This document shows positions 1 to 64,000 of a DNA stretch of 64,000 nucleotides, piece after piece. Source of the DNA: an uncultured SAR116 cluster alpha proteobacterium. Its GTDB lineage: Bacteria > Pseudomonadota > Alphaproteobacteria > Puniceispirillales > Marisalimonadaceae. A model generated the notes under the pieces. It worked only from the letters and a program-made list of their open reading frames with translations. It was not told the DNA's origin and did not search any database. Made by a program: the position numbers and the translations under genes. Each line of letters begins with the position of its first letter. The first letter of the stretch is position 1. Location: contig CACNEF010000001.1 of the NCBI GenBank assembly GCA_902619485.1, positions 496,001 to 560,000 on the forward strand, read 5' to 3'.

Positions 1-291
1 ACAAATTTTCGGATAGTTGGACTTGATATTCCATTGTTATATGAGATAGGTTTGGATAAAAAATGTGATTATGTTTTTTTGATGCATACATCTAAGAAAA
101 TTCAAAAAAATAGAGTTTTAATGAGGCCAAATATGACTGAGAAAAAATTTGAACTTATCAATAACGTACAATGGAGTTTTGAAAAAAAAGCAAAAAGAAA
201 ACCTTTTATAATAAGTACGTCATTTGGTAAATTAATTACCTTTATTCTAATTTTGTATTATTTACTAAAAATTAAATTTAGAGTTGAATAA
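1..291 (+). CDS. coaE: Dephospho-CoA kinase, C-terminal part (cut by window start)
   Basis: This is the 3' part of a dephospho-CoA kinase, which phosphorylates the 3'-OH of dephospho-CoA in the last step of coenzyme A synthesis. The frame is open from the first base, and the first residues read VGLDIPLLYE, matching the family's DIPLLFE motif. The following DYVFLMHTS and RVLMRP segments fit the later core strand and the arginine-bearing lid. The N-terminal P-loop lies outside the window. The ORF track starts at an internal TTG, which is not the real start. The stop codon is one base before dnaQ, a pairing common in alphaproteobacteria. Confidence 0.85.
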   Translation, partial: TNFRIVGLDIPLLYEIGLDKKCDYVFLMHTSKKIQKNRVLMRPNMTEKKFELINNVQWSFEKKAKRKPFIISTSFGKLITFILILYYLLKIKFRVE

Positions 292-292
292 A

Positions 293-1003
293 ATGACTAG
301 AGAGTTAGTACTAGATACAGAAACTACTGGTTTAAACTACGAAGATGGCCACAGAATAGTTGAAATAGGTATAGTTGAACTAGAAAATTATTTACCAACT
401 GGGAGTTGTTTTCATTATTACTTAAACCCAGAAAGAGATTCAGACAAAAGAGCTGAAGAAGTTCATGGTTTAAGTCGTGAATTCTTGAATGACAAACCAA
501 AATTTTCCGATATAGCAAACGAATTTATAGATTATATATCGGATAGTAAAATAATTATACATAATGCTGCATTTGATGTTGGTTTTATAAACGCGGAGTT
601 AAGTAGATGTAATATGAAAAAGTTGAATGGTAATAAGATAATAGATACATTAATTCTAGCCAAAGAAAAATTTCTAGGTCAGTCAGTCAGCTTAGACTCA
701 CTTTGTAAAAAATATAATATTGATTTAACTGGAAGAGAAATCCACGGCGCTATAAAAGATGCTAAACTTTTAGCCTCTGTATATTTAGAATTGATTGGAG
801 GAAGACAATCTAGGTTAGATTTTGAAATTTTAACTGAAAATGTCAACTTTGCTGAAGATCAATTCTTCAGTTTAGATCATTATAATAAGAAGATAAATTT
901 AAGAAATAAGAAAAATCCAGAAGTAAATTTTGACGATTATAAATTGCATTTAAGTAAAATTCGAACAATAAAGAATAATATTTGGAAAAAAATAAGTGAC
1001 TAG
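293..1003 (+). CDS. dnaQ: DNA polymerase III epsilon subunit (3'-5' proofreading exonuclease)
   Basis: DnaQ is the proofreading exonuclease of the replicative polymerase. All three exonuclease motifs are visible: DTETTG near residue 8, HNAAFD near 90-95, and HGAIKD near 151-156, which supplies the catalytic His and Asp of the DEDDh type. The length of about 236 residues is usual. I start at the ATG at 293, just after the coaE stop, and not at the TTG nine bases upstream given by the ORF track. The 3' end overlaps the convergent secB by four bases. The C-terminal tail after residue 170 is Lys/Asn-rich and would carry the polymerase-binding segment. Confidence 0.95.
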   Translation: MTRELVLDTETTGLNYEDGHRIVEIGIVELENYLPTGSCFHYYLNPERDSDKRAEEVHGLSREFLNDKPKFSDIANEFIDYISDSKIIIHNAAFDVGFINAELSRCNMKKLNGNKIIDTLILAKEKFLGQSVSLDSLCKKYNIDLTGREIHGAIKDAKLLASVYLELIGGRQSRLDFEILTENVNFAEDQFFSLDHYNKKINLRNKKNPEVNFDDYKLHLSKIRTIKNNIWKKISD

Positions 1004-1428
1004 TTTTTAATTAAGTTAAAGTCCACCTCATTTAATGAAATAGGAATACTCCCACCTTTTCTTGTTATATCTTCTACTATTTCTTTTATAAAAGGAAATA
1101 ACATTTTTATACCACTTTTAGTAAATTCCTCTTGATCATAATTTTTTTGTTTTAAAATTTCAAAGAAACCAAAGTAATCTAATTCAAGATTAAATAAATT
1201 TTTTTTATTCTCTTTTGAAGAACAGTCAAAAGTATACCTTAATAGTAAGCTGAAAAGATTATTATTGTAAGGTGTATAAAAAACGTTCATGTTAATGTTA
1301 AGATTACTATTGCTATTATTGAATACATTATTTTCATTAATGTTTTGAGGATTCTCAAAAGATAAATCTTTGATAAAATTTTTTAATAATTTAATACTAT
1401 TATCTTTATTTAAATTTAAATTATTCAT
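1000..1428 (-). CDS. secB: Protein-export chaperone SecB
   Basis: SecB is a cytosolic tetrameric chaperone that keeps preproteins unfolded and delivers them to SecA. Recognisable family segments are FIKDLSFENP near the N terminus, LELDYFGFFEI in the middle, and the C-terminal run MLFPFIKEIVEDITRKGG followed by the VDF motif. The 142-residue length is slightly short because the acidic C-terminal tail that contacts SecA is almost absent. The N-terminal half is unusually Asn-rich, in line with the AT bias. It lies divergently from the Tim44-like gene and tail to tail with dnaQ, the usual alphaproteobacterial arrangement. Confidence 0.93.
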   Translation of the reverse strand: MNNLNLNKDNSIKLLKNFIKDLSFENPQNINENNVFNNSNSNLNINMNVFYTPYNNNLFSLLLRYTFDCSSKENKKNLFNLELDYFGFFEILKQKNYDQEEFTKSGIKMLFPFIKEIVEDITRKGGSIPISLNEVDFNLIKN

Positions 1429-1445
1429 ATAATTCTCTAAATATC

Positions 1446-1461
1446 TATATACTCGTATATA
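1446..1461. repeat. 7-bp inverted repeat between secB and the Tim44-like gene
   Basis: TATATAC and GTATATA flank two bases (TC) in the divergent intergenic region. It may be an operator, or it may be chance in AT-rich DNA. Confidence 0.3.
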
Positions 1462-1506
1462 TATATGAAATAATTAATAATGAATATTAATTTTTCTTTT
1501 TTTTAG

Positions 1507-1530
1507 TATAATAAAATATGTTTTATTATA
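1507..1530 (+). repeat. Perfect 10-bp inverted repeat before the Tim44-like gene
   Basis: TATAATAAAA and TTTTATTATA are perfect reverse complements separated by TATG. The structure lies a few bases upstream of the AAGG ribosome-binding site of the Tim44-like gene, and its left arm contains a consensus TATAAT. It could be an operator, a promoter with dyad symmetry, or a weak A-U hairpin in the 5' leader. Confidence 0.45.
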
Positions 1531-1550
1531 AGTAAGGATGGTTTAAAAAC

Positions 1551-2180
1551 ATGCAGAATAGTTTTCCGTATATTGATATATTGATTTTTGGAGTGATAGC
1601 AGTCTTTCTGATTTTTAGACTTAAAAATATTTTAGGTACAAAAACAGGTTTTGAAGAATCTAATCTAAATGAAAAAAAACAAGATAAACAATTCACCAAT
1701 GTTGTCTCTCTAAAATCAGAAAAGAATAATCTAAACAACAAAGAATTAAATGATATTCTAAACGTTGATCCTAATTTCAATATGAATGATTTTCTTTCTG
1801 GATCAAAAAATTTTTTTAGAATGGTTTTAGAAAGCTTTGTTAGTGGTAATTTAGAAAATATTAAAAATTTTACTAAACCATCTGTTCTCAAAAGTTTCAA
1901 AACTGCTATTGATGAAAGAAACAGTGAAAAAGAAACACTTATTATTGACTTAAAATCGATAAAAGAAAATAAAATTACCAAAGCGGTAATAACAAAATCA
2001 TCTATAAAGTTAAATGTAATCTTTGAATCTTTCCAAATTAGAGCACTTTTAGATAAAAATGACAAAGTAATTGATGGTAATAGTGAAAATGAAATCCTTG
2101 TAAAAGATGAGTGGGTTTTTGAAAGAAAAATACAAGACATTAATCCTAACTGGACGCTTGTAGAAACCAAAAGTAATTAG
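1551..2180 (+). CDS. Tim44-like domain membrane protein
   Basis: This 209-residue protein has one hydrophobic N-terminal segment (residues 6-24, IDILIFGVIAVFLIFRLKN), a Lys/Asn-rich linker, and a C-terminal Tim44/MBA1-like domain from about residue 75. That layout is typical of alphaproteobacterial Tim44-like (TimA) proteins, the bacterial relatives of the mitochondrial import factor Tim44. It is expected to sit on the inner membrane facing the cytoplasm, with its exact role uncertain. The position between secB and an Smr gene is the conserved one. A good AAGG site lies 5' of the ATG. An mltA gene, often found between Tim44 and smr, is absent. Confidence 0.8.
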   Translation: MQNSFPYIDILIFGVIAVFLIFRLKNILGTKTGFEESNLNEKKQDKQFTNVVSLKSEKNNLNNKELNDILNVDPNFNMNDFLSGSKNFFRMVLESFVSGNLENIKNFTKPSVLKSFKTAIDERNSEKETLIIDLKSIKENKITKAVITKSSIKLNVIFESFQIRALLDKNDKVIDGNSENEILVKDEWVFERKIQDINPNWTLVETKSN

Positions 2181-2184
2181 AAAT

Positions 2185-2652
2185 ATGACCTCAATCTCAA
2201 AATGCGATAAAAAGGTATGGGAAAATTATGTATCCAATTTAGAAAAATATATTTTACTTCCCAGAAAAAATCGTAGCCTCTTGAATAATGAAAGAAATAA
2301 CACCAAACGTATTTTAAGAAATAATTCATTGAATAGTGCAAAAAGTTTTAAGAAGAAAAAATTAGAACCAGATATAAATTTAGATCTTCATGGCCAAACG
2401 CTTTATTCCGCAAGACAATTATTACATAAATTTTTATCTAATTGTTATGAAAAAAACATACGAAATATATTAATTATTACTGGAAAAGGACAAAATAACA
2501 AAGGCGCTTTAAAAGAAGAAGTACCAAAGTGGTTAAGTGACAAATACCTTAACAAATTTCTCATAAGTTTCAATGTAGCACCTAAACATTTGGGCGGTGA
2601 AGGTGCTTTGTTAGTAAGACTTAAAAATAGATTCAAAACAAATTATCAATAA
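2185..2652 (+). CDS. Smr-domain protein
   Basis: The C-terminal half is a clear Smr (small MutS-related) domain: the LDLHGQTLYSA motif near residue 69, IITGKG near residue 95, and the closing GGEGALLVRLK. Smr domains bind or nick nucleic acids, and stand-alone bacterial versions have been linked to mRNA cleavage or DNA repair. The first 60 residues are basic and low in complexity. It begins five bases after the Tim44-like gene and is followed after 13 bases by hisB, so it probably shares a transcript with one or both. The substrate here is unknown. Confidence 0.88.
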   Translation: MTSISKCDKKVWENYVSNLEKYILLPRKNRSLLNNERNNTKRILRNNSLNSAKSFKKKKLEPDINLDLHGQTLYSARQLLHKFLSNCYEKNIRNILIITGKGQNNKGALKEEVPKWLSDKYLNKFLISFNVAPKHLGGEGALLVRLKNRFKTNYQ

Positions 2653-2665
2653 TTGTGGGTAAAAA

Positions 2666-3283
2666 ATGACTAGAATAATTCATGAAAGAGTTTCGTCTGT
2701 TGATAGAAAAACTAATGAAACCCAGATTACGGTGAATGTTAATTTAGATGGTACTGGGAGAAATTCAATAATAACAGGATTGCCGTTTTTTGATCATATG
2801 ATCCAACAACTTTCAAAACATAGCTTAATCGATATTGATATCAAATGTAATGGTGATCTTGAAATTGACTCACACCATACAATGGAAGATGCAGGTTGGG
2901 CACTTGGCAAAGCTATTAAAGAAGCACTAGGTAATAAGCAAGGTATAAAAAGATACAGCTTCAGTTATTTACCGATGGATGAGTGTCTAACTAGGTGTTG
3001 CATTGACATATCTGGACGTCCATGGTTAGTTTGGAATGTTTTCTTGCCAAACATAACAATAAAAAATATTGAAACTGAGATATTCAGGGAATTTTTTCAA
3101 TCTTTTTCGCAATCTGCAGAAATAACACTTCATATTGAAAATATTTATGGTCAAAACACACATCACATTATAGAATCATGTTTTAAGTCTATGGCTATTT
3201 CTCTTAGAAATGCAATTAATCTCGATCTTAAAAACTTAAATAATGTTCCATCTACAAAAGGAACTTTAACTGGAAATATGTAA
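2666..3283 (+). CDS. hisB: Imidazoleglycerol-phosphate dehydratase
   Basis: HisB dehydrates imidazole glycerol phosphate to imidazole acetol phosphate in histidine synthesis. The metal-binding motifs are visible: FFDHM near residues 41-45, DSHHTMED near 68-75, and a second His pair in the C-terminal part (NTHHIIES). At 205 residues it is the monofunctional form, lacking the histidinol-phosphatase domain of the enterobacterial fusion. It opens the his operon and ends one base before hisH. The hslVU genes often placed just upstream in alphaproteobacteria are not here. Confidence 0.97.
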   Translation: MTRIIHERVSSVDRKTNETQITVNVNLDGTGRNSIITGLPFFDHMIQQLSKHSLIDIDIKCNGDLEIDSHHTMEDAGWALGKAIKEALGNKQGIKRYSFSYLPMDECLTRCCIDISGRPWLVWNVFLPNITIKNIETEIFREFFQSFSQSAEITLHIENIYGQNTHHIIESCFKSMAISLRNAINLDLKNLNNVPSTKGTLTGNM

Positions 3284-3284
3284 C

Positions 3285-3944
3285 ATGAACCTAGCTATAA
3301 TTGATTATGGTTCTGGTAATTTGAGGTCAGTTGAAAACGCTTTTAAAAATTCTGTTAAAAACAATAATTTAAACTTTACAATTCAAGTTACTAACAAATT
3401 AGATTTAATATCTAAGGCTGATCATTTTGTCTTACCTGGTGTTGGTTCATTCCCAGACTGTAAAAAAGGTTTAGATGATATAGAGGGCTTAGTAGAACTA
3501 TTAAGAACTGAAGTTATAAACAAAAGAAAAAAATTTTTAGGAATTTGTGTGGGCATGCAACTTATGGTCGACTTTAGCCTAGAAAAAAAAAGAACTAAGG
3601 GTTTCTGTTGGCTTGAAGGTCACTTTAAAAAAATTAAAACAAAAGGTTTAGATTACCTTGGTAGGAAATATAAAATTCCACATATGGGATGGAATAATCT
3701 ACAAATTGATTATAATAATCATCCAGTTTTAGAAAATATCAGTGAAAACGAACAATTTTATTTTGTTCACTCTTACGCTTTGGATTGTAGACAAACTAAC
3801 CAAATAATAGCTAACACTAATTATAGTCATAAAATTCCAGCAATAATTGGAAAAGAAAATTATATAGGAGTTCAATTTCACCCAGAAAAGAGTGGCAATT
3901 CTGGACAAAAATTTATATATAACTGGCTAAAATGGTCACCATAA
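3285..3944 (+). CDS. hisH: Imidazole glycerol phosphate synthase, glutaminase subunit
   Basis: HisH hydrolyses glutamine and passes ammonia to HisF. It is a class I glutamine amidotransferase with the nucleophile Cys88 in GICVGMQLM, the oxyanion segment LPGVGSFPDC near residue 50, and the catalytic His199-Glu201 pair in GVQFHPEKS. The length of 219 residues is normal. The start ATG lies one base after the hisB stop, indicating translational coupling. The partner hisF is three genes downstream in the same operon. Confidence 0.97.
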   Translation: MNLAIIDYGSGNLRSVENAFKNSVKNNNLNFTIQVTNKLDLISKADHFVLPGVGSFPDCKKGLDDIEGLVELLRTEVINKRKKFLGICVGMQLMVDFSLEKKRTKGFCWLEGHFKKIKTKGLDYLGRKYKIPHMGWNNLQIDYNNHPVLENISENEQFYFVHSYALDCRQTNQIIANTNYSHKIPAIIGKENYIGVQFHPEKSGNSGQKFIYNWLKWSP

Positions 3945-3959
3945 TACTTGAGAGATAAA

Positions 3960-4496
3960 ATGAAAACGAAATTAAAAAAATATAACGTGAAGGCGGAATT
4001 ATGCAAAAGCTTAAGTAAAATTGATTTACAAGAATTATGTGATGCAACCGAAGAGGCAATTTTAGCTGGAGGGGGTTTTGGATGGATTTCACCTCCATCA
4101 TTAAAAACACTTCAAGATTACTGGAAAGGAGTTTTGCTTATCCCAGAAAGAATTTTAATTATTGGAAAATTAGATAATGTTGTAGCTGGTTCTGCTCAAC
4201 TAATTAAACCTGCTAAAAACAACGAAGCTCAATCTCATTCTTGCACATTAAGTACTTTTTTCTTTGCATCTTGGGCAAGGGGATTTGGCCTTGCTAAAGC
4301 TGTTTTTGAAAAAGCTGAATTAAAAGCAAAACAAGATGGTTTTAAAATTATTAATTTGGAAGTAAGAGAAACCCAGTTAAGAGCAATTCAATTGTATGAA
4401 CAGGCTGGGTATGTTAGATCTGGCATTAATCCTAAGTCAGTTTTATTAGATGGAAAATATATAGCTGGTTACTATTATTATAAAGAACTAAAATAA
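3960..4496 (+). CDS. GNAT-family N-acetyltransferase in the his operon
   Basis: A roughly 178-residue protein of the GNAT superfamily. The acetyl-CoA-binding turn appears as WARGFGLAKAVFEKAE near residues 104-119, and the typical later strand-helix unit reads LEVRETQLRAIQLYEQAGY. I use the ATG at 3960, preceded by GAGAG, and not the upstream TTG of the ORF track. It lies between hisH and hisA, and its stop overlaps the hisA start (TAATG), so it must be co-transcribed. Its substrate is unknown; histidine synthesis does not require an acetyltransferase at this step, so it may be a passenger or modify a pathway-related amine. Confidence 0.85.
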   Translation: MKTKLKKYNVKAELCKSLSKIDLQELCDATEEAILAGGGFGWISPPSLKTLQDYWKGVLLIPERILIIGKLDNVVAGSAQLIKPAKNNEAQSHSCTLSTFFFASWARGFGLAKAVFEKAELKAKQDGFKIINLEVRETQLRAIQLYEQAGYVRSGINPKSVLLDGKYIAGYYYYKELK

Positions 4497-5251
4497 TGAA
4501 AGATAATGTTTTCACTTTATATCCTGCTATTGATATTAAAGATGGTAAGTGCGTTAGGCTTCTTTTTGGAGAAATGGAAAAAGAAACAGTTTATAACAAT
4601 AGCCCATTAGATCAAGCTATGTGGTTTGTAGATCAGGGAGCAGATTGGTTGCACATCGTAGATTTAGATGGTGCAGTTACTGGTAAAAATGTAAATAAAA
4701 GAGTAATTGAGAAAATTTTAAATAAGCTTCATAACAAAGTGAAAATTCAAATAGGCGGGGGTATAAGAAATATTAATGATATTGATTTCTGGATAAAAAA
4801 TTCAGTAAATCGAGTAATTTTAGGTACCTTAATACTCGAAAATCCAAGTTTTATAAATCAACTTAACCAAGAGTATTCAAAAAAAATAGTTGTAGGTGCG
4901 GATGTTAGAAATGGACTGATTGCTTCTCATGGTTGGAAAAAGCAATCTAATATAATTGCTGTGGATTTAATTAAAGGTCTTGATTCTTCTATTGTCAGTT
5001 CCGTTATTTATACTGATATTACTAAAGATGGTAGTTTAAAAGGAGTAAGCCTAGATCAAACTGTTAAATTTGCCAAATCAATTCCACATTCAGTAATTGC
5101 TTCAGGGGGAGTTTCTTCATTAAATGATATTTCAAGATTAGCGAAGCAGTTTTCAAATGGGGTTCATGGAGTAATAGTTGGACGGGCATTGTATGATAAA
5201 AAGTTTTCGTTTTCAGAGGCGTTACAAAAAATTAAAGAGGCAAATATTTAA
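4496..5251 (+). CDS. hisA: ProFAR (5'-phosphoribosylformimino) isomerase
   Basis: HisA isomerises ProFAR to PRFAR by an Amadori rearrangement in a half-barrel-duplicated TIM barrel. The catalytic Asp13 lies in YPAIDIKDG, and the second general acid/base fits Asp136 in GADVRNG. Phosphate-binding loops IQIGGGIRN and ASGGVSS are present, as is YTDITKDGS. The length of 251 residues is usual. Start and stop overlap the neighbouring genes by one base each, which suggests strict translational coupling with the GNAT gene and hisF. Confidence 0.97.
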   Translation: MKDNVFTLYPAIDIKDGKCVRLLFGEMEKETVYNNSPLDQAMWFVDQGADWLHIVDLDGAVTGKNVNKRVIEKILNKLHNKVKIQIGGGIRNINDIDFWIKNSVNRVILGTLILENPSFINQLNQEYSKKIVVGADVRNGLIASHGWKKQSNIIAVDLIKGLDSSIVSSVIYTDITKDGSLKGVSLDQTVKFAKSIPHSVIASGGVSSLNDISRLAKQFSNGVHGVIVGRALYDKKFSFSEALQKIKEANI

Positions 5252-6030
5252 TGCTTTCAACAAGGGTTATAGCATGTCTAGATGTGCACAATGGAAGAAC
5301 GGTAAAAGGGATAAACTTTATTAATTTAAAAGATGCTGGTGATCCAGTTGAGCAAGCAAAGAAATATAGTACAATAGGTGCTGATGAAATTTGTTTTCTA
5401 GATATTTCTGCTACACATGAAAAAAGAAGAGCAATGTTTAATGTAATTTCCAAAACCGCCGAATCTTGTTTTGTTCCACTTACTGTAGGAGGAGGTGTAA
5501 ATAATATTAATGATTTTAGGGATTTATTAAACTCAGGAGCAGATAAAGTGTCAATTAATTCATCTGCAGTTTACAATCCAAATTTAATAAAAGAATCGTC
5601 GGACAAATTTGGAAATCAATGTGTTGTTTTAGCAATTGATGCCACAGAAAATATAAATATGCCTAGTGGATACGAGATAACCACTCATGGAGGAAGAAAA
5701 AAAACAAATTTAGATGCTCTTAAATGGGCAAAGCAGGGAGAAAAAAACGGAGCTGGTGAAATCTTATTGACATCAATGGGATCAGATGGAACAAAAAAGG
5801 GTTATAATTTAAAACTTACAAGATTAATCGCTGAAAATGTCTCTATTCCAGTGATTGCATCAGGTGGAGCTGGAAGTCCAAAAGATATGGTTGAGGTCGT
5901 TTTAAAAGCTGGTGCATCTGCAGTCTTAGCTGCATCAATTTTTCATTATGGTATTCATACAATACATTCGGTAAAAAAACATATGTTCAATAATGGGATA
6001 TTTGTAAGGGAATGTGATCAAAATGAATGA
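5251..6030 (+). CDS. hisF: Imidazole glycerol phosphate synthase, cyclase subunit
   Basis: HisF uses ammonia from HisH to convert PRFAR to imidazole glycerol phosphate and AICAR. Catalytic Asp11 (CLDVHNGR) and Asp130 (VVLAIDA) are at the family positions, and the phosphate-binding loops TVGGGVNN and ASGGAGS are intact. The usual SMDRDGTK loop instead reads SMGSDGTKKGYN: the first Asp and the Arg are replaced by Gly and Ser, while the second Asp (residue 179) is kept. The length of 259 residues is a little long at the C terminus. It overlaps hisE by eight bases. Confidence 0.96.
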   Translation: MLSTRVIACLDVHNGRTVKGINFINLKDAGDPVEQAKKYSTIGADEICFLDISATHEKRRAMFNVISKTAESCFVPLTVGGGVNNINDFRDLLNSGADKVSINSSAVYNPNLIKESSDKFGNQCVVLAIDATENINMPSGYEITTHGGRKKTNLDALKWAKQGEKNGAGEILLTSMGSDGTKKGYNLKLTRLIAENVSIPVIASGGAGSPKDMVEVVLKAGASAVLAASIFHYGIHTIHSVKKHMFNNGIFVRECDQNE

Positions 6031-6343
6031 ACAAATAATAAAAAAATTATATAGTGTTTTAAAACAAAGAAAGAAATTTAGTGAAGATCAATCGTATACC
6101 TCACATTTGATAAAAAATCCTGAACTACTAGCAAAAAAAATTGGTGAAGAATCATCTGAGCTAATTATAGATTTTATAAAAAAAAACAAACAAGGTGCGA
6201 TAAGAGAGTCTGCAGATTTATTTTATCATGTTTTAGTTGTCTGGGTTTCTTTGGGCATTAATCCAAGTGAAATTTGGAACGAATTATCTTCTAGAAATTT
6301 AAAGTCTGGGATTGAAGAAAAAAAAAATAGAGGAGTAAAATGA
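6023..6343 (+). CDS. hisE: Phosphoribosyl-ATP pyrophosphatase
   Basis: HisE hydrolyses phosphoribosyl-ATP to phosphoribosyl-AMP in the second step of the histidine pathway. The all-alpha MazG-like fold is recognised by KIGEESSELIIDF and RESADLFYHVLVVW, which supply the acidic metal ligands. I take the ATG at 6023, with AAGGG about 12 bases upstream, over the GTG at 6014. The protein is about 106 residues and is not fused to HisI. The start lies inside hisF, and the stop overlaps the next start (ATGA). hisG, hisD, hisC and hisI are not in the window. Confidence 0.93.
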   Translation: MNEQIIKKLYSVLKQRKKFSEDQSYTSHLIKNPELLAKKIGEESSELIIDFIKKNKQGAIRESADLFYHVLVVWVSLGINPSEIWNELSSRNLKSGIEEKKNRGVK

Positions 6344-6702
6344 ATAATTTATATGATGTAAACAACATATTTGCCAAAATATTAAGATCTGAAGTTCCTT
6401 GTGAAAAAATATTAGAAAATGAACATGCTTTGGCTTTTTCTGATATCAACCCTCAAGCACCAATTCATACATTAGTTATTCCTAAAAATTCTTATATCAA
6501 TTTTTACGACTTTACAAAAAACGCTTCAACAAAGGAACATGAAAGTTTTTGGAAACTTGTTAATGATGTTATTGAGTACTCTAATGTTGAAACTGAAGGA
6601 TTTAGAATTATAACAAATTCAGGCAATAATGGAAATCAAGATGTACCTCATTTTCATGTTCATATTCTAGGCGGAGAGAATTTAGGTAGAATGATAGGTT
6701 AA
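6340..6702 (+). CDS. HIT-family (HinT-like) nucleotide hydrolase
   Basis: A 120-residue histidine-triad protein. The signature VPHFHVHILGG near residues 102-112 carries the His-x-His-x-His triad used to hydrolyse purine nucleoside phosphoramidates. The N-terminal FAKILRSEVPCEKILEN and INPQAPIHTLVIPK segments are typical of HinT. It overlaps hisE by four bases and is the last gene of the his operon, a frequent alphaproteobacterial arrangement. It converges on gshB with a gap of only three bases. Confidence 0.92.
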   Translation: MNNLYDVNNIFAKILRSEVPCEKILENEHALAFSDINPQAPIHTLVIPKNSYINFYDFTKNASTKEHESFWKLVNDVIEYSNVETEGFRIITNSGNNGNQDVPHFHVHILGGENLGRMIG

Positions 6703-6705
6703 GTC

Positions 6706-7659
6706 TTAAATCTTTAATTTATTCTCGATGAAATCCCAGAACATCTCTTCAATAGCTATTGAGTACAAATTTTTTATCTCTCTTATTCCTGTTGGAGAAG
6801 TGACGTTTATTTCAGTGATGTAGTCACCAATAATATCTATGCCAACAAAATAAAGTTCTTTTTTTACTAAAGAAAGTGAAATTTCTTTGCAAATAAACTT
6901 GTCTCTTTCAGTTAGTTCTGTTTTTTCAGGTTTTCCTCCAACATGCATATTTGATCTACTTTCACCTAATTTTGGAACTCTATTAATTGCTCCAACTGGC
7001 TCTCCGTTTAACAAAATAATTCTTTTATCTCCGCTTCTAACATCTTTTAAATATTCCTGAATCATTAAGGGTTCTTTATTTTGACTAAAAAACATTTCTA
7101 GGATCGAATTTAAATTTTCATCTTCTGGGAGAATATGAAATATACCTTGTCCGCCATTTCCATAAAGTGGTTTTATAATAATATCTTTAAACTGTTTCCT
7201 AAATTCTTTAATTGCATTTAAATTTCGACTTATTAATGTTTTTGGCATTAAATGTGAGAAATTTGTTACAAAGATTTTTTCTGGGGAATTTCTAACTTCA
7301 AAAGGGTTATTTACTACTAATGTTGAAGTTGGAAGCTTTTCAAGAATATGTGTTGCACTTATATAAGACATATTGAAGGGGGGATCTTGTCTCATCATAA
7401 CTACATCATATTCTGATAAAGGTTTTATAAAAGTATCGTGATATTTAAACTTATCTAAATTATTAGATGATGATAATTCTAACTTACATATGTTTGCTAA
7501 AACATTATTATTACTTAATATTAAATCCTCAGGCTTAAAAAAACTAATATGATGTCTTCGTCTTTGAGCTTCTAAGGCAAGAGCGAAAGTTGTATCACCT
7601 TTGAGATCCAATTTTTCTAAGGGATCCATTAAGAATGCTATGTTAAGATTACGACTCAT
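6706..7659 (-). CDS. gshB: Glutathione synthetase
   Basis: GshB joins gamma-glutamylcysteine and glycine using ATP. The 317-residue protein follows the family from the N-terminal IAFLMDPLEKLDLKGDTT through MRQDPPFNM and NNPFEVRNSPEK to the ATP-grasp glycine-rich loop KPLYGNGGQGIF. The C-terminal INVTSPTGIRE, with metal and glutathione ligands, is intact. It overlaps the upstream BON lipoprotein gene by four bases, so the two are co-transcribed. A yraN gene, often part of this cluster, is absent. Confidence 0.96.
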   Translation of the reverse strand: MSRNLNIAFLMDPLEKLDLKGDTTFALALEAQRRRHHISFFKPEDLILSNNNVLANICKLELSSSNNLDKFKYHDTFIKPLSEYDVVMMRQDPPFNMSYISATHILEKLPTSTLVVNNPFEVRNSPEKIFVTNFSHLMPKTLISRNLNAIKEFRKQFKDIIIKPLYGNGGQGIFHILPEDENLNSILEMFFSQNKEPLMIQEYLKDVRSGDKRIILLNGEPVGAINRVPKLGESRSNMHVGGKPEKTELTERDKFICKEISLSLVKKELYFVGIDIIGDYITEINVTSPTGIREIKNLYSIAIEEMFWDFIENKLKI

Positions 7660-8231
7660 CTTGTATCTTTGCTTAGTATAATATAATTGTAAACTTCTGT
7701 AACAAATCTTGCGCTTGAAGCATGATTTTTTACAAGTGTCATTTCAAGTTCATTAGAAGCAACACCACTAATATAAGCTTTATCGTTAACCACATCTATT
7801 GAAAAATTAATACTATTAATTGATTTATCCGAGATTATTCTTGCTCTTATTTCACCCAATGAAGCAATGTCTCTTGCAATATTTTTTATAGAAGATATAT
7901 CAGTTACTTGAATTTCGTTATTAACTTCTTTAACACCTCTTATATTCCAAGCTAACTTCGTAAATTCAATTTTATCATTTGGACTCTTTAATTTTCCTGT
8001 AAATAAAACTGAACCATTATTAACAAAAACTTTAGTATTTGCTATCAAATCCTTATTATATTTATAAATCAGATTAGATATTTTTGTTTTTATAAGGTTA
8101 TCATTTATTGATGTGCCCAACCCTTTTTCTTTAGATGCAGCTCCTAAAGAAACCATTCCAACAGTACTAACAATTGGAGCACATGACGGCAGAAATAAAA
8201 TAATAATTGATATAAATAATAAATTTCTCAT
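7656..8231 (-). CDS. BON-domain lipoprotein (OsmY/DolP type)
   Basis: This 191-residue protein has a lipoprotein signal peptide ending in LPSC with Cys17 as the predicted lipidation site, followed by two BON repeats (about residues 43-110 and 118-185). The first carries VFVNNGSVLFTGKL and the second ISGVASNE. BON proteins bind phospholipid at the outer membrane; DolP in E. coli supports envelope integrity. It lies between rsmI and gshB as in other proteobacteria. Assignment to the family is firm, while the exact envelope function is inferred. Confidence 0.85.
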   Translation of the reverse strand: MRNLLFISIIILFLPSCAPIVSTVGMVSLGAASKEKGLGTSINDNLIKTKISNLIYKYNKDLIANTKVFVNNGSVLFTGKLKSPNDKIEFTKLAWNIRGVKEVNNEIQVTDISSIKNIARDIASLGEIRARIISDKSINSINFSIDVVNDKAYISGVASNELEMTLVKNHASSARFVTEVYNYIILSKDTR

Positions 8232-8284
8232 GTCTAACCCTTTCTAAATTAAAAAGAATAAATTAAAACTAAAAATTGTCATCG

Positions 8285-9187
8285 TTAAATTTTTCTACAT
8301 CTATCATTTCTTATTTTTATTGCTTCATTATAAACTACTCTACGAGGTAATTTAGTCTCTGTAATTATTTCATTCACGGTGTCACGAAGTGAAAGTTTCT
8401 TAAGTTTGTTTTTTATATTTACACTTAATTTCTCAATATTAAATTTTTTTTTAGTATAACCACCGACTATTAAAATAACTTCACCTTTTAAAGGATTGTT
8501 ATTTTTTTTTCTTTCATCAACAATTTTTATAACGCTATTTAAATCACCAGAAATAATTTCTTCATAGGTTTTCGTTAGTTCTCTTGCGATTGAAATTTTT
8601 CTATTTCCAAAAACCTCTTGCATTACAGCAAGTGTATTAATAATTCTAAGACAAGTATCAAACCAAATCCCTGTCATGTTATATGTTTGACTGGCTAAAA
8701 ATTGTTTTTTTTTTAAATTTTTCTTGGACGACACAAATCCACCAAAATAAAATTGGTTTGTTGGTAGGCCAGATAATATTAAACCACTAATAACTGAAGA
8801 AGGACCTGGTGCGTGAGTTACTCTAATATTATTTAATTGGCACTCTTTGACAAGTTTATAACCAGGATCAGATATTAATGGTGTACCTGCATCACTTACC
8901 ATTCCAATGTTTATTTTTGAAAGGAGTTTTTTAATAATTTCTGGCCTCTTTTTTAAAGCATTATTGTCGTTATACGAAACAAGGTTTTTGCGCTTAATAT
9001 TAAGATGTGAAAGTAACTTTTTTGTTTTTCTGGTATCCTCGCAAATCAAAATTTCTACAGTTTCTAATAGTTTGATTGCCCTTAAGCTTATATCATCAAA
9101 ATTACCTATGGGAGTAGAAATTAAATATAAACACCCATTTATGTTTTTATCATATTGTCTTGGATCTTCTTTACTTACTTTTTGCAA
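8285..9187 (-). CDS. rsmI: 16S rRNA 2'-O-ribose C1402 methyltransferase
   Basis: RsmI methylates the ribose of C1402 in 16S rRNA using S-adenosylmethionine. It has the tetrapyrrole-methylase fold with LYLISTPIGNFDD near the N terminus, CEDTRKTKKLL, SDAGTPLISDPG and APGPSSVISGLILSG. The length of 300 residues is usual, including the C-terminal helical domain. The start is a TTG preceded by AAGGT; no in-frame ATG lies close enough to the conserved first strand. The gene is divergent from the LppC gene. Confidence 0.95.
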   Translation of the reverse strand: MQKVSKEDPRQYDKNINGCLYLISTPIGNFDDISLRAIKLLETVEILICEDTRKTKKLLSHLNIKRKNLVSYNDNNALKKRPEIIKKLLSKINIGMVSDAGTPLISDPGYKLVKECQLNNIRVTHAPGPSSVISGLILSGLPTNQFYFGGFVSSKKNLKKKQFLASQTYNMTGIWFDTCLRIINTLAVMQEVFGNRKISIARELTKTYEEIISGDLNSVIKIVDERKKNNNPLKGEVILIVGGYTKKKFNIEKLSVNIKNKLKKLSLRDTVNEIITETKLPRRVVYNEAIKIRNDRCRKI

Positions 9188-9228
9188 TATATTACCTTAA
9201 AATTTATTATAACAATTAGTGCACTTTC

Positions 9229-10686
9229 ATGTTTTTTAATAATTTTAAACATAATATTATTATAATTCTTTGTACATTATTAATGATAAATGGATGTAAC
9301 GACGATAACAGCAAACTAATAATTGAAAATAATAATAAAGCAGAAAAAACAAAAAAAGTATTAGTTAATACAAACAACTTAAAGAAGAAAGTATTAAGAA
9401 ATAAAATAACTGAAAAAAATAACATTAAACTTAAAGAAGAAAATAATAATATCATTTTTGAATTTAGAAATGAGAGATTGCTTCAAGGTAGAAATATTTC
9501 TAATAATAACAAAGAAAAAAAAAAGAGGCTGGCGTTATCAGCTGTTCAGAAAATGTTTAAAAAAAATTTAAGTTCAAGTGATAATGAAATTAATCTAAAA
9601 AATAATGATAATATCTCTACTTTAGATAGGTATAATTTCGAAAAAAGTAAGGCTATAAATTATCAAAATATTATAGTTTTTCTACCTTTAACAGGAAAGT
9701 ATTCAAACTTTGGAGATAAAATAAGAAAATCACTTGATTTAAGTATATTAAATTTTGGTAACAATAAAATAAAATTAATTTATTTTGATACTGGAAAAGT
9801 TGTTGATTTAGAAATCATAAAAAATTTATTTAATGAGCTTTATCCTAAATTTATTATTGGCCCATTTACAAGAGAAGTGTTATTAAAAATCAAACCATTT
9901 GCAAAGAAATATGATTTACCAATCTTAACGTTTTCAAATGACATAGCAATGGTGGAAGATAATGTATGGTCTTTAGGATTTTCACCAGAAGAACAGGTTC
10001 AAAATGTAATTTCATGTGCCTTAATCGAGGGATATAGTAAATTTGGCATAATAGCTCCAGATAACCTGTATGGGAAAATCATTTCTCGACAAACAATAGA
10101 TTTGATTTCAGTAGATAAAAATAATTATTATAGCTCACTTTTTCTTTCAAATGAAGAATTAAACAATAAAACAAATCTCTACTCAAATTTGAGAAGATTT
10201 TTACAGTATTCTGAAACTAATGAAATGCACACAAAATTTGACGCTATTCTTATCGGAGGAAGAAAAGAGTTTATATTGGAGGTAGCACCTTTGTTAGCTT
10301 TCTTTAATGTAGATTCAAAATTAGTGAGAATTTTGGGCACTGAAACTTTCAATGATGAGGAAATTAAAAATGAACCATCATTAGAAAAATCTTGGTTTCC
10401 AGTTATATCAAGTAAGAATAACGACCAGTTTAAATTTCTTTGGGAGGATATTTGGGGAGGTGCCAATGATTATTTTTCAAATGCAGGTTTTGATGCTGGC
10501 GTAATAGGTATAAACTATGTCAATAATTTGCAAAAAAATCTTAGATATTTAAATAATGTTGAAGGTCCAGTAACAGGATTAATTTTTGATGATAATGGCT
10601 ATGTCAAAAAGCCTGTTCAAGTAATGCAAATAGAGGATTTAGGGAAATTAACTAACATTAAAAAATGCAGCAATACTAATGACTAA
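9229..10686 (+). CDS. LppC-family lipoprotein (penicillin-binding protein activator)
   Basis: A 485-residue lipoprotein with a signal peptide ending in MINGC (Cys23). Residues 24-140 form an Asn/Lys-rich linker, then a periplasmic-binding-protein-like domain starts at IIVFLPLTGKYSNFG. The domain matches the LppC/LpoA family, whose enterobacterial member activates the peptidoglycan synthase PBP1A from the outer membrane. The divergent pairing with rsmI is the usual one. Whether it binds PBP1A here is inferred. Its last 11 bases overlap hemW on the other strand. Confidence 0.83.
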   Translation: MFFNNFKHNIIIILCTLLMINGCNDDNSKLIIENNNKAEKTKKVLVNTNNLKKKVLRNKITEKNNIKLKEENNNIIFEFRNERLLQGRNISNNNKEKKKRLALSAVQKMFKKNLSSSDNEINLKNNDNISTLDRYNFEKSKAINYQNIIVFLPLTGKYSNFGDKIRKSLDLSILNFGNNKIKLIYFDTGKVVDLEIIKNLFNELYPKFIIGPFTREVLLKIKPFAKKYDLPILTFSNDIAMVEDNVWSLGFSPEEQVQNVISCALIEGYSKFGIIAPDNLYGKIISRQTIDLISVDKNNYYSSLFLSNEELNNKTNLYSNLRRFLQYSETNEMHTKFDAILIGGRKEFILEVAPLLAFFNVDSKLVRILGTETFNDEEIKNEPSLEKSWFPVISSKNNDQFKFLWEDIWGGANDYFSNAGFDAGVIGINYVNNLQKNLRYLNNVEGPVTGLIFDDNGYVKKPVQVMQIEDLGKLTNIKKCSNTND

Positions 10687-11869
10687 TTAAATAATCTAAT
10701 ATACTATTTAGTTTTATCATATGATTTTTATTTACTTTTAAGATATCGTCCTTAAATGAGACTATATTTTGTTTTTGTAATTCTTTAAGAGACCTAAAAT
10801 TTATAATAGACAAGTTATTAATTTTAGAAATTTCTAAACCTTCATATAGTCTTAATCCCATTGTGAGCGTATCAATGTCAGAAACGTAAGTGTTTAATTT
10901 AGTAATTTTCTCAAATTTTGGTTGCAACAAATTTTTAGATAACCAAGTTTTGGGATTTTTATAATTTTGATATTCAACTCTATATTTATTTTTGTTTAAA
11001 GACCACAACCTACCATATGCACCCGGTCCTACGCCAATCCAATTTTCAGATTTCCAATAATTTAAATTATGTTTACACTTAAAACCAATTTTTGCATAGT
11101 TTGAAATTTCATATTTGACAAATCTAAAATCACTGAGCACTTTGTTAGAGATATTATAAAATTCAGCAGCTTTGTTATCATCTATTAATTTAATAATACC
11201 ATTTTTGTGATCTTTGAAAAACTTTGTCCCCTCTTCAATTGTTAATTGATACAAAGATAGATGTTGTAAATTATAAGTACTAAGAAAACTTTCTAACTCA
11301 TTTGCCCAATCATGTATCTTTTGACCATAAAAAGCATATATCAAATCAATAGAAATATTTTCAAATATTTCGGATGCATCATTTAATGCAATTTTAATAT
11401 CTTTAATATTGTGTAATCTTCCTAAAAACTTTAAATGATTGTTATTTAGAGACTGCGCACCAATCGATAACCTATTTATTCCCATTTGTTTAAATTTAAT
11501 AAATTTTTTGCTCTCATACGAACTTGGATTAGCCTCAAGTGTTATCTCAATATCCTTTTCAAAACCGAATATTTCTTTGGATAGATCTATAATACTTTCT
11601 ACTATTTTTAATGGCATTAATGAAGGAGTACCGCCACCGAAAAAAATTGTATCCAAATGTTTTAAATTTATATTATTTTCAATTAATTCTTCTTTCATAG
11701 CTAATAATTGATTTTTATATGATTGGATCCAATCGTTCACATTAATTTTTTCGTTTACATGAGAATTAAAATCACAATAGGGACATTTTGACTCACAATA
11801 AGGCCAGTGGACATAAAGACTTAACAAGTTTTGATTATATTTATTCAATTTTCTAAACTGGGAAAACAC
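10676..11869 (-). CDS. hemW: Radical SAM heme chaperone HemW
   Basis: The radical-SAM cluster motif CESKCPYCDF near residues 26-35 is followed by Phe, not by Cys. That distinguishes HemW, a heme-trafficking protein, from the coproporphyrinogen dehydrogenase HemN. FFGGGTPSLM, RLSIGAQSLNN and the C-terminal HemN-C domain (TLTMGLRLYEGLE) follow in order. The 397 residues are normal. The 5' end overlaps rdgB by 25 bases, so the two genes are co-transcribed. Older annotations call such genes coproporphyrinogen III oxidase. Confidence 0.93.
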   Translation of the reverse strand: MFSQFRKLNKYNQNLLSLYVHWPYCESKCPYCDFNSHVNEKINVNDWIQSYKNQLLAMKEELIENNINLKHLDTIFFGGGTPSLMPLKIVESIIDLSKEIFGFEKDIEITLEANPSSYESKKFIKFKQMGINRLSIGAQSLNNNHLKFLGRLHNIKDIKIALNDASEIFENISIDLIYAFYGQKIHDWANELESFLSTYNLQHLSLYQLTIEEGTKFFKDHKNGIIKLIDDNKAAEFYNISNKVLSDFRFVKYEISNYAKIGFKCKHNLNYWKSENWIGVGPGAYGRLWSLNKNKYRVEYQNYKNPKTWLSKNLLQPKFEKITKLNTYVSDIDTLTMGLRLYEGLEISKINNLSIINFRSLKELQKQNIVSFKDDILKVNKNHMIKLNSILDYLISH

Positions 11870-12462
11870 AAACTTTTTAACTTTTTAAATGCTAAAGCTC
11901 TATGACTTATACTATGTTTAAATTCTGGATCCATTTCACCAAATGTTTCATCATAACCTAGTGGTTTAAAGATTGGATCATAACCGAATCCAAAATTACC
12001 TTTAGGTGGCCATGAAAATTTACCATCAATTTTTCCAGACACTGTTATATTATTCCCATTAGGCCAACTAAGTGACAAAGCACATACAAAGAAGCATTTA
12101 TAATTAGGATTTTCTACTTTATTTATAGCATTGTTGATTTTAGACATTGCAAGATTAAAATTTTTTTCTTTTCCTGCCCATCTAGCAGAATAAATACCTG
12201 GTTCATTGTTTAGATCACAAAAGCAAATTCCACTATCATCTGATAAACTTGGAATTCCTGTTTTTTTACACACATAAGATGATTTAATTAAAGCGTTTTT
12301 TTCAAACGTATTACCATCTTCAATTGGTTCTTTTAAATTGAAATTATTTGCTGATAAAACCTCAATTTGTAGAGGTTTTAGCATAATTTTAATTTCTTCA
12401 ACCTTGCCTTCATTATGACTAGCAATTACTAATTTATTATCGTCAAATATATTTTTTTTCAT
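11845..12462 (-). CDS. rdgB: Non-canonical purine NTP pyrophosphatase (XTP/dITP)
   Basis: RdgB removes ITP, dITP and XTP from the nucleotide pool. The Ham1 signature is complete: VIASHNEGKVEEI at the N terminus, LSDDSGICF in the middle with the metal-binding Asp pair, and the GFGYDPIF and HRALAF segments at the C-terminal end. The length of 205 residues is usual. It sits between rph and hemW, as in many alphaproteobacteria, five bases from rph. Confidence 0.96.
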   Translation of the reverse strand: MKKNIFDDNKLVIASHNEGKVEEIKIMLKPLQIEVLSANNFNLKEPIEDGNTFEKNALIKSSYVCKKTGIPSLSDDSGICFCDLNNEPGIYSARWAGKEKNFNLAMSKINNAINKVENPNYKCFFVCALSLSWPNGNNITVSGKIDGKFSWPPKGNFGFGYDPIFKPLGYDETFGEMDPEFKHSISHRALAFKKLKSLCFPSLEN

Positions 12463-12467
12463 AAAAT

Positions 12468-13199
12468 TTAATTTAAACCTAGAGCTTCCTTTTGAATTTT
12501 AAATATATTCCTTGTACCTATTTCTGCCAGATTTAAAAGTTTTTGAAATTGTTCTTTATTGAATGGTTTTTCCTCAGCTGTTGTCTGTATCTCAACAATT
12601 CTATTATTTAAAGTCATAACAAAATTTCCATCAGTTTCTGCACTTGAATCTTCCTCATAGTCCAAATCAATTAATTCTTGATTTTCACAAATACCGCAGG
12701 ATATAGCTGCAACTTGGTCAATTATTGGATTTTCTGATAATTTTCCTGACTTGAGTAAAAAGTTAATCGCTTGATAAAGTGCTACCCATGCCCCGGTTAT
12801 AGATGCAGTTCTTGTACCTCCGTCGGCTTGTATTACATCACAGTCTACTTTGATCTGAAATTCAGCCAATTTTCCTAAATCAACAACTGATCTCAGGGAT
12901 CTTCCAATTAGTCTTTGAATTTCTTGAGTTCGCCCTGAAGGTTTTCCTTTAGTTACCTCTCTATCCATTCTAGAATGAGTAGATCTTGGGAGCATTCCAT
13001 ATTCTGCAGTAATCCATCCTTTACCAGAATTTCTTATCCATAGTGGTAACTTACTTTCAACTGAAGCAGTGCACAAAACATGAGTATTTCCAAATTTTGC
13101 AAAGCATGATCCCTCAGCATAAGGAGAAAAATTTGCTTTAAGTGATATATTTCTTAATTCGTCGAAATTTCTATTTGAGGGTCGTTTAAACATCAGCAT
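12468..13199 (-). CDS. rph: Ribonuclease PH
   Basis: RNase PH is a phosphorolytic exonuclease that trims tRNA 3' ends and helps degrade structured RNA. Family segments are in order: [53 protein letters not shown] with phosphate- and metal-binding residues, and DGNFVMT. The length of 243 residues is complete. Two ATG codons (13199 and 13193) are both possible starts, and neither has a clear ribosome-binding site. It is divergent from grpE; hrcA, commonly found here, is missing. Confidence 0.96.
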
Positions 13200-13334
13200 T
13201 TATAATTAATTAAATTTATTCATAGTTTGTAAAATTATACAAATTTGTTTTTAGTTTTATAATTTTTTAACTCTTGTAAATCAACCTAATATTTATTATG
13301 TGATAACTAATTATTAAATATTTGGAGTCTGAAA

Positions 13335-13985
13335 TTGTCTAAAAATAAGGTGACATCAAAAACAGATAATAAAGATGAAAATTCTTTGGAAGAAAACACT
13401 AACATTGACCAAGATACAAATACTGGCGAAGTTAATGTAGATAAAAATGGAGATGAAGATATTTCAATTGAACAAACGGTTGAAAATCAGAACAAAGAAA
13501 TTAAAGAACTTAAAGATCAACTCTTAAGAAGTTTAGCTGAAAGTGAAAACTTAAGAAAAAGAACAATTAAGGAGATTGCTGATGCTAAAAAATATAGTCA
13601 CATTTATTTTATACGAGACTTAGTTTCATCAGTTGATAATCTTCAAAGAGCACTAGAGGCAGTTCCAGATGATAAATCACAACTCTCTGAGCCAATAAAA
13701 AACTTAGTTATTGGTTTAGAAATTGTTGAAAAGGAAATATTAAACACATTTGAAAAACATAGTTTAAAACAAATTAATCCACTAGGAGAGAAGTTTGATT
13801 ACAACCGTCACCAAGCAATGTTTGAAGTTCCAACAAATGAACAGGAACCAGGATATGTGGTTGAAGTTTCACAAAAAGGATATCTTTTACATGATAGACT
13901 AGTTAGACCAGCAATGGTAGGAATATCAAAAAAATCTGAAGAAGAAACTACTGAACAAAATAATAAAGAAAATGAACAGAAATAA
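13335..13985 (+). CDS. grpE: Nucleotide exchange factor GrpE
   Basis: GrpE releases ADP from DnaK in the Hsp70 cycle. An acidic disordered N terminus (residues 1-45) is followed by a long coiled coil (QNKEIKELKDQLLRSLAESENLRKR) and the beta domain with HQAMFEVPT and HDRLVRPAMVGIS. The start is the TTG at 13335, with GGAG seven bases upstream and no ATG nearby. The length of 216 residues is normal. A CTTGTAAAT upstream resembles the -35 part of the dnaK heat-shock promoter, but its -10 is weak. Confidence 0.95.
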   Translation: MSKNKVTSKTDNKDENSLEENTNIDQDTNTGEVNVDKNGDEDISIEQTVENQNKEIKELKDQLLRSLAESENLRKRTIKEIADAKKYSHIYFIRDLVSSVDNLQRALEAVPDDKSQLSEPIKNLVIGLEIVEKEILNTFEKHSLKQINPLGEKFDYNRHQAMFEVPTNEQEPGYVVEVSQKGYLLHDRLVRPAMVGISKKSEEETTEQNNKENEQK

Positions 13986-13999
13986 TTTTTATTTATAAT

Positions 14000-14027
14000 C
14001 TTGTAAATTCAACAACTTAACCCATAT
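14000..14027 (+). promoter_or_regulatory. RpoH-type heat-shock promoter of dnaK
   Basis: CTTG and CCCATAT are separated by 17 bases, a close match to the sigma-32 consensus, and lie about 65 bases before the dnaK ATG. No CIRCE operator (TTAGCACTC inverted repeat) is present, so control is likely by RpoH and not HrcA. Confidence 0.65.
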
Positions 14028-14091
14028 AAAAAAATTATATTATTTAAATTATTAATTCTCAGGAATTATTCTGAATTTAGGGAGCGCATTT

Positions 14092-16011
14092 ATGGCAAAA
14101 GTTATAGGTATCGATTTAGGTACAACGAATTCATGTGTATCTGTGATGGATGGTAAATCACCTAAAATTATTGAAAATAGTGAAGGTGCCAGAACAACAC
14201 CATCTATGGTAGGTATTACAGATGACGAACGATTAGTTGGACAGCCTGCTAAAAGACAAGCAGTAACAAATCCTGAAAACACTTTATTTGCTATAAAAAG
14301 ATTAATAGGGCGAAGACATGATGATGAATATTCTAAAAAATTTTCTGAATTAGTTCCATATAAAATCATATCTGCCAAAAATGGGGATGCATGGGTTCAA
14401 GCTAATGGACAAGACTATGCACCCTCTGAGGTATCTAGCTTTATTTTGCGAAAACTTAAGGAAGATGCCGAAGCGTTTCTTGGAGAAAAAGTTGAAAAAG
14501 CTGTAATTACAGTGCCTGCTTACTTCAATGATGCACAAAGACAAGCAACAAAAGATGCTGGAAAAATTGCTGGATTAGAGGTCCTCAGGATTATAAATGA
14601 ACCAACTGCTGCTGCTTTAGCTTATGGTCTTGACAAAAAAGAAAGTGGTACAATTGCAGTTTACGATTTAGGCGGTGGAACATTTGATGTGTCAATCCTA
14701 GAAGTTGGAGATGGCGTTTTTGAAGTAAAATCAACAAATGGTGACACATTTCTAGGCGGAGAAGACTTTGATCAAAGAATAATAGATTACATAGCTGAAC
14801 AATTCAAAAAAGAAAATGGAATTGACTTAAGAACTGATAAATTAGCTCTTCAAAGAATGAAAGAAGCTGCCGAAAAAGCTAAAATAGAACTTTCTAGTGC
14901 AGCTCAAACCGATATCAATCTACCTTTTGTAACAGCTGATGCGAGTGGGCCAAAACATCTTAATGTAAAATTAACAAGATCACAATTTGAAAGTATTGTA
15001 GATGATCTCATTACTAAAAGCATTGAACCATGCAAAGCTGCCTTGAAGGATGCCGGAGTTAATGCTAGTGATATTGACGAGGTCATTCTTGTAGGTGGAA
15101 TGACTAGAATGCCAAAAATAGTTGAAGCTGTAACCTCATTTTTTAAGACAGAACCTCATAGAGGTGTAAACCCTGATGAAGTTGTTGCTTCAGGTGCAGC
15201 AATACAAGGTGGGGTTTTAATGGGTGACGTCAAAGACGTCCTTCTATTGGATGTTACTCCGCTATCACTAGGAATTGAGACATTGGGTGGTGTGTTTACA
15301 AGATTAATTGACAGAAACACAACCATTCCTTCAAAAAAATCTCAGATTTTTTCAACTGCTGAGGATAATCAATCAGCTGTCACAATTAGAGTTTCTCAGG
15401 GTGAAAGGGAGATGGCCTCAGACAATAAATCTCTAGGCGAATTTAATTTGGAGGGTATTGCACCTGCTCCAAGGGGAGTACCCCAAATTGAAGTCACATT
15501 TGATATTGATGCAAATGGTATTGTTAATGTAAGTGCTCAAGACAAAGCTACTGGAAAAGCTCATAACATTACTATACAAGCATCTGGTGGGCTTGATGAC
15601 AATGAAATTGACAGAATGGTAAAAGAAGCCGAGGATAATGCTGAAGCGGACAAAGAAAAAAGAGAAGCCATCGATGCTAGAAATCAAGCTGAGTCAATGA
15701 TACATGGAGCTGAAAAATCACTATCCGATCTAGGTGACAAGGCTGAGGCTAATACAAAGAAAGAGGTAGAAGATGCTGTCGCTGAACTCAAAACAGCTTT
15801 GGAAGGTGAGGATATTTCAATAATAAAAGAAAAAACATCGTCTTTATCAGCAGTTATGATGAAGATGGGAGAAGCAGCTTACAAAGCAAATGAAGCAAAC
15901 AATGCTGAGAGTGCAGACAATGCAAATGATACTGCTGAAAGTAAAGAAGATGTTGTGGATGCTGATTTTGAAGAAGTCAAAGATAATGAAGAAAAGAAAG
16001 ATGCTTCGTAA
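14092..16011 (+). CDS. dnaK: Molecular chaperone DnaK (Hsp70)
   Basis: DnaK is the ATP-dependent Hsp70 chaperone. The N-terminal ATPase domain carries [25 protein letters not shown] and [12 protein letters not shown]; the substrate-binding domain begins near residue 390 ([13 protein letters not shown]), and the protein ends in an acidic tail with [10 protein letters not shown]. The length of 639 residues is normal. AGGGAG stands at a good distance from the ATG. With grpE before and dnaJ 31 bases after, the complete Hsp70 system is encoded together. Confidence 0.99.
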
Positions 16012-16042
16012 ATAGACTAAAGATAAACTTAAGGCATAATTT

Positions 16043-17143
16043 ATGGCACGTGATTACTACGAGATTCTTGGTTTATCTAAATCTGCTTCGGATAGTGAAA
16101 TAAAATCTTCTTATCGTAAATTAGCTATGAAGTATCACCCCGATAGAAATCCTGGTGATAAAAAAGCAGAAGAAAAATTCAAAGAAATATCAGAATCTTA
16201 TGAGATTTTAAAAGATCCCCAAAAAAAAGCTGCCTACGATCAGTTTGGGCATGCCGCATTCTCACAAGGTAGTGGCGGTGGTCCGGGTGGAGGATTTTCT
16301 GGTTTTGGAACTGGCGGTTTTTCAGATATTTTTGAAGATATGTTTGGTATGGGAAGTGATTCAAGAAGAAGAGCTGCTTCTGCTGGGTCAGATTTAAGAT
16401 ATGATTTATCTATTTCTCTTGAACAAGCTTTTTCCGGGGACCAAGTCGAAATTTCCCTAACAGTACCTGGAAAATGTGAATCATGTAACGGAACCGGAGC
16501 CAATAAAGGTTCACAACCAAAGCAGTGTGGTCAATGTGGCGGATATGGAAAAGTAAGAGCTCAACAAGGATTTTTTACGATAGAAAGGACTTGTGCTTCT
16601 TGCTCTGGTGCTGGAGAAATTATTGGTGATCCTTGTAGATCTTGTAAAGGTCAGGGACGAGTTAATAAAAATAAAAAGTTATCAGTGAATGTCCCTGCTG
16701 GTGTAGATAACGGAACGCGCATTCGTCTTTCTGGTGAAGGAGAAGCTGGTCCTAGAGGTTCATCAGCTGGCGATTTGTACATCTTTATTGATATAAAAGA
16801 TCACTCTCTTTTTCAAAGAGATGGAAAAGATACTTTTATCGAGGTGCCGGTAAACTTTATTGATGCTGTTTTAGGAAATTCCATTCAAGTTCCATGTATT
16901 GATGGGTCGAAGGCTAAAATGAATTTAAGTGCTGGAACACAAAGTGGTACTCGTTTAAGAATGAAGGGAAAAGGTATGCCTGGATTACGGGGTGGAACTA
17001 GAGGCGATCAATATGTACAAATAAATGTTGAAACCCCAATTGGAATCTCAAGAAAGCAGGAAGAGTTATTTAATCAAATTAAAGATTTAGGATTAGAGAA
17101 AATCAGCCCTAAGACAAGTAGGTTTAAAAAATTAATTCAGTAA
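16043..17143 (+). CDS. dnaJ: Chaperone DnaJ (Hsp40)
   Basis: DnaJ delivers substrates to DnaK and stimulates its ATPase. The J domain has the HPD triplet in YHPDRNPGD near residue 33, then a Gly/Phe linker (residues 77-105). Four zinc-binding CxxCxGxG repeats follow, beginning CESCNGTG, CGQCGGYG, CASCSGAG and CRSCKGQG (about residues 145-200), and then the C-terminal substrate-binding domains. At 366 residues it is a complete type I DnaJ, probably transcribed with dnaK. Confidence 0.98.
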   Translation: MARDYYEILGLSKSASDSEIKSSYRKLAMKYHPDRNPGDKKAEEKFKEISESYEILKDPQKKAAYDQFGHAAFSQGSGGGPGGGFSGFGTGGFSDIFEDMFGMGSDSRRRAASAGSDLRYDLSISLEQAFSGDQVEISLTVPGKCESCNGTGANKGSQPKQCGQCGGYGKVRAQQGFFTIERTCASCSGAGEIIGDPCRSCKGQGRVNKNKKLSVNVPAGVDNGTRIRLSGEGEAGPRGSSAGDLYIFIDIKDHSLFQRDGKDTFIEVPVNFIDAVLGNSIQVPCIDGSKAKMNLSAGTQSGTRLRMKGKGMPGLRGGTRGDQYVQINVETPIGISRKQEELFNQIKDLGLEKISPKTSRFKKLIQ

Positions 17144-17190
17144 TTTAAAATTTGTGTATATTAAAATACTGAAAAAAAAAAGAGATTAAT

Positions 17191-18003
17191 ATGAATAAAA
17201 TAGCTGTTTCTATCCCTGGATGTAATGGTAGAATGGGTAAAACTCTTCTTAGACTGATACTAGAAAGCTCAAAATATAAAATAGCATCAGCAACATGTTT
17301 GCCCAATGAAAACGAGATAGGTATTGATATTGGTTTTTTTGCTGGTAAGAATAAAATTAATAAAGAAATTAAGTCTGAACCAATGTCTTTATTTCAAAAC
17401 TCTAATGTCCTTATCGATTTTACTGCTCCAGATGCAACAATGTTTCATGCTAAAGAATGTTATAAAAATAATATGCCAATTGTAATTGGTACAACTGGAT
17501 TAAATGTTGATCAAGAAAATGAATTACGATTTTTTTCTAAAAAAATACCCATTGTTTATTCCGCTAATTTTTCAATAGGAGTAACTTTGTTGTCTCAATT
17601 AGTTTCAAATGCCACAAAAACATTAGGCGTTGGTTGGGATATTGAAGTTTTAGAAATGCATCATAAACACAAAGTTGACTCGCCATCAGGGACAGCACTA
17701 TTACTTGGAAAATCTGCTGCAGATGCAAGAAAACAAAAACTGTCAAATGTAAAATCTATTTCACGTGATGGATTAGTTGGAAAAAGAAATTCAGATGAAA
17801 TAGGTTTCGCAGTCTTAAGAGGCGGCGATGTTGTTGGAGAACACTCAGTATTATTTTGTAACTCTGGAGAGAGAATAGAATTAGCTCATAAAGCTACAGA
17901 TAGGTCGATTTTTGCTTCTGGAGCTTTACGCGCTTCATATTGGGCCGCAAGTGCAGAGCCAGGTTTTTATTCTCTTGCAGATGTCTTGGAAAATGGTGGA
18001 TAA
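17191..18003 (+). CDS. dapB: 4-hydroxy-tetrahydrodipicolinate reductase
   Basis: DapB catalyses the second pathway-specific step toward diaminopimelate and lysine. The nucleotide-binding loop reads IPGCNGRMGKTL, where most homologues have GAxGRMG. VIGTTGL, and the signature HHKHKVDSPSGTALLLGK with the catalytic His and Lys, follow. The length of 270 residues is normal. It follows dnaJ after 47 bases, a frequent alphaproteobacterial order. No lysine riboswitch fits in the short spacer. Confidence 0.96.
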   Translation: MNKIAVSIPGCNGRMGKTLLRLILESSKYKIASATCLPNENEIGIDIGFFAGKNKINKEIKSEPMSLFQNSNVLIDFTAPDATMFHAKECYKNNMPIVIGTTGLNVDQENELRFFSKKIPIVYSANFSIGVTLLSQLVSNATKTLGVGWDIEVLEMHHKHKVDSPSGTALLLGKSAADARKQKLSNVKSISRDGLVGKRNSDEIGFAVLRGGDVVGEHSVLFCNSGERIELAHKATDRSIFASGALRASYWAASAEPGFYSLADVLENGG

Positions 18004-18005
18004 AT

Positions 18006-18021
18006 ATAATTAATTAATTAT
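18006..18021. repeat. All-A/T palindrome at the dapB/lipoprotein junction
   Basis: ATAATTAATTAATTAT is a perfect 16-base palindrome spanning the six-base gap between two convergent genes, followed on the plus strand by a T-rich stretch. It could act as a weak bidirectional terminator, but the stem is A-U only. Confidence 0.3.
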
Positions 18022-18528
18022 TTGTTTTATTTCTTCTAAACAAGCCTTAATATTTACTGTTCCATTTAACTTTGTTGGTCTCTTTTCTATATAATTTACT
18101 AAATAAACTCTATTTTTTTTTAGTAAAAAAACATCTATATAACATTCTTTAAAATGATATTGATAATTTTTTAATTTTCCCTCTTCTTTCACAAAGTGGC
18201 TTTTACCAAGTGTTTTAATAAGTCTTTCTTCATTCCAATTTATAAACCTTTCTAAACTCAATTTATTAGCATTTGGTATTCCTACTTGTTTTTGTAAATC
18301 TAACTTTTGAACTGTTTGTGTTTGTTTAGGCATTTCTATTGGAGCCATTTCGCTATTCATTGTAGTTTCTTCAACAGTAAATTCTGCGGATTTATCTTTT
18401 TTATCTAATACCTCTTCATTAGAATTTTTATTTTGAATAAAAATGTTTTGGTGTTCAAAGGTGTGGCATGCATTCATAGAAAAAACTATACAAAAACCAA
18501 AGAAAATTTTAATAAGAAAAGATTTCAT
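18010..18528 (-). CDS. Small predicted lipoprotein of unknown function
   Basis: A 172-residue protein with a signal peptide and a lipobox-like MNAC (Cys21), then a charged linker to about residue 85. The C-terminal part has a pattern I recognise from alphaproteobacterial lipoproteins: a short helix, LGKSHFVKEEGK, then YQYHFKECYIDVFLL and a basic strand. This layout resembles small SmpA/BamE-like folds, but I cannot assign it to a named family. It is tail to tail with dapB and divergent from the PfkB kinase. Confidence 0.75.
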   Translation of the reverse strand: MKSFLIKIFFGFCIVFSMNACHTFEHQNIFIQNKNSNEEVLDKKDKSAEFTVEETTMNSEMAPIEMPKQTQTVQKLDLQKQVGIPNANKLSLERFINWNEERLIKTLGKSHFVKEEGKLKNYQYHFKECYIDVFLLKKNRVYLVNYIEKRPTKLNGTVNIKACLEEIKQIIN

Positions 18529-18590
18529 AAGTCATATTCATAAATATTGTGAGTAAAGAAGTCTATTTAAAAAATCATTTTGAGGATTAT

Positions 18591-19565
18591 ATGAAAAATT
18601 CTAAAGTTGAAATTTGTTTTATTGGTAACGCAATAGTAGATATTTTATCTAAAACAAGCAATGAAATGCTCCATAAGCTTAGAATACCTAAGGGTTCTAT
18701 GCAAATTGTTGACCAAGAAACATGTGATAAAATTTTAAAACATATTCAAAACCCATCAATTATTTCTGGTGGAAGCGCAGCAAATACAGCAGTAGGTTAC
18801 AACTCATTTGGAGGTAAATGTTGCTTTATAGGTCAAATTGGTAACGATAAGTTTGGGGATTTGTTTTCAAAGGATTTAAATAATTCTGGTGTATTTTTTC
18901 AAGATAAAGATTCGCAATTATTGGAGAAAACTTCTAAAAGTATTGTCTTAGTTACTCCTGATGCTGAGAGAAGTATGAATACTTTTTTAGGTGCTAGTAA
19001 CAAATTTAATATTAAATCTTTTGACGAACAATTTATTATTAATAGTAGTATAATTTATATAGAAGGTTACTTATTTGACCAACCTAAGGCAAAAGAGGCA
19101 ATTTATTATTGTTGTAATTTGGCAAAATCTCATGATAAAAAAGTAGCTTTGAGCTTATCAGATTTATTTTGTGTTGATAGACATAGAACAGATTTTCTTA
19201 AATTAATTGATAAATATGTTGATATTATTTTTGCAAATGAAGAAGAAATTAAAAGTTTGTATCAATCAGAATTGAAAGAAAGCATAAATAACATAAAAAA
19301 AATTGTTGATACCGGCGCTATTACGCTCGGTTCAAAAGGCTCTCTTGTCTTTGAAAATAAACTTGAATATCTTGTTGATCCAATAAGCGTAGCAGAACTA
19401 GTTGACACAACTGGTGCAGGTGATTTATTTGCTTCTGGTTTTTTGTTTGGTGTTATTAATAAATACTCAATTGAAAAATGTGGACATTTAGGAAACAAAG
19501 CAGCCTCAGAAATTATAAAACATATCGGAGCTCGTCCTAAAATTTCACTTAAAGAAATTTTATAA
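18591..19565 (+). CDS. PfkB-family kinase (adenosine-kinase-like)
   Basis: A ribokinase-fold kinase of about 324 residues. The N-terminal FIGNAIVDI, the substrate loop SGGSAANTAVG near residue 60, and the catalytic/anion-hole motif DTTGAGDLFASGF near residue 280 are all present. The subgroup is often annotated as adenosine kinase; sugar or nucleoside specificity cannot be decided here. I prefer the ATG at 18591, with GAGG five bases upstream, to the GTG 42 bases earlier in the ORF track. It converges on maeB with an eight-base gap. Confidence 0.88.
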   Translation: MKNSKVEICFIGNAIVDILSKTSNEMLHKLRIPKGSMQIVDQETCDKILKHIQNPSIISGGSAANTAVGYNSFGGKCCFIGQIGNDKFGDLFSKDLNNSGVFFQDKDSQLLEKTSKSIVLVTPDAERSMNTFLGASNKFNIKSFDEQFIINSSIIYIEGYLFDQPKAKEAIYYCCNLAKSHDKKVALSLSDLFCVDRHRTDFLKLIDKYVDIIFANEEEIKSLYQSELKESINNIKKIVDTGAITLGSKGSLVFENKLEYLVDPISVAELVDTTGAGDLFASGFLFGVINKYSIEKCGHLGNKAASEIIKHIGARPKISLKEIL

Positions 19566-19573
19566 TATATTAT

Positions 19574-21862
19574 TTACTTTGAAAAAATTGCATTGTATGT
19601 AGCAATTGATGCAGAGTTAACAATATCTGATACAGACGAACCCATCTGAACAATTTGGAAAGGCTTTTCGCCACCTATCATAAGTGGTCCTAAAATAGAT
19701 CCGCCACCAAGTTTTTGCAATAATTTAAAAGATATATTTGCAGCCAGCAGGCTTGGCATTATTAAAACGTTAGCAGGACCAGATAGTCTACAGAATGGAT
19801 AATTTTCTTTTATCAGATCATAATCTAAAGCAACCTCTGGTGTCATTTCACCATCAAACTCAAAATCAACTTGTTTTTTATCAAGTATATTAACGGCTTC
19901 TTTTAAATCTTTTGAACTAGGTCTAGATAAGCTTCCAAAGTTAGAGAATGACAATAAAGCTACACGAGGTTTATAACCAAGATCTTTGACAGTATTAGCA
20001 ATACCTGTTGCTATATTGGCCAATTGTTCTGCGTTTGGTGTGTCATGTATATTTACATCTCCAATAAAAACAGTTCTCTCTTTTGATACCATCATAGACA
20101 TAGATAAAAAGCTTTGATTATTTTTTGAAGAAATTACTTTAGTAATGTCGTTAAAGCATCTGCCAAATGGTCTAGTAACTCCAGTAACCATTGCATCAGC
20201 ATCACCAGCTGACACCATAGATGCTGCAAATACGTTTCTGTCTTGATTAATTAGTCTTTGACAATCTCTTCTTAAATGACCGTCTCTATGAAGTAACTTG
20301 TAAAGATTATCTATGTATTTTTGATTTTTTTTACTAAGACTAGCATTATGTATAATTAGCTCATTAAGCCCCTCTAAATTTACTCTTTCCATTGTTTCTC
20401 TAACTCGATTTTCTCTACCAATTAATATTGGTATACCAAATCCTGAATTATAAAATGATAAGGCGGCTCTTATGGTTTTCTCTTCCTCTCCTTCTGCAAA
20501 AACAACCCTTTGTTTTTTACCTTTTATTCTAGCTTTAATAGGCTCTAAAATAGAAGCTATAGGATTAGTTCTACCTTCTAATTCTCTTTTATATGTCTCT
20601 AAATTTTTGATAGGTAGTTTTGCCACACCACTATCCATTGCTGCTTTAGCAACAGCAGATGATACTGACGAAATCAGCCTTGGATCAAAAGGAGCTGGTA
20701 TTATATAATCATTACCATAATGGAGTTGAACACCATGGTATGCAGCATTTACTTCATCTGGTACATCTTCTCTGGCTAATTCAGCAATAGCATTGGCAGC
20801 TGCAATTTTCATTTCCTCGTTGATTGTTGTAGCTCTTACGTCAAGAGCACCTCTAAAAATATATGGAAATCCAAGTACATTATTAACCTGGTTTGGGTAA
20901 TCTGATCTTCCAGTAGCGACAATCGCGTCGGATCTAACGCTTTTAACATCCTCAGGCATGATTTCTGGAACAGGGTTAGCCATTGCAAATATTATTGGCT
21001 TCTCAGACATGCTTTTTACCATTTTTTTTGTTACTGAACCAGGAACTGATAAACCTAAAAAAACATCTGCATTTTTTAGAGCATCTTCTAAAGTTCTCAA
21101 TTTGGTATCAACTGTATGACCAGATTTCCATTGATTCATATTACTTTGTCTACCTTTATATAACACACCATCTCTATCAACTAAAATAATATTATTATTT
21201 TTTGCTCCCATAGCTTTTAAGAGTTCAACACAAGCTATAGAAGCGGCGCCAGCGCCATTACTTACAAATTTAGTATCCTCTATTTTTCTATTAGTTAAAT
21301 GAAGAGCATTTATGATCCCAGCTGCAGTTACAATGGCTGTCCCATGTTGATCATCATGAAAAACTGGAATATTCATTTTTTCTCTTAATTTTTGTTCAAT
21401 TATGAAACAATCAGGAGCCTTAATATCTTCTAGATTAATTCCTCCAAAGCTAGGTTCGAGTAAAGAAACTGAATCAATAAATTTTTCTGTGTCTTCTGTA
21501 TCTACTTCTAAGTCTATTCCATCCACGTCTGCAAATTTTTTAAATAATACTGATTTTCCCTCCATAACAGGTTTTGACGCAGCTGCACCAATGTTCCCAA
21601 GTCCTAACACTGCGGTACCATTAGAAATAACTGCGACAATATTTCCCTTTGATGTATAATCGTAAATATTATCAGGATTTTTTTCAATTTCTAGACATGG
21701 AGTAGCAACGCCTGGTGAATATGCTAAAGACAAATCGTTAGAGCTTATAAGAGGTGTAGTTGGCGTTATTTCTAGTTTTCCAGGACGCCCTTTTTTGTGA
21801 TATTCCAAGGCTTCTTTTTCTAAATTAGATTTACTATTAGAATCGTTAATGGTGTTAGACAT
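19574..21862 (-). CDS. maeB: NADP-dependent malic enzyme with phosphotransacetylase-like domain
   Basis: MaeB decarboxylates malate to pyruvate with reduction of NADP, linking the TCA cycle to pyruvate and NADPH supply. Residues 1-430 are the malic enzyme, with LAYSPGVATPCLEI, PVFHDDQHGTAIVTAAG and the nucleotide-binding SNGAGAASIACVELL. Residues from about 445 form a phosphotransacetylase-like domain (VVFAEGEEEKTIRAA), known to be regulatory in this fusion. The total of 762 residues is typical. It is divergent from mutS, a common alphaproteobacterial arrangement. Confidence 0.97.
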   Translation of the reverse strand: MSNTINDSNSKSNLEKEALEYHKKGRPGKLEITPTTPLISSNDLSLAYSPGVATPCLEIEKNPDNIYDYTSKGNIVAVISNGTAVLGLGNIGAAASKPVMEGKSVLFKKFADVDGIDLEVDTEDTEKFIDSVSLLEPSFGGINLEDIKAPDCFIIEQKLREKMNIPVFHDDQHGTAIVTAAGIINALHLTNRKIEDTKFVSNGAGAASIACVELLKAMGAKNNNIILVDRDGVLYKGRQSNMNQWKSGHTVDTKLRTLEDALKNADVFLGLSVPGSVTKKMVKSMSEKPIIFAMANPVPEIMPEDVKSVRSDAIVATGRSDYPNQVNNVLGFPYIFRGALDVRATTINEEMKIAAANAIAELAREDVPDEVNAAYHGVQLHYGNDYIIPAPFDPRLISSVSSAVAKAAMDSGVAKLPIKNLETYKRELEGRTNPIASILEPIKARIKGKKQRVVFAEGEEEKTIRAALSFYNSGFGIPILIGRENRVRETMERVNLEGLNELIIHNASLSKKNQKYIDNLYKLLHRDGHLRRDCQRLINQDRNVFAASMVSAGDADAMVTGVTRPFGRCFNDITKVISSKNNQSFLSMSMMVSKERTVFIGDVNIHDTPNAEQLANIATGIANTVKDLGYKPRVALLSFSNFGSLSRPSSKDLKEAVNILDKKQVDFEFDGEMTPEVALDYDLIKENYPFCRLSGPANVLIMPSLLAANISFKLLQKLGGGSILGPLMIGGEKPFQIVQMGSSVSDIVNSASIATYNAIFSK

Positions 21863-21924
21863 TTCTTCCTCAAAAAATAAAAATTTTTTAATTTAAAACT
21901 ATAACTTAAATTTATCAAAAGATC

Positions 21925-21946
21925 TTAATAAATTGTATTTTATTAA
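21925..21946. repeat. 8-bp inverted repeat between maeB and mutS
   Basis: TTAATAAA and TTTATTAA flank six bases in the divergent spacer. It could be an operator, but such repeats also arise by chance in AT-rich DNA. Confidence 0.25.
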
Positions 21947-22002
21947 AAAAATTTCGATTATAAATAATATAACATGTAGTTTTTTAAGGAAAATTATTAA
22001 TC

Positions 22003-24636
22003 GTGAAAAATTTACACACTCCAATGATGGAGCAATATTTAAATATTAAGAATAAATATAAAGATGCCTTATTGTTTTATAGAATGGGAGATTTTTATGA
22101 GTTATTTTTTGATGATGCAATTATAGCTTCAGAGGCATTAAATATTGCTCTAACTAAAAGAGGCAAATCAAATGGCAAAGATATACCTATGTGTGGTGTT
22201 CCTTTTCATTCAGCTGATAATTATTTACCAAAATTAATTAAACAAGGTTTCAATGTCGCTGTATGTGAACAAACAGAAACTGCTGAGGAGGCTAAACTTA
22301 ACTTAAAAAAAGGACCACTTAAAAGAGAAGTTGTAAGAGTAATATCACCAGGTACTTTAACAGAAGATAATTTACTAGAAAGAAAAAATAATAATTATTT
22401 AGGGGCAATATCAATAATTAATGATTCTATTTCTGTTGCATGGGTAGATGTCTCTACAGGATATTTTAAATCGAGACTTATTAAAAAAGAAAAAAATTCA
22501 AATCCAAAACAATTGTTAACCAACTTTTTGTTACGAAAGGATTTTTCAGAAATATTGATCTCTGATGATATGGATATGGATTATATTATTGATGAATGGC
22601 ATCCTATAATAAAGAAACAATCTTCTAGTTTGTTTCATTATCAATCTTGCTTTGACCAGATTTGTTCATATTACTCAGTCATTTCATTAGAGGGTATTGG
22701 CTTCTTTAGTAAGGGAGAAATTATTGCTGCTGGAGTTTTGTTATCTTACTTAAAACTAACTCAATGTGGAAAATTACCATTTCTTTCCATGATTAAGTCT
22801 GACAACATTAATGATTTTTTAGAGATTGATTATTTTACTCAGAAATCACTTGAAATTCTTAAAAATTTGTCAGGAAATAATGAAGGAAGCTTAATTTCTT
22901 GTATAGATGAAACAAAAACTGCTAGTGGCGCAAGATTACTAAAGCAAAGAATTATTGAACCATTTTATGATATCAATCTCATACAGGACAGATATGATGT
23001 AATAAATTGGATTCTAGAAAATAATATTGATATAAATAATATTCAAGAGATTTTAAAAGGCATACCAGATTTAGAAAGGTCATTATCAAGGATTTCTCTA
23101 TTAAGAGGTAATCCTAGAGACTTATCATTGATTTCCAAAGGTCTACTTAATATAAAAGAAATTTCAAAAAATTTGATATTTCACCAAAAAAACTTAAAAC
23201 CTAATTTGCTTAATTCAATCTTAGATAGTTTAAAAATTGACTATAGTCTTTTCTCTAATATTACAAAAGCTTTAAAATCAGACTTACCCATAGTTACAAA
23301 AGAAGGTGGATTTATAGCAGATGGTTTTAATGCGGAACTAGATCACTTAATAAATCTTAGAAATAATGAGTTAAATCAAATAATGAAACTTCAAAAGAAG
23401 TATTCAGAGCTTACAAAAATTAATTCATTGAAAATAAAACACAACAGAATGCTTGGCTATCACATAGAAGTAAGAGCTATGCATGATCAATCAATTAGAA
23501 ACTTTGATTTGTTTATTCATAGGCAAACCACTGCACAGGCATCAAGATTCACAACAAATGAACTTGTTGATATTGAAACACAAATATTAAACTCACATGA
23601 AAATGCAATCAAAATAGAACTAGAAATTTTTAATGATTTTGCTAGCCAAATATTACAAAAAGGCAAAGAAATATTAAATATTGTACATTCCATTTCTGAG
23701 TTAGATATATCTTTTATGGTAGCCAATCAGTCAGTATCTAGGAATTATATTTGCCCTATTGTTTCCAATGATAAAATATTAGAAATTACTGGTGGAAGAC
23801 ATCCTGTTGTAGAACACCAAATGAGAATTTCAGAGGATTCTTTTATTTCAAATGATTGTAAATTGAACAATGAAGACTTGATATGGTTAATAACCGGTCC
23901 TAATATGGCTGGGAAATCTACATATCTAAGACAAAATGCACTTATAGCTATAATGGCACAAGCGGGTCTGTTTGTACCTGCAAAAAAAGCAAAAATAGGC
24001 TTGTTTGACAAAATATTTTCCAGAGTAGGTGCCTCTGACGACCTGGCAAAAGGACAATCTACATTTATGATTGAAATGACAGAAACATCACTAATTTTAA
24101 ATACATCTACTGAAAAGTCCCTAGTAATTCTTGACGAGATTGGAAGAGGTACATCCACATTTGATGGTTTAGCAATTGCTTGGTCAGTTTTAGAATATTT
24201 GCATGAGAAAATTAGACCAATAACACTATTTGCAACTCATTATCATGAATTAACAGCTCTAAAAGGAAATCTAAAAAATTTAACATGCCATAAAATGTCT
24301 GTTCAAGAATGGAATAATTCAATAATTTTTATGCATAAAATTTTAAATGGAGAGGCAGATAAATCATACGGAATTTATGTTGCAAAATTAGCAGGAATTC
24401 CTTCAGTGGTAACAGAAAGAGCAGCTAAAATTTTATCTGATCTTCAAAATAAAAAACAGACAAAGATAAACAAACACAAAGAAGAAGTCACAGTCAATTC
24501 AAAAGAAATTGAGAGTTTTTTAGAAGAGTTTGATAAAATAGACGTTGATGATCTAAGTCCACGTCAGTCTCTTGATTTTTTATATAAGCTCAAATTAAAG
24601 AGACAAAGTAATGGTAAAAGTAAATTTAAAAAATAA
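22003..24636 (+). CDS. mutS: DNA mismatch repair protein MutS
   Basis: MutS recognises mismatches and starts repair with MutL. The N-terminal mismatch-binding domain carries LLFYRMGDFYELFFDDA, including the Phe-x-Glu wedge. The ATPase domain has Walker A GPNMAGKSTYLRQ near residue 631 and Walker B VILDEIGRGTSTFDG near residue 706. At 877 residues it is complete. The start is GTG with AAGGA upstream; the family-typical HTPMMEQYL follows at once. The last 26 bases overlap glnD. mutL is not in the window. Confidence 0.98.
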   Translation: MKNLHTPMMEQYLNIKNKYKDALLFYRMGDFYELFFDDAIIASEALNIALTKRGKSNGKDIPMCGVPFHSADNYLPKLIKQGFNVAVCEQTETAEEAKLNLKKGPLKREVVRVISPGTLTEDNLLERKNNNYLGAISIINDSISVAWVDVSTGYFKSRLIKKEKNSNPKQLLTNFLLRKDFSEILISDDMDMDYIIDEWHPIIKKQSSSLFHYQSCFDQICSYYSVISLEGIGFFSKGEIIAAGVLLSYLKLTQCGKLPFLSMIKSDNINDFLEIDYFTQKSLEILKNLSGNNEGSLISCIDETKTASGARLLKQRIIEPFYDINLIQDRYDVINWILENNIDINNIQEILKGIPDLERSLSRISLLRGNPRDLSLISKGLLNIKEISKNLIFHQKNLKPNLLNSILDSLKIDYSLFSNITKALKSDLPIVTKEGGFIADGFNAELDHLINLRNNELNQIMKLQKKYSELTKINSLKIKHNRMLGYHIEVRAMHDQSIRNFDLFIHRQTTAQASRFTTNELVDIETQILNSHENAIKIELEIFNDFASQILQKGKEILNIVHSISELDISFMVANQSVSRNYICPIVSNDKILEITGGRHPVVEHQMRISEDSFISNDCKLNNEDLIWLITGPNMAGKSTYLRQNALIAIMAQAGLFVPAKKAKIGLFDKIFSRVGASDDLAKGQSTFMIEMTETSLILNTSTEKSLVILDEIGRGTSTFDGLAIAWSVLEYLHEKIRPITLFATHYHELTALKGNLKNLTCHKMSVQEWNNSIIFMHKILNGEADKSYGIYVAKLAGIPSVVTERAAKILSDLQNKKQTKINKHKEEVTVNSKEIESFLEEFDKIDVDDLSPRQSLDFLYKLKLKRQSNGKSKFKK

Positions 24637-27469
24637 ATTCAGATTCCTTAATAAATCTAAAACAATCGAATCAAATATTAGTACTTTTGGACTTAACGAA
24701 AATATCGATAATAACGCAACCTGGTTCCAAAGCATGGAACCTGTTACCTATGCAAAAAATAATGGAAGTAAACTATATAAATTTAAAAAACTAAAAATTA
24801 ATTGTGAAGAAACAAAAGCTTTCAAAGATTTACTTTTAACGAATTTAAAGAAACAATTAAATCAATTTCAACACAAAATAAGACAGGAATTTTTAAGAAC
24901 ATCAGATGGGTCGCTTAATGTAGGTTTAAATGTAATTTTAATAGATAGCATGTTAAGAGAAATTATAAATAACACCCATCAACATATTTTTGGAAATTCA
25001 GATTATAAATTATCAATTGTAGCCGTTGGTGGATATGGCAGAGGTGAGCTTGCACCTCATTCTGATTTAGATTTATTATTTCTTATTTCGGATGATTTAA
25101 ATAAAACTGAAACTAAAAACATAGAAAGTCTTGTTAAATTAATTCTATATTTATTATGGGATCTAGGATACACGGTTGGTCACGCTACAAGAACTATTTT
25201 AGATTGTATACAAAAAAGTAAGTTAGACTTAACCATATCGACAAGTTTATTAGAGAAAAGGTTTATAGCTGGTAATGAACAAATCTTTAATTTGCTAAAT
25301 ATTAAATTTAATTCCTTTATTGCAAATACTAGAACGTTAAATTTTGTAGAAGCAAAATTAAAAGAGTCTGATTTAAGGCATAAAAAGTTTGGAGGATCTC
25401 GTTATGTTGTTGAACCTAATGTTAAAGATGGGAAGGGTGGATTAAGAGATCTTCACACTTTAATATGGATTTTAAAATTTGCTTATAAGGTCGATTCTAT
25501 ATCTAAGTTAATTAAAATGGGTGCTTTATCTAAAAATGAGGCAATCGCTTTTGCTGAAGCGCAACGCTTTTTGCTATCTGTAAGATGTCATCTTCATTAT
25601 AGAGCTCAAAGAGAAGATGATAGATTAGCAATGGATGCGCAGTTAGAAATTGCTAAAAGCATGAATTTTAAAAATACTATTACTCATAAAGATGTTGAAA
25701 GATTTATGAAAAGATATTTTCTTGCTACAAAAACAGTCGGAAACTTAACAAGAATTTTTTGTGCAGCCATTGAGACAGAGTTCAAAAAGCCTTTGAGATT
25801 AAGCTTTTTAAGTTTTAAAAAAAGTGAAAATGTAGAACCATTTAGTATTGAATTAGGTCGTTTATATGTACAAAATAAAAATATACTTACTGAAAATCCA
25901 GTTAACATAATAAAACTTTTTTATATTTCTCACCAAAAAAATATAGATTTTCATCCTAGCACATTAAGACTAGTGACAAGTTTAACAACTTTAATCAATT
26001 CTGAAGTTAGAAATGACTTTAATGCGAACCAAATGTTTTTAGATATATTAACAAGTCAAAGAGATTCAACAAGAACTCTAAGGCTTATGAATGAATCCAA
26101 TGTATTAGGTAAGTTTATCCCTGAATTTCAAAAAATTGTTTGTTTGATGCAATTTGATATGTACCATTCCTATACAGTAGATGAACATACAATTTTTACA
26201 ATATCTAATCTTCACTCGTTAAAAAATGGAAAATTTAAAGATTTTGCTCCACTAGCTAGCAAAGTAATACAAGAAATAAGTTCTTATAGATGCCTTTTTG
26301 TAGCAATGTTACTGCACGATATTGCAAAAGGAAAAAAAGGAGACCACTCTATCAATGGTTCAATAGTTGCATCAACTATTTGTCCAAGGCTAGGGTTAAG
26401 TAATGAAGAGACTGAAATTGTTAAATGGTTAGTACTTCATCATTTATTATTTAGCAAGACAGCTTTTAGATACGAATTAGGAGATCCAAAAACAATTAAA
26501 GATTTTGTTATAAAAGTAAAAACTGTCGAAAAATTAAAATTATTATTAGTACTTACTGTAGCAGATATAAAAGCTGTTGGGCCTGAAATATGGAACGATT
26601 GGAAAGGCTCTCTTATATCTGACTTGTACATAAAGAGTTTAAATGTTCTTCAAAAAAGAATTTCTTATAAAAATAAAGTTGAATACTTTGAAACAACAAA
26701 GGAATTATTTAAGAGAGACTTGTCGAAAAATGGAATTAAAAATGAATTAGTAGAACAGTACTGTAAGAACTATTATAAAAATTATTGGCAAATTTTTGAC
26801 TTGCAAACTCTCTTCAATCACTTTCATATTTTTAGAAAAATGGAAAGTGACAAACAAAAGTTTAAAATTCATATATCTAAAGGAAGTAATTTACAAGCAA
26901 CTGAGTTAATTGTTATTGCACCAGATCATCATGGTCTATTTTCTCTTATATCAGGCTTAGTAGCCGCATCAGGGTATGATGTTGTTAGTGCCAAAATTAT
27001 TACAAGATCAGATGGATATGCTTTAGATACATTTTTTATTCAAAATAAAGAAAAAAAGGCAATATCAGAAGATTATCTGAGAGAAAAGTTAATTAAAACA
27101 ATTTCTTTAGGCTTAGAAGGTAATTTTGACATAGAAAAAGCCATAAATATTAAATGGGAGGAGATCCCAGCACGTTTTAGAGCAGTAAAGGCTCCTACAA
27201 GAATAAGAGTTGACAATCAAACAAGTGAAAATTTTACTATTTTAGATATAAAATGCAAAAATGCACCTGGAGTTTTATATAAGATTACAAAAACTTTAAC
27301 AAGCTTAGGTGTTCAAATAAACACTGCAAATGTTTCTACGTATGGTGACAGAGTTGTAGATATTTTTTATATAAAAAATGCGTTTGGCTCAAAAATTGAT
27401 GACACAATAACAATTGATAAAATAAAGAAATCAATTTTAAAAATACTAGAAGAAATCAATTTTACATAA
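24611..27469 (+). CDS. glnD: PII uridylyltransferase / uridylyl-removing enzyme
   Basis: GlnD senses glutamine and uridylylates or deuridylylates PII, controlling nitrogen assimilation. The nucleotidyltransferase motif GGYGRGELAPHSDLDLLF with its Asp pair is near residues 140-157. The HD hydrolase site LLHDIAKGKKGDHS lies near residue 567. Two C-terminal ACT domains for glutamine sensing start near 765 and 875. The 952-residue length is usual for alphaproteobacteria. It begins inside mutS, so the two are coupled. PII and glutamine synthetase genes are elsewhere. Confidence 0.97.
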   Translation: MVKVNLKNKFRFLNKSKTIESNISTFGLNENIDNNATWFQSMEPVTYAKNNGSKLYKFKKLKINCEETKAFKDLLLTNLKKQLNQFQHKIRQEFLRTSDGSLNVGLNVILIDSMLREIINNTHQHIFGNSDYKLSIVAVGGYGRGELAPHSDLDLLFLISDDLNKTETKNIESLVKLILYLLWDLGYTVGHATRTILDCIQKSKLDLTISTSLLEKRFIAGNEQIFNLLNIKFNSFIANTRTLNFVEAKLKESDLRHKKFGGSRYVVEPNVKDGKGGLRDLHTLIWILKFAYKVDSISKLIKMGALSKNEAIAFAEAQRFLLSVRCHLHYRAQREDDRLAMDAQLEIAKSMNFKNTITHKDVERFMKRYFLATKTVGNLTRIFCAAIETEFKKPLRLSFLSFKKSENVEPFSIELGRLYVQNKNILTENPVNIIKLFYISHQKNIDFHPSTLRLVTSLTTLINSEVRNDFNANQMFLDILTSQRDSTRTLRLMNESNVLGKFIPEFQKIVCLMQFDMYHSYTVDEHTIFTISNLHSLKNGKFKDFAPLASKVIQEISSYRCLFVAMLLHDIAKGKKGDHSINGSIVASTICPRLGLSNEETEIVKWLVLHHLLFSKTAFRYELGDPKTIKDFVIKVKTVEKLKLLLVLTVADIKAVGPEIWNDWKGSLISDLYIKSLNVLQKRISYKNKVEYFETTKELFKRDLSKNGIKNELVEQYCKNYYKNYWQIFDLQTLFNHFHIFRKMESDKQKFKIHISKGSNLQATELIVIAPDHHGLFSLISGLVAASGYDVVSAKIITRSDGYALDTFFIQNKEKKAISEDYLREKLIKTISLGLEGNFDIEKAINIKWEEIPARFRAVKAPTRIRVDNQTSENFTILDIKCKNAPGVLYKITKTLTSLGVQINTANVSTYGDRVVDIFYIKNAFGSKIDDTITIDKIKKSILKILEEINFT

Positions 27470-27483
27470 TTAAAATTAAATTT

Positions 27484-29118
27484 ATGAGAAATCCAGAACA
27501 AAACAAAACATTTTTTTTCTTAAGTGGTTTTACCCAATCAGCTATCTTTACAATGTTTAGTCGTATATCTGGGTATTTAAGAGATGTATTTGTAGCGGCA
27601 TTTTTAGGTGCTGGAATTTTTTCTGATATATTTTTTATCTCTTATAAATTACCAAATTTATTTAGGAGAATTACAGCAGAAGGAGCTCTTACTTCATCTT
27701 TTTTGCCAATTTATGCTAAACTAAAGTCTCAAAATGGTGATGAGATTGCCATAAAATATTTTAAAACAATTGTTTTAAGAGTAACATTAATATTAGTTTT
27801 TCTAATGATTTGTGTTCAAATCTTTATGCCTTTTGTTATCCATTTTCTAGTTCCTGGATTCATTAATAACAGAGAAGTCACAAACCAAATTATCTCACTT
27901 ACAAGAATAACAATCTTATTTATGCCCTTAATATCTTCAGTTGCTTTGTTAGGTGTAGCAACGAATGTATCAGGAAGATTTTGGATATTGTCATTTACTC
28001 CTATAATTTTAAATGTATTTATCATTCTAAGTTGTTTTTTTATAAGTGATTACTGGACAATTAAATCCTTACCTTTAGGAATAGCGATGGTAGCTGCTGG
28101 TATATTTCAACTTATTTTTATGCTAGTAATGATTAAAAAGTATGAAATTTTAAATCCTAAAAAAGTTGAAAAAAAAGTAAGTTCAAAAAATAATGAAAGT
28201 GTAGTTAATTCTCATATTAAACAAACATGGCGAAGATTTTTACCAGCTGCATTTGGTGGTGGTATTTTACAAATAAACTTATTGGTGGATACAGTATTAG
28301 CAAGTTTATTAGGATTTGGTTCAGTTTCGTATCTTTATTTTGCTGATAGAATTGCACAGTTACCTTTAGGAATAATTGGAATTGCATTAGGTACCACCCT
28401 TTTAACCTCATTATCCAGAGCAAGTGCTCAACACGATATCAAACAATTTTCCAAGGAGTTGATCATATCATTAAAAATAGGATTGTTTTTTTCGATACCT
28501 GCTGCGTTTGTTTTTATATTTTATAATGATTTAGTTATAAAAGTTTTGTTTGAAAGGGGTGAATTTACTTTTAATGAAACAAAACATACTTCAGTAGCTT
28601 TGTTAGCATATTCTTTTGGTATACCAGCATTTATTATGATGAAATCTTGTCAACCTGCTTTTCTTGCAATTGGAAATACAAAAACGCCAATGTATATTGG
28701 TCTTATTCTATTAATTTTAAATATTATATTATCATATAGTTTAATGAATTTTCTAAATCATGCAGGTATTGCGTTAGCTACATCAATTGTATCTTGGATA
28801 GGAACAGCAATATATATAATACTCTTAGTTAAAAATGGAAAAATTACAAAACCTAAATTTTCATTGAAAGAAGAACATTTAAATATATTTTCGGTTATTT
28901 CTTATTTTCTAAAAATCACTCTTGTTTCTATTTTAATGATGATAAGTATGAAATTAGTTCAGTACACATTAGAAAGTTTTAATTTATATGAATTTTTTGT
29001 ACTAATAATTTTATGTATAGTTGGTTTTTTTACGTATATTTTGACGTCTTTAATATTTAAATTTATTCCTCAAGAATTATATGATTTTATATACTTGAAA
29101 TTTAAGAAAGCAAAATAA
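27484..29118 (+). CDS. murJ: Lipid II flippase MurJ
   Basis: MurJ flips the peptidoglycan precursor lipid II across the inner membrane. The 544-residue protein is a multi-pass membrane protein, with about 14 hydrophobic segments expected. The N-terminal family signature is clear: [19 protein letters not shown], then [19 protein letters not shown]. Conserved Arg residues for the cavity are in these segments. It follows glnD by 14 bases and precedes trpS by four, matching the alphaproteobacterial order. Confidence 0.97.
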
Positions 29119-29122
29119 CATA

Positions 29123-30157
29123 ATGATTAATTCACAATTAAACAAAAGTAAAAAAAGAATATTTTCTGGAATACAACCAACAGGTAACTTACATTTAGGT
29201 AATTACTTAGGTGCAATAAAAAATTGGGTCAATTTTCAAAATGAAATTTACTCAATATTTTCAATTGTAGATTTACATGCAATTACAGTTCCTCAAGAGC
29301 CAGCTCAACTTAAATCTTCAATTCATGAGGTAACAGCAGCAATTATTGCGTCAGGAATAGATCCTAAAAAAGCTATTGTGTTTAACCAATCTTCCGTGAA
29401 AGAACATGCTGAATTGGCTTGGATATTTAATTGTGTATGTAGAATAGGATGGTTAAATAGAATGACACAATTTAAGGAAAAGGCAGGAAAAAATCGAGAA
29501 AAGGCTACTGTTGGTTTATATGGATATCCAGTCTTAATGGCTGCAGACATATTGCTTTATAAAGCCACACATGTTCCTGTGGGAGATGACCAAAAGCAAC
29601 ATATTGAATTAGCTAGAGATATAGCATCTTCTTTTAATAATATGTTTGCTTGTGATGATCAAAAAAATTATTTTCCTTTACCTGAGCCACAAATCTTAGG
29701 TCAGGCCACTCGGGTTATGAGTCTTAGAGATGGAACAAAAAAAATGAGTAAGTCTGACGTTTCTGATGCATCTAGAATAAACTTAACTGATACTAAAGAA
29801 GAAATTTCAAATAAAATAAAAAAAGCCAAAACGGATCCTCTTCCATTACCTGAAACTATAGAACAACTCAGCACTAGACCAGAAGCGTTGAATTTAATAA
29901 ATATTTATTCATCATTATCCAATCAATCAGTTGATCAAACTTTAAGTCAATTCTGTGGACATGGTTTTTCCTTTTTTAAACCTAAACTCATTGATTTGGC
30001 CGTTGAAACTCTAAACCCAATTTCATCTGAAATGAGAAAATTATTAAACGATCGCAAAGAAATCGATGAAATATTGAGAAATGGTGCAAACAATGCTAGG
30101 AAAATTGCAGAACCTGTATTAAAACAAGTAAAAGAACTTGTAGGTTTTGTAATTTAA
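29123..30157 (+). CDS. trpS: Tryptophanyl-tRNA synthetase
   Basis: TrpS charges tRNA-Trp. It is a class I synthetase with the HIGH-type motif as HLGN in [16 protein letters not shown] near residue 20, and KMSKS in KKMSKSD near residue 207. [15 protein letters not shown], a tryptophan/ATP-pocket segment, is also present. The length of 344 residues is normal. It probably belongs to the mutS-glnD-murJ-trpS transcript. Confidence 0.98.
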
Positions 30158-30198
30158 AAAGTTAATTTGTAGAAAGAAATAATGCTAATATAATTTTC

Positions 30199-30204
30199 AG
30201 GAGG
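30199..30204 (+). promoter_or_regulatory. Full-consensus ribosome-binding site of the nfuA-like gene
   Basis: A perfect AGGAGG lies six bases before the ATG, stronger than most sites in this window. A TATAAT (30189-30194) with TTGTAG 16 bases upstream stands just before it, but a transcript from that promoter would start within the AGGAGG, so the promoter is doubtful. Confidence 0.6.
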
Positions 30205-30210
30205 TTAATT

Positions 30211-30768
30211 ATGTTTATTCAAACTGAAGACACACCAAACCCAGAAACATTAAAATTTATTCCTGGTAATATTATTCTTAAAACAGGAACTGCAGATTTT
30301 TCAAGTAAAGAAGTTGCATCAGTTTCACCATTGGCTTTAAAGTTGTTCGAAATTGATGGGGTTAGTAGAGTTTTTTTAGCAACTGACTTTATTTCTGTAA
30401 CTAAAGAACCTCAATTAGATTGGAATAACCTGAAACCTTCAATATTAACAGCGATTATGGAGCACTTTTCTAGTGGTCTTCCAGCGATTAATGAAACAGA
30501 GTATAAAAACTCTGAATCAAACAATATTGAAGATTCAGAAACTATTAAACAAATAAAAGATTTGTTGGAAACTCGTGTTAGGCCTGCTGTTGCAATGGAT
30601 GGCGGAGATATTACATTTTGTTCTTTTGAAAAAGGAGTAGTTACTTTGCAAATGAAAGGAGCGTGTGCTGGATGTCCATCTAGTACAGCTACTTTGAAAA
30701 TGGGAATTGAAAATATGCTTAGACATTACATTCCTGAAGTCACTGAAGTAAGGGCAGCAGAATTATAA
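30211..30768 (+). CDS. NifU-like iron-sulfur cluster carrier (NfuA/Nfu1 type)
   Basis: The 185-residue protein has an N-terminal Nfu domain (MFIQTEDTPNPETLKFIPG, about residues 1-90) and a C-terminal NifU domain with the cluster-binding Cys152 and Cys155 in GACAGCPSSTATLK. This is the mitochondrial Nfu1/alphaproteobacterial type, which transfers 4Fe-4S clusters to client enzymes. It follows trpS, as in related genomes. Clients in this window could include MiaB and HemW, an inference from cluster need only. Confidence 0.93.
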   Translation: MFIQTEDTPNPETLKFIPGNIILKTGTADFSSKEVASVSPLALKLFEIDGVSRVFLATDFISVTKEPQLDWNNLKPSILTAIMEHFSSGLPAINETEYKNSESNNIEDSETIKQIKDLLETRVRPAVAMDGGDITFCSFEKGVVTLQMKGACAGCPSSTATLKMGIENMLRHYIPEVTEVRAAEL

Positions 30769-30809
30769 AAAATCTAATTTTAATTATTTTTATAACCTAA
30801 AATTATGTT

Positions 30810-31784
30810 ATGAGTATACGTCGTTACCATGATGCTTTATTTTTACTGATAATTCTTTTATTATTTTTAGTTGGTTTTTTAGGGCCAAAATTTTGGATGA
30901 TACCGCAACCATTATTTAATTTTAAAGCTATGCAAAATAACATTAGTAATCCTGTTGTAAGCATTGATAGACTGAATCTGTTTTATTCTAACAATAACTA
31001 TTTATCTTCGGATCAATTAAATAACAAAGTTACTGTATTAAATTGGGCTAAAATTATTTTGAAGTATGTACAAAATGATATCCCTATTCCAAGAATGTAT
31101 TTTCCTTATATCCCAAAAAATATAAGTCAGTATGAAACAAATAAAAAAAAATCAACATTTATAGCTATTTTAACACCACTTGCACTTAGAGGAAATGAAT
31201 TGGTATTAGAAGAAAGAAAGCTAATGAATATAGCATTTTCCACAAATAATATTTACCAAATAGAGCGTCTTTCAAAAAAATATAAAGTTAAAAATTTTAA
31301 GAAAATTAATTTTGGTAACTTAAATAGATCAGAACTTAAAAAGATAAGAATAGAATTATTGAGTAAAATTAATACTATACCAATTTCATTAATTTTAGCC
31401 CAATCTATAATTGAAAGTGGATGGGGAGCCTCAAGGTTCGCTCAAGAAGGGAATGCACTTTTTGGTCAATGGACATGGAAAAACAACGATGGAATAAAAC
31501 CAAAAGGTAATCTAGATGCAAATTTTTCTGTTAAAAATTTTGATAGTTTATTGGACTCAGTTAATTCATATATATTGAATTTAAATACTCATACAGCATA
31601 CAAAGAGTTAAGAAATTTTAGAACATCACAATATAGAGTAGGCAAAAAAATTACTGGAAATGATATGGCAAATTTTTTAGATAAATATGCGGAAATTGGT
31701 TTTCAGTATGTTACTAAAATTAAAAATATGATTGAAAAAAACCAATTGAGTAAGTATGAAAATTCTATTTTAACTATTTATTGA
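30810..31784 (+). CDS. Bax-like glucosaminidase-family protein
   Basis: A 324-residue protein with one N-terminal membrane anchor (residues 9-30) and a C-terminal Bax/glucosaminidase domain. The hallmark SLILAQSIIESGWGASRF, with the predicted catalytic Glu near residue 201, is followed by GNALFGQWTW and FLDKYAEIGFQYV. Such domains cut the glycan strand of peptidoglycan or related polymers. It should act in the periplasm, tethered to the inner membrane. It converges on the polysaccharide deacetylase gene with a seven-base gap. Confidence 0.85.
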   Translation: MSIRRYHDALFLLIILLLFLVGFLGPKFWMIPQPLFNFKAMQNNISNPVVSIDRLNLFYSNNNYLSSDQLNNKVTVLNWAKIILKYVQNDIPIPRMYFPYIPKNISQYETNKKKSTFIAILTPLALRGNELVLEERKLMNIAFSTNNIYQIERLSKKYKVKNFKKINFGNLNRSELKKIRIELLSKINTIPISLILAQSIIESGWGASRFAQEGNALFGQWTWKNNDGIKPKGNLDANFSVKNFDSLLDSVNSYILNLNTHTAYKELRNFRTSQYRVGKKITGNDMANFLDKYAEIGFQYVTKIKNMIEKNQLSKYENSILTIY

Positions 31785-31791
31785 TTTGATA

Positions 31792-32817
31792 TTAATTAAT
31801 AATAAATTGTCTTCCAAGCCATCGCCATCTATTGTTATTTCCAGCCATTGTACAATTTATTCTTCCTCTTCCTTTTAAGAAAGGACCGTTTAATCGTACT
31901 TCTATTCTGTTTTTTCCTAATCTTTTAGTATCAGCTTTTAAACCATTATTCGCAAAGCATTTCACGGCATTTTTAGGCTCAATTTTCTTAGATATTGTAA
32001 ATCCATAAGAAGGAGGATTTTTTGAAATAACTGGGTTTTTTGGTGAAAGATCAGAAATTGGCATTGGTAATGCGTTCACTGCTAATAAAAATCTATCCAT
32101 GTCGCCATATTTTTCATTCATTGCAAACCTTGGAAGTTCATACATACCTAAACTTTTATGTGCAACTCCTGAATGTTGACCAAAAGCAGCAACAAATCCA
32201 TGTTGCTTAACTTGTTCTATAACTTCTAAATTATATTCTCCATAAGGATAGGCAAAATATTTTGGTGTCCCTCCAATTTCGTCAATAAATCGTTTATTTG
32301 AAATAGATAGTTCTTGTATAATTTTTTCTGTTGTTAACTTAAACATATGTGGGTGTGACTTAGTTTGGCTTCCAATAGTAACTCCATGATCTCTTAAAAT
32401 TCTGATTTGTTCCCAACTCATATATCCAGGTGTTTTATTATCGATAACATCTGTTGATACGAACAAAGTAAAAGGCAAATTATATTTTTTAAATATCGGC
32501 CAAGCATATTTATATACTGAAGAGTAAGCGTCATCAATTGTGATGACTACGGACCTGTCTTTTGTTGGCTCAACATTATTTATTGCTTGAAGTGCCTTAT
32601 CAATAGTAATTACGTTATATTTAGGTTTTATTAATTCGTTAATGTGTTCTAAAAACTGTTGTTTTTTAATATTAGTTGATGGATATCTACTATCTCCAAA
32701 TCTATGATACATTATAAAAGAAGCATGATTGGATTTTGAAACTTGGCTTTTTTCATTAGTTTGAGAAAATGAAAAGGTAGGTATAGTAAAAAATAAAAAA
32801 GTAAGTAGAAACTTCAT
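31792..32817 (-). CDS. Secreted polysaccharide deacetylase
   Basis: A 341-residue exported protein: a signal peptide ends near SFSQ (residue 19), followed by a NodB-homology domain. The metal and catalytic residues are visible as TIDDAY (Asp95-Asp96) and SHPHM (His155 and His157), with the later YPYGEY motif. The C-terminal 90 residues are a small extra domain rich in Asn, Arg and Gly that I do not recognise. It would remove acetyl groups from peptidoglycan or an exopolysaccharide; the substrate is not evident. Confidence 0.88.
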   Translation of the reverse strand: MKFLLTFLFFTIPTFSFSQTNEKSQVSKSNHASFIMYHRFGDSRYPSTNIKKQQFLEHINELIKPKYNVITIDKALQAINNVEPTKDRSVVITIDDAYSSVYKYAWPIFKKYNLPFTLFVSTDVIDNKTPGYMSWEQIRILRDHGVTIGSQTKSHPHMFKLTTEKIIQELSISNKRFIDEIGGTPKYFAYPYGEYNLEVIEQVKQHGFVAAFGQHSGVAHKSLGMYELPRFAMNEKYGDMDRFLLAVNALPMPISDLSPKNPVISKNPPSYGFTISKKIEPKNAVKCFANNGLKADTKRLGKNRIEVRLNGPFLKGRGRINCTMAGNNNRWRWLGRQFIIN

Positions 32818-32919
32818 TTAATCCTCAATAGTCAATAATTTAATTCAAAGACAATTAACTTTATTATATAATTAATCTAAATAGCGCTACATTTTTCTTA
32901 TTGTTGATTAAAGATTTTC

Positions 32920-33642
32920 ATGATTATTTCCATAGAAACAAGTACATCAGATTTATCACTTACTTTATTAAACAAAAATAATATTTTAAGTCACGTATCC
33001 ATCCCTATTAAGAATGAATTATCTGAAATTATTGTACCAACAATCAAAATGTTTTTAAGAGATAACTTAATATCTTTCGATAATATTTCCTTTTTGGCAG
33101 TTGGTTGCGGGCCAGGTAGTTTTACAGGAATTCGTGCTGTCATTTCAACTGCTTTAGGTATAACTGTTTCTAAAAGTCATATTAAAAGTATAGGTATAAA
33201 TTCATTGGCTGGCTTGGCAATGTCTGCACTACAAGAAGCCAAAACTTTGAAAGTAAAATATGTAATCAGCTCTATTGATAGCAAAAAGGAAGATCTTTTT
33301 TTGCAGTTATTTAAGATTAACTATACTAAAAACGGATTATTACCAATTGTCGCTATAAGTGATATTGATACGATAAAGATTGAAAAATTATATAATTATT
33401 TTTTGGTTCACAATTTAAATTTAACAGAAGTTTTATTTGTTGGTCATCAATCTAATATGGCAAAAAACATAATAGAAAATTTGAAAGTTTCTAAAAACTC
33501 AACACAATATCCAGATTCTCTGGGAATTGGAAAAATTGCTTCATGTATAATATCAAACAAAATCAGTATCAATAAAACTACTTACGCATTTAAAAAATTT
33601 AAACCTATATATGCTCGATCTGCACAAATTAATTTAAAATGA
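32920..33642 (+). CDS. tsaB: tRNA t6A threonylcarbamoyl complex subunit TsaB
   Basis: TsaB is the inactive ASKHA-fold partner that holds TsaD and TsaE during synthesis of N6-threonylcarbamoyladenosine on tRNAs. The N-terminal IISIETSTSDLSLTLL and the loop GCGPGSFTGIRAVISTALG near residues 62-80 identify it. The length of 240 residues is normal. It overlaps rimI by four bases, a widely conserved pairing. The deacetylase gene is divergent, with a 102-base spacer holding no clear site. Confidence 0.94.
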   Translation: MIISIETSTSDLSLTLLNKNNILSHVSIPIKNELSEIIVPTIKMFLRDNLISFDNISFLAVGCGPGSFTGIRAVISTALGITVSKSHIKSIGINSLAGLAMSALQEAKTLKVKYVISSIDSKKEDLFLQLFKINYTKNGLLPIVAISDIDTIKIEKLYNYFLVHNLNLTEVLFVGHQSNMAKNIIENLKVSKNSTQYPDSLGIGKIASCIISNKISINKTTYAFKKFKPIYARSAQINLK

Positions 33643-34070
33643 TTAATATAGGGCAAGTAAAAAAAGGTGATCTATTAAAGTTAATTGAAATTGACAAGGA
33701 TATTTTTAATTATCCTACATCTATAAAAGATTTTGAAAATTATTTTAAAATAGAGACAATTAAAATATGGAAAATTTCAACTACAAAAATTATTGGATTT
33801 GTAATTTTTTATCATGTTAGAGATGAAATCGAAATAATACAAATTGGTATCATGAAATCATATCAAAGAAGGAACTATGGATCCCTAATAGTTAATAAAA
33901 TAAAAAAGCTTAAAGATATAAGAAAAATTTTTCTTGAAGTATCTGTAGAAAACATCCAAGCAATAAATTTTTATTTAAAAAATGGTTTTAAAAAAATTGG
34001 AATAAGAAAAGGCTACTATAAAAGAAATAAGCAAAGAGTAGATGCATTAAGATTATTATTTGAAATTTAA
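33639..34070 (+). CDS. rimI: RimI-like ribosomal protein N-acetyltransferase
   Basis: A 143-residue GNAT protein. The acetyl-CoA-binding loop reads SYQRRNYGSLIVNKI near residues 73-87, and the typical EVSVENIQAINFYLKNGFKKIGIRKGYY closes the domain. RimI acetylates the N-terminal Ala of ribosomal protein S18 in E. coli. Function is inferred from the tsaB-rimI gene pair and the family fold. The loop has Asn-Tyr-Gly in place of the usual Gly-x-Gly-x-Gly/Ala. Confidence 0.85.
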   Translation: MINIGQVKKGDLLKLIEIDKDIFNYPTSIKDFENYFKIETIKIWKISTTKIIGFVIFYHVRDEIEIIQIGIMKSYQRRNYGSLIVNKIKKLKDIRKIFLEVSVENIQAINFYLKNGFKKIGIRKGYYKRNKQRVDALRLLFEI

Positions 34071-34126
34071 TAAAAATGAAATACTTAAAATTTATTTTAT
34101 AACAATAAACTTCTAGTAGGTGTTTT

Positions 34127-35017
34127 ATGTTAATCGCTAAAGTAAAAGATAATATTGTAAAAAAAGATTTTAAAATAAGAAAATTTAATTCAATCTTTAA
34201 AAAAAAAATTTATTCTTTACAACCTCTAAAAACTAAAAAAACTTTTTCTAAAATTGAAGTTGATAATTTTATTATTAAAATTGCCGAGAAAAAATCAGAA
34301 TTGAAAAAAGCTCAAGCTCTTAGGTATTCAGTTTTTTACAAAGAAAAAAAAGCTGTACCAACATTATCAAAAAAAATTTTAAGGTTAGATTATGACAAAG
34401 TTGATAAATTTGCTGATCATCTTATTGTAATAGACAAGAATAGAAAAGGTATTAAAAACAAAATTGTAGGGACCTATAGACTTCTTCGTGGTGATATAGT
34501 AGCTCGTTATGGTGAGTTTTATACTTCTTCAGAATTTGATTTATCTAAGATATTGAATGCTTATAAAAATAATCAAATACTTGAATTAGGAAGGTCATGT
34601 GTTCATAAAGATTATAGAAATGGAACCATAATGAACCTCCTTTGGAAAGCAATTGCTAAGTATGTAAAATTATATGATATAAAAATCTTATTAGGATGCG
34701 CAAGTTTTCACGGGACTGATGTGATGAAATACAGCAATGAATTATCTTATTTAAGAAAGAATTTTTCTTTACCAGATGAATTGTCAGTAAAAAGTTTGGA
34801 TACAAAAATATATCCTTCTTACACTGAAATTAATTGCAACACCAATGATTTAAGAACTTTTGTAAAATTGCCACCACTTATAAAAGGATATCTTAGAATT
34901 GGTGGAAAGGTCAGTTATGATTGTTTTGTTGACTATGAATTCAATACAATAGACCTATGTGTGATTGTGACAACTGACAACTTAGATAAAAAATATAAGA
35001 AGAAATATTTAAATTAA
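34127..35017 (+). CDS. olsB: Ornithine N-acyltransferase OlsB (hemolysin-like)
   Basis: OlsB adds a 3-hydroxyacyl chain from acyl-ACP to ornithine, giving lyso-ornithine lipid. The 296-residue protein carries the acetyltransferase-like core: QALRYSVFYKEKKA, GTYRLLRGDIVARYGEFYTSSEFDL, LELGRSCVHKDYRNG and LLGCASFHGTD. The following gene, seven bases downstream, is an acyltransferase able to finish the lipid. Ornithine lipids replace phospholipids under phosphate stress in many marine bacteria. No Pho box is clear in the 56-base upstream spacer. Confidence 0.88.
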   Translation: MLIAKVKDNIVKKDFKIRKFNSIFKKKIYSLQPLKTKKTFSKIEVDNFIIKIAEKKSELKKAQALRYSVFYKEKKAVPTLSKKILRLDYDKVDKFADHLIVIDKNRKGIKNKIVGTYRLLRGDIVARYGEFYTSSEFDLSKILNAYKNNQILELGRSCVHKDYRNGTIMNLLWKAIAKYVKLYDIKILLGCASFHGTDVMKYSNELSYLRKNFSLPDELSVKSLDTKIYPSYTEINCNTNDLRTFVKLPPLIKGYLRIGGKVSYDCFVDYEFNTIDLCVIVTTDNLDKKYKKKYLN

Positions 35018-35023
35018 TAAAAT

Positions 35024-35848
35024 ATGACAACTAAAGAAAATTTTTATTATAGTCCTATCAACAATTTATCATTTATAGATAATTTAATTTTTTATTCAAA
35101 ACTTTTATTTTTTACAATTACTTGCGTTTTCTTAATTACTTTATCTTTACTACTTAGTAAAATAATACCATCAATAGAAAAATGGTCACCGGTATTATTT
35201 CACAAAATGTTACTATGGTTATTGTCTATAGAAGTGGAAATAATAGGTGAAACAGACCAATCCAAAAAAAGTAACTTATTTATAAGCAATCACTTATCTT
35301 ATTTGGATATTCCAATATTAGGATCAAAATTCCCATTAAGATTTGTAGCAAAATCTGAGGTTGAGAGCTGGCCAATTTTTGGTTTTTTAGCCAAGAAAGG
35401 TAGATCAATTTTTATAAGAAGGAATAAAAAAGACAGTCTTATTCAAAAAAATAAAATACTAGATATGCTATCATTAGGCGAGAAGATTTTTATTTTTCCT
35501 GAAGGAACAACATCTGATGGAAATAGGGTTTTAGAATTTAAATCTAGTTCTTTCTCATCAGTAGAAAATCAAAATTTTATAATCCAACCTATAGTTATTG
35601 TTTATTCAGATTTAAATGGCATTCCCATTAACAGATGGTTAAGACCTATGATAGCCTGGTATGGAGATATGGATCTTAAGCCACATTTATCTAAATTAGT
35701 TGTGTTGATGTCAATTAAGGCCCAACTAATTTATTTAGAACCAGTAAATACCCAAAACTTTGAAAACAGAAAAAATTTAAGTAATCATTTAGAAAACAGA
35801 ATAAGAAAAGTTTATTCTAGCGCTTTATCAAAAAAACTTGCAAAATAA
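35024..35848 (+). CDS. olsA: 1-acyl-sn-glycerol-3-phosphate-type acyltransferase (OlsA/PlsC)
   Basis: A 274-residue PlsC-family acyltransferase. The catalytic H(X)4D motif is NHLSYLD near residues 89-95; the second block is RRNKKD, and the glycerol-phosphate-type block is FPEGTTSDG near residue 155. An N-terminal membrane segment spans about residues 24-46. Immediately after olsB, it most likely O-acylates lyso-ornithine lipid (OlsA), though lysophosphatidate could also be a substrate. The olsB-olsA pair is known from other alphaproteobacteria. Confidence 0.87.
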   Translation: MTTKENFYYSPINNLSFIDNLIFYSKLLFFTITCVFLITLSLLLSKIIPSIEKWSPVLFHKMLLWLLSIEVEIIGETDQSKKSNLFISNHLSYLDIPILGSKFPLRFVAKSEVESWPIFGFLAKKGRSIFIRRNKKDSLIQKNKILDMLSLGEKIFIFPEGTTSDGNRVLEFKSSSFSSVENQNFIIQPIVIVYSDLNGIPINRWLRPMIAWYGDMDLKPHLSKLVVLMSIKAQLIYLEPVNTQNFENRKNLSNHLENRIRKVYSSALSKKLAK

Positions 35849-35893
35849 TTTTATAACTGGCAGTAAGTATCGTTAATTTATGATGAAGCATTA

Positions 35894-37240
35894 ATGAAAA
35901 AGCTATTTATTAAAACTCACGGATGTCAGATGAATTTTTATGATTCTGATAGGATGACGGATTTATTAAAACCTCATGGTTATCAGTTAGATGACAATGA
36001 AGATGACGCTGATCTTATAGTTTTGAATACATGCCATATACGTGAAAAGGCAGTTGAAAAAACATATTCTGAGTTAGGGCGTATAAGAGATAAAATTAAT
36101 GCCAGAAAAGAAAAAAATGGAAAAAGATCAATAGTAGCTGTTGCGGGTTGTGTTGCTCAAGCCCAAGGTAAAGAAATTATTAAGCGTTCTCCATGGGTTG
36201 ATATAGTTGTTGGCCCTCAATCATATCAAAATCTTCCTGAATTAATTGCAAAAGTTGATCCAGTTAATAAAAATAAAAACATTAATATTGACTTCCCTAC
36301 TATTCCAAAATTCGACCAGTTAAATGCCAAAATTGAAGAAAGAGGTCCCTCTGCATTTTTAACTATTCAAGAAGGATGCGATAAATTTTGTACTTTTTGT
36401 GTTGTTCCTTACACAAGAGGAGCTGAATATTCGAGACCTTTAAAGTCAATTATAGATGAAGCACATAAATTGATAGATGTTGGCGTTAAAGAAATTACTT
36501 TATTAGGGCAAAATGTTAATGCTTGGAGTTCAAAAGGTCTAGATAACCAAAATTGGGGTCTTGGTAAATTAATAGATGAACTAGCTAAAATTAATGAACT
36601 TAAATTTATTAGATATACTACTTCACATCCTTTAGATATGGATATTGAATTAATAAAATGTCACAAGGATAATAAAAAATTAATGCCTTATCTTCATCTA
36701 CCTGTTCAATCAGGTTCAGACAAAGTGCTCAAAATGATGAACAGAAAACACACATCAAAAGAATATTTAAAAATTATTGAAAAAGTTAGACACTACAATC
36801 CTGAAATTGCAATATCAGGAGATTTTATTATTGGTTTTCCTGGAGAAACCGATAAGGATCACATATCAACATTAAGTTTGATTAAACAGGTCAATTACGC
36901 GCAAGCTTACTCATTCAAATACTCAAAAAGACCTGGAACGCCAGGTAGTGTTTTTCTTAATCAAGTAGATGAGGATATAAAGAACTCTAGATTGTATGAA
37001 GTTCAAGAATTATTAAGATCTCAACAATTATCTTTCAATAAACAAACGATTAACTCTTCAATTAAAGTTTTAGTCCTTAAAAAAGGAAAGAAAAAACATC
37101 AGTATATTGGAAGATCACCATTTAATCAGTCTGTTTATTTTAGTTCTAAAAATGAGGACTTGATAGGATCATTTATAGATTTAAATATTACTGAAGCTTT
37201 TCAAAATAGTTTAACAGGCAATATTTTATCTGATTTATAA
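35894..37240 (+). CDS. miaB: tRNA-2-methylthio-N6-dimethylallyladenosine synthase
   Basis: MiaB adds the methylthio group to i6A37 of tRNAs. The N-terminal cluster domain has Cys in THGCQMN, NTCHIREKA and AGCVAQAQG; the radical-SAM motif is CDKFCTFC near residues 162-169 followed by VVPYTRG; a TRAM domain ends the protein. The length of 448 residues is complete. It starts 45 bases after olsA. Both 4Fe-4S clusters would need carriers such as the Nfu-like protein in this window. Confidence 0.97.
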   Translation: MKKLFIKTHGCQMNFYDSDRMTDLLKPHGYQLDDNEDDADLIVLNTCHIREKAVEKTYSELGRIRDKINARKEKNGKRSIVAVAGCVAQAQGKEIIKRSPWVDIVVGPQSYQNLPELIAKVDPVNKNKNINIDFPTIPKFDQLNAKIEERGPSAFLTIQEGCDKFCTFCVVPYTRGAEYSRPLKSIIDEAHKLIDVGVKEITLLGQNVNAWSSKGLDNQNWGLGKLIDELAKINELKFIRYTTSHPLDMDIELIKCHKDNKKLMPYLHLPVQSGSDKVLKMMNRKHTSKEYLKIIEKVRHYNPEIAISGDFIIGFPGETDKDHISTLSLIKQVNYAQAYSFKYSKRPGTPGSVFLNQVDEDIKNSRLYEVQELLRSQQLSFNKQTINSSIKVLVLKKGKKKHQYIGRSPFNQSVYFSSKNEDLIGSFIDLNITEAFQNSLTGNILSDL

Positions 37241-37265
37241 TGTTAACATCGAAAGCTTATATGTA

Positions 37266-38258
37266 TTGAATTATAAAATAAAAAAAGAAGAAATTTTACT
37301 CGAACTTCCTAGTAATTCATTAATAGCAGTTTTAGTGGGTCATCATAGCATTAACCTTGCAAAATTAGAAAAGTTGATAGACGTAAATATAAATTTGTTT
37401 GGTAACCAATTTAATATTTCAGGAAATGCTGAAAATATTAACAAAGCAAAATTAATTATTTCAAATGTTTACAACAAATTATCACTTAAAAAATCGGATG
37501 TTTCTGAGTTTGATTTTTCAAATTTTGAAACTGAGTTGAGAATGATTAATGGTATTTCATCTAATCTAAAATTAAATCAAAAAATTGATAAACAAGAAGA
37601 TTTAAAATTTGAAACTTGGAAAAAAACTATTATCCCTAAGAGTATTGGTCAAAAAAAATATTTTGAGGCGCTGAATAATTTTGAATTAGTTTTTGGACTT
37701 GGACCGGCTGGAACTGGAAAGTCTTACCTAGCTGTTGCAAAAGGTATTCACATGCTGAAAAAAGGTCTTATTGAAAAAATTATTTTAACTAGACCAGCTG
37801 TCGAGGCAGGCGAGAGACTTGGTTTTTTGCCAGGTGATATGAAAGAAAAGATAGACCCCTATCTCAGACCTATATATGATGCATTATATAAAATGATACC
37901 AGCAGATAGAGTTGAGAAAAAAATTCAATCTGGAGAAATAGAAATTGCGCCTTTGGCATTTATGAGAGGAAGAACTTTCACAAACTCTTTTGTCATAGTA
38001 GATGAGGCACAAAACACCACATCAATTCAAATGAAAATGGTTTTAACTCGAATTGGTGAAGGGTCCAGAATGGTAATTAATGGTGATTTAAGTCAAGTTG
38101 ATTTGCCAAAAGGTCAAATTTCCGGATTAAATGAATCAAAAAAAATACTTAGTAAAGTTAAAGATATTGGGATAATATCTTTGGATGCTGACGACGTTAT
38201 AAGGCATCCAATTGTTGCTAAAATAATTAAAGCATATGATAACTACAATAATAATTAA
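37266..38258 (+). CDS. PhoH-like ATPase
   Basis: A 330-residue P-loop ATPase of the PhoH/YbeZ type. Walker A is GPAGTGKSYLA near residue 147, Walker B is FVIVDEAQNTT, and RPAVEAGERLGFLPGD and NGDLSQVDLPKGQ are family signatures. The N-terminal 80 residues form a KH-like segment. YbeZ works with YbeY in ribosome and RNA quality control, and ybeY follows directly. The start is TTG; the nearest ATG upstream runs straight into a stop. Confidence 0.93.
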   Translation: MNYKIKKEEILLELPSNSLIAVLVGHHSINLAKLEKLIDVNINLFGNQFNISGNAENINKAKLIISNVYNKLSLKKSDVSEFDFSNFETELRMINGISSNLKLNQKIDKQEDLKFETWKKTIIPKSIGQKKYFEALNNFELVFGLGPAGTGKSYLAVAKGIHMLKKGLIEKIILTRPAVEAGERLGFLPGDMKEKIDPYLRPIYDALYKMIPADRVEKKIQSGEIEIAPLAFMRGRTFTNSFVIVDEAQNTTSIQMKMVLTRIGEGSRMVINGDLSQVDLPKGQISGLNESKKILSKVKDIGIISLDADDVIRHPIVAKIIKAYDNYNNN

Positions 38259-38276
38259 AATTTAAAATAGTATTAC

Positions 38277-38789
38277 ATGAAAGAAGCTGAACAAGATTAC
38301 AGAATATGGAAAAATAAAAATTTTGTTGTAGAATCTACGATTACTTTGTCATTATGGGATGAAATTTTAATTAATGGGTTTCATGAAAAATTAAATAAAA
38401 TTTTAAATGAAATTTATAAACAAATTGATTTTGTTTATAATAATTCAAAAACTTTAATATCAATTTCCTTTTCAGGTGATAAAAAAATTATGGAACTAAA
38501 TAGTTGTTTTGGAAAAAAAAAATCAGCTACAAATGTGCTTTCCTTTACTTCTAATAGTACTTTTAATAACACTTTATTTTTAGGTGACATAATTTTTTCA
38601 ATTGAAACTATTCTAAAAGAAGCCAAAAGAGATAATAAAACTGTAGAAAATCATTTAATCCATTTGTTTGTTCATGCAGTTTTACACTTGTTAGGTTATG
38701 AGCATGATACAGAAGAACAAGCAAAAAAAATGGAAAATTTAGAGATAAAAATATTAAGTAATCTTCAAATAGACAACCCATATAATTAA
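38277..38789 (+). CDS. ybeY: Endoribonuclease YbeY (rRNA maturation factor)
   Basis: YbeY is a zinc-dependent RNase needed for 16S rRNA 3' maturation and ribosome quality control. The metal-binding motif is HAVLHLLGYEHD near residues 133-144; family members usually have HGxLHLxGYDH, so Ala replaces Gly and Glu replaces Asp here. FLGDIIFSIETILKEAK precedes it as expected. The length of 170 residues is normal. It sits between the PhoH-like ATPase and corC, the standard order. Confidence 0.94.
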   Translation: MKEAEQDYRIWKNKNFVVESTITLSLWDEILINGFHEKLNKILNEIYKQIDFVYNNSKTLISISFSGDKKIMELNSCFGKKKSATNVLSFTSNSTFNNTLFLGDIIFSIETILKEAKRDNKTVENHLIHLFVHAVLHLLGYEHDTEEQAKKMENLEIKILSNLQIDNPYN

Positions 38790-38826
38790 ATCAATAATTC
38801 ATAATGAATAATGAAGAACTAAATCA

Positions 38827-39696
38827 ATGAAAATCAGCTTTCCAAGTTTTTTTAAGAAAATAAATTCTAAAAATTTAAATAAAGATCTTGATCAGGAACT
38901 AGATCAATTTGTTGCAAAGAGAATAAATGCAGATGATTCTAATGGAAAAACATTAAGTCATGAAAATGAGTTACTAAAAAATCTTGCTGGTTTGCGAGGA
39001 ATAACCGCTTCTGATGTAATGATTCCTAGAGTTGATATAGTATCTGTAGCAATGTCTGATGATTTTAATGAAATAGTAAAACAGTTAATCAAAACAAATC
39101 ATAGTAGAGTTCCGGTAAGAAATGAAAGTTTAGACGATATAGTAGGTATACTTCATATAAAGGATGTATTAGCTAATTTGTTCCTAAAAGAAAAACAAAA
39201 TATCAAAACTTTGTTAAAAAAGCCAATTTTTGTTTCTCCATCAATTAGTTTATTAGATTTGCTGTACGAAATGAGAATAAAAAGACGTCACTTAGCTTTA
39301 GTTGTAGACGAATATGGTGGCATAGATGGCTTAGTTACAATTGAGGACTTAGTTGAAGAGCTTGTTGGTGAAATTGAAGATGAACATGATTTATCCTCAG
39401 AATGTAGATTAGATAAAATGGAAGATGGGTCAATAGTTGTTGAAGCTAGAATAATGATTGACTTGCTTGAGAATTTTATTCAATCAATAAGAAAAGAAGA
39501 TTTAAATGAAGAAATTGAAACATTAGGAGGTTTTATTGTAAGTATTGCTGGAAGGGTGCCAGTAAAAGGTGAAGTAATTAAGTACTCTCCTTCAGGATTA
39601 AAATTCGAAATATTAGAAGCTGATCCAAGAAAAGTTATATTAGTTAAAATTAATGGACTTAATAAAATGACATACATAAATAAATTAGAATTATAA
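38827..39696 (+). CDS. corC: CorC/HlyC-family CBS-domain protein
   Basis: A 289-residue soluble protein with two CBS domains (about residues 65-190) and a C-terminal CorC/HlyC domain. Signatures are ASDVMIPRVDIVSV, the NHSRVPV segment, VVDEYGGIDGLVTIEDLVEELVGEI, and the closing TLGGFIVSIAGRVP. It lacks the membrane DUF21 domain. The family is linked to magnesium/cobalt resistance, and its position beside lnt and ybeY is conserved, but the molecular role is not settled. Confidence 0.9.
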   Translation: MKISFPSFFKKINSKNLNKDLDQELDQFVAKRINADDSNGKTLSHENELLKNLAGLRGITASDVMIPRVDIVSVAMSDDFNEIVKQLIKTNHSRVPVRNESLDDIVGILHIKDVLANLFLKEKQNIKTLLKKPIFVSPSISLLDLLYEMRIKRRHLALVVDEYGGIDGLVTIEDLVEELVGEIEDEHDLSSECRLDKMEDGSIVVEARIMIDLLENFIQSIRKEDLNEEIETLGGFIVSIAGRVPVKGEVIKYSPSGLKFEILEADPRKVILVKINGLNKMTYINKLEL

Positions 39697-39704
39697 ATTT
39701 ATAT

Positions 39705-41234
39705 ATGAATAAGTTTCTTGCTTCACCAATATTTAATTACTTGTCACTTTATACTATGGGGGCTATTGCAACATTCTCAATCCCCCCATTTTCAATTCTA
39801 CCGCTTGTAATTGGTATCGGTTTTGGTCTTTATCGAATAAATTTTCAATCTTCATTAATTAAGATTTTTTTATCGGGCTGGTTTTTAGGATTTGGCTGGT
39901 TTTCGTTTGGTTTATATTGGATTGGCTCAGCTTTTTTTATGGCAGACACTTATCATGTCTTCTTAATGCCCTTTGCTATTATACTTCTGCCAAGTTTATT
40001 AGCAGTATTTTGGGGAAGCGCTTGTGTTTGTGCTAAACTAATTAATAGAAACACAAATTTTTCTATTCTGTATATAATTGTTTTTTTATCACTATTTGAA
40101 TACTTAAGAGCACAATTATTTACTGGTTTTCCATGGTTAATGCCTTCTATGATATTTGCATCAAATGTTTATTTAATTCAAATATTTTCATTTATTGGTA
40201 GTTTCTCAACAAACATAATAGTTTTAATTTTAAGTATTTTACCATTTATTTTTTTCTCAAGTTTTAGAGGAAAAAATGTCTTATCATTAATCTTATTAAT
40301 ACCAATAGTATTTTTATTTTTTTCTGGAGTTTTAAGATATTTCAATAAAAGTTTTCTAAAAATCACTGATCAATTAGTTACCATTGTACAGCCTAATATT
40401 AAGCAAAAAAATAAATGGATTTTAAAAAATAGAGAACAACATTTAAACAACTTGGTAGAATTATCTACTAAAAATCGCGATAGTTTTAATAATAAAAATA
40501 GAATAATAATTTGGCCAGAAACTAGTTTTGAAGGATCAATTCCTAGTGAAACAAAATTACTATCTAATATTAGTGAAAAAATAATAAAAAATAAAAATAC
40601 AACATTAATTTTAGGTCTTTTGAGAACTGATGAAAAAAAAGTTTTTAACTCACTTATTTTTCTGAATTCTAAGGGGGATATAATACATAATTATGACAAG
40701 ATAAAATTAGTACCATTTGGAGAATACATCCCGTTTCGCCAATATGTAGAACCTTTGACAAACTTGTTGCCATCAAAAGATTTTACTAGTGGTAAATTAA
40801 AATTAAATCCATCTATATATGGCTTTGAAAATATTATTACATTAATTTGTTATGAAATCTTATTTACAAGTGAAATAGTCAGCAGACTCTCTGAAAATAC
40901 TAATTTATTAATTAATATTACAAATGATGCATGGTTTGGTAAAACGATTGGGCCATATCAGCATTTAGCTCTCGCTAAAATTAAAGCAGTAGAGTTTGGT
41001 TTGCCACTTGCTAGAGTTGCTAATACTGGTATTTCGGCTTATGTCTCACCCTACGGAGAAATAATTGGTAGAATTCCACTTGATAATAAGGGAGCAAAAA
41101 CTTTTTATTTTATTCCAGCATTGAATAATACGCTATATAAAATTTACGGAGAGTATATTTTTATTGTTTTAATTTTAATTTTATTAGTTATAAACACGAT
41201 ATATAATTTATTTTTAAGGATAAATAATAAATGA
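39705..41234 (+). CDS. lnt: Apolipoprotein N-acyltransferase
   Basis: Lnt adds the third acyl chain to the N-terminal Cys of lipoproteins in the inner membrane. Several hydrophobic helices fill residues 1-215, followed by a periplasmic nitrilase-like domain. The Glu-Lys-Cys triad can be placed in WPETSFEG (near 271), [10 protein letters not shown] (near 335) and LICYEILF (near 382). The length of 509 residues is normal. It overlaps metK by four bases. Lipoproteins in this window are likely substrates. Confidence 0.96.
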
Positions 41235-42406
41235 AAAATAATTATTTTTTTACTTCTGAATCTGTTTCAGAGGGTCATCCCGATAAAATTTGTGATAGAA
41301 TATCAGACGCTGTTGTAGATTTAATGTTAAACAAATACTCTGAGGCAAGGGTTGCATGTGAAACAATGGTATCAACTAATAGGACAATAATTGCTGGAGA
41401 ATACAGATTACCAAAAGAAATTGATATTACTAATGATGAAATTGAAAAATTAGTAAGGAAAACAGTTTATGATATTGGGTATGAGCAAGAGGGATTTCAT
41501 TGGGAAAAAATGCATTTTGAATGTCATCTTCATCCTCAATCTTCAGACATTGCTATAGGTGTAGATAAATCAGGAAACAAAGATGAAGGCGCAGGTGATC
41601 AAGGTTTGATGTTTGGCTATGCTTGTAATGAGACTGATGCGTTAATGCCTGCTCCAATTTATTATTCACATAAGATTTTAAAAGAATTAGCAAAAATAAG
41701 ACATAATGACAAAAATTCTATTTTGTTACCTGATAGTAAATCACAAATAACATTAGAATATAGAGATGATAAACCTGTAAAAGCGTCTTCTGTTGTTGTT
41801 TCTACACAACATAAAAAAAATTGCTCACAAAAAGATATTCGTGATATTGTAAGTGAAACTGTACACAAAGTTTTACCAGAAGGTTGGATGTGTCCAGAAG
41901 ATGAATTTTATGTCAATCCCACAGGCATTTTTGAAATTGGAGGACCTGATGGAGATGCCGGGCTTACTGGAAGAAAAATTATCGTAGATACTTATGGTGG
42001 AGCATCACCTCATGGTGGTGGAGCATTTTCTGGTAAAGATCCTACTAAAGTTGATAGGTCTGCCGCATACCTTACAAGATATTTGGCTAAAAATGTTGTT
42101 GCAGCTGGCCTTGCATCTAAATGTACAATACAAATTGCTTATGCAATTGGTGTTTCTAAACCATTATCTTTATATGTTAATACTCAAGGAACAGGAAAGA
42201 TTAATGATAATGAAATAGAGAGAATTTTGATTAATTTAATTGATATGTCTCCAAGAGGAATTCGAGAACATTTGAAGCTAAATAACCCTATTTATGTACC
42301 AACTTCTGCATATGGGCATTTTGGAAGAGTTCCAGATGAAAGTGTTATTGGGTCTTTTACTTGGGAAAAAACTGATCTTGTTGATGATATTTTGAGAGAT
42401 ATATAA
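41231..42406 (+). CDS. metK: S-adenosylmethionine synthetase
   Basis: MetK makes S-adenosylmethionine from methionine and ATP. Conserved segments are [53 protein letters not shown] and [19 protein letters not shown]. The length of 391 residues is normal. The start overlaps the lnt stop, so there is no space for a SAM riboswitch, and expression must follow the upstream transcript. The product feeds MiaB, RsmI, TrmB, HemW and UbiE encoded in this window. Confidence 0.99.
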
Positions 42407-42411
42407 TAAAG

Positions 42412-43086
42412 TTGAATATTCATAGTTTTTTTGAAAACCCTCAATTTTATGGTAGAAGAAAAGGCAGAAAGTTATCAAAATCTGGCCAATTGGCAATAAA
42501 ATATGGAAAAGATTATTTAATTAAAGAAGAAGAAATTTCTCATATTTTTGACTTAAAAAAGCATGTAGTCCTTGAAATCGGTTTTGGTGATGGTGAAAAC
42601 TTAATTAATTCTGCAAAGATAAATTCTAATTTTTTTTATATTGGTGCTGATCCTTTTATTAATACAACAGCTAGATGTCTTGGTAAAATTCTTAAATATA
42701 ATTTAAAGAATATTTTTATTTGGCCAGACGATATTAGAAAAATTTTAAAGTTTTTTCCTGATAAAAGCGTTTCAGAAATAAAAATACTTTTTCCTGATCC
42801 ATGGCCCAAAAAAAAACATAGAAACCGAAGGTTGATACAGAACGAATTTATAAAAACAATATATCCAATCATCAAACACCAAGGAACAATTACTATTGCT
42901 ACAGATCATGATTTATTGAAAAAATGGGTGTTAGAAAAATTTCAAAACTATAATGAATTTGAATGGGTAGTTAAAAGTTCAAATGATTGGCGTTTAAGGC
43001 CTAAAGACTGCTTTCAAACAAAATACGAACTTAAATCAATTAATCAAAAAAGAAAACCTAGTTGGTTTGTTTTTAAAAAAAAATAA
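42412..43086 (+). CDS. trmB: tRNA (guanine-N7-)-methyltransferase
   Basis: TrmB methylates G46 of tRNAs. The SAM-binding motif is VLEIGFGDGENLI near residues 47-59, and the family hallmark FPDPWPKKKHRNRRL lies near residue 124. The N-terminal FYGRRKGRKLS is typical. The 224-residue gene starts at TTG six bases after metK; no ATG lies near the conserved N terminus. A short spacer with a promoter and hairpin separates it from rimP. Confidence 0.95.
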   Translation: MNIHSFFENPQFYGRRKGRKLSKSGQLAIKYGKDYLIKEEEISHIFDLKKHVVLEIGFGDGENLINSAKINSNFFYIGADPFINTTARCLGKILKYNLKNIFIWPDDIRKILKFFPDKSVSEIKILFPDPWPKKKHRNRRLIQNEFIKTIYPIIKHQGTITIATDHDLLKKWVLEKFQNYNEFEWVVKSSNDWRLRPKDCFQTKYELKSINQKRKPSWFVFKKK

Positions 43087-43112
43087 ATTCATATTATGAT
43101 TAAGCAAAGTTA

Positions 43113-43140
43113 TTGATTTTTTTATAAAAAAATTTATAAT
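43113..43140 (+). promoter_or_regulatory. Sigma-70-type promoter before rimP-nusA-infB
   Basis: TTGATT and a perfect TATAAT are separated by 16 bases in the only sizeable spacer of the long 35-52 kb plus-strand block. The predicted start would fall near 43147, giving a separate transcript for the rimP-nusA-infB genes. Confidence 0.6.
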
Positions 43141-43150
43141 AATCCACCAG

Positions 43151-43176
43151 AGTGAGTCATTTGACTCGCTTTTTTT
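43151..43176 (+). terminator. Hairpin with U-tract before rimP
   Basis: AGTGAGTC and GACTCGCT form an 8-bp stem (one G-T pair) with a four-base loop, followed directly by TTTTTTT. It has the form of an intrinsic terminator and can end the trmB transcript. It also lies a few bases after the predicted rimP transcription start, so it may instead be a 5' leader hairpin. Confidence 0.75.
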
Positions 43177-43195
43177 ATTTATGGAATTTTATCCT

Positions 43196-43669
43196 ATGGT
43201 TGAAGAACAAATAAAAGACCTATTATTATTAAGATTAAAGAATTTGGGATACCATCTTATTCGTATTAAGCTTATTAATATCAACGCAAAAAAAACATTG
43301 CAGATTATGGTAGAGCGAATTAAAGATAAAAAAATGAATATTGAAGATTGTGTTTTTTTAAGCAAGCATATTTCTGCTTTTCTGGAGGTTGAAGATCCAA
43401 TAAGTTCTTCTTATGACTTAGAAGTTTCGTCTGGAGGATTGGCAAGACCTTTGACAATGATAGATGACTATGAATCATTTAAAAATAATAAGGCAAAAAT
43501 AGTATTAAAAGATAAATTTTTAGGAAAAAAAACTTACAAAGGTTTTCTTAAAGGGATTGATAAAAATGGTAAAATTTTACTTGAAACGGAGGACCATAAA
43601 ATAAAATTTAATTTCTTAGAAATTGAGAAAGCTAACATTGACCCAAACTGGGCAATAGAAAACAATTAA
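43196..43669 (+). CDS. rimP: Ribosome maturation factor RimP
   Basis: RimP assists assembly of the 30S subunit. The 157-residue protein shows the two-domain family pattern: LLLLRLKNLGYHLIRIKLI near the start, the ALAxxS-like block DCVFLSKHISAFLE, then SSYDLEVSSGGLARPL and the C-terminal SH3-like KGFLKGIDKNGKILLE. I use the ATG at 43196 (GGA ten bases upstream), not the one at 43181, which abuts the U-tract. It is first in the rimP-nusA-infB-rbfA-truB operon. Confidence 0.92.
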   Translation: MVEEQIKDLLLLRLKNLGYHLIRIKLININAKKTLQIMVERIKDKKMNIEDCVFLSKHISAFLEVEDPISSSYDLEVSSGGLARPLTMIDDYESFKNNKAKIVLKDKFLGKKTYKGFLKGIDKNGKILLETEDHKIKFNFLEIEKANIDPNWAIENN

Positions 43670-43701
43670 TTTAATTAGTTTATTTTTAATAAGGAAGCAA
43701 A

Positions 43702-45222
43702 ATGGAAGTTAAATCCATACCAAGATTAGAACTTTTACAAGTAGCAGAAGCTGTGTCTAGAGAAAAATCAATTGACAAAGAAGAAGTAATTACTGCTATG
43801 GAAGAAGCAATAGAGAAAGCGGCTAGGTCAAAATATGGCTTAGAAAGAGATATAAGAGCATATATTAACAGAAAAAATGGATCAATAAATATTGCTCAAT
43901 TCACTGAAGTTGTTGAAATTGTTGAAAATGAGTCCACTCAAATGACCTTTAAAGAATCTCAAAGAAGAAACTTGAATGTTGAAATTGGAGAATTTTATAA
44001 ACAATCACTTCCACCAATTGATTTTGGAAGGATTGCCGCACAAACAGCAAAGCAAGTTATTTCCCAAAAAGTCAGAGAAGCTGAACGTCAAAGACAATTT
44101 CAAGAATATAAAGATCGTGTGGGTGAAATTGTTGTTGGAACAATAAAGAGAGTTGACAACCAATCGGTTATAATTGACTTAGGTAGGGCAGAAGCTATAA
44201 TTAAAAAAGACCAAATGATACCAAGAGAACAATTAAGACCTGGTGACAGATTGAGGTGCTTTATAATAGAGGTAAGTGAACAAACGAAAGGGCCTCAAAT
44301 ATTTTTATCAAGAGCTTCAAATGATTTTTTAGCTGCCTTATTTACTCAAGAAGTTCCAGAAATTTATGATGGTATTATAGAAATAAAAGGCGTTGCAAGA
44401 GAGCCAGGGAGTAGGGCCAAAATTTCCGCTTTTTCTAATGATCCTAGCATTGATCCAGTTGGTGCTTGTGTTGGAATGAGAGGATCAAGAGTACAAGCGG
44501 TGGTTAGTGAATTACAGGGCGAAAAAATTGAAATAATTCCGTGGACAGATGATCCTGTTACTTTTGTAATTAACGCTTTAGCACCTGCTGTCCCTTCAAA
44601 AGTAGTTATGGATGAGGATGCAAATAGAATGGAAGTGGTTATTCCTGACGATCAATTATCTTTAGCCATAGGAAGAAGAGGTCAGAATGTAAGATTGGCG
44701 TCACAATTGACTGGTTGGTTTGTTGATATTTTAACTGAAGCAGAAGAATCAGAAAAAAGACAAGAAGAATTTTCAGAAAGAAGTAAGATTTTCATTGAAG
44801 CTCTAGATATTGACGATGTTATTGCTCATCTTATGGTAAGTGAGGGTTTCGTAACAATTTCCGATATAGCAGAAGCTTCTATTGAAGAATTAATGTCAAT
44901 CGAAGGTTTTGATGAAGATATATCCTCAGAGTTAAGTGAAAGAGCCAAAAACTATGTTAAAATTGAGAATCAAAGAATTGATAACGCTCTTAAAGAACTT
45001 AAAGTAAAAGACGATTTATATAATTTTTCTGATCTTAGTAAATCAAATATTTTAACTTTAGCAGAAAATAATATTAAAACTCTAGATGAACTAGCTGAAT
45101 TAGACAGTGGAGAGCTGTTTGGTATTTTAGGTGACAAAGTTTTTATAAATGAGGATGATGCGGGCTCAGTTATAATGAAAGCTAGACAACATTGGTTTAC
45201 AGAAAATAAAGTTGATCATTAA
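43702..45222 (+). CDS. nusA: Transcription termination/antitermination factor NusA
   Basis: NusA binds RNA polymerase and nascent RNA to modulate pausing, termination and rRNA antitermination. The N-terminal domain (1-130) is followed by an S1 domain (VGEIVVGTIKRVDNQSVII), two KH domains (VGACVGMRGSRVQAVVSEL; AIGRRGQNVRLASQL) and two C-terminal helix-hairpin-helix repeats. The total is 506 residues, usual for alphaproteobacteria. AAGGAAG precedes the ATG. The small ylxR gene often placed between nusA and infB is absent. Confidence 0.98.
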   Translation: MEVKSIPRLELLQVAEAVSREKSIDKEEVITAMEEAIEKAARSKYGLERDIRAYINRKNGSINIAQFTEVVEIVENESTQMTFKESQRRNLNVEIGEFYKQSLPPIDFGRIAAQTAKQVISQKVREAERQRQFQEYKDRVGEIVVGTIKRVDNQSVIIDLGRAEAIIKKDQMIPREQLRPGDRLRCFIIEVSEQTKGPQIFLSRASNDFLAALFTQEVPEIYDGIIEIKGVAREPGSRAKISAFSNDPSIDPVGACVGMRGSRVQAVVSELQGEKIEIIPWTDDPVTFVINALAPAVPSKVVMDEDANRMEVVIPDDQLSLAIGRRGQNVRLASQLTGWFVDILTEAEESEKRQEEFSERSKIFIEALDIDDVIAHLMVSEGFVTISDIAEASIEELMSIEGFDEDISSELSERAKNYVKIENQRIDNALKELKVKDDLYNFSDLSKSNILTLAENNIKTLDELAELDSGELFGILGDKVFINEDDAGSVIMKARQHWFTENKVDH

Positions 45223-45246
45223 TTTTTAGTTAGAGGTACTTTTGTT

Positions 45247-47814
45247 ATGGAAGATAAAGTAAATGGAGAAAGAAAAAAATTAAGTCTTTCCTCTGGTGGA
45301 AAATTAACATTAAGAAATTCTATTTCTGCAAACAAGTCCCCTAATAGCATTACAGCCAACTCAAGAGCAGGTAGAGGTACTGTTCAAGTTGAAGTTAAAA
45401 GAACCAAAAGACTTTCCAATCGACAAAGTGTAAATGAGAATACATCTCAAGAAAACACTTCTGGTTTAAGTGCTAAAGAAATTCAATCCCGAAGTAGAAA
45501 ACTACAAGAAGGTCTTGCAAAGACTGCTGCTCAAGCAGAAATAATCGCCTCTGAAAAGATACAAAAAGCTAAACTAGAAGAAGCTCGTATTGCTGCTAAT
45601 GCGTTAGAAGCTACAGAAGCCGCGTCATCTTTGGCACCTAAAGATAAAATATTGGCTAGAAGAAAAGCAGAAACTGAAGAAATACTTGAGATAAAAAGAA
45701 TTGAAGATGAACAACTTAAACTACAAATGGATGCAAAAAAAGCAGAAGAAGCTGCACTACAGGCTGAAAAAGACAGACAAAAACTAGGCGATACTGAATT
45801 ATTACCAAATACTAATAAATCATGGACAGGTCATAAGGTTCAGGAAAAAGAAATTTATAGAGAAAATTTAAAGAAACCTACCTGGAACAGAGGTTTTCAA
45901 GAAAAAAGACAGAGTAAAATGACAATTGCACGTGCTTTAGACTCAGAGAATGTTCGTGTAAGATCCCTTGCTTCAATAAAAAGAAGACGTGAAAAGGTTA
46001 GAATGCAAGCAGATCAAACGCCTGCTGTTAAACAGTTTAGAGAAGTTATTATTCCAGATACAATAACAGTTTCAGAGTTAGCTAATAGAATGACCGAAAA
46101 AACTGCTGACGTAGTAAGAGAATTGATGAAAAATGGAATTATGGCAACCGCAACTGAAGTAATTGATTCTGATACAGCTGAACTAATTACAACTGAATTT
46201 GGACATAAGCCAAAAAGAATCTCTGAATCTGATGTAGAATTAGATCTTGGTTTAGAAGAAAGTAATCCTAAAAATTTAGTTCCTCGTCCACCAATTGTTA
46301 CAATAATGGGACACGTAGATCACGGAAAAACTTCTTTGTTAGATGCTTTAAGGGAAAGCAAAGTTGCTGATGGAGAGGCTGGTGGAATTACTCAACATAT
46401 AGGGGCATACCAAATTACAACTAAAACAAATTCCAAGATTTCTTTCATAGATACTCCTGGGCACGAAGCTTTTACAGAAATGAGGGCTAGAGGGGCCAAT
46501 GTAACAGACATCGTCATTTTAGTTGTTGCAGCAGATGACGGTATTAAACCCCAAACCATTGAAGCTATTAAACACGCTAAAGCCGCAAATTGTCCAATAA
46601 TAGTGGCTGTTAACAAATGTGATAAACCTGAAGCTAATCCACAAAAAGTAAGAACTGAACTACTTCAACATGATTTGATTCCAGAGGAGATGGGTGGTGA
46701 TGTTCAATGCATTGATGTGTCTGCAAAAAATAAAAATGGATTGAACGATTTAATTGATGCGCTAGAGTTGCAAGCTGATCTAATGGAGTTAAAGAGTGAT
46801 CCAACAATAAGCGCTAATGGAGTAGTTGTTGAATCTAAAGTTGAACGAGGCAAAGGTTCAGTTGTAACATTGCTCGTAAAAGCAGGAACATTAAACGTTG
46901 GAGATATTATCGTTGTAGGATCTGTATCCGGAAAAGTTAGAGCTTTACTAAATGACGAAGGTAACAGAATAAATAATGCAGGACCATCAATGCCCGTAGA
47001 AGTACTTGGTTTATCAGGGACACCTGATGCTGGTGACTTGGCGCACGTTGTTGACTCTGAATCACAGGCTAGAGAAATTGCAGATTACAGACAAAGGAAG
47101 TTGAAGTTAAAAGAAGCAAAATTGACTGCTAGAGGTTCTGTAGAGCAAATGTTAGCTAATATACAGGCGGGAGAAACTTCTGAATTACCCGTCATAATTA
47201 AAACAGATGTACATGGATCGTTAGAAGCAATTAAAGCTGCATTAGAAAAAATAGGTAATTCAAATGTAAGTATTAGAGTTTTATCTGGTGCAGTAGGGGC
47301 TATAAGTGAATCAGATATTACTTTAGCATCTGCATCATCTGCACTTGTTTTTGCATTTAATGTAAGAGCAATACCGCAAGCTCGAGAATTATCTAGAAGA
47401 GATAATGTTGAAATTAGATATCACTCTATTATTTACGAACTAATTGAAGATGCAAAATTAGCTTTGACGGGAATGTTAGATCCAGATTTACAGGAAAGCT
47501 TTATAGGTTACGCTGAAATAAAACAAGTTTTTTCCGTTTCTAAAATTGGCAAGATTGCTGGATGTCTTGTTACTGAGGGCATGGTGAAAAAAGGATGCAA
47601 CTTCCGTTTGCTTAGAGACAACACTGTAATTCATCAAGGAATGTTAAAGACTTTAAGAAGATACAAAGATGAAGTAAAAGAAGTACGTGAAGGCACTGAG
47701 TGTGGAATGGGATTTGAAAATTACAATGATATCCAAGAAGGTGATGTAATGGAATGCTTTGAAGTTAAAGAAGTCGCAAGAAGTTTAGATTCAATAGATA
47801 AAAAAGTTGGGTAA
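45247..47814 (+). CDS. infB: Translation initiation factor IF-2
   Basis: IF-2 is the GTPase that brings initiator tRNA to the ribosome. A charged, Ala/Glu/Lys-rich helical N-terminal region (about 1-270) is followed by the IF2-N segment and the G domain: [14 protein letters not shown] near residue 355, DTPGHEAF, and NKCDKP. Domains II to IV complete the 855 residues. It starts 24 bases after nusA with AGAGG upstream and is followed by rbfA. Confidence 0.99.
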
Positions 47815-47825
47815 ATATCGACATA

Positions 47826-48224
47826 ATGGCAAATAATTTTTTATTTAATTCTAATAAAAAATCTATAAATAATTCTATAAAAACTCAAAGGCAACTTAAA
47901 GTTGGTGAGGAGTTAAGGCATCTGATTTCAAATGCACTCCTTCGCTGTAGTTTTTATGATGAAAATATTGAAAATAACAATATTACCATAACAGAAGTTA
48001 ATGTAAGTCCAGACTTAAAAAATGCTAAAGTTTATGTAATGCCTTTAGGTGGCAAAAAAAAACTAGATGTTTTAAATAGTTTAAATAAAGTCACAGGTCG
48101 TTTAAAAAAAATAATATCAAGTAATCTGAGCCTAAGACAAACACCAAAGCTTATATTTAAGATCGATGAAACATTTGAGTATGCGAAAAAAATTAATGAT
48201 ATACTTGATAAAATAAAAAAATAA
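47826..48224 (+). CDS. rbfA: Ribosome-binding factor A
   Basis: RbfA is a KH-fold 30S maturation factor acting on the 5' end of 16S rRNA. The 132-residue protein has QRQLKVGEELRHLISNAL, ITEVNVSPDLKNAKVYVMPLGG and LRQTPKLIFKIDETFEYAKKI, all family signatures. It follows infB by 11 bases and precedes truB by 13, the classic operon order. It shows no extra domains. Confidence 0.96.
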   Translation: MANNFLFNSNKKSINNSIKTQRQLKVGEELRHLISNALLRCSFYDENIENNNITITEVNVSPDLKNAKVYVMPLGGKKKLDVLNSLNKVTGRLKKIISSNLSLRQTPKLIFKIDETFEYAKKINDILDKIKK

Positions 48225-48237
48225 ATATTTTTATTAT

Positions 48238-49173
48238 ATGAATAAAAAAAAATCCCATAAAATAAGTGGCTGGATAATACTAGATAAACAAAGTGGAATA
48301 ACTTCCCGCCAAGCCATTTCCAAAATTTCCAAAATTTTTAATTTTAACAAGATAGGACACGGCGGAACTTTAGATCCATTAGCTACAGGTGTTTTGCCAA
48401 TAGCTGTGGGTGAGGCAACAAAATTAATTTCCTTTATACAAAATAAAAAAAAAAAATATTCATTCATAATTAGATGGGGTGAAGCTACAGATACTGACGA
48501 TAGTGAAGGAAAGATCATAAAAAAATCAAACTTGCGACCAAATAAAGAAGAAATTGAAAACGCTTTAGTTTCATTTACTGGTAAAATCAAGCAAACACCT
48601 CCAAATTTTTCAGCCATTAAAATTGACGGTGAACGTTCTTACAAATTAGCAAGAAAAAACATATCAGTAAGGCACATACCAAGACAAATTGAAGTACATA
48701 AATTTACTTTAAAAAAAATCTTAAATATTGATTCTGCTGAGTTCGAAGTAATATGTGGAAAGGGAACATATATAAGATCATTGGCTAGGGATTTAGCAGA
48801 AAAGTTAAACACAAAAGGTCATATAATAAAGTTAAGAAGACATTCTGTTGGAAATTTTAATGAAAAAGATAAGATTTTTATAGATTTTTCTGAAGAAATA
48901 ATACATAGTCCATCGTTTTTAGAAAAAATAATACCAATTGAAAAGGTGCTAGACGACATCCCGGCACTTTTTTTAACTGAAACAGAAGCAATGAAGCTCA
49001 GGCAAGGACAAAAAATCAAATTAAATTCATTAAATTTTAAAAAGCATTTTATTAAAGAACATCCAAATTTTCACGAATTTGAAACTGTCTATACTGTAAA
49101 CGACAAAAAACTGGTTGCGCTTATTGAGATAGATGATGGATTGGTCAAGCCTAAACGTGTCATCAATTATTAA
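48238..49173 (+). CDS. truB: tRNA pseudouridine-55 synthase
   Basis: TruB makes pseudouridine 55 in the T loop of tRNAs. The catalytic Asp is in the motif [24 protein letters not shown] near residues 40-63; the later [16 protein letters not shown] and [14 protein letters not shown] are also diagnostic. The length of 311 residues is complete. The stop lies 16 bases before rpsO, which keeps its own ribosome-binding site. Confidence 0.97.
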
Positions 49174-49189
49174 TAGAAAGGTAAACATG

Positions 49190-49459
49190 ATGTCGATTAA
49201 TAAAAATCAAACAACCAAAATTATTAAAGACTTTGGTAGTAACGAAAATGATTCTGGATCAGCTGATGTTCAAGTAGCAATATTAACTGAAAGAATAAAG
49301 AATTTAACTGAGCATTTAAAAATACATAAGAAAGACTTTGGATCTAGACGTGGTCTTTTAAGTATGGTTGGACAACGAAGAAATTTATTAAAATACATAA
49401 AAAATAAAAATGAAGATAGATATACAAATCTTATAAAAAAGCTTGGTTTGAGAAGATAA
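49190..49459 (+). CDS. rpsO: 30S ribosomal protein S15
   Basis: S15 is a primary 16S rRNA-binding protein. The sequence [26 protein letters not shown] and the basic [23 protein letters not shown] are unmistakable. The start at 49190 gives 89 residues, the E. coli length, with GAAAGG eight bases upstream; the ATG directly before it at 49187 is a less likely alternative. The ORF-track start inside truB is wrong. It is followed by pnp, as in most proteobacteria. Confidence 0.98.
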
Positions 49460-49509
49460 TTAAAACTTTATTATTTATATTTTAAAGATTAGAAGTTAAA
49501 GGATGTGTT

Positions 49510-51627
49510 ATGTTTGAAGTTTATAGAAAAGAAATCACATGGGGTGGTAAATTACTAACATTTGAAACAGGAAAAATTGCTCGTCAAGCTGATGGAGCTG
49601 TCATGGTCACTTATGGAGGCACTACAGTTCTATGCACAGCGGTTGGAGCACCAACGGCCAAAAAGGGCGTTGATTTTTTCCCTTTGACCGTGAATTATCA
49701 AGAGAAAAGCTTTGCTGCCGGTAGAATTCCTGGAGGATTTTTCAAAAGAGAGGGACGCCCTTCAGAAAAGGAAACTCTAGTATCAAGGCTAATTGATAGA
49801 CCTATAAGACCTTTATTTCATAAAAATTATAAAAACGAAACACAAATTATAGCAACTGTTCTTGCACATGACATGGAAAATGACCCAGACATTGTTGCTA
49901 TGATAGGTGCATCTGCTGCATTAACTATTTCTGGATTGCCTTTTATGGGTCCTATTGGTGCTTGTAGAGTTGGATGGGATGGAAAAAATTATATTCTAAA
50001 CCCAACAATTGAACAAATGAAAAATCAAAGTCTTGATTTGGTTGTTGCGGGTACAAAAGAGGGCGTATTAATGGTTGAGTCGGAAGCCTCAGAGCTTTCT
50101 GAAGAAATAATGTTGGGTGCGGTTGATTATGGTCATAAGGAGATTGGAAATGTCATTAAAGCAATAATAGAAATAGCTGAAGTTGCTGCGAAAGAACCAC
50201 GACCTTTACCTGAAGAGCCTTCTGAAAAAAAAGAATATTCAAAATTAATAAAGCCATTTAGAAAAAAACTTGAAAAAGCATACAAGGAGGTTGATAAAAG
50301 TAATAGGTCAAAATTATTATCAGAAATAAGAAATGAAATTTTGTTAGAATTTGATGAGACATCTGATTATGTCTTAATATCTTCTTTAACAAAAGATTTA
50401 GAAGCTGATATAGTAAGAGGAAGTATTCTTAAAACCAAAAAAAGGATTGATGGCAGAGATACTAGTACAGTCAGACCAATTGTGGCAGAAGTTGGAACTT
50501 TACCTAGAGCTCATGGTTCTGCGCTTTTTACTAGAGGAGAAACACAGGCTTTAGTAGTTGCAACTTTAGGAACTGGTCAGGATGAACAAATAATTGATTC
50601 ACTAGAAGGTGAATATAGGTCAAAATTTATGTTGCATTATAATTTTCCACCTTTTTCTGTTGGAGAGGCTGGAAGAGTTGGATCTCCTGGTAGAAGAGAA
50701 ATTGGACATGGAAAGTTAGCATGGAGAGCAGTCAACCCTTTACTGCCTTCAGACGATGACTTTCCTTATACTGTAAGGATTGTTTCTGAAATAACAGAGT
50801 CAAATGGATCCTCTTCTATGGCAACTGTTTGTGGAACTTCTTTAGCATTAATGGATGCTGGTGTTCCAATTAAGAAACCAGTTGCAGGTATAGCTATGGG
50901 TTTAATTAAAGAGAAAAAAGAGTTTTCTGTTCTTTCAGATATATTAGGTGATGAGGACCATTTAGGAGATATGGATTTCAAAGTTGCTGGAACTACTGAT
51001 GGTATTACTAGCCTTCAAATGGATATTAAAATTACTTCTATTACAAAAGAGATTATGAAAATTGCTTTGCAACAAGCTAAAGAAGGAAGAATTCACATCT
51101 TAAATGAAATGAGTAGAGCAATAACTTCTTCTAGAGAAGTTTTAGCAGATACAGCACCTAAAATAACAACTTTAAAAATAAAGCTGGAAAAAATTAGAGA
51201 TGTTATAGGTCCTGGTGGAAAAGTGATAAGAGAAATATGTGAAACAACAGGTGCTAAAGTTGATATTGAAGATGATGGAACTGTAAAAATTGCAGCCTCG
51301 GATAATGAATCCTCAGAGGCTGCATTAAAGAAAATCAATGATATAGTTGCTGAAGCTGAATTAGGTGTGATTTATACTGGTAAAGTTGTAAAAACTGTTG
51401 ATTTTGGTGCTTTTGTAAATTTTCTTGGAACGAAGGATGGATTAGTTCATATTTCTGAATTACAAAATGCAAGAACTGAAAAAACTACTGATATTTGTAA
51501 AGAGGGAGACACAGTTAAAGTAAAAGTTATTGGCTTTGATGATAGAGGAAAGGTAAAATTATCAATGAAAAGAGTAGATCAAGAAACTGGTGCAGATATT
51601 GAAAATGTAAATCAGGATGATAAATAA
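49510..51627 (+). CDS. pnp: Polynucleotide phosphorylase
   Basis: PNPase degrades RNA phosphorolytically from the 3' end and joins the degradosome. Two RNase PH domains carry [20 protein letters not shown] and [12 protein letters not shown]; a KH domain ([17 protein letters not shown] near residue 565) and an S1 domain ([19 protein letters not shown]) follow. The length of 705 residues is usual. The 50-base rpsO-pnp spacer has no strong stem like the RNase III hairpin of E. coli, so autoregulation by that route is not evident. Confidence 0.98.
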
Positions 51628-51642
51628 AATAAAGGGCAAATT

Positions 51643-52434
51643 ATGAATAATTTAATTCCAAAAACTGAATGGATAAAAACATGGTCAGAAAATGGTGTCG
51701 GTTGGATACAGCTATGTCATGAAAATAAACTCAACCCATTGTCAGCTTCATTTATTTTAGCCATTAAAAATGCGGCTGAAAAATTTGATAATGACCCTTC
51801 AATCGGCTGTATTGTTCTTACAGGTTCTGAAAAAGCCTTTGCAGCTGGTGCGGATTTAAAGGAAATGATTAAACTAAATTATGCCTCTGTAACCGAAAGC
51901 AGATATATTGAAAATGGATGGCTTGATATACCTAAAATTCAAACTCCAATTATTGCTGGCGTTAAAGGTTATGCATTAGGAGGAGGTTGTGAACTAGCTA
52001 TGATGTGTGATTTTATAATAGCCAGAGATGATGCTAAATTTGGACAACCTGAAATTAATATTGGTGCAATACCAGGTGCTGGCGGCACTCAAAGACTTAC
52101 AAGATCAATTGGTAAATCTAAGGCTATGTTAGCTATACTAACTGGAGATATGATTTCCGCAGATGAAGCTGAGAATTGTGGTTTGGTTGCTAAAGTGTTT
52201 AAAGGTGAAGATTTTGATATTTCCCTAAAAGATGTGGCGGTTAAAATTGCTAATCAATCAAAGCCATTAGCTAAACTAGCTAAACAAGCTGTTAATGTAG
52301 CCTTCGAAACAACATTAGAAGAGGGTATTCGTTCTGAAAGAGCCTTATTTTATTCAACTTTTGCATTAGACGATCATGTTGAAGGTATGGGTGCTTTTTC
52401 AGAAAAGCGCAAACCAGTATGGAAAAACAAATAA
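51643..52434 (+). CDS. Enoyl-CoA hydratase
   Basis: A 263-residue crotonase-family protein. The oxyanion-hole segment AFAAGADLKEM near residue 66, and AGVKGYALGGGCELAMMCDF near residues 105-124 with a catalytic Glu in GGGCE, fit short-chain enoyl-CoA hydratase (EchA/FadB1 type). A second catalytic Glu lies in FGQPEINIGAIPGAGG. It would hydrate trans-2-enoyl-CoA in fatty-acid or amino-acid breakdown. It begins 15 bases after pnp and converges on fabI. Confidence 0.93.
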   Translation: MNNLIPKTEWIKTWSENGVGWIQLCHENKLNPLSASFILAIKNAAEKFDNDPSIGCIVLTGSEKAFAAGADLKEMIKLNYASVTESRYIENGWLDIPKIQTPIIAGVKGYALGGGCELAMMCDFIIARDDAKFGQPEINIGAIPGAGGTQRLTRSIGKSKAMLAILTGDMISADEAENCGLVAKVFKGEDFDISLKDVAVKIANQSKPLAKLAKQAVNVAFETTLEEGIRSERALFYSTFALDDHVEGMGAFSEKRKPVWKNK

Positions 52435-52442
52435 TCCGAAAA

Positions 52443-53246
52443 TTATTCTAAATCTTCTTGCTTAGGAATGGCTACACTATGTAATCCACCATCCACGTGA
52501 TGAACGTTCCCTGTAACACCTGACGATAATTCAGAAGTTAAGTATAATGCAGCGTTACCAACTTCATTTAATTGTGGATTAAATTTAAGAGGTGCTACAT
52601 CTTCTGAATACCTAAATACATGTCTAGCTCCCGAAATGGCAGCGCCAGCCAGGGTTTTTACTGGGCCTGCAGATAGTGCATTCACTCTAATGTTATTTTT
52701 ACCTAAATCCATAGCTAAATATTTTATTGAAGCTTCTAATGCGGATTTTGCAACACCCATTACATTATAATTAGGTGTAGTTCTTTCTGCGCCAAGGTAA
52801 GATAGTGTCAATAGACTACCACCTTTTAAAGACATTAGAGGTAAAGATGATTTTGCAATTCTTGTAAAACTGAACGCAGAAATATCAAGGGAATTTAAAA
52901 AATTTTCTCGACTACAATTAACATACTTTCCTTTTAATTCCTCTTTATCAGAATATGCAAGAGCATGAACGACAAAGTCAATTTCATCCCAAACTTTAGT
53001 AAGTTTTTCAAACATATTTTCAATAGAATTTAATTCACCTGAAGGCTTAGAAACATCACATTCATAATAGTTGACTGATTTTATGGTGTTCATTAATGGT
53101 ATTAGTCTTTTCTTAAAATCTTCGTTTTGATATGAAAAAGCTAGTTGAGCACCGTTTTCAGATAATGCTTTTGCAATACCCCAAGCTATTGAACGTTCAT
53201 TTGCCACGCCCATTATTAGACCTTTTTTACCATTCATAATAGACAT
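52443..53246 (-). CDS. fabI: Enoyl-ACP reductase (NADH) FabI
   Basis: FabI reduces enoyl-ACP in the last step of each fatty-acid elongation cycle. The short-chain dehydrogenase fold shows LIMGVANERSIAWGIAKAL at the N terminus and the catalytic Tyr150, Tyr160 and Lys167 in SYLGAERTTPNYNVMGVAKSA, aligning with E. coli Tyr146, Tyr156 and Lys163. The length of 267 residues is normal. It is the last gene of a fabA-fabB-fabI operon, 11 bases after fabB. Confidence 0.97.
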   Translation of the reverse strand: MSIMNGKKGLIMGVANERSIAWGIAKALSENGAQLAFSYQNEDFKKRLIPLMNTIKSVNYYECDVSKPSGELNSIENMFEKLTKVWDEIDFVVHALAYSDKEELKGKYVNCSRENFLNSLDISAFSFTRIAKSSLPLMSLKGGSLLTLSYLGAERTTPNYNVMGVAKSALEASIKYLAMDLGKNNIRVNALSAGPVKTLAGAAISGARHVFRYSEDVAPLKFNPQLNEVGNAALYLTSELSSGVTGNVHHVDGGLHSVAIPKQEDLE

Positions 53247-53257
53247 AGTATTTTCTC

Positions 53258-54487
53258 TTAATTAAATTTACTAAAAGCAAGGCAGGCATTTGTTCCACCA
53301 AAGCCAAACGAATTAGATAATGCCAAATTTATCTCTATATCTTCTATTGTATTTCTTGGTATTTCAATAGATCCAATTTCTGGATCATCGTCATTTATAT
53401 TGGACGAACCAGATATAAAATTATTGTTCATCATAATTAAGGTATAGATAGCCTCGTGAACACCTGTCGCTCCTAGAGAATGACCTGTTATAGACTTTGT
53501 GCTTGTTAGTTTTGGAAGATAGTCTTTATCTTTAAAGACCTCTCTTATGGCATGAAGTTCTTGCATGTCTCCTACAGGTGTACTAGTTCCATGGGCATTT
53601 ATATAATCTACTTTTTCATTTATACCACTGATAGCTTCGTTCATACATCTTATTGCACCTTCACCGCTTGGTGCAACCATATCATGGCCATCTGAATTAG
53701 CACAATGTCCAACAATTTCACCATATATTTTCGCACCTCTAGCTTTTGCGTGTTCAAGCTCCTCTAGAACAAGCATACCTCCACCACCAGCTATAACAAA
53801 ACCATCTCGATTTATATCATAAGGTCTTGAAGCTAACTCTGGTGTTTCATTATACTTGCTAGACATGGCTCCCATTGCGTCAAAAAGGACAGATAGTGTC
53901 CAGTCTAATTCCTCGCCACCACCTGCAAAAACTATATTTTGATTACCATATCTAATTTGATCTGCACCTATACCTATACAATGAGCCGAAGTAGAACAAG
54001 CAGATGTTATAGAGAAATTAACACCTTTTATTTTAAAAAAAGTTGCAATACATGCTGATACAGTTGAGCTCATACATCTTGGAACCATGAAAGGACCAAC
54101 TCTTTTTGGTCCTTTTTCCCTGGCAATATCAAACGATTGCAGCATATTAGCAGTGCTAGGACCTCCTGATCCTGCAATCAGGCCTGTTTTGGGATTAGAA
54201 ACTTCTTCAGGAGTCAATCCTGAGTCTTTGATCGCCTGTTCCATAGAAAGTACTGAATAAGCTGCACCTGCACCCATAAACCTAAGTTGTTTTTTGTCAA
54301 CATGATCCTCAAGATTTAGCTTTACTTTACCGTGTATTTGACTTCTAAAGCCCATTTCTTTGTAAGTATCAGATTTAACAATTCCTGACTTTTGTCTAAT
54401 TAGGGAATTTTTAACCTCTTCTATATTATTCCCTATAGAACTTACAATTCCCATCCCTGTAATAACCACTCTTTTTTTACCAGTCAT
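53258..54487 (-). CDS. fabB: 3-oxoacyl-ACP synthase I (KAS I)
   Basis: FabB condenses malonyl-ACP with acyl-ACP and is needed to elongate unsaturated chains. The Cys-His-His triad is at Cys164 ([10 protein letters not shown]), His298 ([11 protein letters not shown]) and His335 ([11 protein letters not shown]). The length of 409 residues is normal. AGGA lies six bases before the start. Next to fabA it forms the anaerobic unsaturated fatty-acid pathway. Confidence 0.97.
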
Positions 54488-54513
54488 CTCTAATCCTGTT
54501 AACTAAGTATTAA

Positions 54514-55020
54514 TTAATCTTGAAAAAGCCCAACTCTAATATCAGATGCTTCAAAAACTAATTTATCATCACAGATAACTTTACCATCAGCAATTCCAAG
54601 AATTAATTTCCTCATAATAATACGTTTAAAATCAAGTAAATATTCTACCTTTTTAGCTATGGGCAATATTTGACCAGTAAATTTTACTTCTCCAACTGAT
54701 ATAGCCCTTCCTTTTCCTCTTCCACCCATATTGCCTAAAGAAAAACCTAGTAGTTGCCATAATGCATCCATTCCTAGACATCCGGGCATAACAGGATCAC
54801 TTTCAAAGTGACAAGGAAAAAACCATTTATCAGGTGTAATTTTAAATTGAGCATGTGCCGTGCCTTTGTTGTAAGCACCGCCAGTTTCTTTGATGCTTGT
54901 TACCTCATCAAACATCAGCATAGGAGGCAAAGGTAATTTGGGAAAATCTACTCCAGCAAGCTTTCCTTTTGCACAGTCAATCAATTCTTGATAATTAAAT
55001 GAATCTTTAAATAAAGCCAA
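54514..55020 (-). CDS. fabA: 3-hydroxydecanoyl-ACP dehydratase/isomerase
   Basis: FabA dehydrates 3-hydroxydecanoyl-ACP and isomerises the product to cis-3-decenoyl-ACP, introducing the double bond of unsaturated fatty acids. The hot-dog active site is visible as PCHFESDPVMPGCLGMDALWQ, with His71 and Asp85. The length of 168 residues is typical. It heads the fabA-fabB-fabI operon. The Fur-family irr gene often found before fabA in alphaproteobacteria is absent. Confidence 0.97.
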   Translation of the reverse strand: MALFKDSFNYQELIDCAKGKLAGVDFPKLPLPPMLMFDEVTSIKETGGAYNKGTAHAQFKITPDKWFFPCHFESDPVMPGCLGMDALWQLLGFSLGNMGGRGKGRAISVGEVKFTGQILPIAKKVEYLLDFKRIIMRKLILGIADGKVICDDKLVFEASDIRVGLFQD

Positions 55021-55091
55021 TATTAGTACCTTTAAAACAATTAATTACATTATGTAAAATATAAAATACAACAATTTAAAGAATTATAAAA

Positions 55092-55625
55092 TTAATTTTT
55101 TGTTGAACCCCAAAAGGTCTCTTTTTGAACCCAACCTATAAATTTATTTTTCTTAACTATCTCAACCTTACACCATTTTTTTTTACATTTTTTTATATTA
55201 ATTAATAAATTAGGCAAAAGTTTGGCTAAAGAATTACTCGAATTAGAAGGTATTTTTTTTAAAAAAGTAGTTTTTGTAATTAATCCAGTTCTTTGTGAAG
55301 ACAATAATTGAGTATGTACCCATCCTGAGGTTTTATTATATGTTACTACTTTTCTCCAATTGTTGAATTCAGCCACAACTTGTAAAGGATATCCTTTTTG
55401 TTTTAGTTCGAATTTTACTGGGAACTCTTTTCCTGGCCCAGTTCTCATGTAAGTTAATGAATTTTTTAATGAAACCATTCTAGGTATTTTTAAACCACTC
55501 CCATTAATTGATTCTTTGAGCTCTTTTGTGTTTGAATAAGCGTTTTCTGAAGATATGACAAAATTAATTATCATAAAAATTGCAGCATATATAATTATTT
55601 TACAGTTAAAAATATAAATATTCAT
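55092..55625 (-). CDS. SH3-domain exported protein
   Basis: A roughly 177-residue protein with an N-terminal hydrophobic segment (signal peptide or anchor, about residues 4-28 of this start) and two bacterial SH3-like regions: LTYMRTGPGKEFPVKFELK to SGWVHTQLL, then LLPNLLINIKKCKKKWCKVE to GWVQKETFWG. The two WV motifs mark the repeats. Such proteins often bind peptidoglycan in the periplasm. I prefer the second ATG (55625) because it lies after the moeB-like stop and gives a normal signal peptide. The function is unknown. Confidence 0.82.
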   Translation of the reverse strand: MNIYIFNCKIIIYAAIFMIINFVISSENAYSNTKELKESINGSGLKIPRMVSLKNSLTYMRTGPGKEFPVKFELKQKGYPLQVVAEFNNWRKVVTYNKTSGWVHTQLLSSQRTGLITKTTFLKKIPSNSSNSLAKLLPNLLINIKKCKKKWCKVEIVKKNKFIGWVQKETFWGSTKN

Positions 55626-55630
55626 GGTAT

Positions 55631-56380
55631 TTAGTCTGAACACACAGGACATTGGTTATTTTTTATAAGTTTGATTTTATCTAGATTTAGAGTTAACCCA
55701 TCATATAAAAATAAATTTCCTGCTGTAGATTGATAATTTTTAAAAGCTATTTCTTTTATGGCCTCATTAACTTGCATACTTCCAATTAAGCCTGTCACTG
55801 GTCCAATTATTCCAGCCTCTCTGCAATTAGTAATTGGAGCTTTTTCATTAGTTCTTGGAAAAATACATTCATAACAAGGGTAATTTTTGTTTAATCCACT
55901 TTTCCAAATGGCTAATTGACCTTCCATTTGTACAGCAGAGCCAGAAATTAAAATTTTTTTGCACTTGTGTGATAAAAAATTTAAAATATACTTAGTTTCG
56001 GAATTGTCACAACAATCAAAAATCAAATCAAAATTACTAACATCTATTGATTCATCAAAAAGTATTTTTTTGGAAGTAATTGAAATATTTGGATTTATTT
56101 TGAGACACTCTTGTACTAAATTTTCAGCTTTACTATTTCCTATGTGATTATTTTTATGAGCGATTTGTCTGTTTAGGTTACTAATTTCAACAATATCTTG
56201 ATCGTAAATCTCTATATGTCCAAACCCTGCTGCAGAAGCGTAAAGTGCAACTGGACAACCTAAACCACCAGCTCCAACAATTAAACAATTGGTGTTAAGT
56301 AATCTTTCTTGACCTTCCTCATCAAAGTTAGGAATGATTACCTGTCTTGCATATCTATTAAGATCGTCATCATTAAGCAT
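55631..56380 (-). CDS. MoeB/ThiF-family adenylyltransferase
   Basis: A 249-residue E1-like enzyme that adenylates the C terminus of a small sulfur-carrier protein (MoaD or ThiS). The nucleotide-binding GAGGLGCPVALYASAAG and the DIVEISNLNRQ loop are intact. Two zinc Cys pairs are visible (CYECIF and the terminal CPVC), and the candidate catalytic Cys lies in PITNCREAG. Whether it serves molybdopterin or thiamine cannot be told without a neighbouring carrier gene. It overlaps the coaBC 3' end by eight bases. Confidence 0.9.
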   Translation of the reverse strand: MLNDDDLNRYARQVIIPNFDEEGQERLLNTNCLIVGAGGLGCPVALYASAAGFGHIEIYDQDIVEISNLNRQIAHKNNHIGNSKAENLVQECLKINPNISITSKKILFDESIDVSNFDLIFDCCDNSETKYILNFLSHKCKKILISGSAVQMEGQLAIWKSGLNKNYPCYECIFPRTNEKAPITNCREAGIIGPVTGLIGSMQVNEAIKEIAFKNYQSTAGNLFLYDGLTLNLDKIKLIKNNQCPVCSD

Positions 56381-57818
56381 TTACAGCTCTTTTGTTGTAA
56401 TTAATTAAAAGATCGTTAATTCTATTAGCTAAATGGTAAGCCACAGATTTCTTACTTTGTTTTTCCCATTGCTCATAATTATTTTTATAAATAAGAAATA
56501 CTTTATTAAACTCTTCCCCAAAAACTTTATTATTGCTGACATCATTAGCAATTATTAAATCAACATTTTTTGATATTAATTTAGAATAGGAATTATCTTT
56601 GATATTACTTGTTTCTGCTGAAAATCCAATTACGATCTTCGGTCTTAACTTGCTTTTAGAAATTGTTTCTAAAATATCTGGGTTTTTTATGGTTTCGAAT
56701 AGCAATTTTTCTTTGGTTTTTTTAATTTTATTATTTGTGTCAATTTTATTATTTGATGATGTTTTGGGTATTAATCTCCAATCTGCTACTGCTGCACAAC
56801 AAATTAAAATATCAGCAGGGAGTTGTTGAGTTACGTTATCTAACATTTCCTGAGCAGTTTTAACTTTTATTACATTATGACAATTCGGAAAAGGAATACT
56901 TACAGGTCCACTAATCAGAGTTACTTTTGCTCCTCTTTTTGTCAATTCAGAAGTAATTTCAAAACCTTGTTTCCCAGATGATTTATTGCTTACAAACCTT
57001 ATTGGGTCAATTGCCTCTACCGTAGGCCCTGCTGTTATTATAACTGAAATATCTTGAAATTGATTAGAAAGTTTTTGTTTTTCCCTCATGTATGAAATGA
57101 TAAACCCAAATATTTCTCTCGGCTCTGGAAATCTTCCTTTTCCGCTCTCGCCACACGCCATATCTCCTGTATCTGGCTCTATAAATTCTATACCTCTTTC
57201 TAATAGTTTTTTGTAATTGTCGCGTGTTGCCAAGTTATTCCACATAACAGGGTTCATTGAAGGAGCCATAATTATTTTTGAGAAAGAAGCAAGCAAAATA
57301 GTACTTGCTAAATCATCAGCTATTCCATTCGCGAGTTTTGCCATTATATTTGCAGTTGCGGGAGCAACTAAAATTATATCTGGGCTTCTAGCTAAGTTTA
57401 TATGATTCATTTTTGTCTCGTCTTCAATAGAAAATAAATCAATATAACATTTTTTCTCATTTAAGCTTGTTACTAACAAAGGTGTGATAAATTTCTGAGC
57501 TGATTTAGTCATAACAACGTCAAGCTCAATGTCAGTTTTCTTAATCAATCTAATTATTTCAAGAGATTTATATGATGCTATACCTCCACTAATAATTAAC
57601 AAAATTTTAAATTTAAAATCATGCAATTTTTGTGTCGGTAAAAAATGTTCAATGTTTATATCTAGATATGAACTCAGTTCTAAAACATCTTTATGTTTAG
57701 TGCTTGGTATTTTATTAAGCTTTTTCCAATTTGAAATTGCAGAGGGTTTGATTTTTAATTTTTCTGCGACAGCACCTGTTCCACCAAGTAAAGAAATAAG
57801 TTGAGAGATTTTATTCAT
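56373..57818 (-). CDS. coaBC: CoaBC (phosphopantothenoylcysteine synthase/decarboxylase) with N-terminal helix-turn-helix
   Basis: CoaBC joins cysteine to 4'-phosphopantothenate and decarboxylates the product in coenzyme A synthesis. From about residue 68 the frame is standard: flavin-binding SGGIASYKSLEI, HINLARSPDIILVAPATAN, APSMNPVMWNN and ACGESGKGRFPEP (CoaC), then ITAGPTVEAIDPIRFVSNKSSGKQG and FETIKNPDIL (CoaB). Residues 1-62 are extra: GGTGAVAEKLKIKPSAISNW reads as a Cro/YdaS-like DNA-binding helix-turn-helix. The fusion has no stop between the parts. I start at the ATG at 57818; the longer ORF begins with intergenic-looking sequence. A TTG just before the CoaC part is an alternative start. 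Confidence 0.9.
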   Translation of the reverse strand: MNKISQLISLLGGTGAVAEKLKIKPSAISNWKKLNKIPSTKHKDVLELSSYLDINIEHFLPTQKLHDFKFKILLIISGGIASYKSLEIIRLIKKTDIELDVVMTKSAQKFITPLLVTSLNEKKCYIDLFSIEDETKMNHINLARSPDIILVAPATANIMAKLANGIADDLASTILLASFSKIIMAPSMNPVMWNNLATRDNYKKLLERGIEFIEPDTGDMACGESGKGRFPEPREIFGFIISYMREKQKLSNQFQDISVIITAGPTVEAIDPIRFVSNKSSGKQGFEITSELTKRGAKVTLISGPVSIPFPNCHNVIKVKTAQEMLDNVTQQLPADILICCAAVADWRLIPKTSSNNKIDTNNKIKKTKEKLLFETIKNPDILETISKSKLRPKIVIGFSAETSNIKDNSYSKLISKNVDLIIANDVSNNKVFGEEFNKVFLIYKNNYEQWEKQSKKSVAYHLANRINDLLINYNKRAVNA

Positions 57819-57886
57819 GAGCAAAACTACATAATTATAATAATAAACTACAATAACTGAAAAATATGAAAAATAAATGAAATTTT

Positions 57887-59335
57887 TCATTTATTTGATA
57901 AAATTTCATCAATTTTCCTAATTATTTCAGGGATTTTCAGTAAAGCTAGTTTGTTTTTATGAAACCATTCTTCTAAGACTTTAAATGGGTCGTGTGTATC
58001 AGTAATCCATTTATGTATTAATGGTCTGGACAATTCCCACATATTTATATCTGGATTTATTTGTCTAGTTGTTCCTTCAGCCATTAACATATTTTTTTGT
58101 AATAGTGTAAATTGTGGTTGCACTTCAATGTTAAAATTTTTTGATAAATTCAGTATTTGACCTAGCAATTTAGCTAAAGAAACTTCACCAATAGGTTTAT
58201 TTAAAATAGGTGTAGAAATTGCTCTTATTGCTTGAGAGAGATGATCGTGGCAAATATCTTTACCTAACATATTTGCTTCATCATGTATTTCAACAACTTT
58301 CTTATAATTTTTATTTAAAAGATAAGTAAGTAATAATGCTAGAAATTGCCTGTCATTATTTGATAGTCTGCCCATGATACCAAAATCAATAGGTACCAGT
58401 GCTCCTTCCTTATCAATTAGAATATTTCCGGGATGCATATCCCCATGAAAGAAACCATCACGAAAAACCTGGAGGAAGAAAACTTCTGTGCCTATTTCTG
58501 TTAAATTTTTAATATTATGTTTAGAGGCCTTGAGGGATTCTAAATCATCAATTCTAATCCCATCTATAAATTCCAGAACAAGCATATTTTTAGTTGTAAA
58601 CTCCCAGTAAACTTTGGGAACTCTATAATTATGATGATCTTTGAAATTTTCAGCAAGTTCATCCGCTGCAGAAGCTTCTAATGTTAAATCAAGCTCATTC
58701 AAAGAAACTTCTGATAATACCTCTACATTTTTTGGAAGCTTGAGTCTTTTTATAGTTGGAATACAAAATTCTAAAAACTTGGTAATCCAATAAAAAAAAG
58801 TGAAGTCTCTAAACAATTCTTTATGTATATTTGGCTTTAATATTTTTATCGCTACTTTTTTTCCATTTTTTAGGATTCCTGTGTGGACTTGAGCAACAGA
58901 CGCGCTTGCGATAGGATTATCTTCAAAGAAAGCTAAAGTTTCTTGAAGAAACTTTTGATTTTCATCCTGAATAATTTTTCTCGAAATAGAATTTGAAAAA
59001 GGTTTTAATTTACCTTGTAATATTTTAAGTTCATCACATGTTTTTTTTCCAAGAATATCAGGTCTTGTTGACAAAGCCTGTCCAAATTTTATATATCCAG
59101 GCCCCAAGTTGATTAAAACATTTGAAAGATTTTTTCCAATTTCTTTTTGATTGTTATTTCCAAAAATAAAATTTAAAATTTTTAAAATTAATTCTATTTG
59201 TTTATTAAAATATTTGTTTTCAATTAGAAGAGCTAAAATGCCAGTTCTAATTACTTTAATAAATACTAAAAAACTTTTGATTAAAAAATATGGTATTTTC
59301 CATACTGGGTATTCTAGCTTTTTTTTAATCTTCAT
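57887..59335 (-). CDS. ubiB: UbiB/ABC1-family ubiquinone biosynthesis protein
   Basis: UbiB is an atypical kinase-like ATPase required for ubiquinone synthesis. The family motifs are KFGQALSTRPDILG near residue 80, ASASVAQVHTG (the Ala-rich loop replacing the P-loop), LVLEFIDGI, GDMHPGNILI and PIDFGIMGRL. The protein has 482 residues, with a possible C-terminal amphipathic helix. It is one base from ubiE, and the pair with coaBC is conserved in alphaproteobacteria. Confidence 0.95.
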   Translation of the reverse strand: MKIKKKLEYPVWKIPYFLIKSFLVFIKVIRTGILALLIENKYFNKQIELILKILNFIFGNNNQKEIGKNLSNVLINLGPGYIKFGQALSTRPDILGKKTCDELKILQGKLKPFSNSISRKIIQDENQKFLQETLAFFEDNPIASASVAQVHTGILKNGKKVAIKILKPNIHKELFRDFTFFYWITKFLEFCIPTIKRLKLPKNVEVLSEVSLNELDLTLEASAADELAENFKDHHNYRVPKVYWEFTTKNMLVLEFIDGIRIDDLESLKASKHNIKNLTEIGTEVFFLQVFRDGFFHGDMHPGNILIDKEGALVPIDFGIMGRLSNNDRQFLALLLTYLLNKNYKKVVEIHDEANMLGKDICHDHLSQAIRAISTPILNKPIGEVSLAKLLGQILNLSKNFNIEVQPQFTLLQKNMLMAEGTTRQINPDINMWELSRPLIHKWITDTHDPFKVLEEWFHKNKLALLKIPEIIRKIDEILSNK

Positions 59336-60079
59336 TTAGATTTTCCAGCCACTATGTAAGGCAACTATACCGTTTGATAAGTTTCTGCACTTTACTCTAG
59401 AAAATCCAGCTTGAGAAAACATTTGAGTGAGCTCAGCTTGAGTAGGGAATTTTCTTATAGACTCAACTAAATATCTGTAAGCTTCCTTGTTGCCAGTAAC
59501 TTTATCTCCTATTAATGGCATAATTTTAAAAGACCATAAATCGTAAAATTTCTTTAGGAAATCATTTTCTACATGGCTAAATTCTAAACATATAAATCTT
59601 CCACCAGGCTTTAGAATACGGTAAATTTCTTTTAATGATTTATTTCTATCTGTAATATTTCTTAAACCAAAACTGATGGTCGCTCTTTCAAATGAATTAT
59701 CTGAAGCTGGAATATCCTCTGCACTTGCAATAGTCCACTCTAAATTTCGAATATTTTTGTACTTTTTTCTACTTACTTCTATCATTTTTTTATTTATATC
59801 AAAAATGTGAGCTGAGTTACCTCCTGCATTTATAAATTTATTAGCGATATCACCTGTCCCTCCAGCAATATCGGCCAAATTTTGATTACCTTGAGGAGCT
59901 AACCAATTAATTAAATTATTTTTCCAACTTCTATGAATACCTAAACTTGTTATATCATTCATAAGGTCGTATTTGCCAGCAACTGAATCGAATACATAAT
60001 TAACTAATTTTTGTTTATCATTTTTTTTTACCGACTTGTAACCAAAGTCAACATTATTTTGATTTTCACGTACCATCAT
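59336..60079 (-). CDS. ubiE: Ubiquinone/menaquinone C-methyltransferase UbiE
   Basis: UbiE performs the C-methylation of the quinone ring with SAM. The signatures are VFDSVAGKYDLMNDITSLGIHRSWK, the SAM loop LADIAGGTGDIANKF and ISFGLRNITDRNKSLKEIYRILKPGG. Two neighbouring ATGs (60079, 60076) are better starts than the TTG in the ORF track because AGG lies just upstream. The product is about 247 residues. It is transcribed divergently from mutM. Confidence 0.96.
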   Translation of the reverse strand: MMVRENQNNVDFGYKSVKKNDKQKLVNYVFDSVAGKYDLMNDITSLGIHRSWKNNLINWLAPQGNQNLADIAGGTGDIANKFINAGGNSAHIFDINKKMIEVSRKKYKNIRNLEWTIASAEDIPASDNSFERATISFGLRNITDRNKSLKEIYRILKPGGRFICLEFSHVENDFLKKFYDLWSFKIMPLIGDKVTGNKEAYRYLVESIRKFPTQAELTQMFSQAGFSRVKCRNLSNGIVALHSGWKI

Positions 60080-60166
60080 TAACCTAGACAATTTATTTAA
60101 TTTATATCTTAATTAAAATTAATATACTTTTTAAATTTGTTTAAAGATAGAGGAAAAAGGACAAAA

Positions 60167-61000
60167 ATGCCTGAATTACCAGAAGTTGAGACAGTATGTT
60201 TAGCCTTATCTAAAATTTTAAATAATTCTGAAGTGAGTAATATTGAGATATTTAGAAAAGATTTAAGATGGACTATAAATGATAACTTAGAAACAGATTT
60301 AAAAGAAAAAATTTTAAAAAAACCATATAGAAGAGGTAAGTATATTTTAATTCCAACTTCCAAAGAACATATATTATTATTTCATTTAGGGATGAGTGGA
60401 ACAATAAAGATTTTATCTGGAGAATATAAGGTATTTAAGCACGATCATGTTAAAATTAAGATAGAAACTGAAGATAATAATTTTTTTACAATTGTGTATA
60501 ATGATCCTAGAAGATTTGGGTATGTTGATTTTTTTCATATTAGTAAAATTAAAAATCACTTTTTACTTAAAAAATTAGGTGTAGAACCACTTGGAAAGGA
60601 CTTCACTATACAATATCTACAAAAAAAAATGTATAATAAATCAAAGTGTGTCAAAAACTTTTTAATGGATCAAAGTATCATTGCTGGTATAGGTAACATT
60701 TATGCTAGTGAGATTTTATATGAAGCCAATATTAGTCCTTTACGAACTGTGGATAAGCTTAACAAAGAACATTTAAAATCCATAATAACTGCAACAAAAT
60801 TTATTTTAAAAAAATCAATTAATGCTGGTGGAACATCCATTAGAAACCACTTGCAGCCAGATGGAAATCTTGGATATTTTGTACAAAAACTCAAAGTTTA
60901 TGGAAAGAACAAATCTAAATGTAATAAATGCAATAATGTGATAGTTTTAATAAATATTAATAATCGATCAACGTATTATTGTAGCAACTGTCAAAGGTAG
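60167..61000 (+). CDS. mutM: Formamidopyrimidine-DNA glycosylase
   Basis: MutM (Fpg) removes 8-oxoguanine and formamidopyrimidines. The mature N-terminal PELPEVETV provides catalytic Pro2 and Glu3, fixing the start at 60167, with AGGAAAAAGG upstream. Other motifs are MDQSIIAGIGNIYASEILYEANI and the C-terminal zinc finger with two Cys pairs (CNKC and CSNC). The length of 277 residues is normal. Opposite orientation to ubiE and closeness to rpsT-dnaA follow the alphaproteobacterial pattern. Confidence 0.97.
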   Translation: MPELPEVETVCLALSKILNNSEVSNIEIFRKDLRWTINDNLETDLKEKILKKPYRRGKYILIPTSKEHILLFHLGMSGTIKILSGEYKVFKHDHVKIKIETEDNNFFTIVYNDPRRFGYVDFFHISKIKNHFLLKKLGVEPLGKDFTIQYLQKKMYNKSKCVKNFLMDQSIIAGIGNIYASEILYEANISPLRTVDKLNKEHLKSIITATKFILKKSINAGGTSIRNHLQPDGNLGYFVQKLKVYGKNKSKCNKCNNVIVLININNRSTYYCSNCQR

Positions 61001-61034
61001 TTTTTCAATAAAATAAATATATATCTTTATTAGC

Positions 61035-61061
61035 TTGACAATTAATAAAGAAAAATTTAAT
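61035..61061 (+). promoter_or_regulatory. Candidate sigma-70 promoter of rpsT
   Basis: A perfect -35 TTGACA is followed after 15 bases by TTTAAT. The spacing is shorter than ideal, but the site is the best in the mutM-rpsT gap and would give a short leader of about 25 bases before the S20 start. Confidence 0.5.
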
Positions 61062-61089
61062 CCATATGGAATATTTGAAAGGTTTTATT

Positions 61090-61353
61090 ATGGCTAATCA
61101 CGCATCGGCAAAAAAGAGAATTAGAAGAAATGCTAGAATGGAAATTGTAAATAAGATCAGAAAAAACAGGGTCAGATCTTTTATAAAAAAAGTTGAAATA
61201 GCTATAGATAAATCTGATAAAGTATTAGCTGAAGAAGCTTTCAAAATAGCTCAACCAGAAATGCATAGATCAGTTTCAAAAGGTGTTTTTAAAAAAAATA
61301 CAATGTCTAGAAAATTATCCAGACTTTCTACTAGAATAAAAAATATAGCTTAA
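61090..61353 (+). CDS. rpsT: 30S ribosomal protein S20
   Basis: S20 binds the 5' domain of 16S rRNA early in assembly. The start MANHASAKKRIRRNARMEI is diagnostic and lies at 61090 after a GAAAGG site; the ORF track's upstream ATG is not used. At 87 residues, with the C-terminal GVFKKNTMSRKLSRLS, the protein is complete. It directly precedes the dnaA upstream region, as in many alphaproteobacteria. Confidence 0.98.
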   Translation: MANHASAKKRIRRNARMEIVNKIRKNRVRSFIKKVEIAIDKSDKVLAEEAFKIAQPEMHRSVSKGVFKKNTMSRKLSRLSTRIKNIA

Positions 61354-61832
61354 ACTTATTTTGAAAATGAATTTTAATTAAAAATGCACTTGCCTCTTTT
61401 TTTTAGAATAATCAATCCAACGATTCGCGTAATTTAGAAAAATAATAAGCTTAGGATTTATGAAAATTTTATTCAAAAAATAAATTAAAACAATTTTTGA
61501 AGTTATAATAAATTTTAAATATCATTTAAGAGAATCATAATAAATTCAAAGAAGTAGGATTAATAATTAGAAAATAATCTAAAGTATTTTATTTTCTTCA
61601 TCGAACATTTATTTAACTTTTTTAATTGTTTTAAATATTCCAAAAAAATTTAATCTACTGTTTTATTTATCTTTTTTACAGATAATTAAAAATCAATATA
61701 TTTTTTTATTTTATTATTACCTCAAATCTTGCGATTGGTTTGTATAAATATATATTTGAGTTTGTTAATCATTTTGTGTTTTCAAGAAATAATCTGGTTA
61801 CATTATCTTTTTTAAAATAGGATTTTGAAAAA
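61354..61832. other. 479-base gene-free AT-rich spacer before dnaA (possible origin region)
   Basis: This is by far the longest non-coding stretch in the window. It has no ORF of useful length and no tRNA-like structure. I searched both strands by eye for DnaA boxes (TTATNCACA) and found none closer than about six of nine bases. It probably holds the rpsT 3' end and dnaA promoters. Location between rpsT and dnaA makes it a candidate oriC, but sequence support is weak. Confidence 0.35.
61729..61756 (+). promoter_or_regulatory. Candidate promoter upstream of dnaA
   Basis: TTGCGA and TATATT are 16 bases apart, about 75 bases before the dnaA ATG. The region is so AT-rich that -10-like sequences are common, so this is tentative. 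Confidence 0.35.
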
Positions 61833-63272
61833 ATGTCTAATGTTGAAATTAATTCTAATTTAGAAGATATTAACAACAAAAATACAAATGACATTAATGA
61901 AATATTTATCACTCAGAAAAGTCAGTGGGAAGAGATTAAAACTTTAATATCTAAAAATATAAAAGAAATTTTTTGGAAAGCCTGGATTAATCCTCTTAAG
62001 TTTGAAAAATATGAGAAAGGTATTTTACACCTTTCAACTGACTCCCAAATAATTTCTAACAGAGCAGAAAATCAATATTACGAAACTATTTTTTTTGAAG
62101 CCTCTAAATTTTTTAAGTCTTTAAAAAAAATTCAATTTCATACATCTTATTTTAAGAATAATGAAAATATTTCTAAAAAAAATAAAGTTAAAAAAGTTAA
62201 AATAGATCAACTGATCAATTATAATGATTTATCTTTTATTGAGAGTATGTCAATGAAAACAAACTCTAAGTTTTGTTTCGATAATTTTGTCGTGGGTGAA
62301 GCTAATCAAATGCCATATGCTGCATCTAAAAGAATATGTGAAAAAAATTCTTTAACTTACAATCCGCTATTTATTCATGGTAATGTAGGAATGGGAAAAA
62401 CACATCTATTAAATGCAATTGCAATAGAATTAAAAGCAAATATTCCTAATTTAAAAATTGTAATGATGTCTGCCGAGAGGTTTATGTATCAATTTATAAA
62501 ATCAATTAGATTAAAAGAGACAATTAAATTCAAAGATCAATTTCGATCAATTGATATTTTACTGATTGATGATATCCAATTTATAGGTGGTAAAGAGTCT
62601 ACTCAAGAAGAATTTTTTTATACTTTTAATGAATTAATTAACCAAGGAAAACAAATAATAATTTCATCTAATAAATCTCCAGTTGATTTAGTGTCTTTAG
62701 ATGAAAGACTCAAATCCAGATTATCAGGCGGTCTTGTTGTAGATTTTCTTCCAACTAATTACGAATTGAGATTACAAATATTGAAAAAAAAAATAGAAGT
62801 ATTAAACATTAATATTCCAATTGATGTGCTTCAGTTTGTAGCTAGTAAAATAGTAAATAATATTAGAGAATTAGAAGGTGCATTGAATCGTATTTGGGCT
62901 AACTTTGAGTTAACAGGTAAAAATATTAATATAGAAAATTCTACAAATTTATTATCTGATCTAATTTCTGCACGTGAAAAAACTATTTCTATAGATAATA
63001 TACAGAAAAAAGTTTCATCTTATTATAATCTTGCTTTTTCTGACATGACTTCATCTAAAAGATCTATTAATATTGCTAGACCTAGACAAATAGCGATGTA
63101 CCTTTCTAAGGGACTAACAAGTTATTCTTACCCTGAAATTGGTAAAGCTTTTGGTGGTAAAGATCATACAACAGTCATACATGCTGTAAAAAAAATTGAG
63201 TCAATGCTTGAAATTGATCAAAAATTAAAAAAACATATTTTTGAGTTAAAAGAGAACATTTTTAAACTATAA
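61833..63272 (+). CDS. dnaA: Chromosomal replication initiator DnaA
   Basis: DnaA binds the origin and opens it for replication. Domain I (about 30-105) has WKAWINPLKF; the AAA+ domain has Walker A GNVGMGKTHLL at residues 183-192 and Walker B ILLIDDIQFIGGKESTQEEFF near 248. The C-terminal DNA-binding domain carries the DnaA-box signature FGGKDHTTVIHAVKKIE. At 479 residues with a short domain II linker it is complete. dnaN follows after 115 bases. Confidence 0.98.
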   Translation: MSNVEINSNLEDINNKNTNDINEIFITQKSQWEEIKTLISKNIKEIFWKAWINPLKFEKYEKGILHLSTDSQIISNRAENQYYETIFFEASKFFKSLKKIQFHTSYFKNNENISKKNKVKKVKIDQLINYNDLSFIESMSMKTNSKFCFDNFVVGEANQMPYAASKRICEKNSLTYNPLFIHGNVGMGKTHLLNAIAIELKANIPNLKIVMMSAERFMYQFIKSIRLKETIKFKDQFRSIDILLIDDIQFIGGKESTQEEFFYTFNELINQGKQIIISSNKSPVDLVSLDERLKSRLSGGLVVDFLPTNYELRLQILKKKIEVLNINIPIDVLQFVASKIVNNIRELEGALNRIWANFELTGKNINIENSTNLLSDLISAREKTISIDNIQKKVSSYYNLAFSDMTSSKRSINIARPRQIAMYLSKGLTSYSYPEIGKAFGGKDHTTVIHAVKKIESMLEIDQKLKKHIFELKENIFKL

Positions 63273-63313
63273 ATATTTCTTTATTAATCAAAGAATTTCT
63301 TCGATGTAATTGC

Positions 63314-63343
63314 TTGCTGAAACAACTTTAAACATGTTATAAA
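63314..63343 (+). promoter_or_regulatory. Candidate promoter between dnaA and dnaN
   Basis: TTGCTG and TATAAA are separated by 18 bases, about 45 bases before the dnaN start. It would allow dnaN expression apart from dnaA. Evidence is the motif match alone. Confidence 0.35.
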
Positions 63344-63351
63344 TAATTGAA

Positions 63352-63373
63352 TATTTTATTTTTTTATAAAATA
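63352..63373 (+). repeat. 8-bp inverted repeat before the dnaN ribosome-binding site
   Basis: TATTTTAT and ATAAAATA flank six T residues, a few bases upstream of GAGG. It resembles the A/T dyad placed before the Tim44-like gene. It may be a weak leader hairpin or chance. Confidence 0.3.
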
Positions 63374-63387
63374 ATTGAGGTTCGAGT

Positions 63388-64000
63388 ATGAATTTTACCA
63401 TAGATAGGAATAATCTTTTAAAACCACTAGGTCATGTATATTCTGTGGTAGAAAGAAGAAACACTATTCCTATTTTATCTAATGTACTTATAGAAACTAA
63501 TTCATCAAAAGTCTCATTTACTGCTACTGACATGGATATGGATATTGTAGAAGAAACAAATTGTATAGTATCAAGTCAAGGAAAAGTAACGTTATCTGCA
63601 CATACATTATATGATATTATAAGAAAACTTCCAGATGGTTCAGAAGTCAAAGTTGAGCTCAAAGAATTAAATGTAGAAGTTTCAGCAGGTAAATCCAAAT
63701 TTATTCTTCCAACTTTACCTGTTGATGATTATCCAATTATGACAAATATTGAAAAAGATTATGAATTCAACGTGCAGTCAATAGACCTTGCCAATTTAAT
63801 TGATAATACAAAATTTGCAATTTCGTTAGAGGAAACAAGATATTATTTAAATGGTATTTTTTTGCATGTTCCTAATTCAGATAGTCACAAATTAAGAGCT
63901 GTTGCCACTGACGGACATAGATTAGCTCAAGCAGAGATACCTCTTCCTGAAGGAGCATCTAACATGCCTGGTATAATCTTGCCAAGAAAAGCTGTAGGTG
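63388..64000 (+). CDS. dnaN: DNA polymerase III beta sliding clamp, N-terminal part (cut by window end)
   Basis: This gene is missing from the ORF track because it runs off the window. Reading from the ATG at 63388, with GAGG seven bases upstream, gives MNFTIDRNNLLKPLGHVYSV and then RRNTIPILSNVLIE, the hallmark start of the beta clamp. Later segments such as FTATDMDMDIVEE and SAHTLYDIIRKLPDG also match. About 204 residues (the first domain and part of the second) are present. dnaA-dnaN is the standard order. Confidence 0.97.
   Translation, partial: MNFTIDRNNLLKPLGHVYSVVERRNTIPILSNVLIETNSSKVSFTATDMDMDIVEETNCIVSSQGKVTLSAHTLYDIIRKLPDGSEVKVELKELNVEVSAGKSKFILPTLPVDDYPIMTNIEKDYEFNVQSIDLANLIDNTKFAISLEETRYYLNGIFLHVPNSDSHKLRAVATDGHRLAQAEIPLPEGASNMPGIILPRKAVG

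Follow-up and report, generated by a model that had tools for sequence, protein, structure and literature searches.

Several enzymes are known to act also as repressors. In BirA, NadR and PutA a metabolic or biosynthetic enzyme and a DNA-binding domain are joined in one polypeptide, and the operator lies at a gene of the enzyme's own pathway. To our knowledge no enzyme-repressor is known in the pathway of coenzyme A (CoA), and in the open-access papers searched no description was found of a CoaBC or other phosphopantothenoylcysteine enzyme fused to a helix-turn-helix (HTH), ribbon-helix-helix (RHH) or other DNA-binding domain. The phage Cro repressors, in turn, are small, free-standing DNA-binding proteins with no enzyme attached. 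Ordinary CoaBC (TIGR00521) has been described from Mycobacterium smegmatis among others (PDB 6TGV), and the mycobacterial enzyme is a dodecamer on which CoA and CoA thioesters act as inhibitors (PMC7794376). Here, a coaBC gene of the SAR116 cluster is described which carries a Cro-type HTH domain at its N-terminus and is preceded by a predicted operator array.

The window, which is the whole stretch of 64,000 nucleotides analysed, stems from an uncultured SAR116 cluster alphaproteobacterium of the order Puniceispirillales. Its coaBC frame is on the minus strand and is open over 56373-57890, with an ATG at the upper limit (57890). Relatives share only the ATG at 57818 as a start and do not conserve the 24 codons above it. 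In 61 loci the start was located 9-15 residues ahead of the first GG of the HTH, the distance being exactly 10 residues in 29 of them. The HTH-coaBC coding sequence read from this start occupies 56373..57818 (-; 481 aa, stop included), of which residues 71-481 make up an intact CoaBC. The frame scored 396.2 bits against TIGR00521 (cut-off 219.7) and contained both PF02441 and PF04127, which places it among the CoaBC enzymes. The CoaC domain (phosphopantothenoylcysteine decarboxylase, PF02441) covers approximately residues 71-245 (57084..57608, -) and the CoaB domain (phosphopantothenate-cysteine ligase, PF04127) approximately residues 256-470 (56409..57053, -). The catalytic motifs were kept in both domains (MNHI, PSMN and ACGE in CoaC, and NKIKK); in the A1 alignment H139 and N189 were invariant and C222 and K364/K366 nearly so. 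The roles of these motifs and residues are presumably those generally assigned to CoaBC. The last 8 bases of coaBC (56373-56380) are shared with the start of a MoeB/HesA/ThiF-like gene (55631-56380), an overlap that suggests translational coupling of the two genes.

Residues 1-51 (57666..57818, -) constitute the Cro-type HTH domain. The NCBIfam family NF046037 (carph-isopro) was matched with 44.8 bits by the N-terminal 69 residues and with 39.9 bits by the whole frame, both above the cut-off of 38. In the Pfam families YdaS_toxin and P22_Cro the same 69 residues scored just under the thresholds (27.2 bits vs 30 and 26.7 bits vs 30.2, respectively); the domain is related to both families without being a member by Pfam's rule. 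AlphaFold2 predicted four helices at residues 3-10, 14-21, 25-34 and 39-51, with a pLDDT of about 82-90 in the full-length model and a mean of 86 when the domain was modelled alone. The best structural match of the full-length model was the M. smegmatis CoaBC. For the N-terminal domain, the nearest solved protein by profile was the Cro of Xfaso 1 (3bd1, E 4.4e-6), which was also the nearest by fold (Z 7.3, rmsd 2.1 over 54 residues), followed by the Cro proteins of N15 and P22. The Foldseek E-value was weak (0.03) for so small a domain, and the argument is therefore carried by the profile match. The HTH-fold enzymes HppE and MPnS were also among the structural neighbours, so that DNA binding cannot be concluded from the predicted Cro fold by itself. 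The first-pass annotation had proposed that about 62 extra residues of a Cro/YdaS-like type were fused to a CoaBC beginning at about residue 68. The open frame, the profile scores and the predicted fold bear this out, and the boundaries were right within a few residues, with homology to CoaC beginning at residue 71.

A CoaBC match was found in 112 of 136 Puniceispirillales genomes, and the HTH was present at every intact coaBC N-terminus examined in the four families (f1-f4) of the order. The exceptions were genes truncated where their contig ends, and a single short contig from a contaminated assembly (L110, L111, L122). This last locus, an HTH-less second CoaBC in G097 (L122), was left uncounted because its contig measures 3 kb and the genome is 7% contaminated. 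Neither a stop codon nor a separate HTH gene was found between the two parts in any intact relative. In the sample of other Alphaproteobacteria the matches began at about residue 71 or were plain CoaBC without the HTH. Of the matches listed from 398 genomes of Pseudomonadota, none but that in the genome of the window fitted the whole HTH-CoaC profile. Outside the order, a match that seemingly extended across stops into an HTH (G340, L123) proved to be a plain 406-aa CoaBC with no HTH gene upstream. Within the window's genus, dN/dS was 0.17 for the HTH, 0.11 for CoaC and 0.155 for CoaB, compared with 0.36 for residues 51-66 of the variable linker (residues 52-70; 57609..57665, -), in which the pLDDT fell below 50 at residues 62-66. 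The low values mean that the N-terminal extension is translated and selected; the HTH is under purifying selection. In the CoaBC tree, families f1 and f2 were placed apart from f3 and f4. These rows are deviant in composition, and the fusion may have been gained either once or twice.

Upstream of the gene, a predicted operator array, AAATGAAAAATTTCATTTATTTTTCAT, was detected at 57866..57892 (-), where it overlaps the stop codon of ubiB. It was the only match in the window at three or fewer mismatches (0.01 expected) and is conserved upstream of coaBC in the genus. The array holds most of a 26-bp palindrome, AAATAAATGAAA-AA-TTTCATTTATTT (57871-57896), and stops two bases short of a promoter-like TTTTCA-18-TATAAT (57834..57863, -) between the operator and the start, which has 10 of 12 consensus bases, a match no better than chance in so AT-rich a region. 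A UbiB motif was present in the upstream gene at 59 of 60 loci tested; since the array is located between two genes of a conserved cluster, it would act on coaBC and not on the whole cluster. Across the window's genus the element takes the form AAATGAAAnnnTTCATTTATTTTTCAT. When this was searched in 40 genomes at one mismatch or less, all 16 matches were upstream of coaBC, and its core palindrome was found in 25 of 32 f1 loci, compared with 0.11 by shuffling and none in the control interval.

The 29 loci of families f2-f4 contained 68 exact TTCACA/TGTGAA half-sites in the 100 bp upstream of the start (2.9 kb altogether), while shuffled regions gave a mean of 1.57 and a maximum of 6. With one mismatch allowed, at least two half-sites were present in every one of these loci. 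The preferred spacings were 9-10, 19-20 and 31-32 bp, corresponding to approximately one, two and three helical turns. Thirteen palindromes were located upstream of coaBC in these families, and the flanks, 225 kb in total, contained none. In f1 and f3, some of the arrays were degenerate. A conserved and nearly coaBC-specific palindromic element, which we predict to be an operator, thus adjoins the gene. This feature was absent from the first-pass annotation and backs the function proposed there.

A parallel case was detected in rhizobia. The CoaBC of Bradyrhizobium and of another member of the Hyphomicrobiales, both from the first search for relatives, displayed a FitA-like RHH extension at the N-terminus. 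Rhizobial CoaBC proteins scored 61.6, 62.2, 56.9, 60 and 45.2 bits against PF22513 (FitA-like RHH; threshold 27), and the fusion extended over the whole length in 42 of 79 matching genomes of family f174 and occurred also in family f177. The rhizobial loci with this domain are L055, L058, L146, L156-L184, L213, L279-L283 and L287. Most of the RHH-coaBC genes are directly preceded by a distinct array of their own (TGATTGCAnTGCAATCA; TGATTGCA-n-TGCAATCA and variants of it). The operator of Neisseria FitA, with its TGATAGCA-like half-sites, forms no part of the argument here. In the loci counted, nearly all of them from f174 and with the longer-linker fusion L213 taken as fused, the half-site GATTGCA preceded 28 of the 33 fused genes and one of the 32 unfused ones (P = 3.5e-12, a value that overstates independence because the f174 genomes are related). 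In the CoaBC tree the RHH proteins clustered together (support 100/99), separate from every HTH protein. Short frames of 51-110 aa with matches to the RHH only were seen at L212 (G594:C49), L214 (G570:C49) and L215 (G519:C19), the one in G594 lying approximately 600 bp upstream of an unfused coaBC; such frames may represent remnants of the fusion or versions of it in which the parts are separate. The two fusions share their N-terminal position on CoaBC, and both have an upstream array; the FitA-like RHH is unrelated in fold to the Cro-type HTH of SAR116, and its TGATTGCA half-sites differ from the SAR116 operator. It is hard to see, other than through autoregulation, why the same terminus of one enzyme should bear unrelated DNA-binding domains in two lineages, each with an operator in front of its own gene.

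The HTH might instead be a structural or vestigial appendage and the upstream palindromes the sites of an unrelated, separate regulator. HppE and MPnS are precedents for an HTH fold within an enzyme, and in genera g2 and g4 of family f1 (L108, L109) the HTH is kept with no recognisable operator upstream. We nevertheless regard this as improbable, given that palindromes precede HTH-coaBC and none was found upstream of 32 HTH-less alphaproteobacterial coaBC genes, that the operator follows the DNA-binding fusion gene by gene in f174, and that selection on the HTH is as strong as on CoaB. It is less probable still that the HTH is made or acts mainly as a separate short protein, with CoaBC restarted internally and the fused form minor. 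In-frame TTG or ATG codons near the start of CoaC occur in many loci, and an internal TTG had been considered earlier as the start of the CoaC domain. Such codons were scattered and unconserved in position, were absent in 5 of 61 loci, and few were preceded by a Shine-Dalgarno-like sequence; these findings, together with the uninterrupted frame at all intact loci, speak against both that start and a separate protein.

HTH-CoaBC might also act in trans on a wider regulon which, besides its own gene, would include pantothenate or cysteine genes. Six exact palindromes were found in 13 SAR116 genomes, of which five were upstream of coaBC and the sixth was away from it (G060:C22). In the same genome a cysteine synthase-like gene is preceded, at a distance of 144 bp, by a single-mismatch palindrome (L232, position ~1229; G060:C2:19629-19643). 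Cysteine is a substrate of CoaB, and this site is a single instance, possibly due to chance. Against a wider regulon, no orthologous second target recurred among 21 single-mismatch sites, most of which were inside long reading frames, and the panB and coaX loci that were retrieved had no palindrome upstream. Among the matches listed in an order-wide search for triple half-site arrays (at most one mismatch), all were upstream of coaBC, in 8 genomes. We find additional targets unlikely, and the simplest reading of the site distribution is that HTH-CoaBC would be a local autoregulator. Of the two kinds of target proposed in the first-pass annotation, the enzyme's own gene is accordingly well supported at the sequence level, and the other CoA genes, as judged from panB and coaX, are not.

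No match to panB (PF02548) was obtained in the SAR116 genomes G135, G119, G130, G125, G068 and G060, several of which are more than 95% complete, and coaX was present in all six. The missing panB suggests pantothenate auxotrophy in these organisms, in contrast to the B5 synthesis genes reported in all SAR116 genera (PMC8547437).

The function of HTH-CoaBC may be depicted as follows: it is probably, and we hold this with good confidence, a bifunctional enzyme of CoA biosynthesis that also serves as a local transcription factor, most likely self-repressing, and binds at its upstream array. Regulation of its own gene is well supported at the sequence level, because the HTH is real, conserved and selected and a palindromic predicted operator is immediately upstream; the location and near specificity of the array and the independent RHH case add to this support. 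We infer the physical binding of the HTH to the array, repression and not activation, an oligomer that spans the array, and control by a ligand. The Cro-type heads would be brought together by the oligomeric CoaBC body and would bind the inverted half-sites that are arrayed next to the coaBC promoter, in the gap between ubiB and coaBC. By analogy with BirA and NadR, the bound protein would most likely repress its own gene once its amount, or that of the end product, is sufficient. Catalytic activity and assembly into a dodecamer are known only for the mycobacterial CoaBC (PMC7794376). If the SAR116 protein had the same dodecamer-like assembly, many HTH heads could occupy several phased half-sites, which fits the arrays. 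The dodecamer and its inhibition by CoA thioesters (PMC7794376) also make ligand control conceivable, and control might be tuned by CoA, CoA thioesters or substrates at the CoaB and CoaC sites. The data fit equally well with autorepression by the amount of protein, in which no ligand would take part. The more general proposal, that CoaBC has at least twice, with a Cro-type HTH in SAR116 and a FitA-like RHH in rhizobia, become a CoA-responsive autorepressor acting as a multi-headed oligomer on helically phased arrays, is in our judgement evenly balanced.

If true, transcriptional feedback would be built into an enzyme of the CoA pathway itself. The regulator would apparently be the enzyme, whose predicted operator is readily testable, and the same solution would have been reached twice with unrelated DNA-binding domains, in an abundant clade of the surface ocean and in rhizobia, for which genetics is available. 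Two operator motifs are also supplied for annotation. Compared with described systems, HTH-CoaBC resembles the phage Cro proteins of Xfaso 1, N15 and P22 and the carph-isopro/YdaS-type domains in the profile and predicted fold of its N-terminal domain, which unlike free-standing Cro is fused to an enzyme. With ordinary CoaBC it shares both catalytic domains and their motifs, and differs in the DNA-binding domain which ordinary CoaBC lacks. Like BirA, NadR and PutA, it combines catalysis with a DNA-binding domain in a single conserved polypeptide and has a conserved predicted operator at a gene of its own pathway; these three proteins are outside the CoA pathway, whereas the target of HTH-CoaBC is apparently its own gene only.
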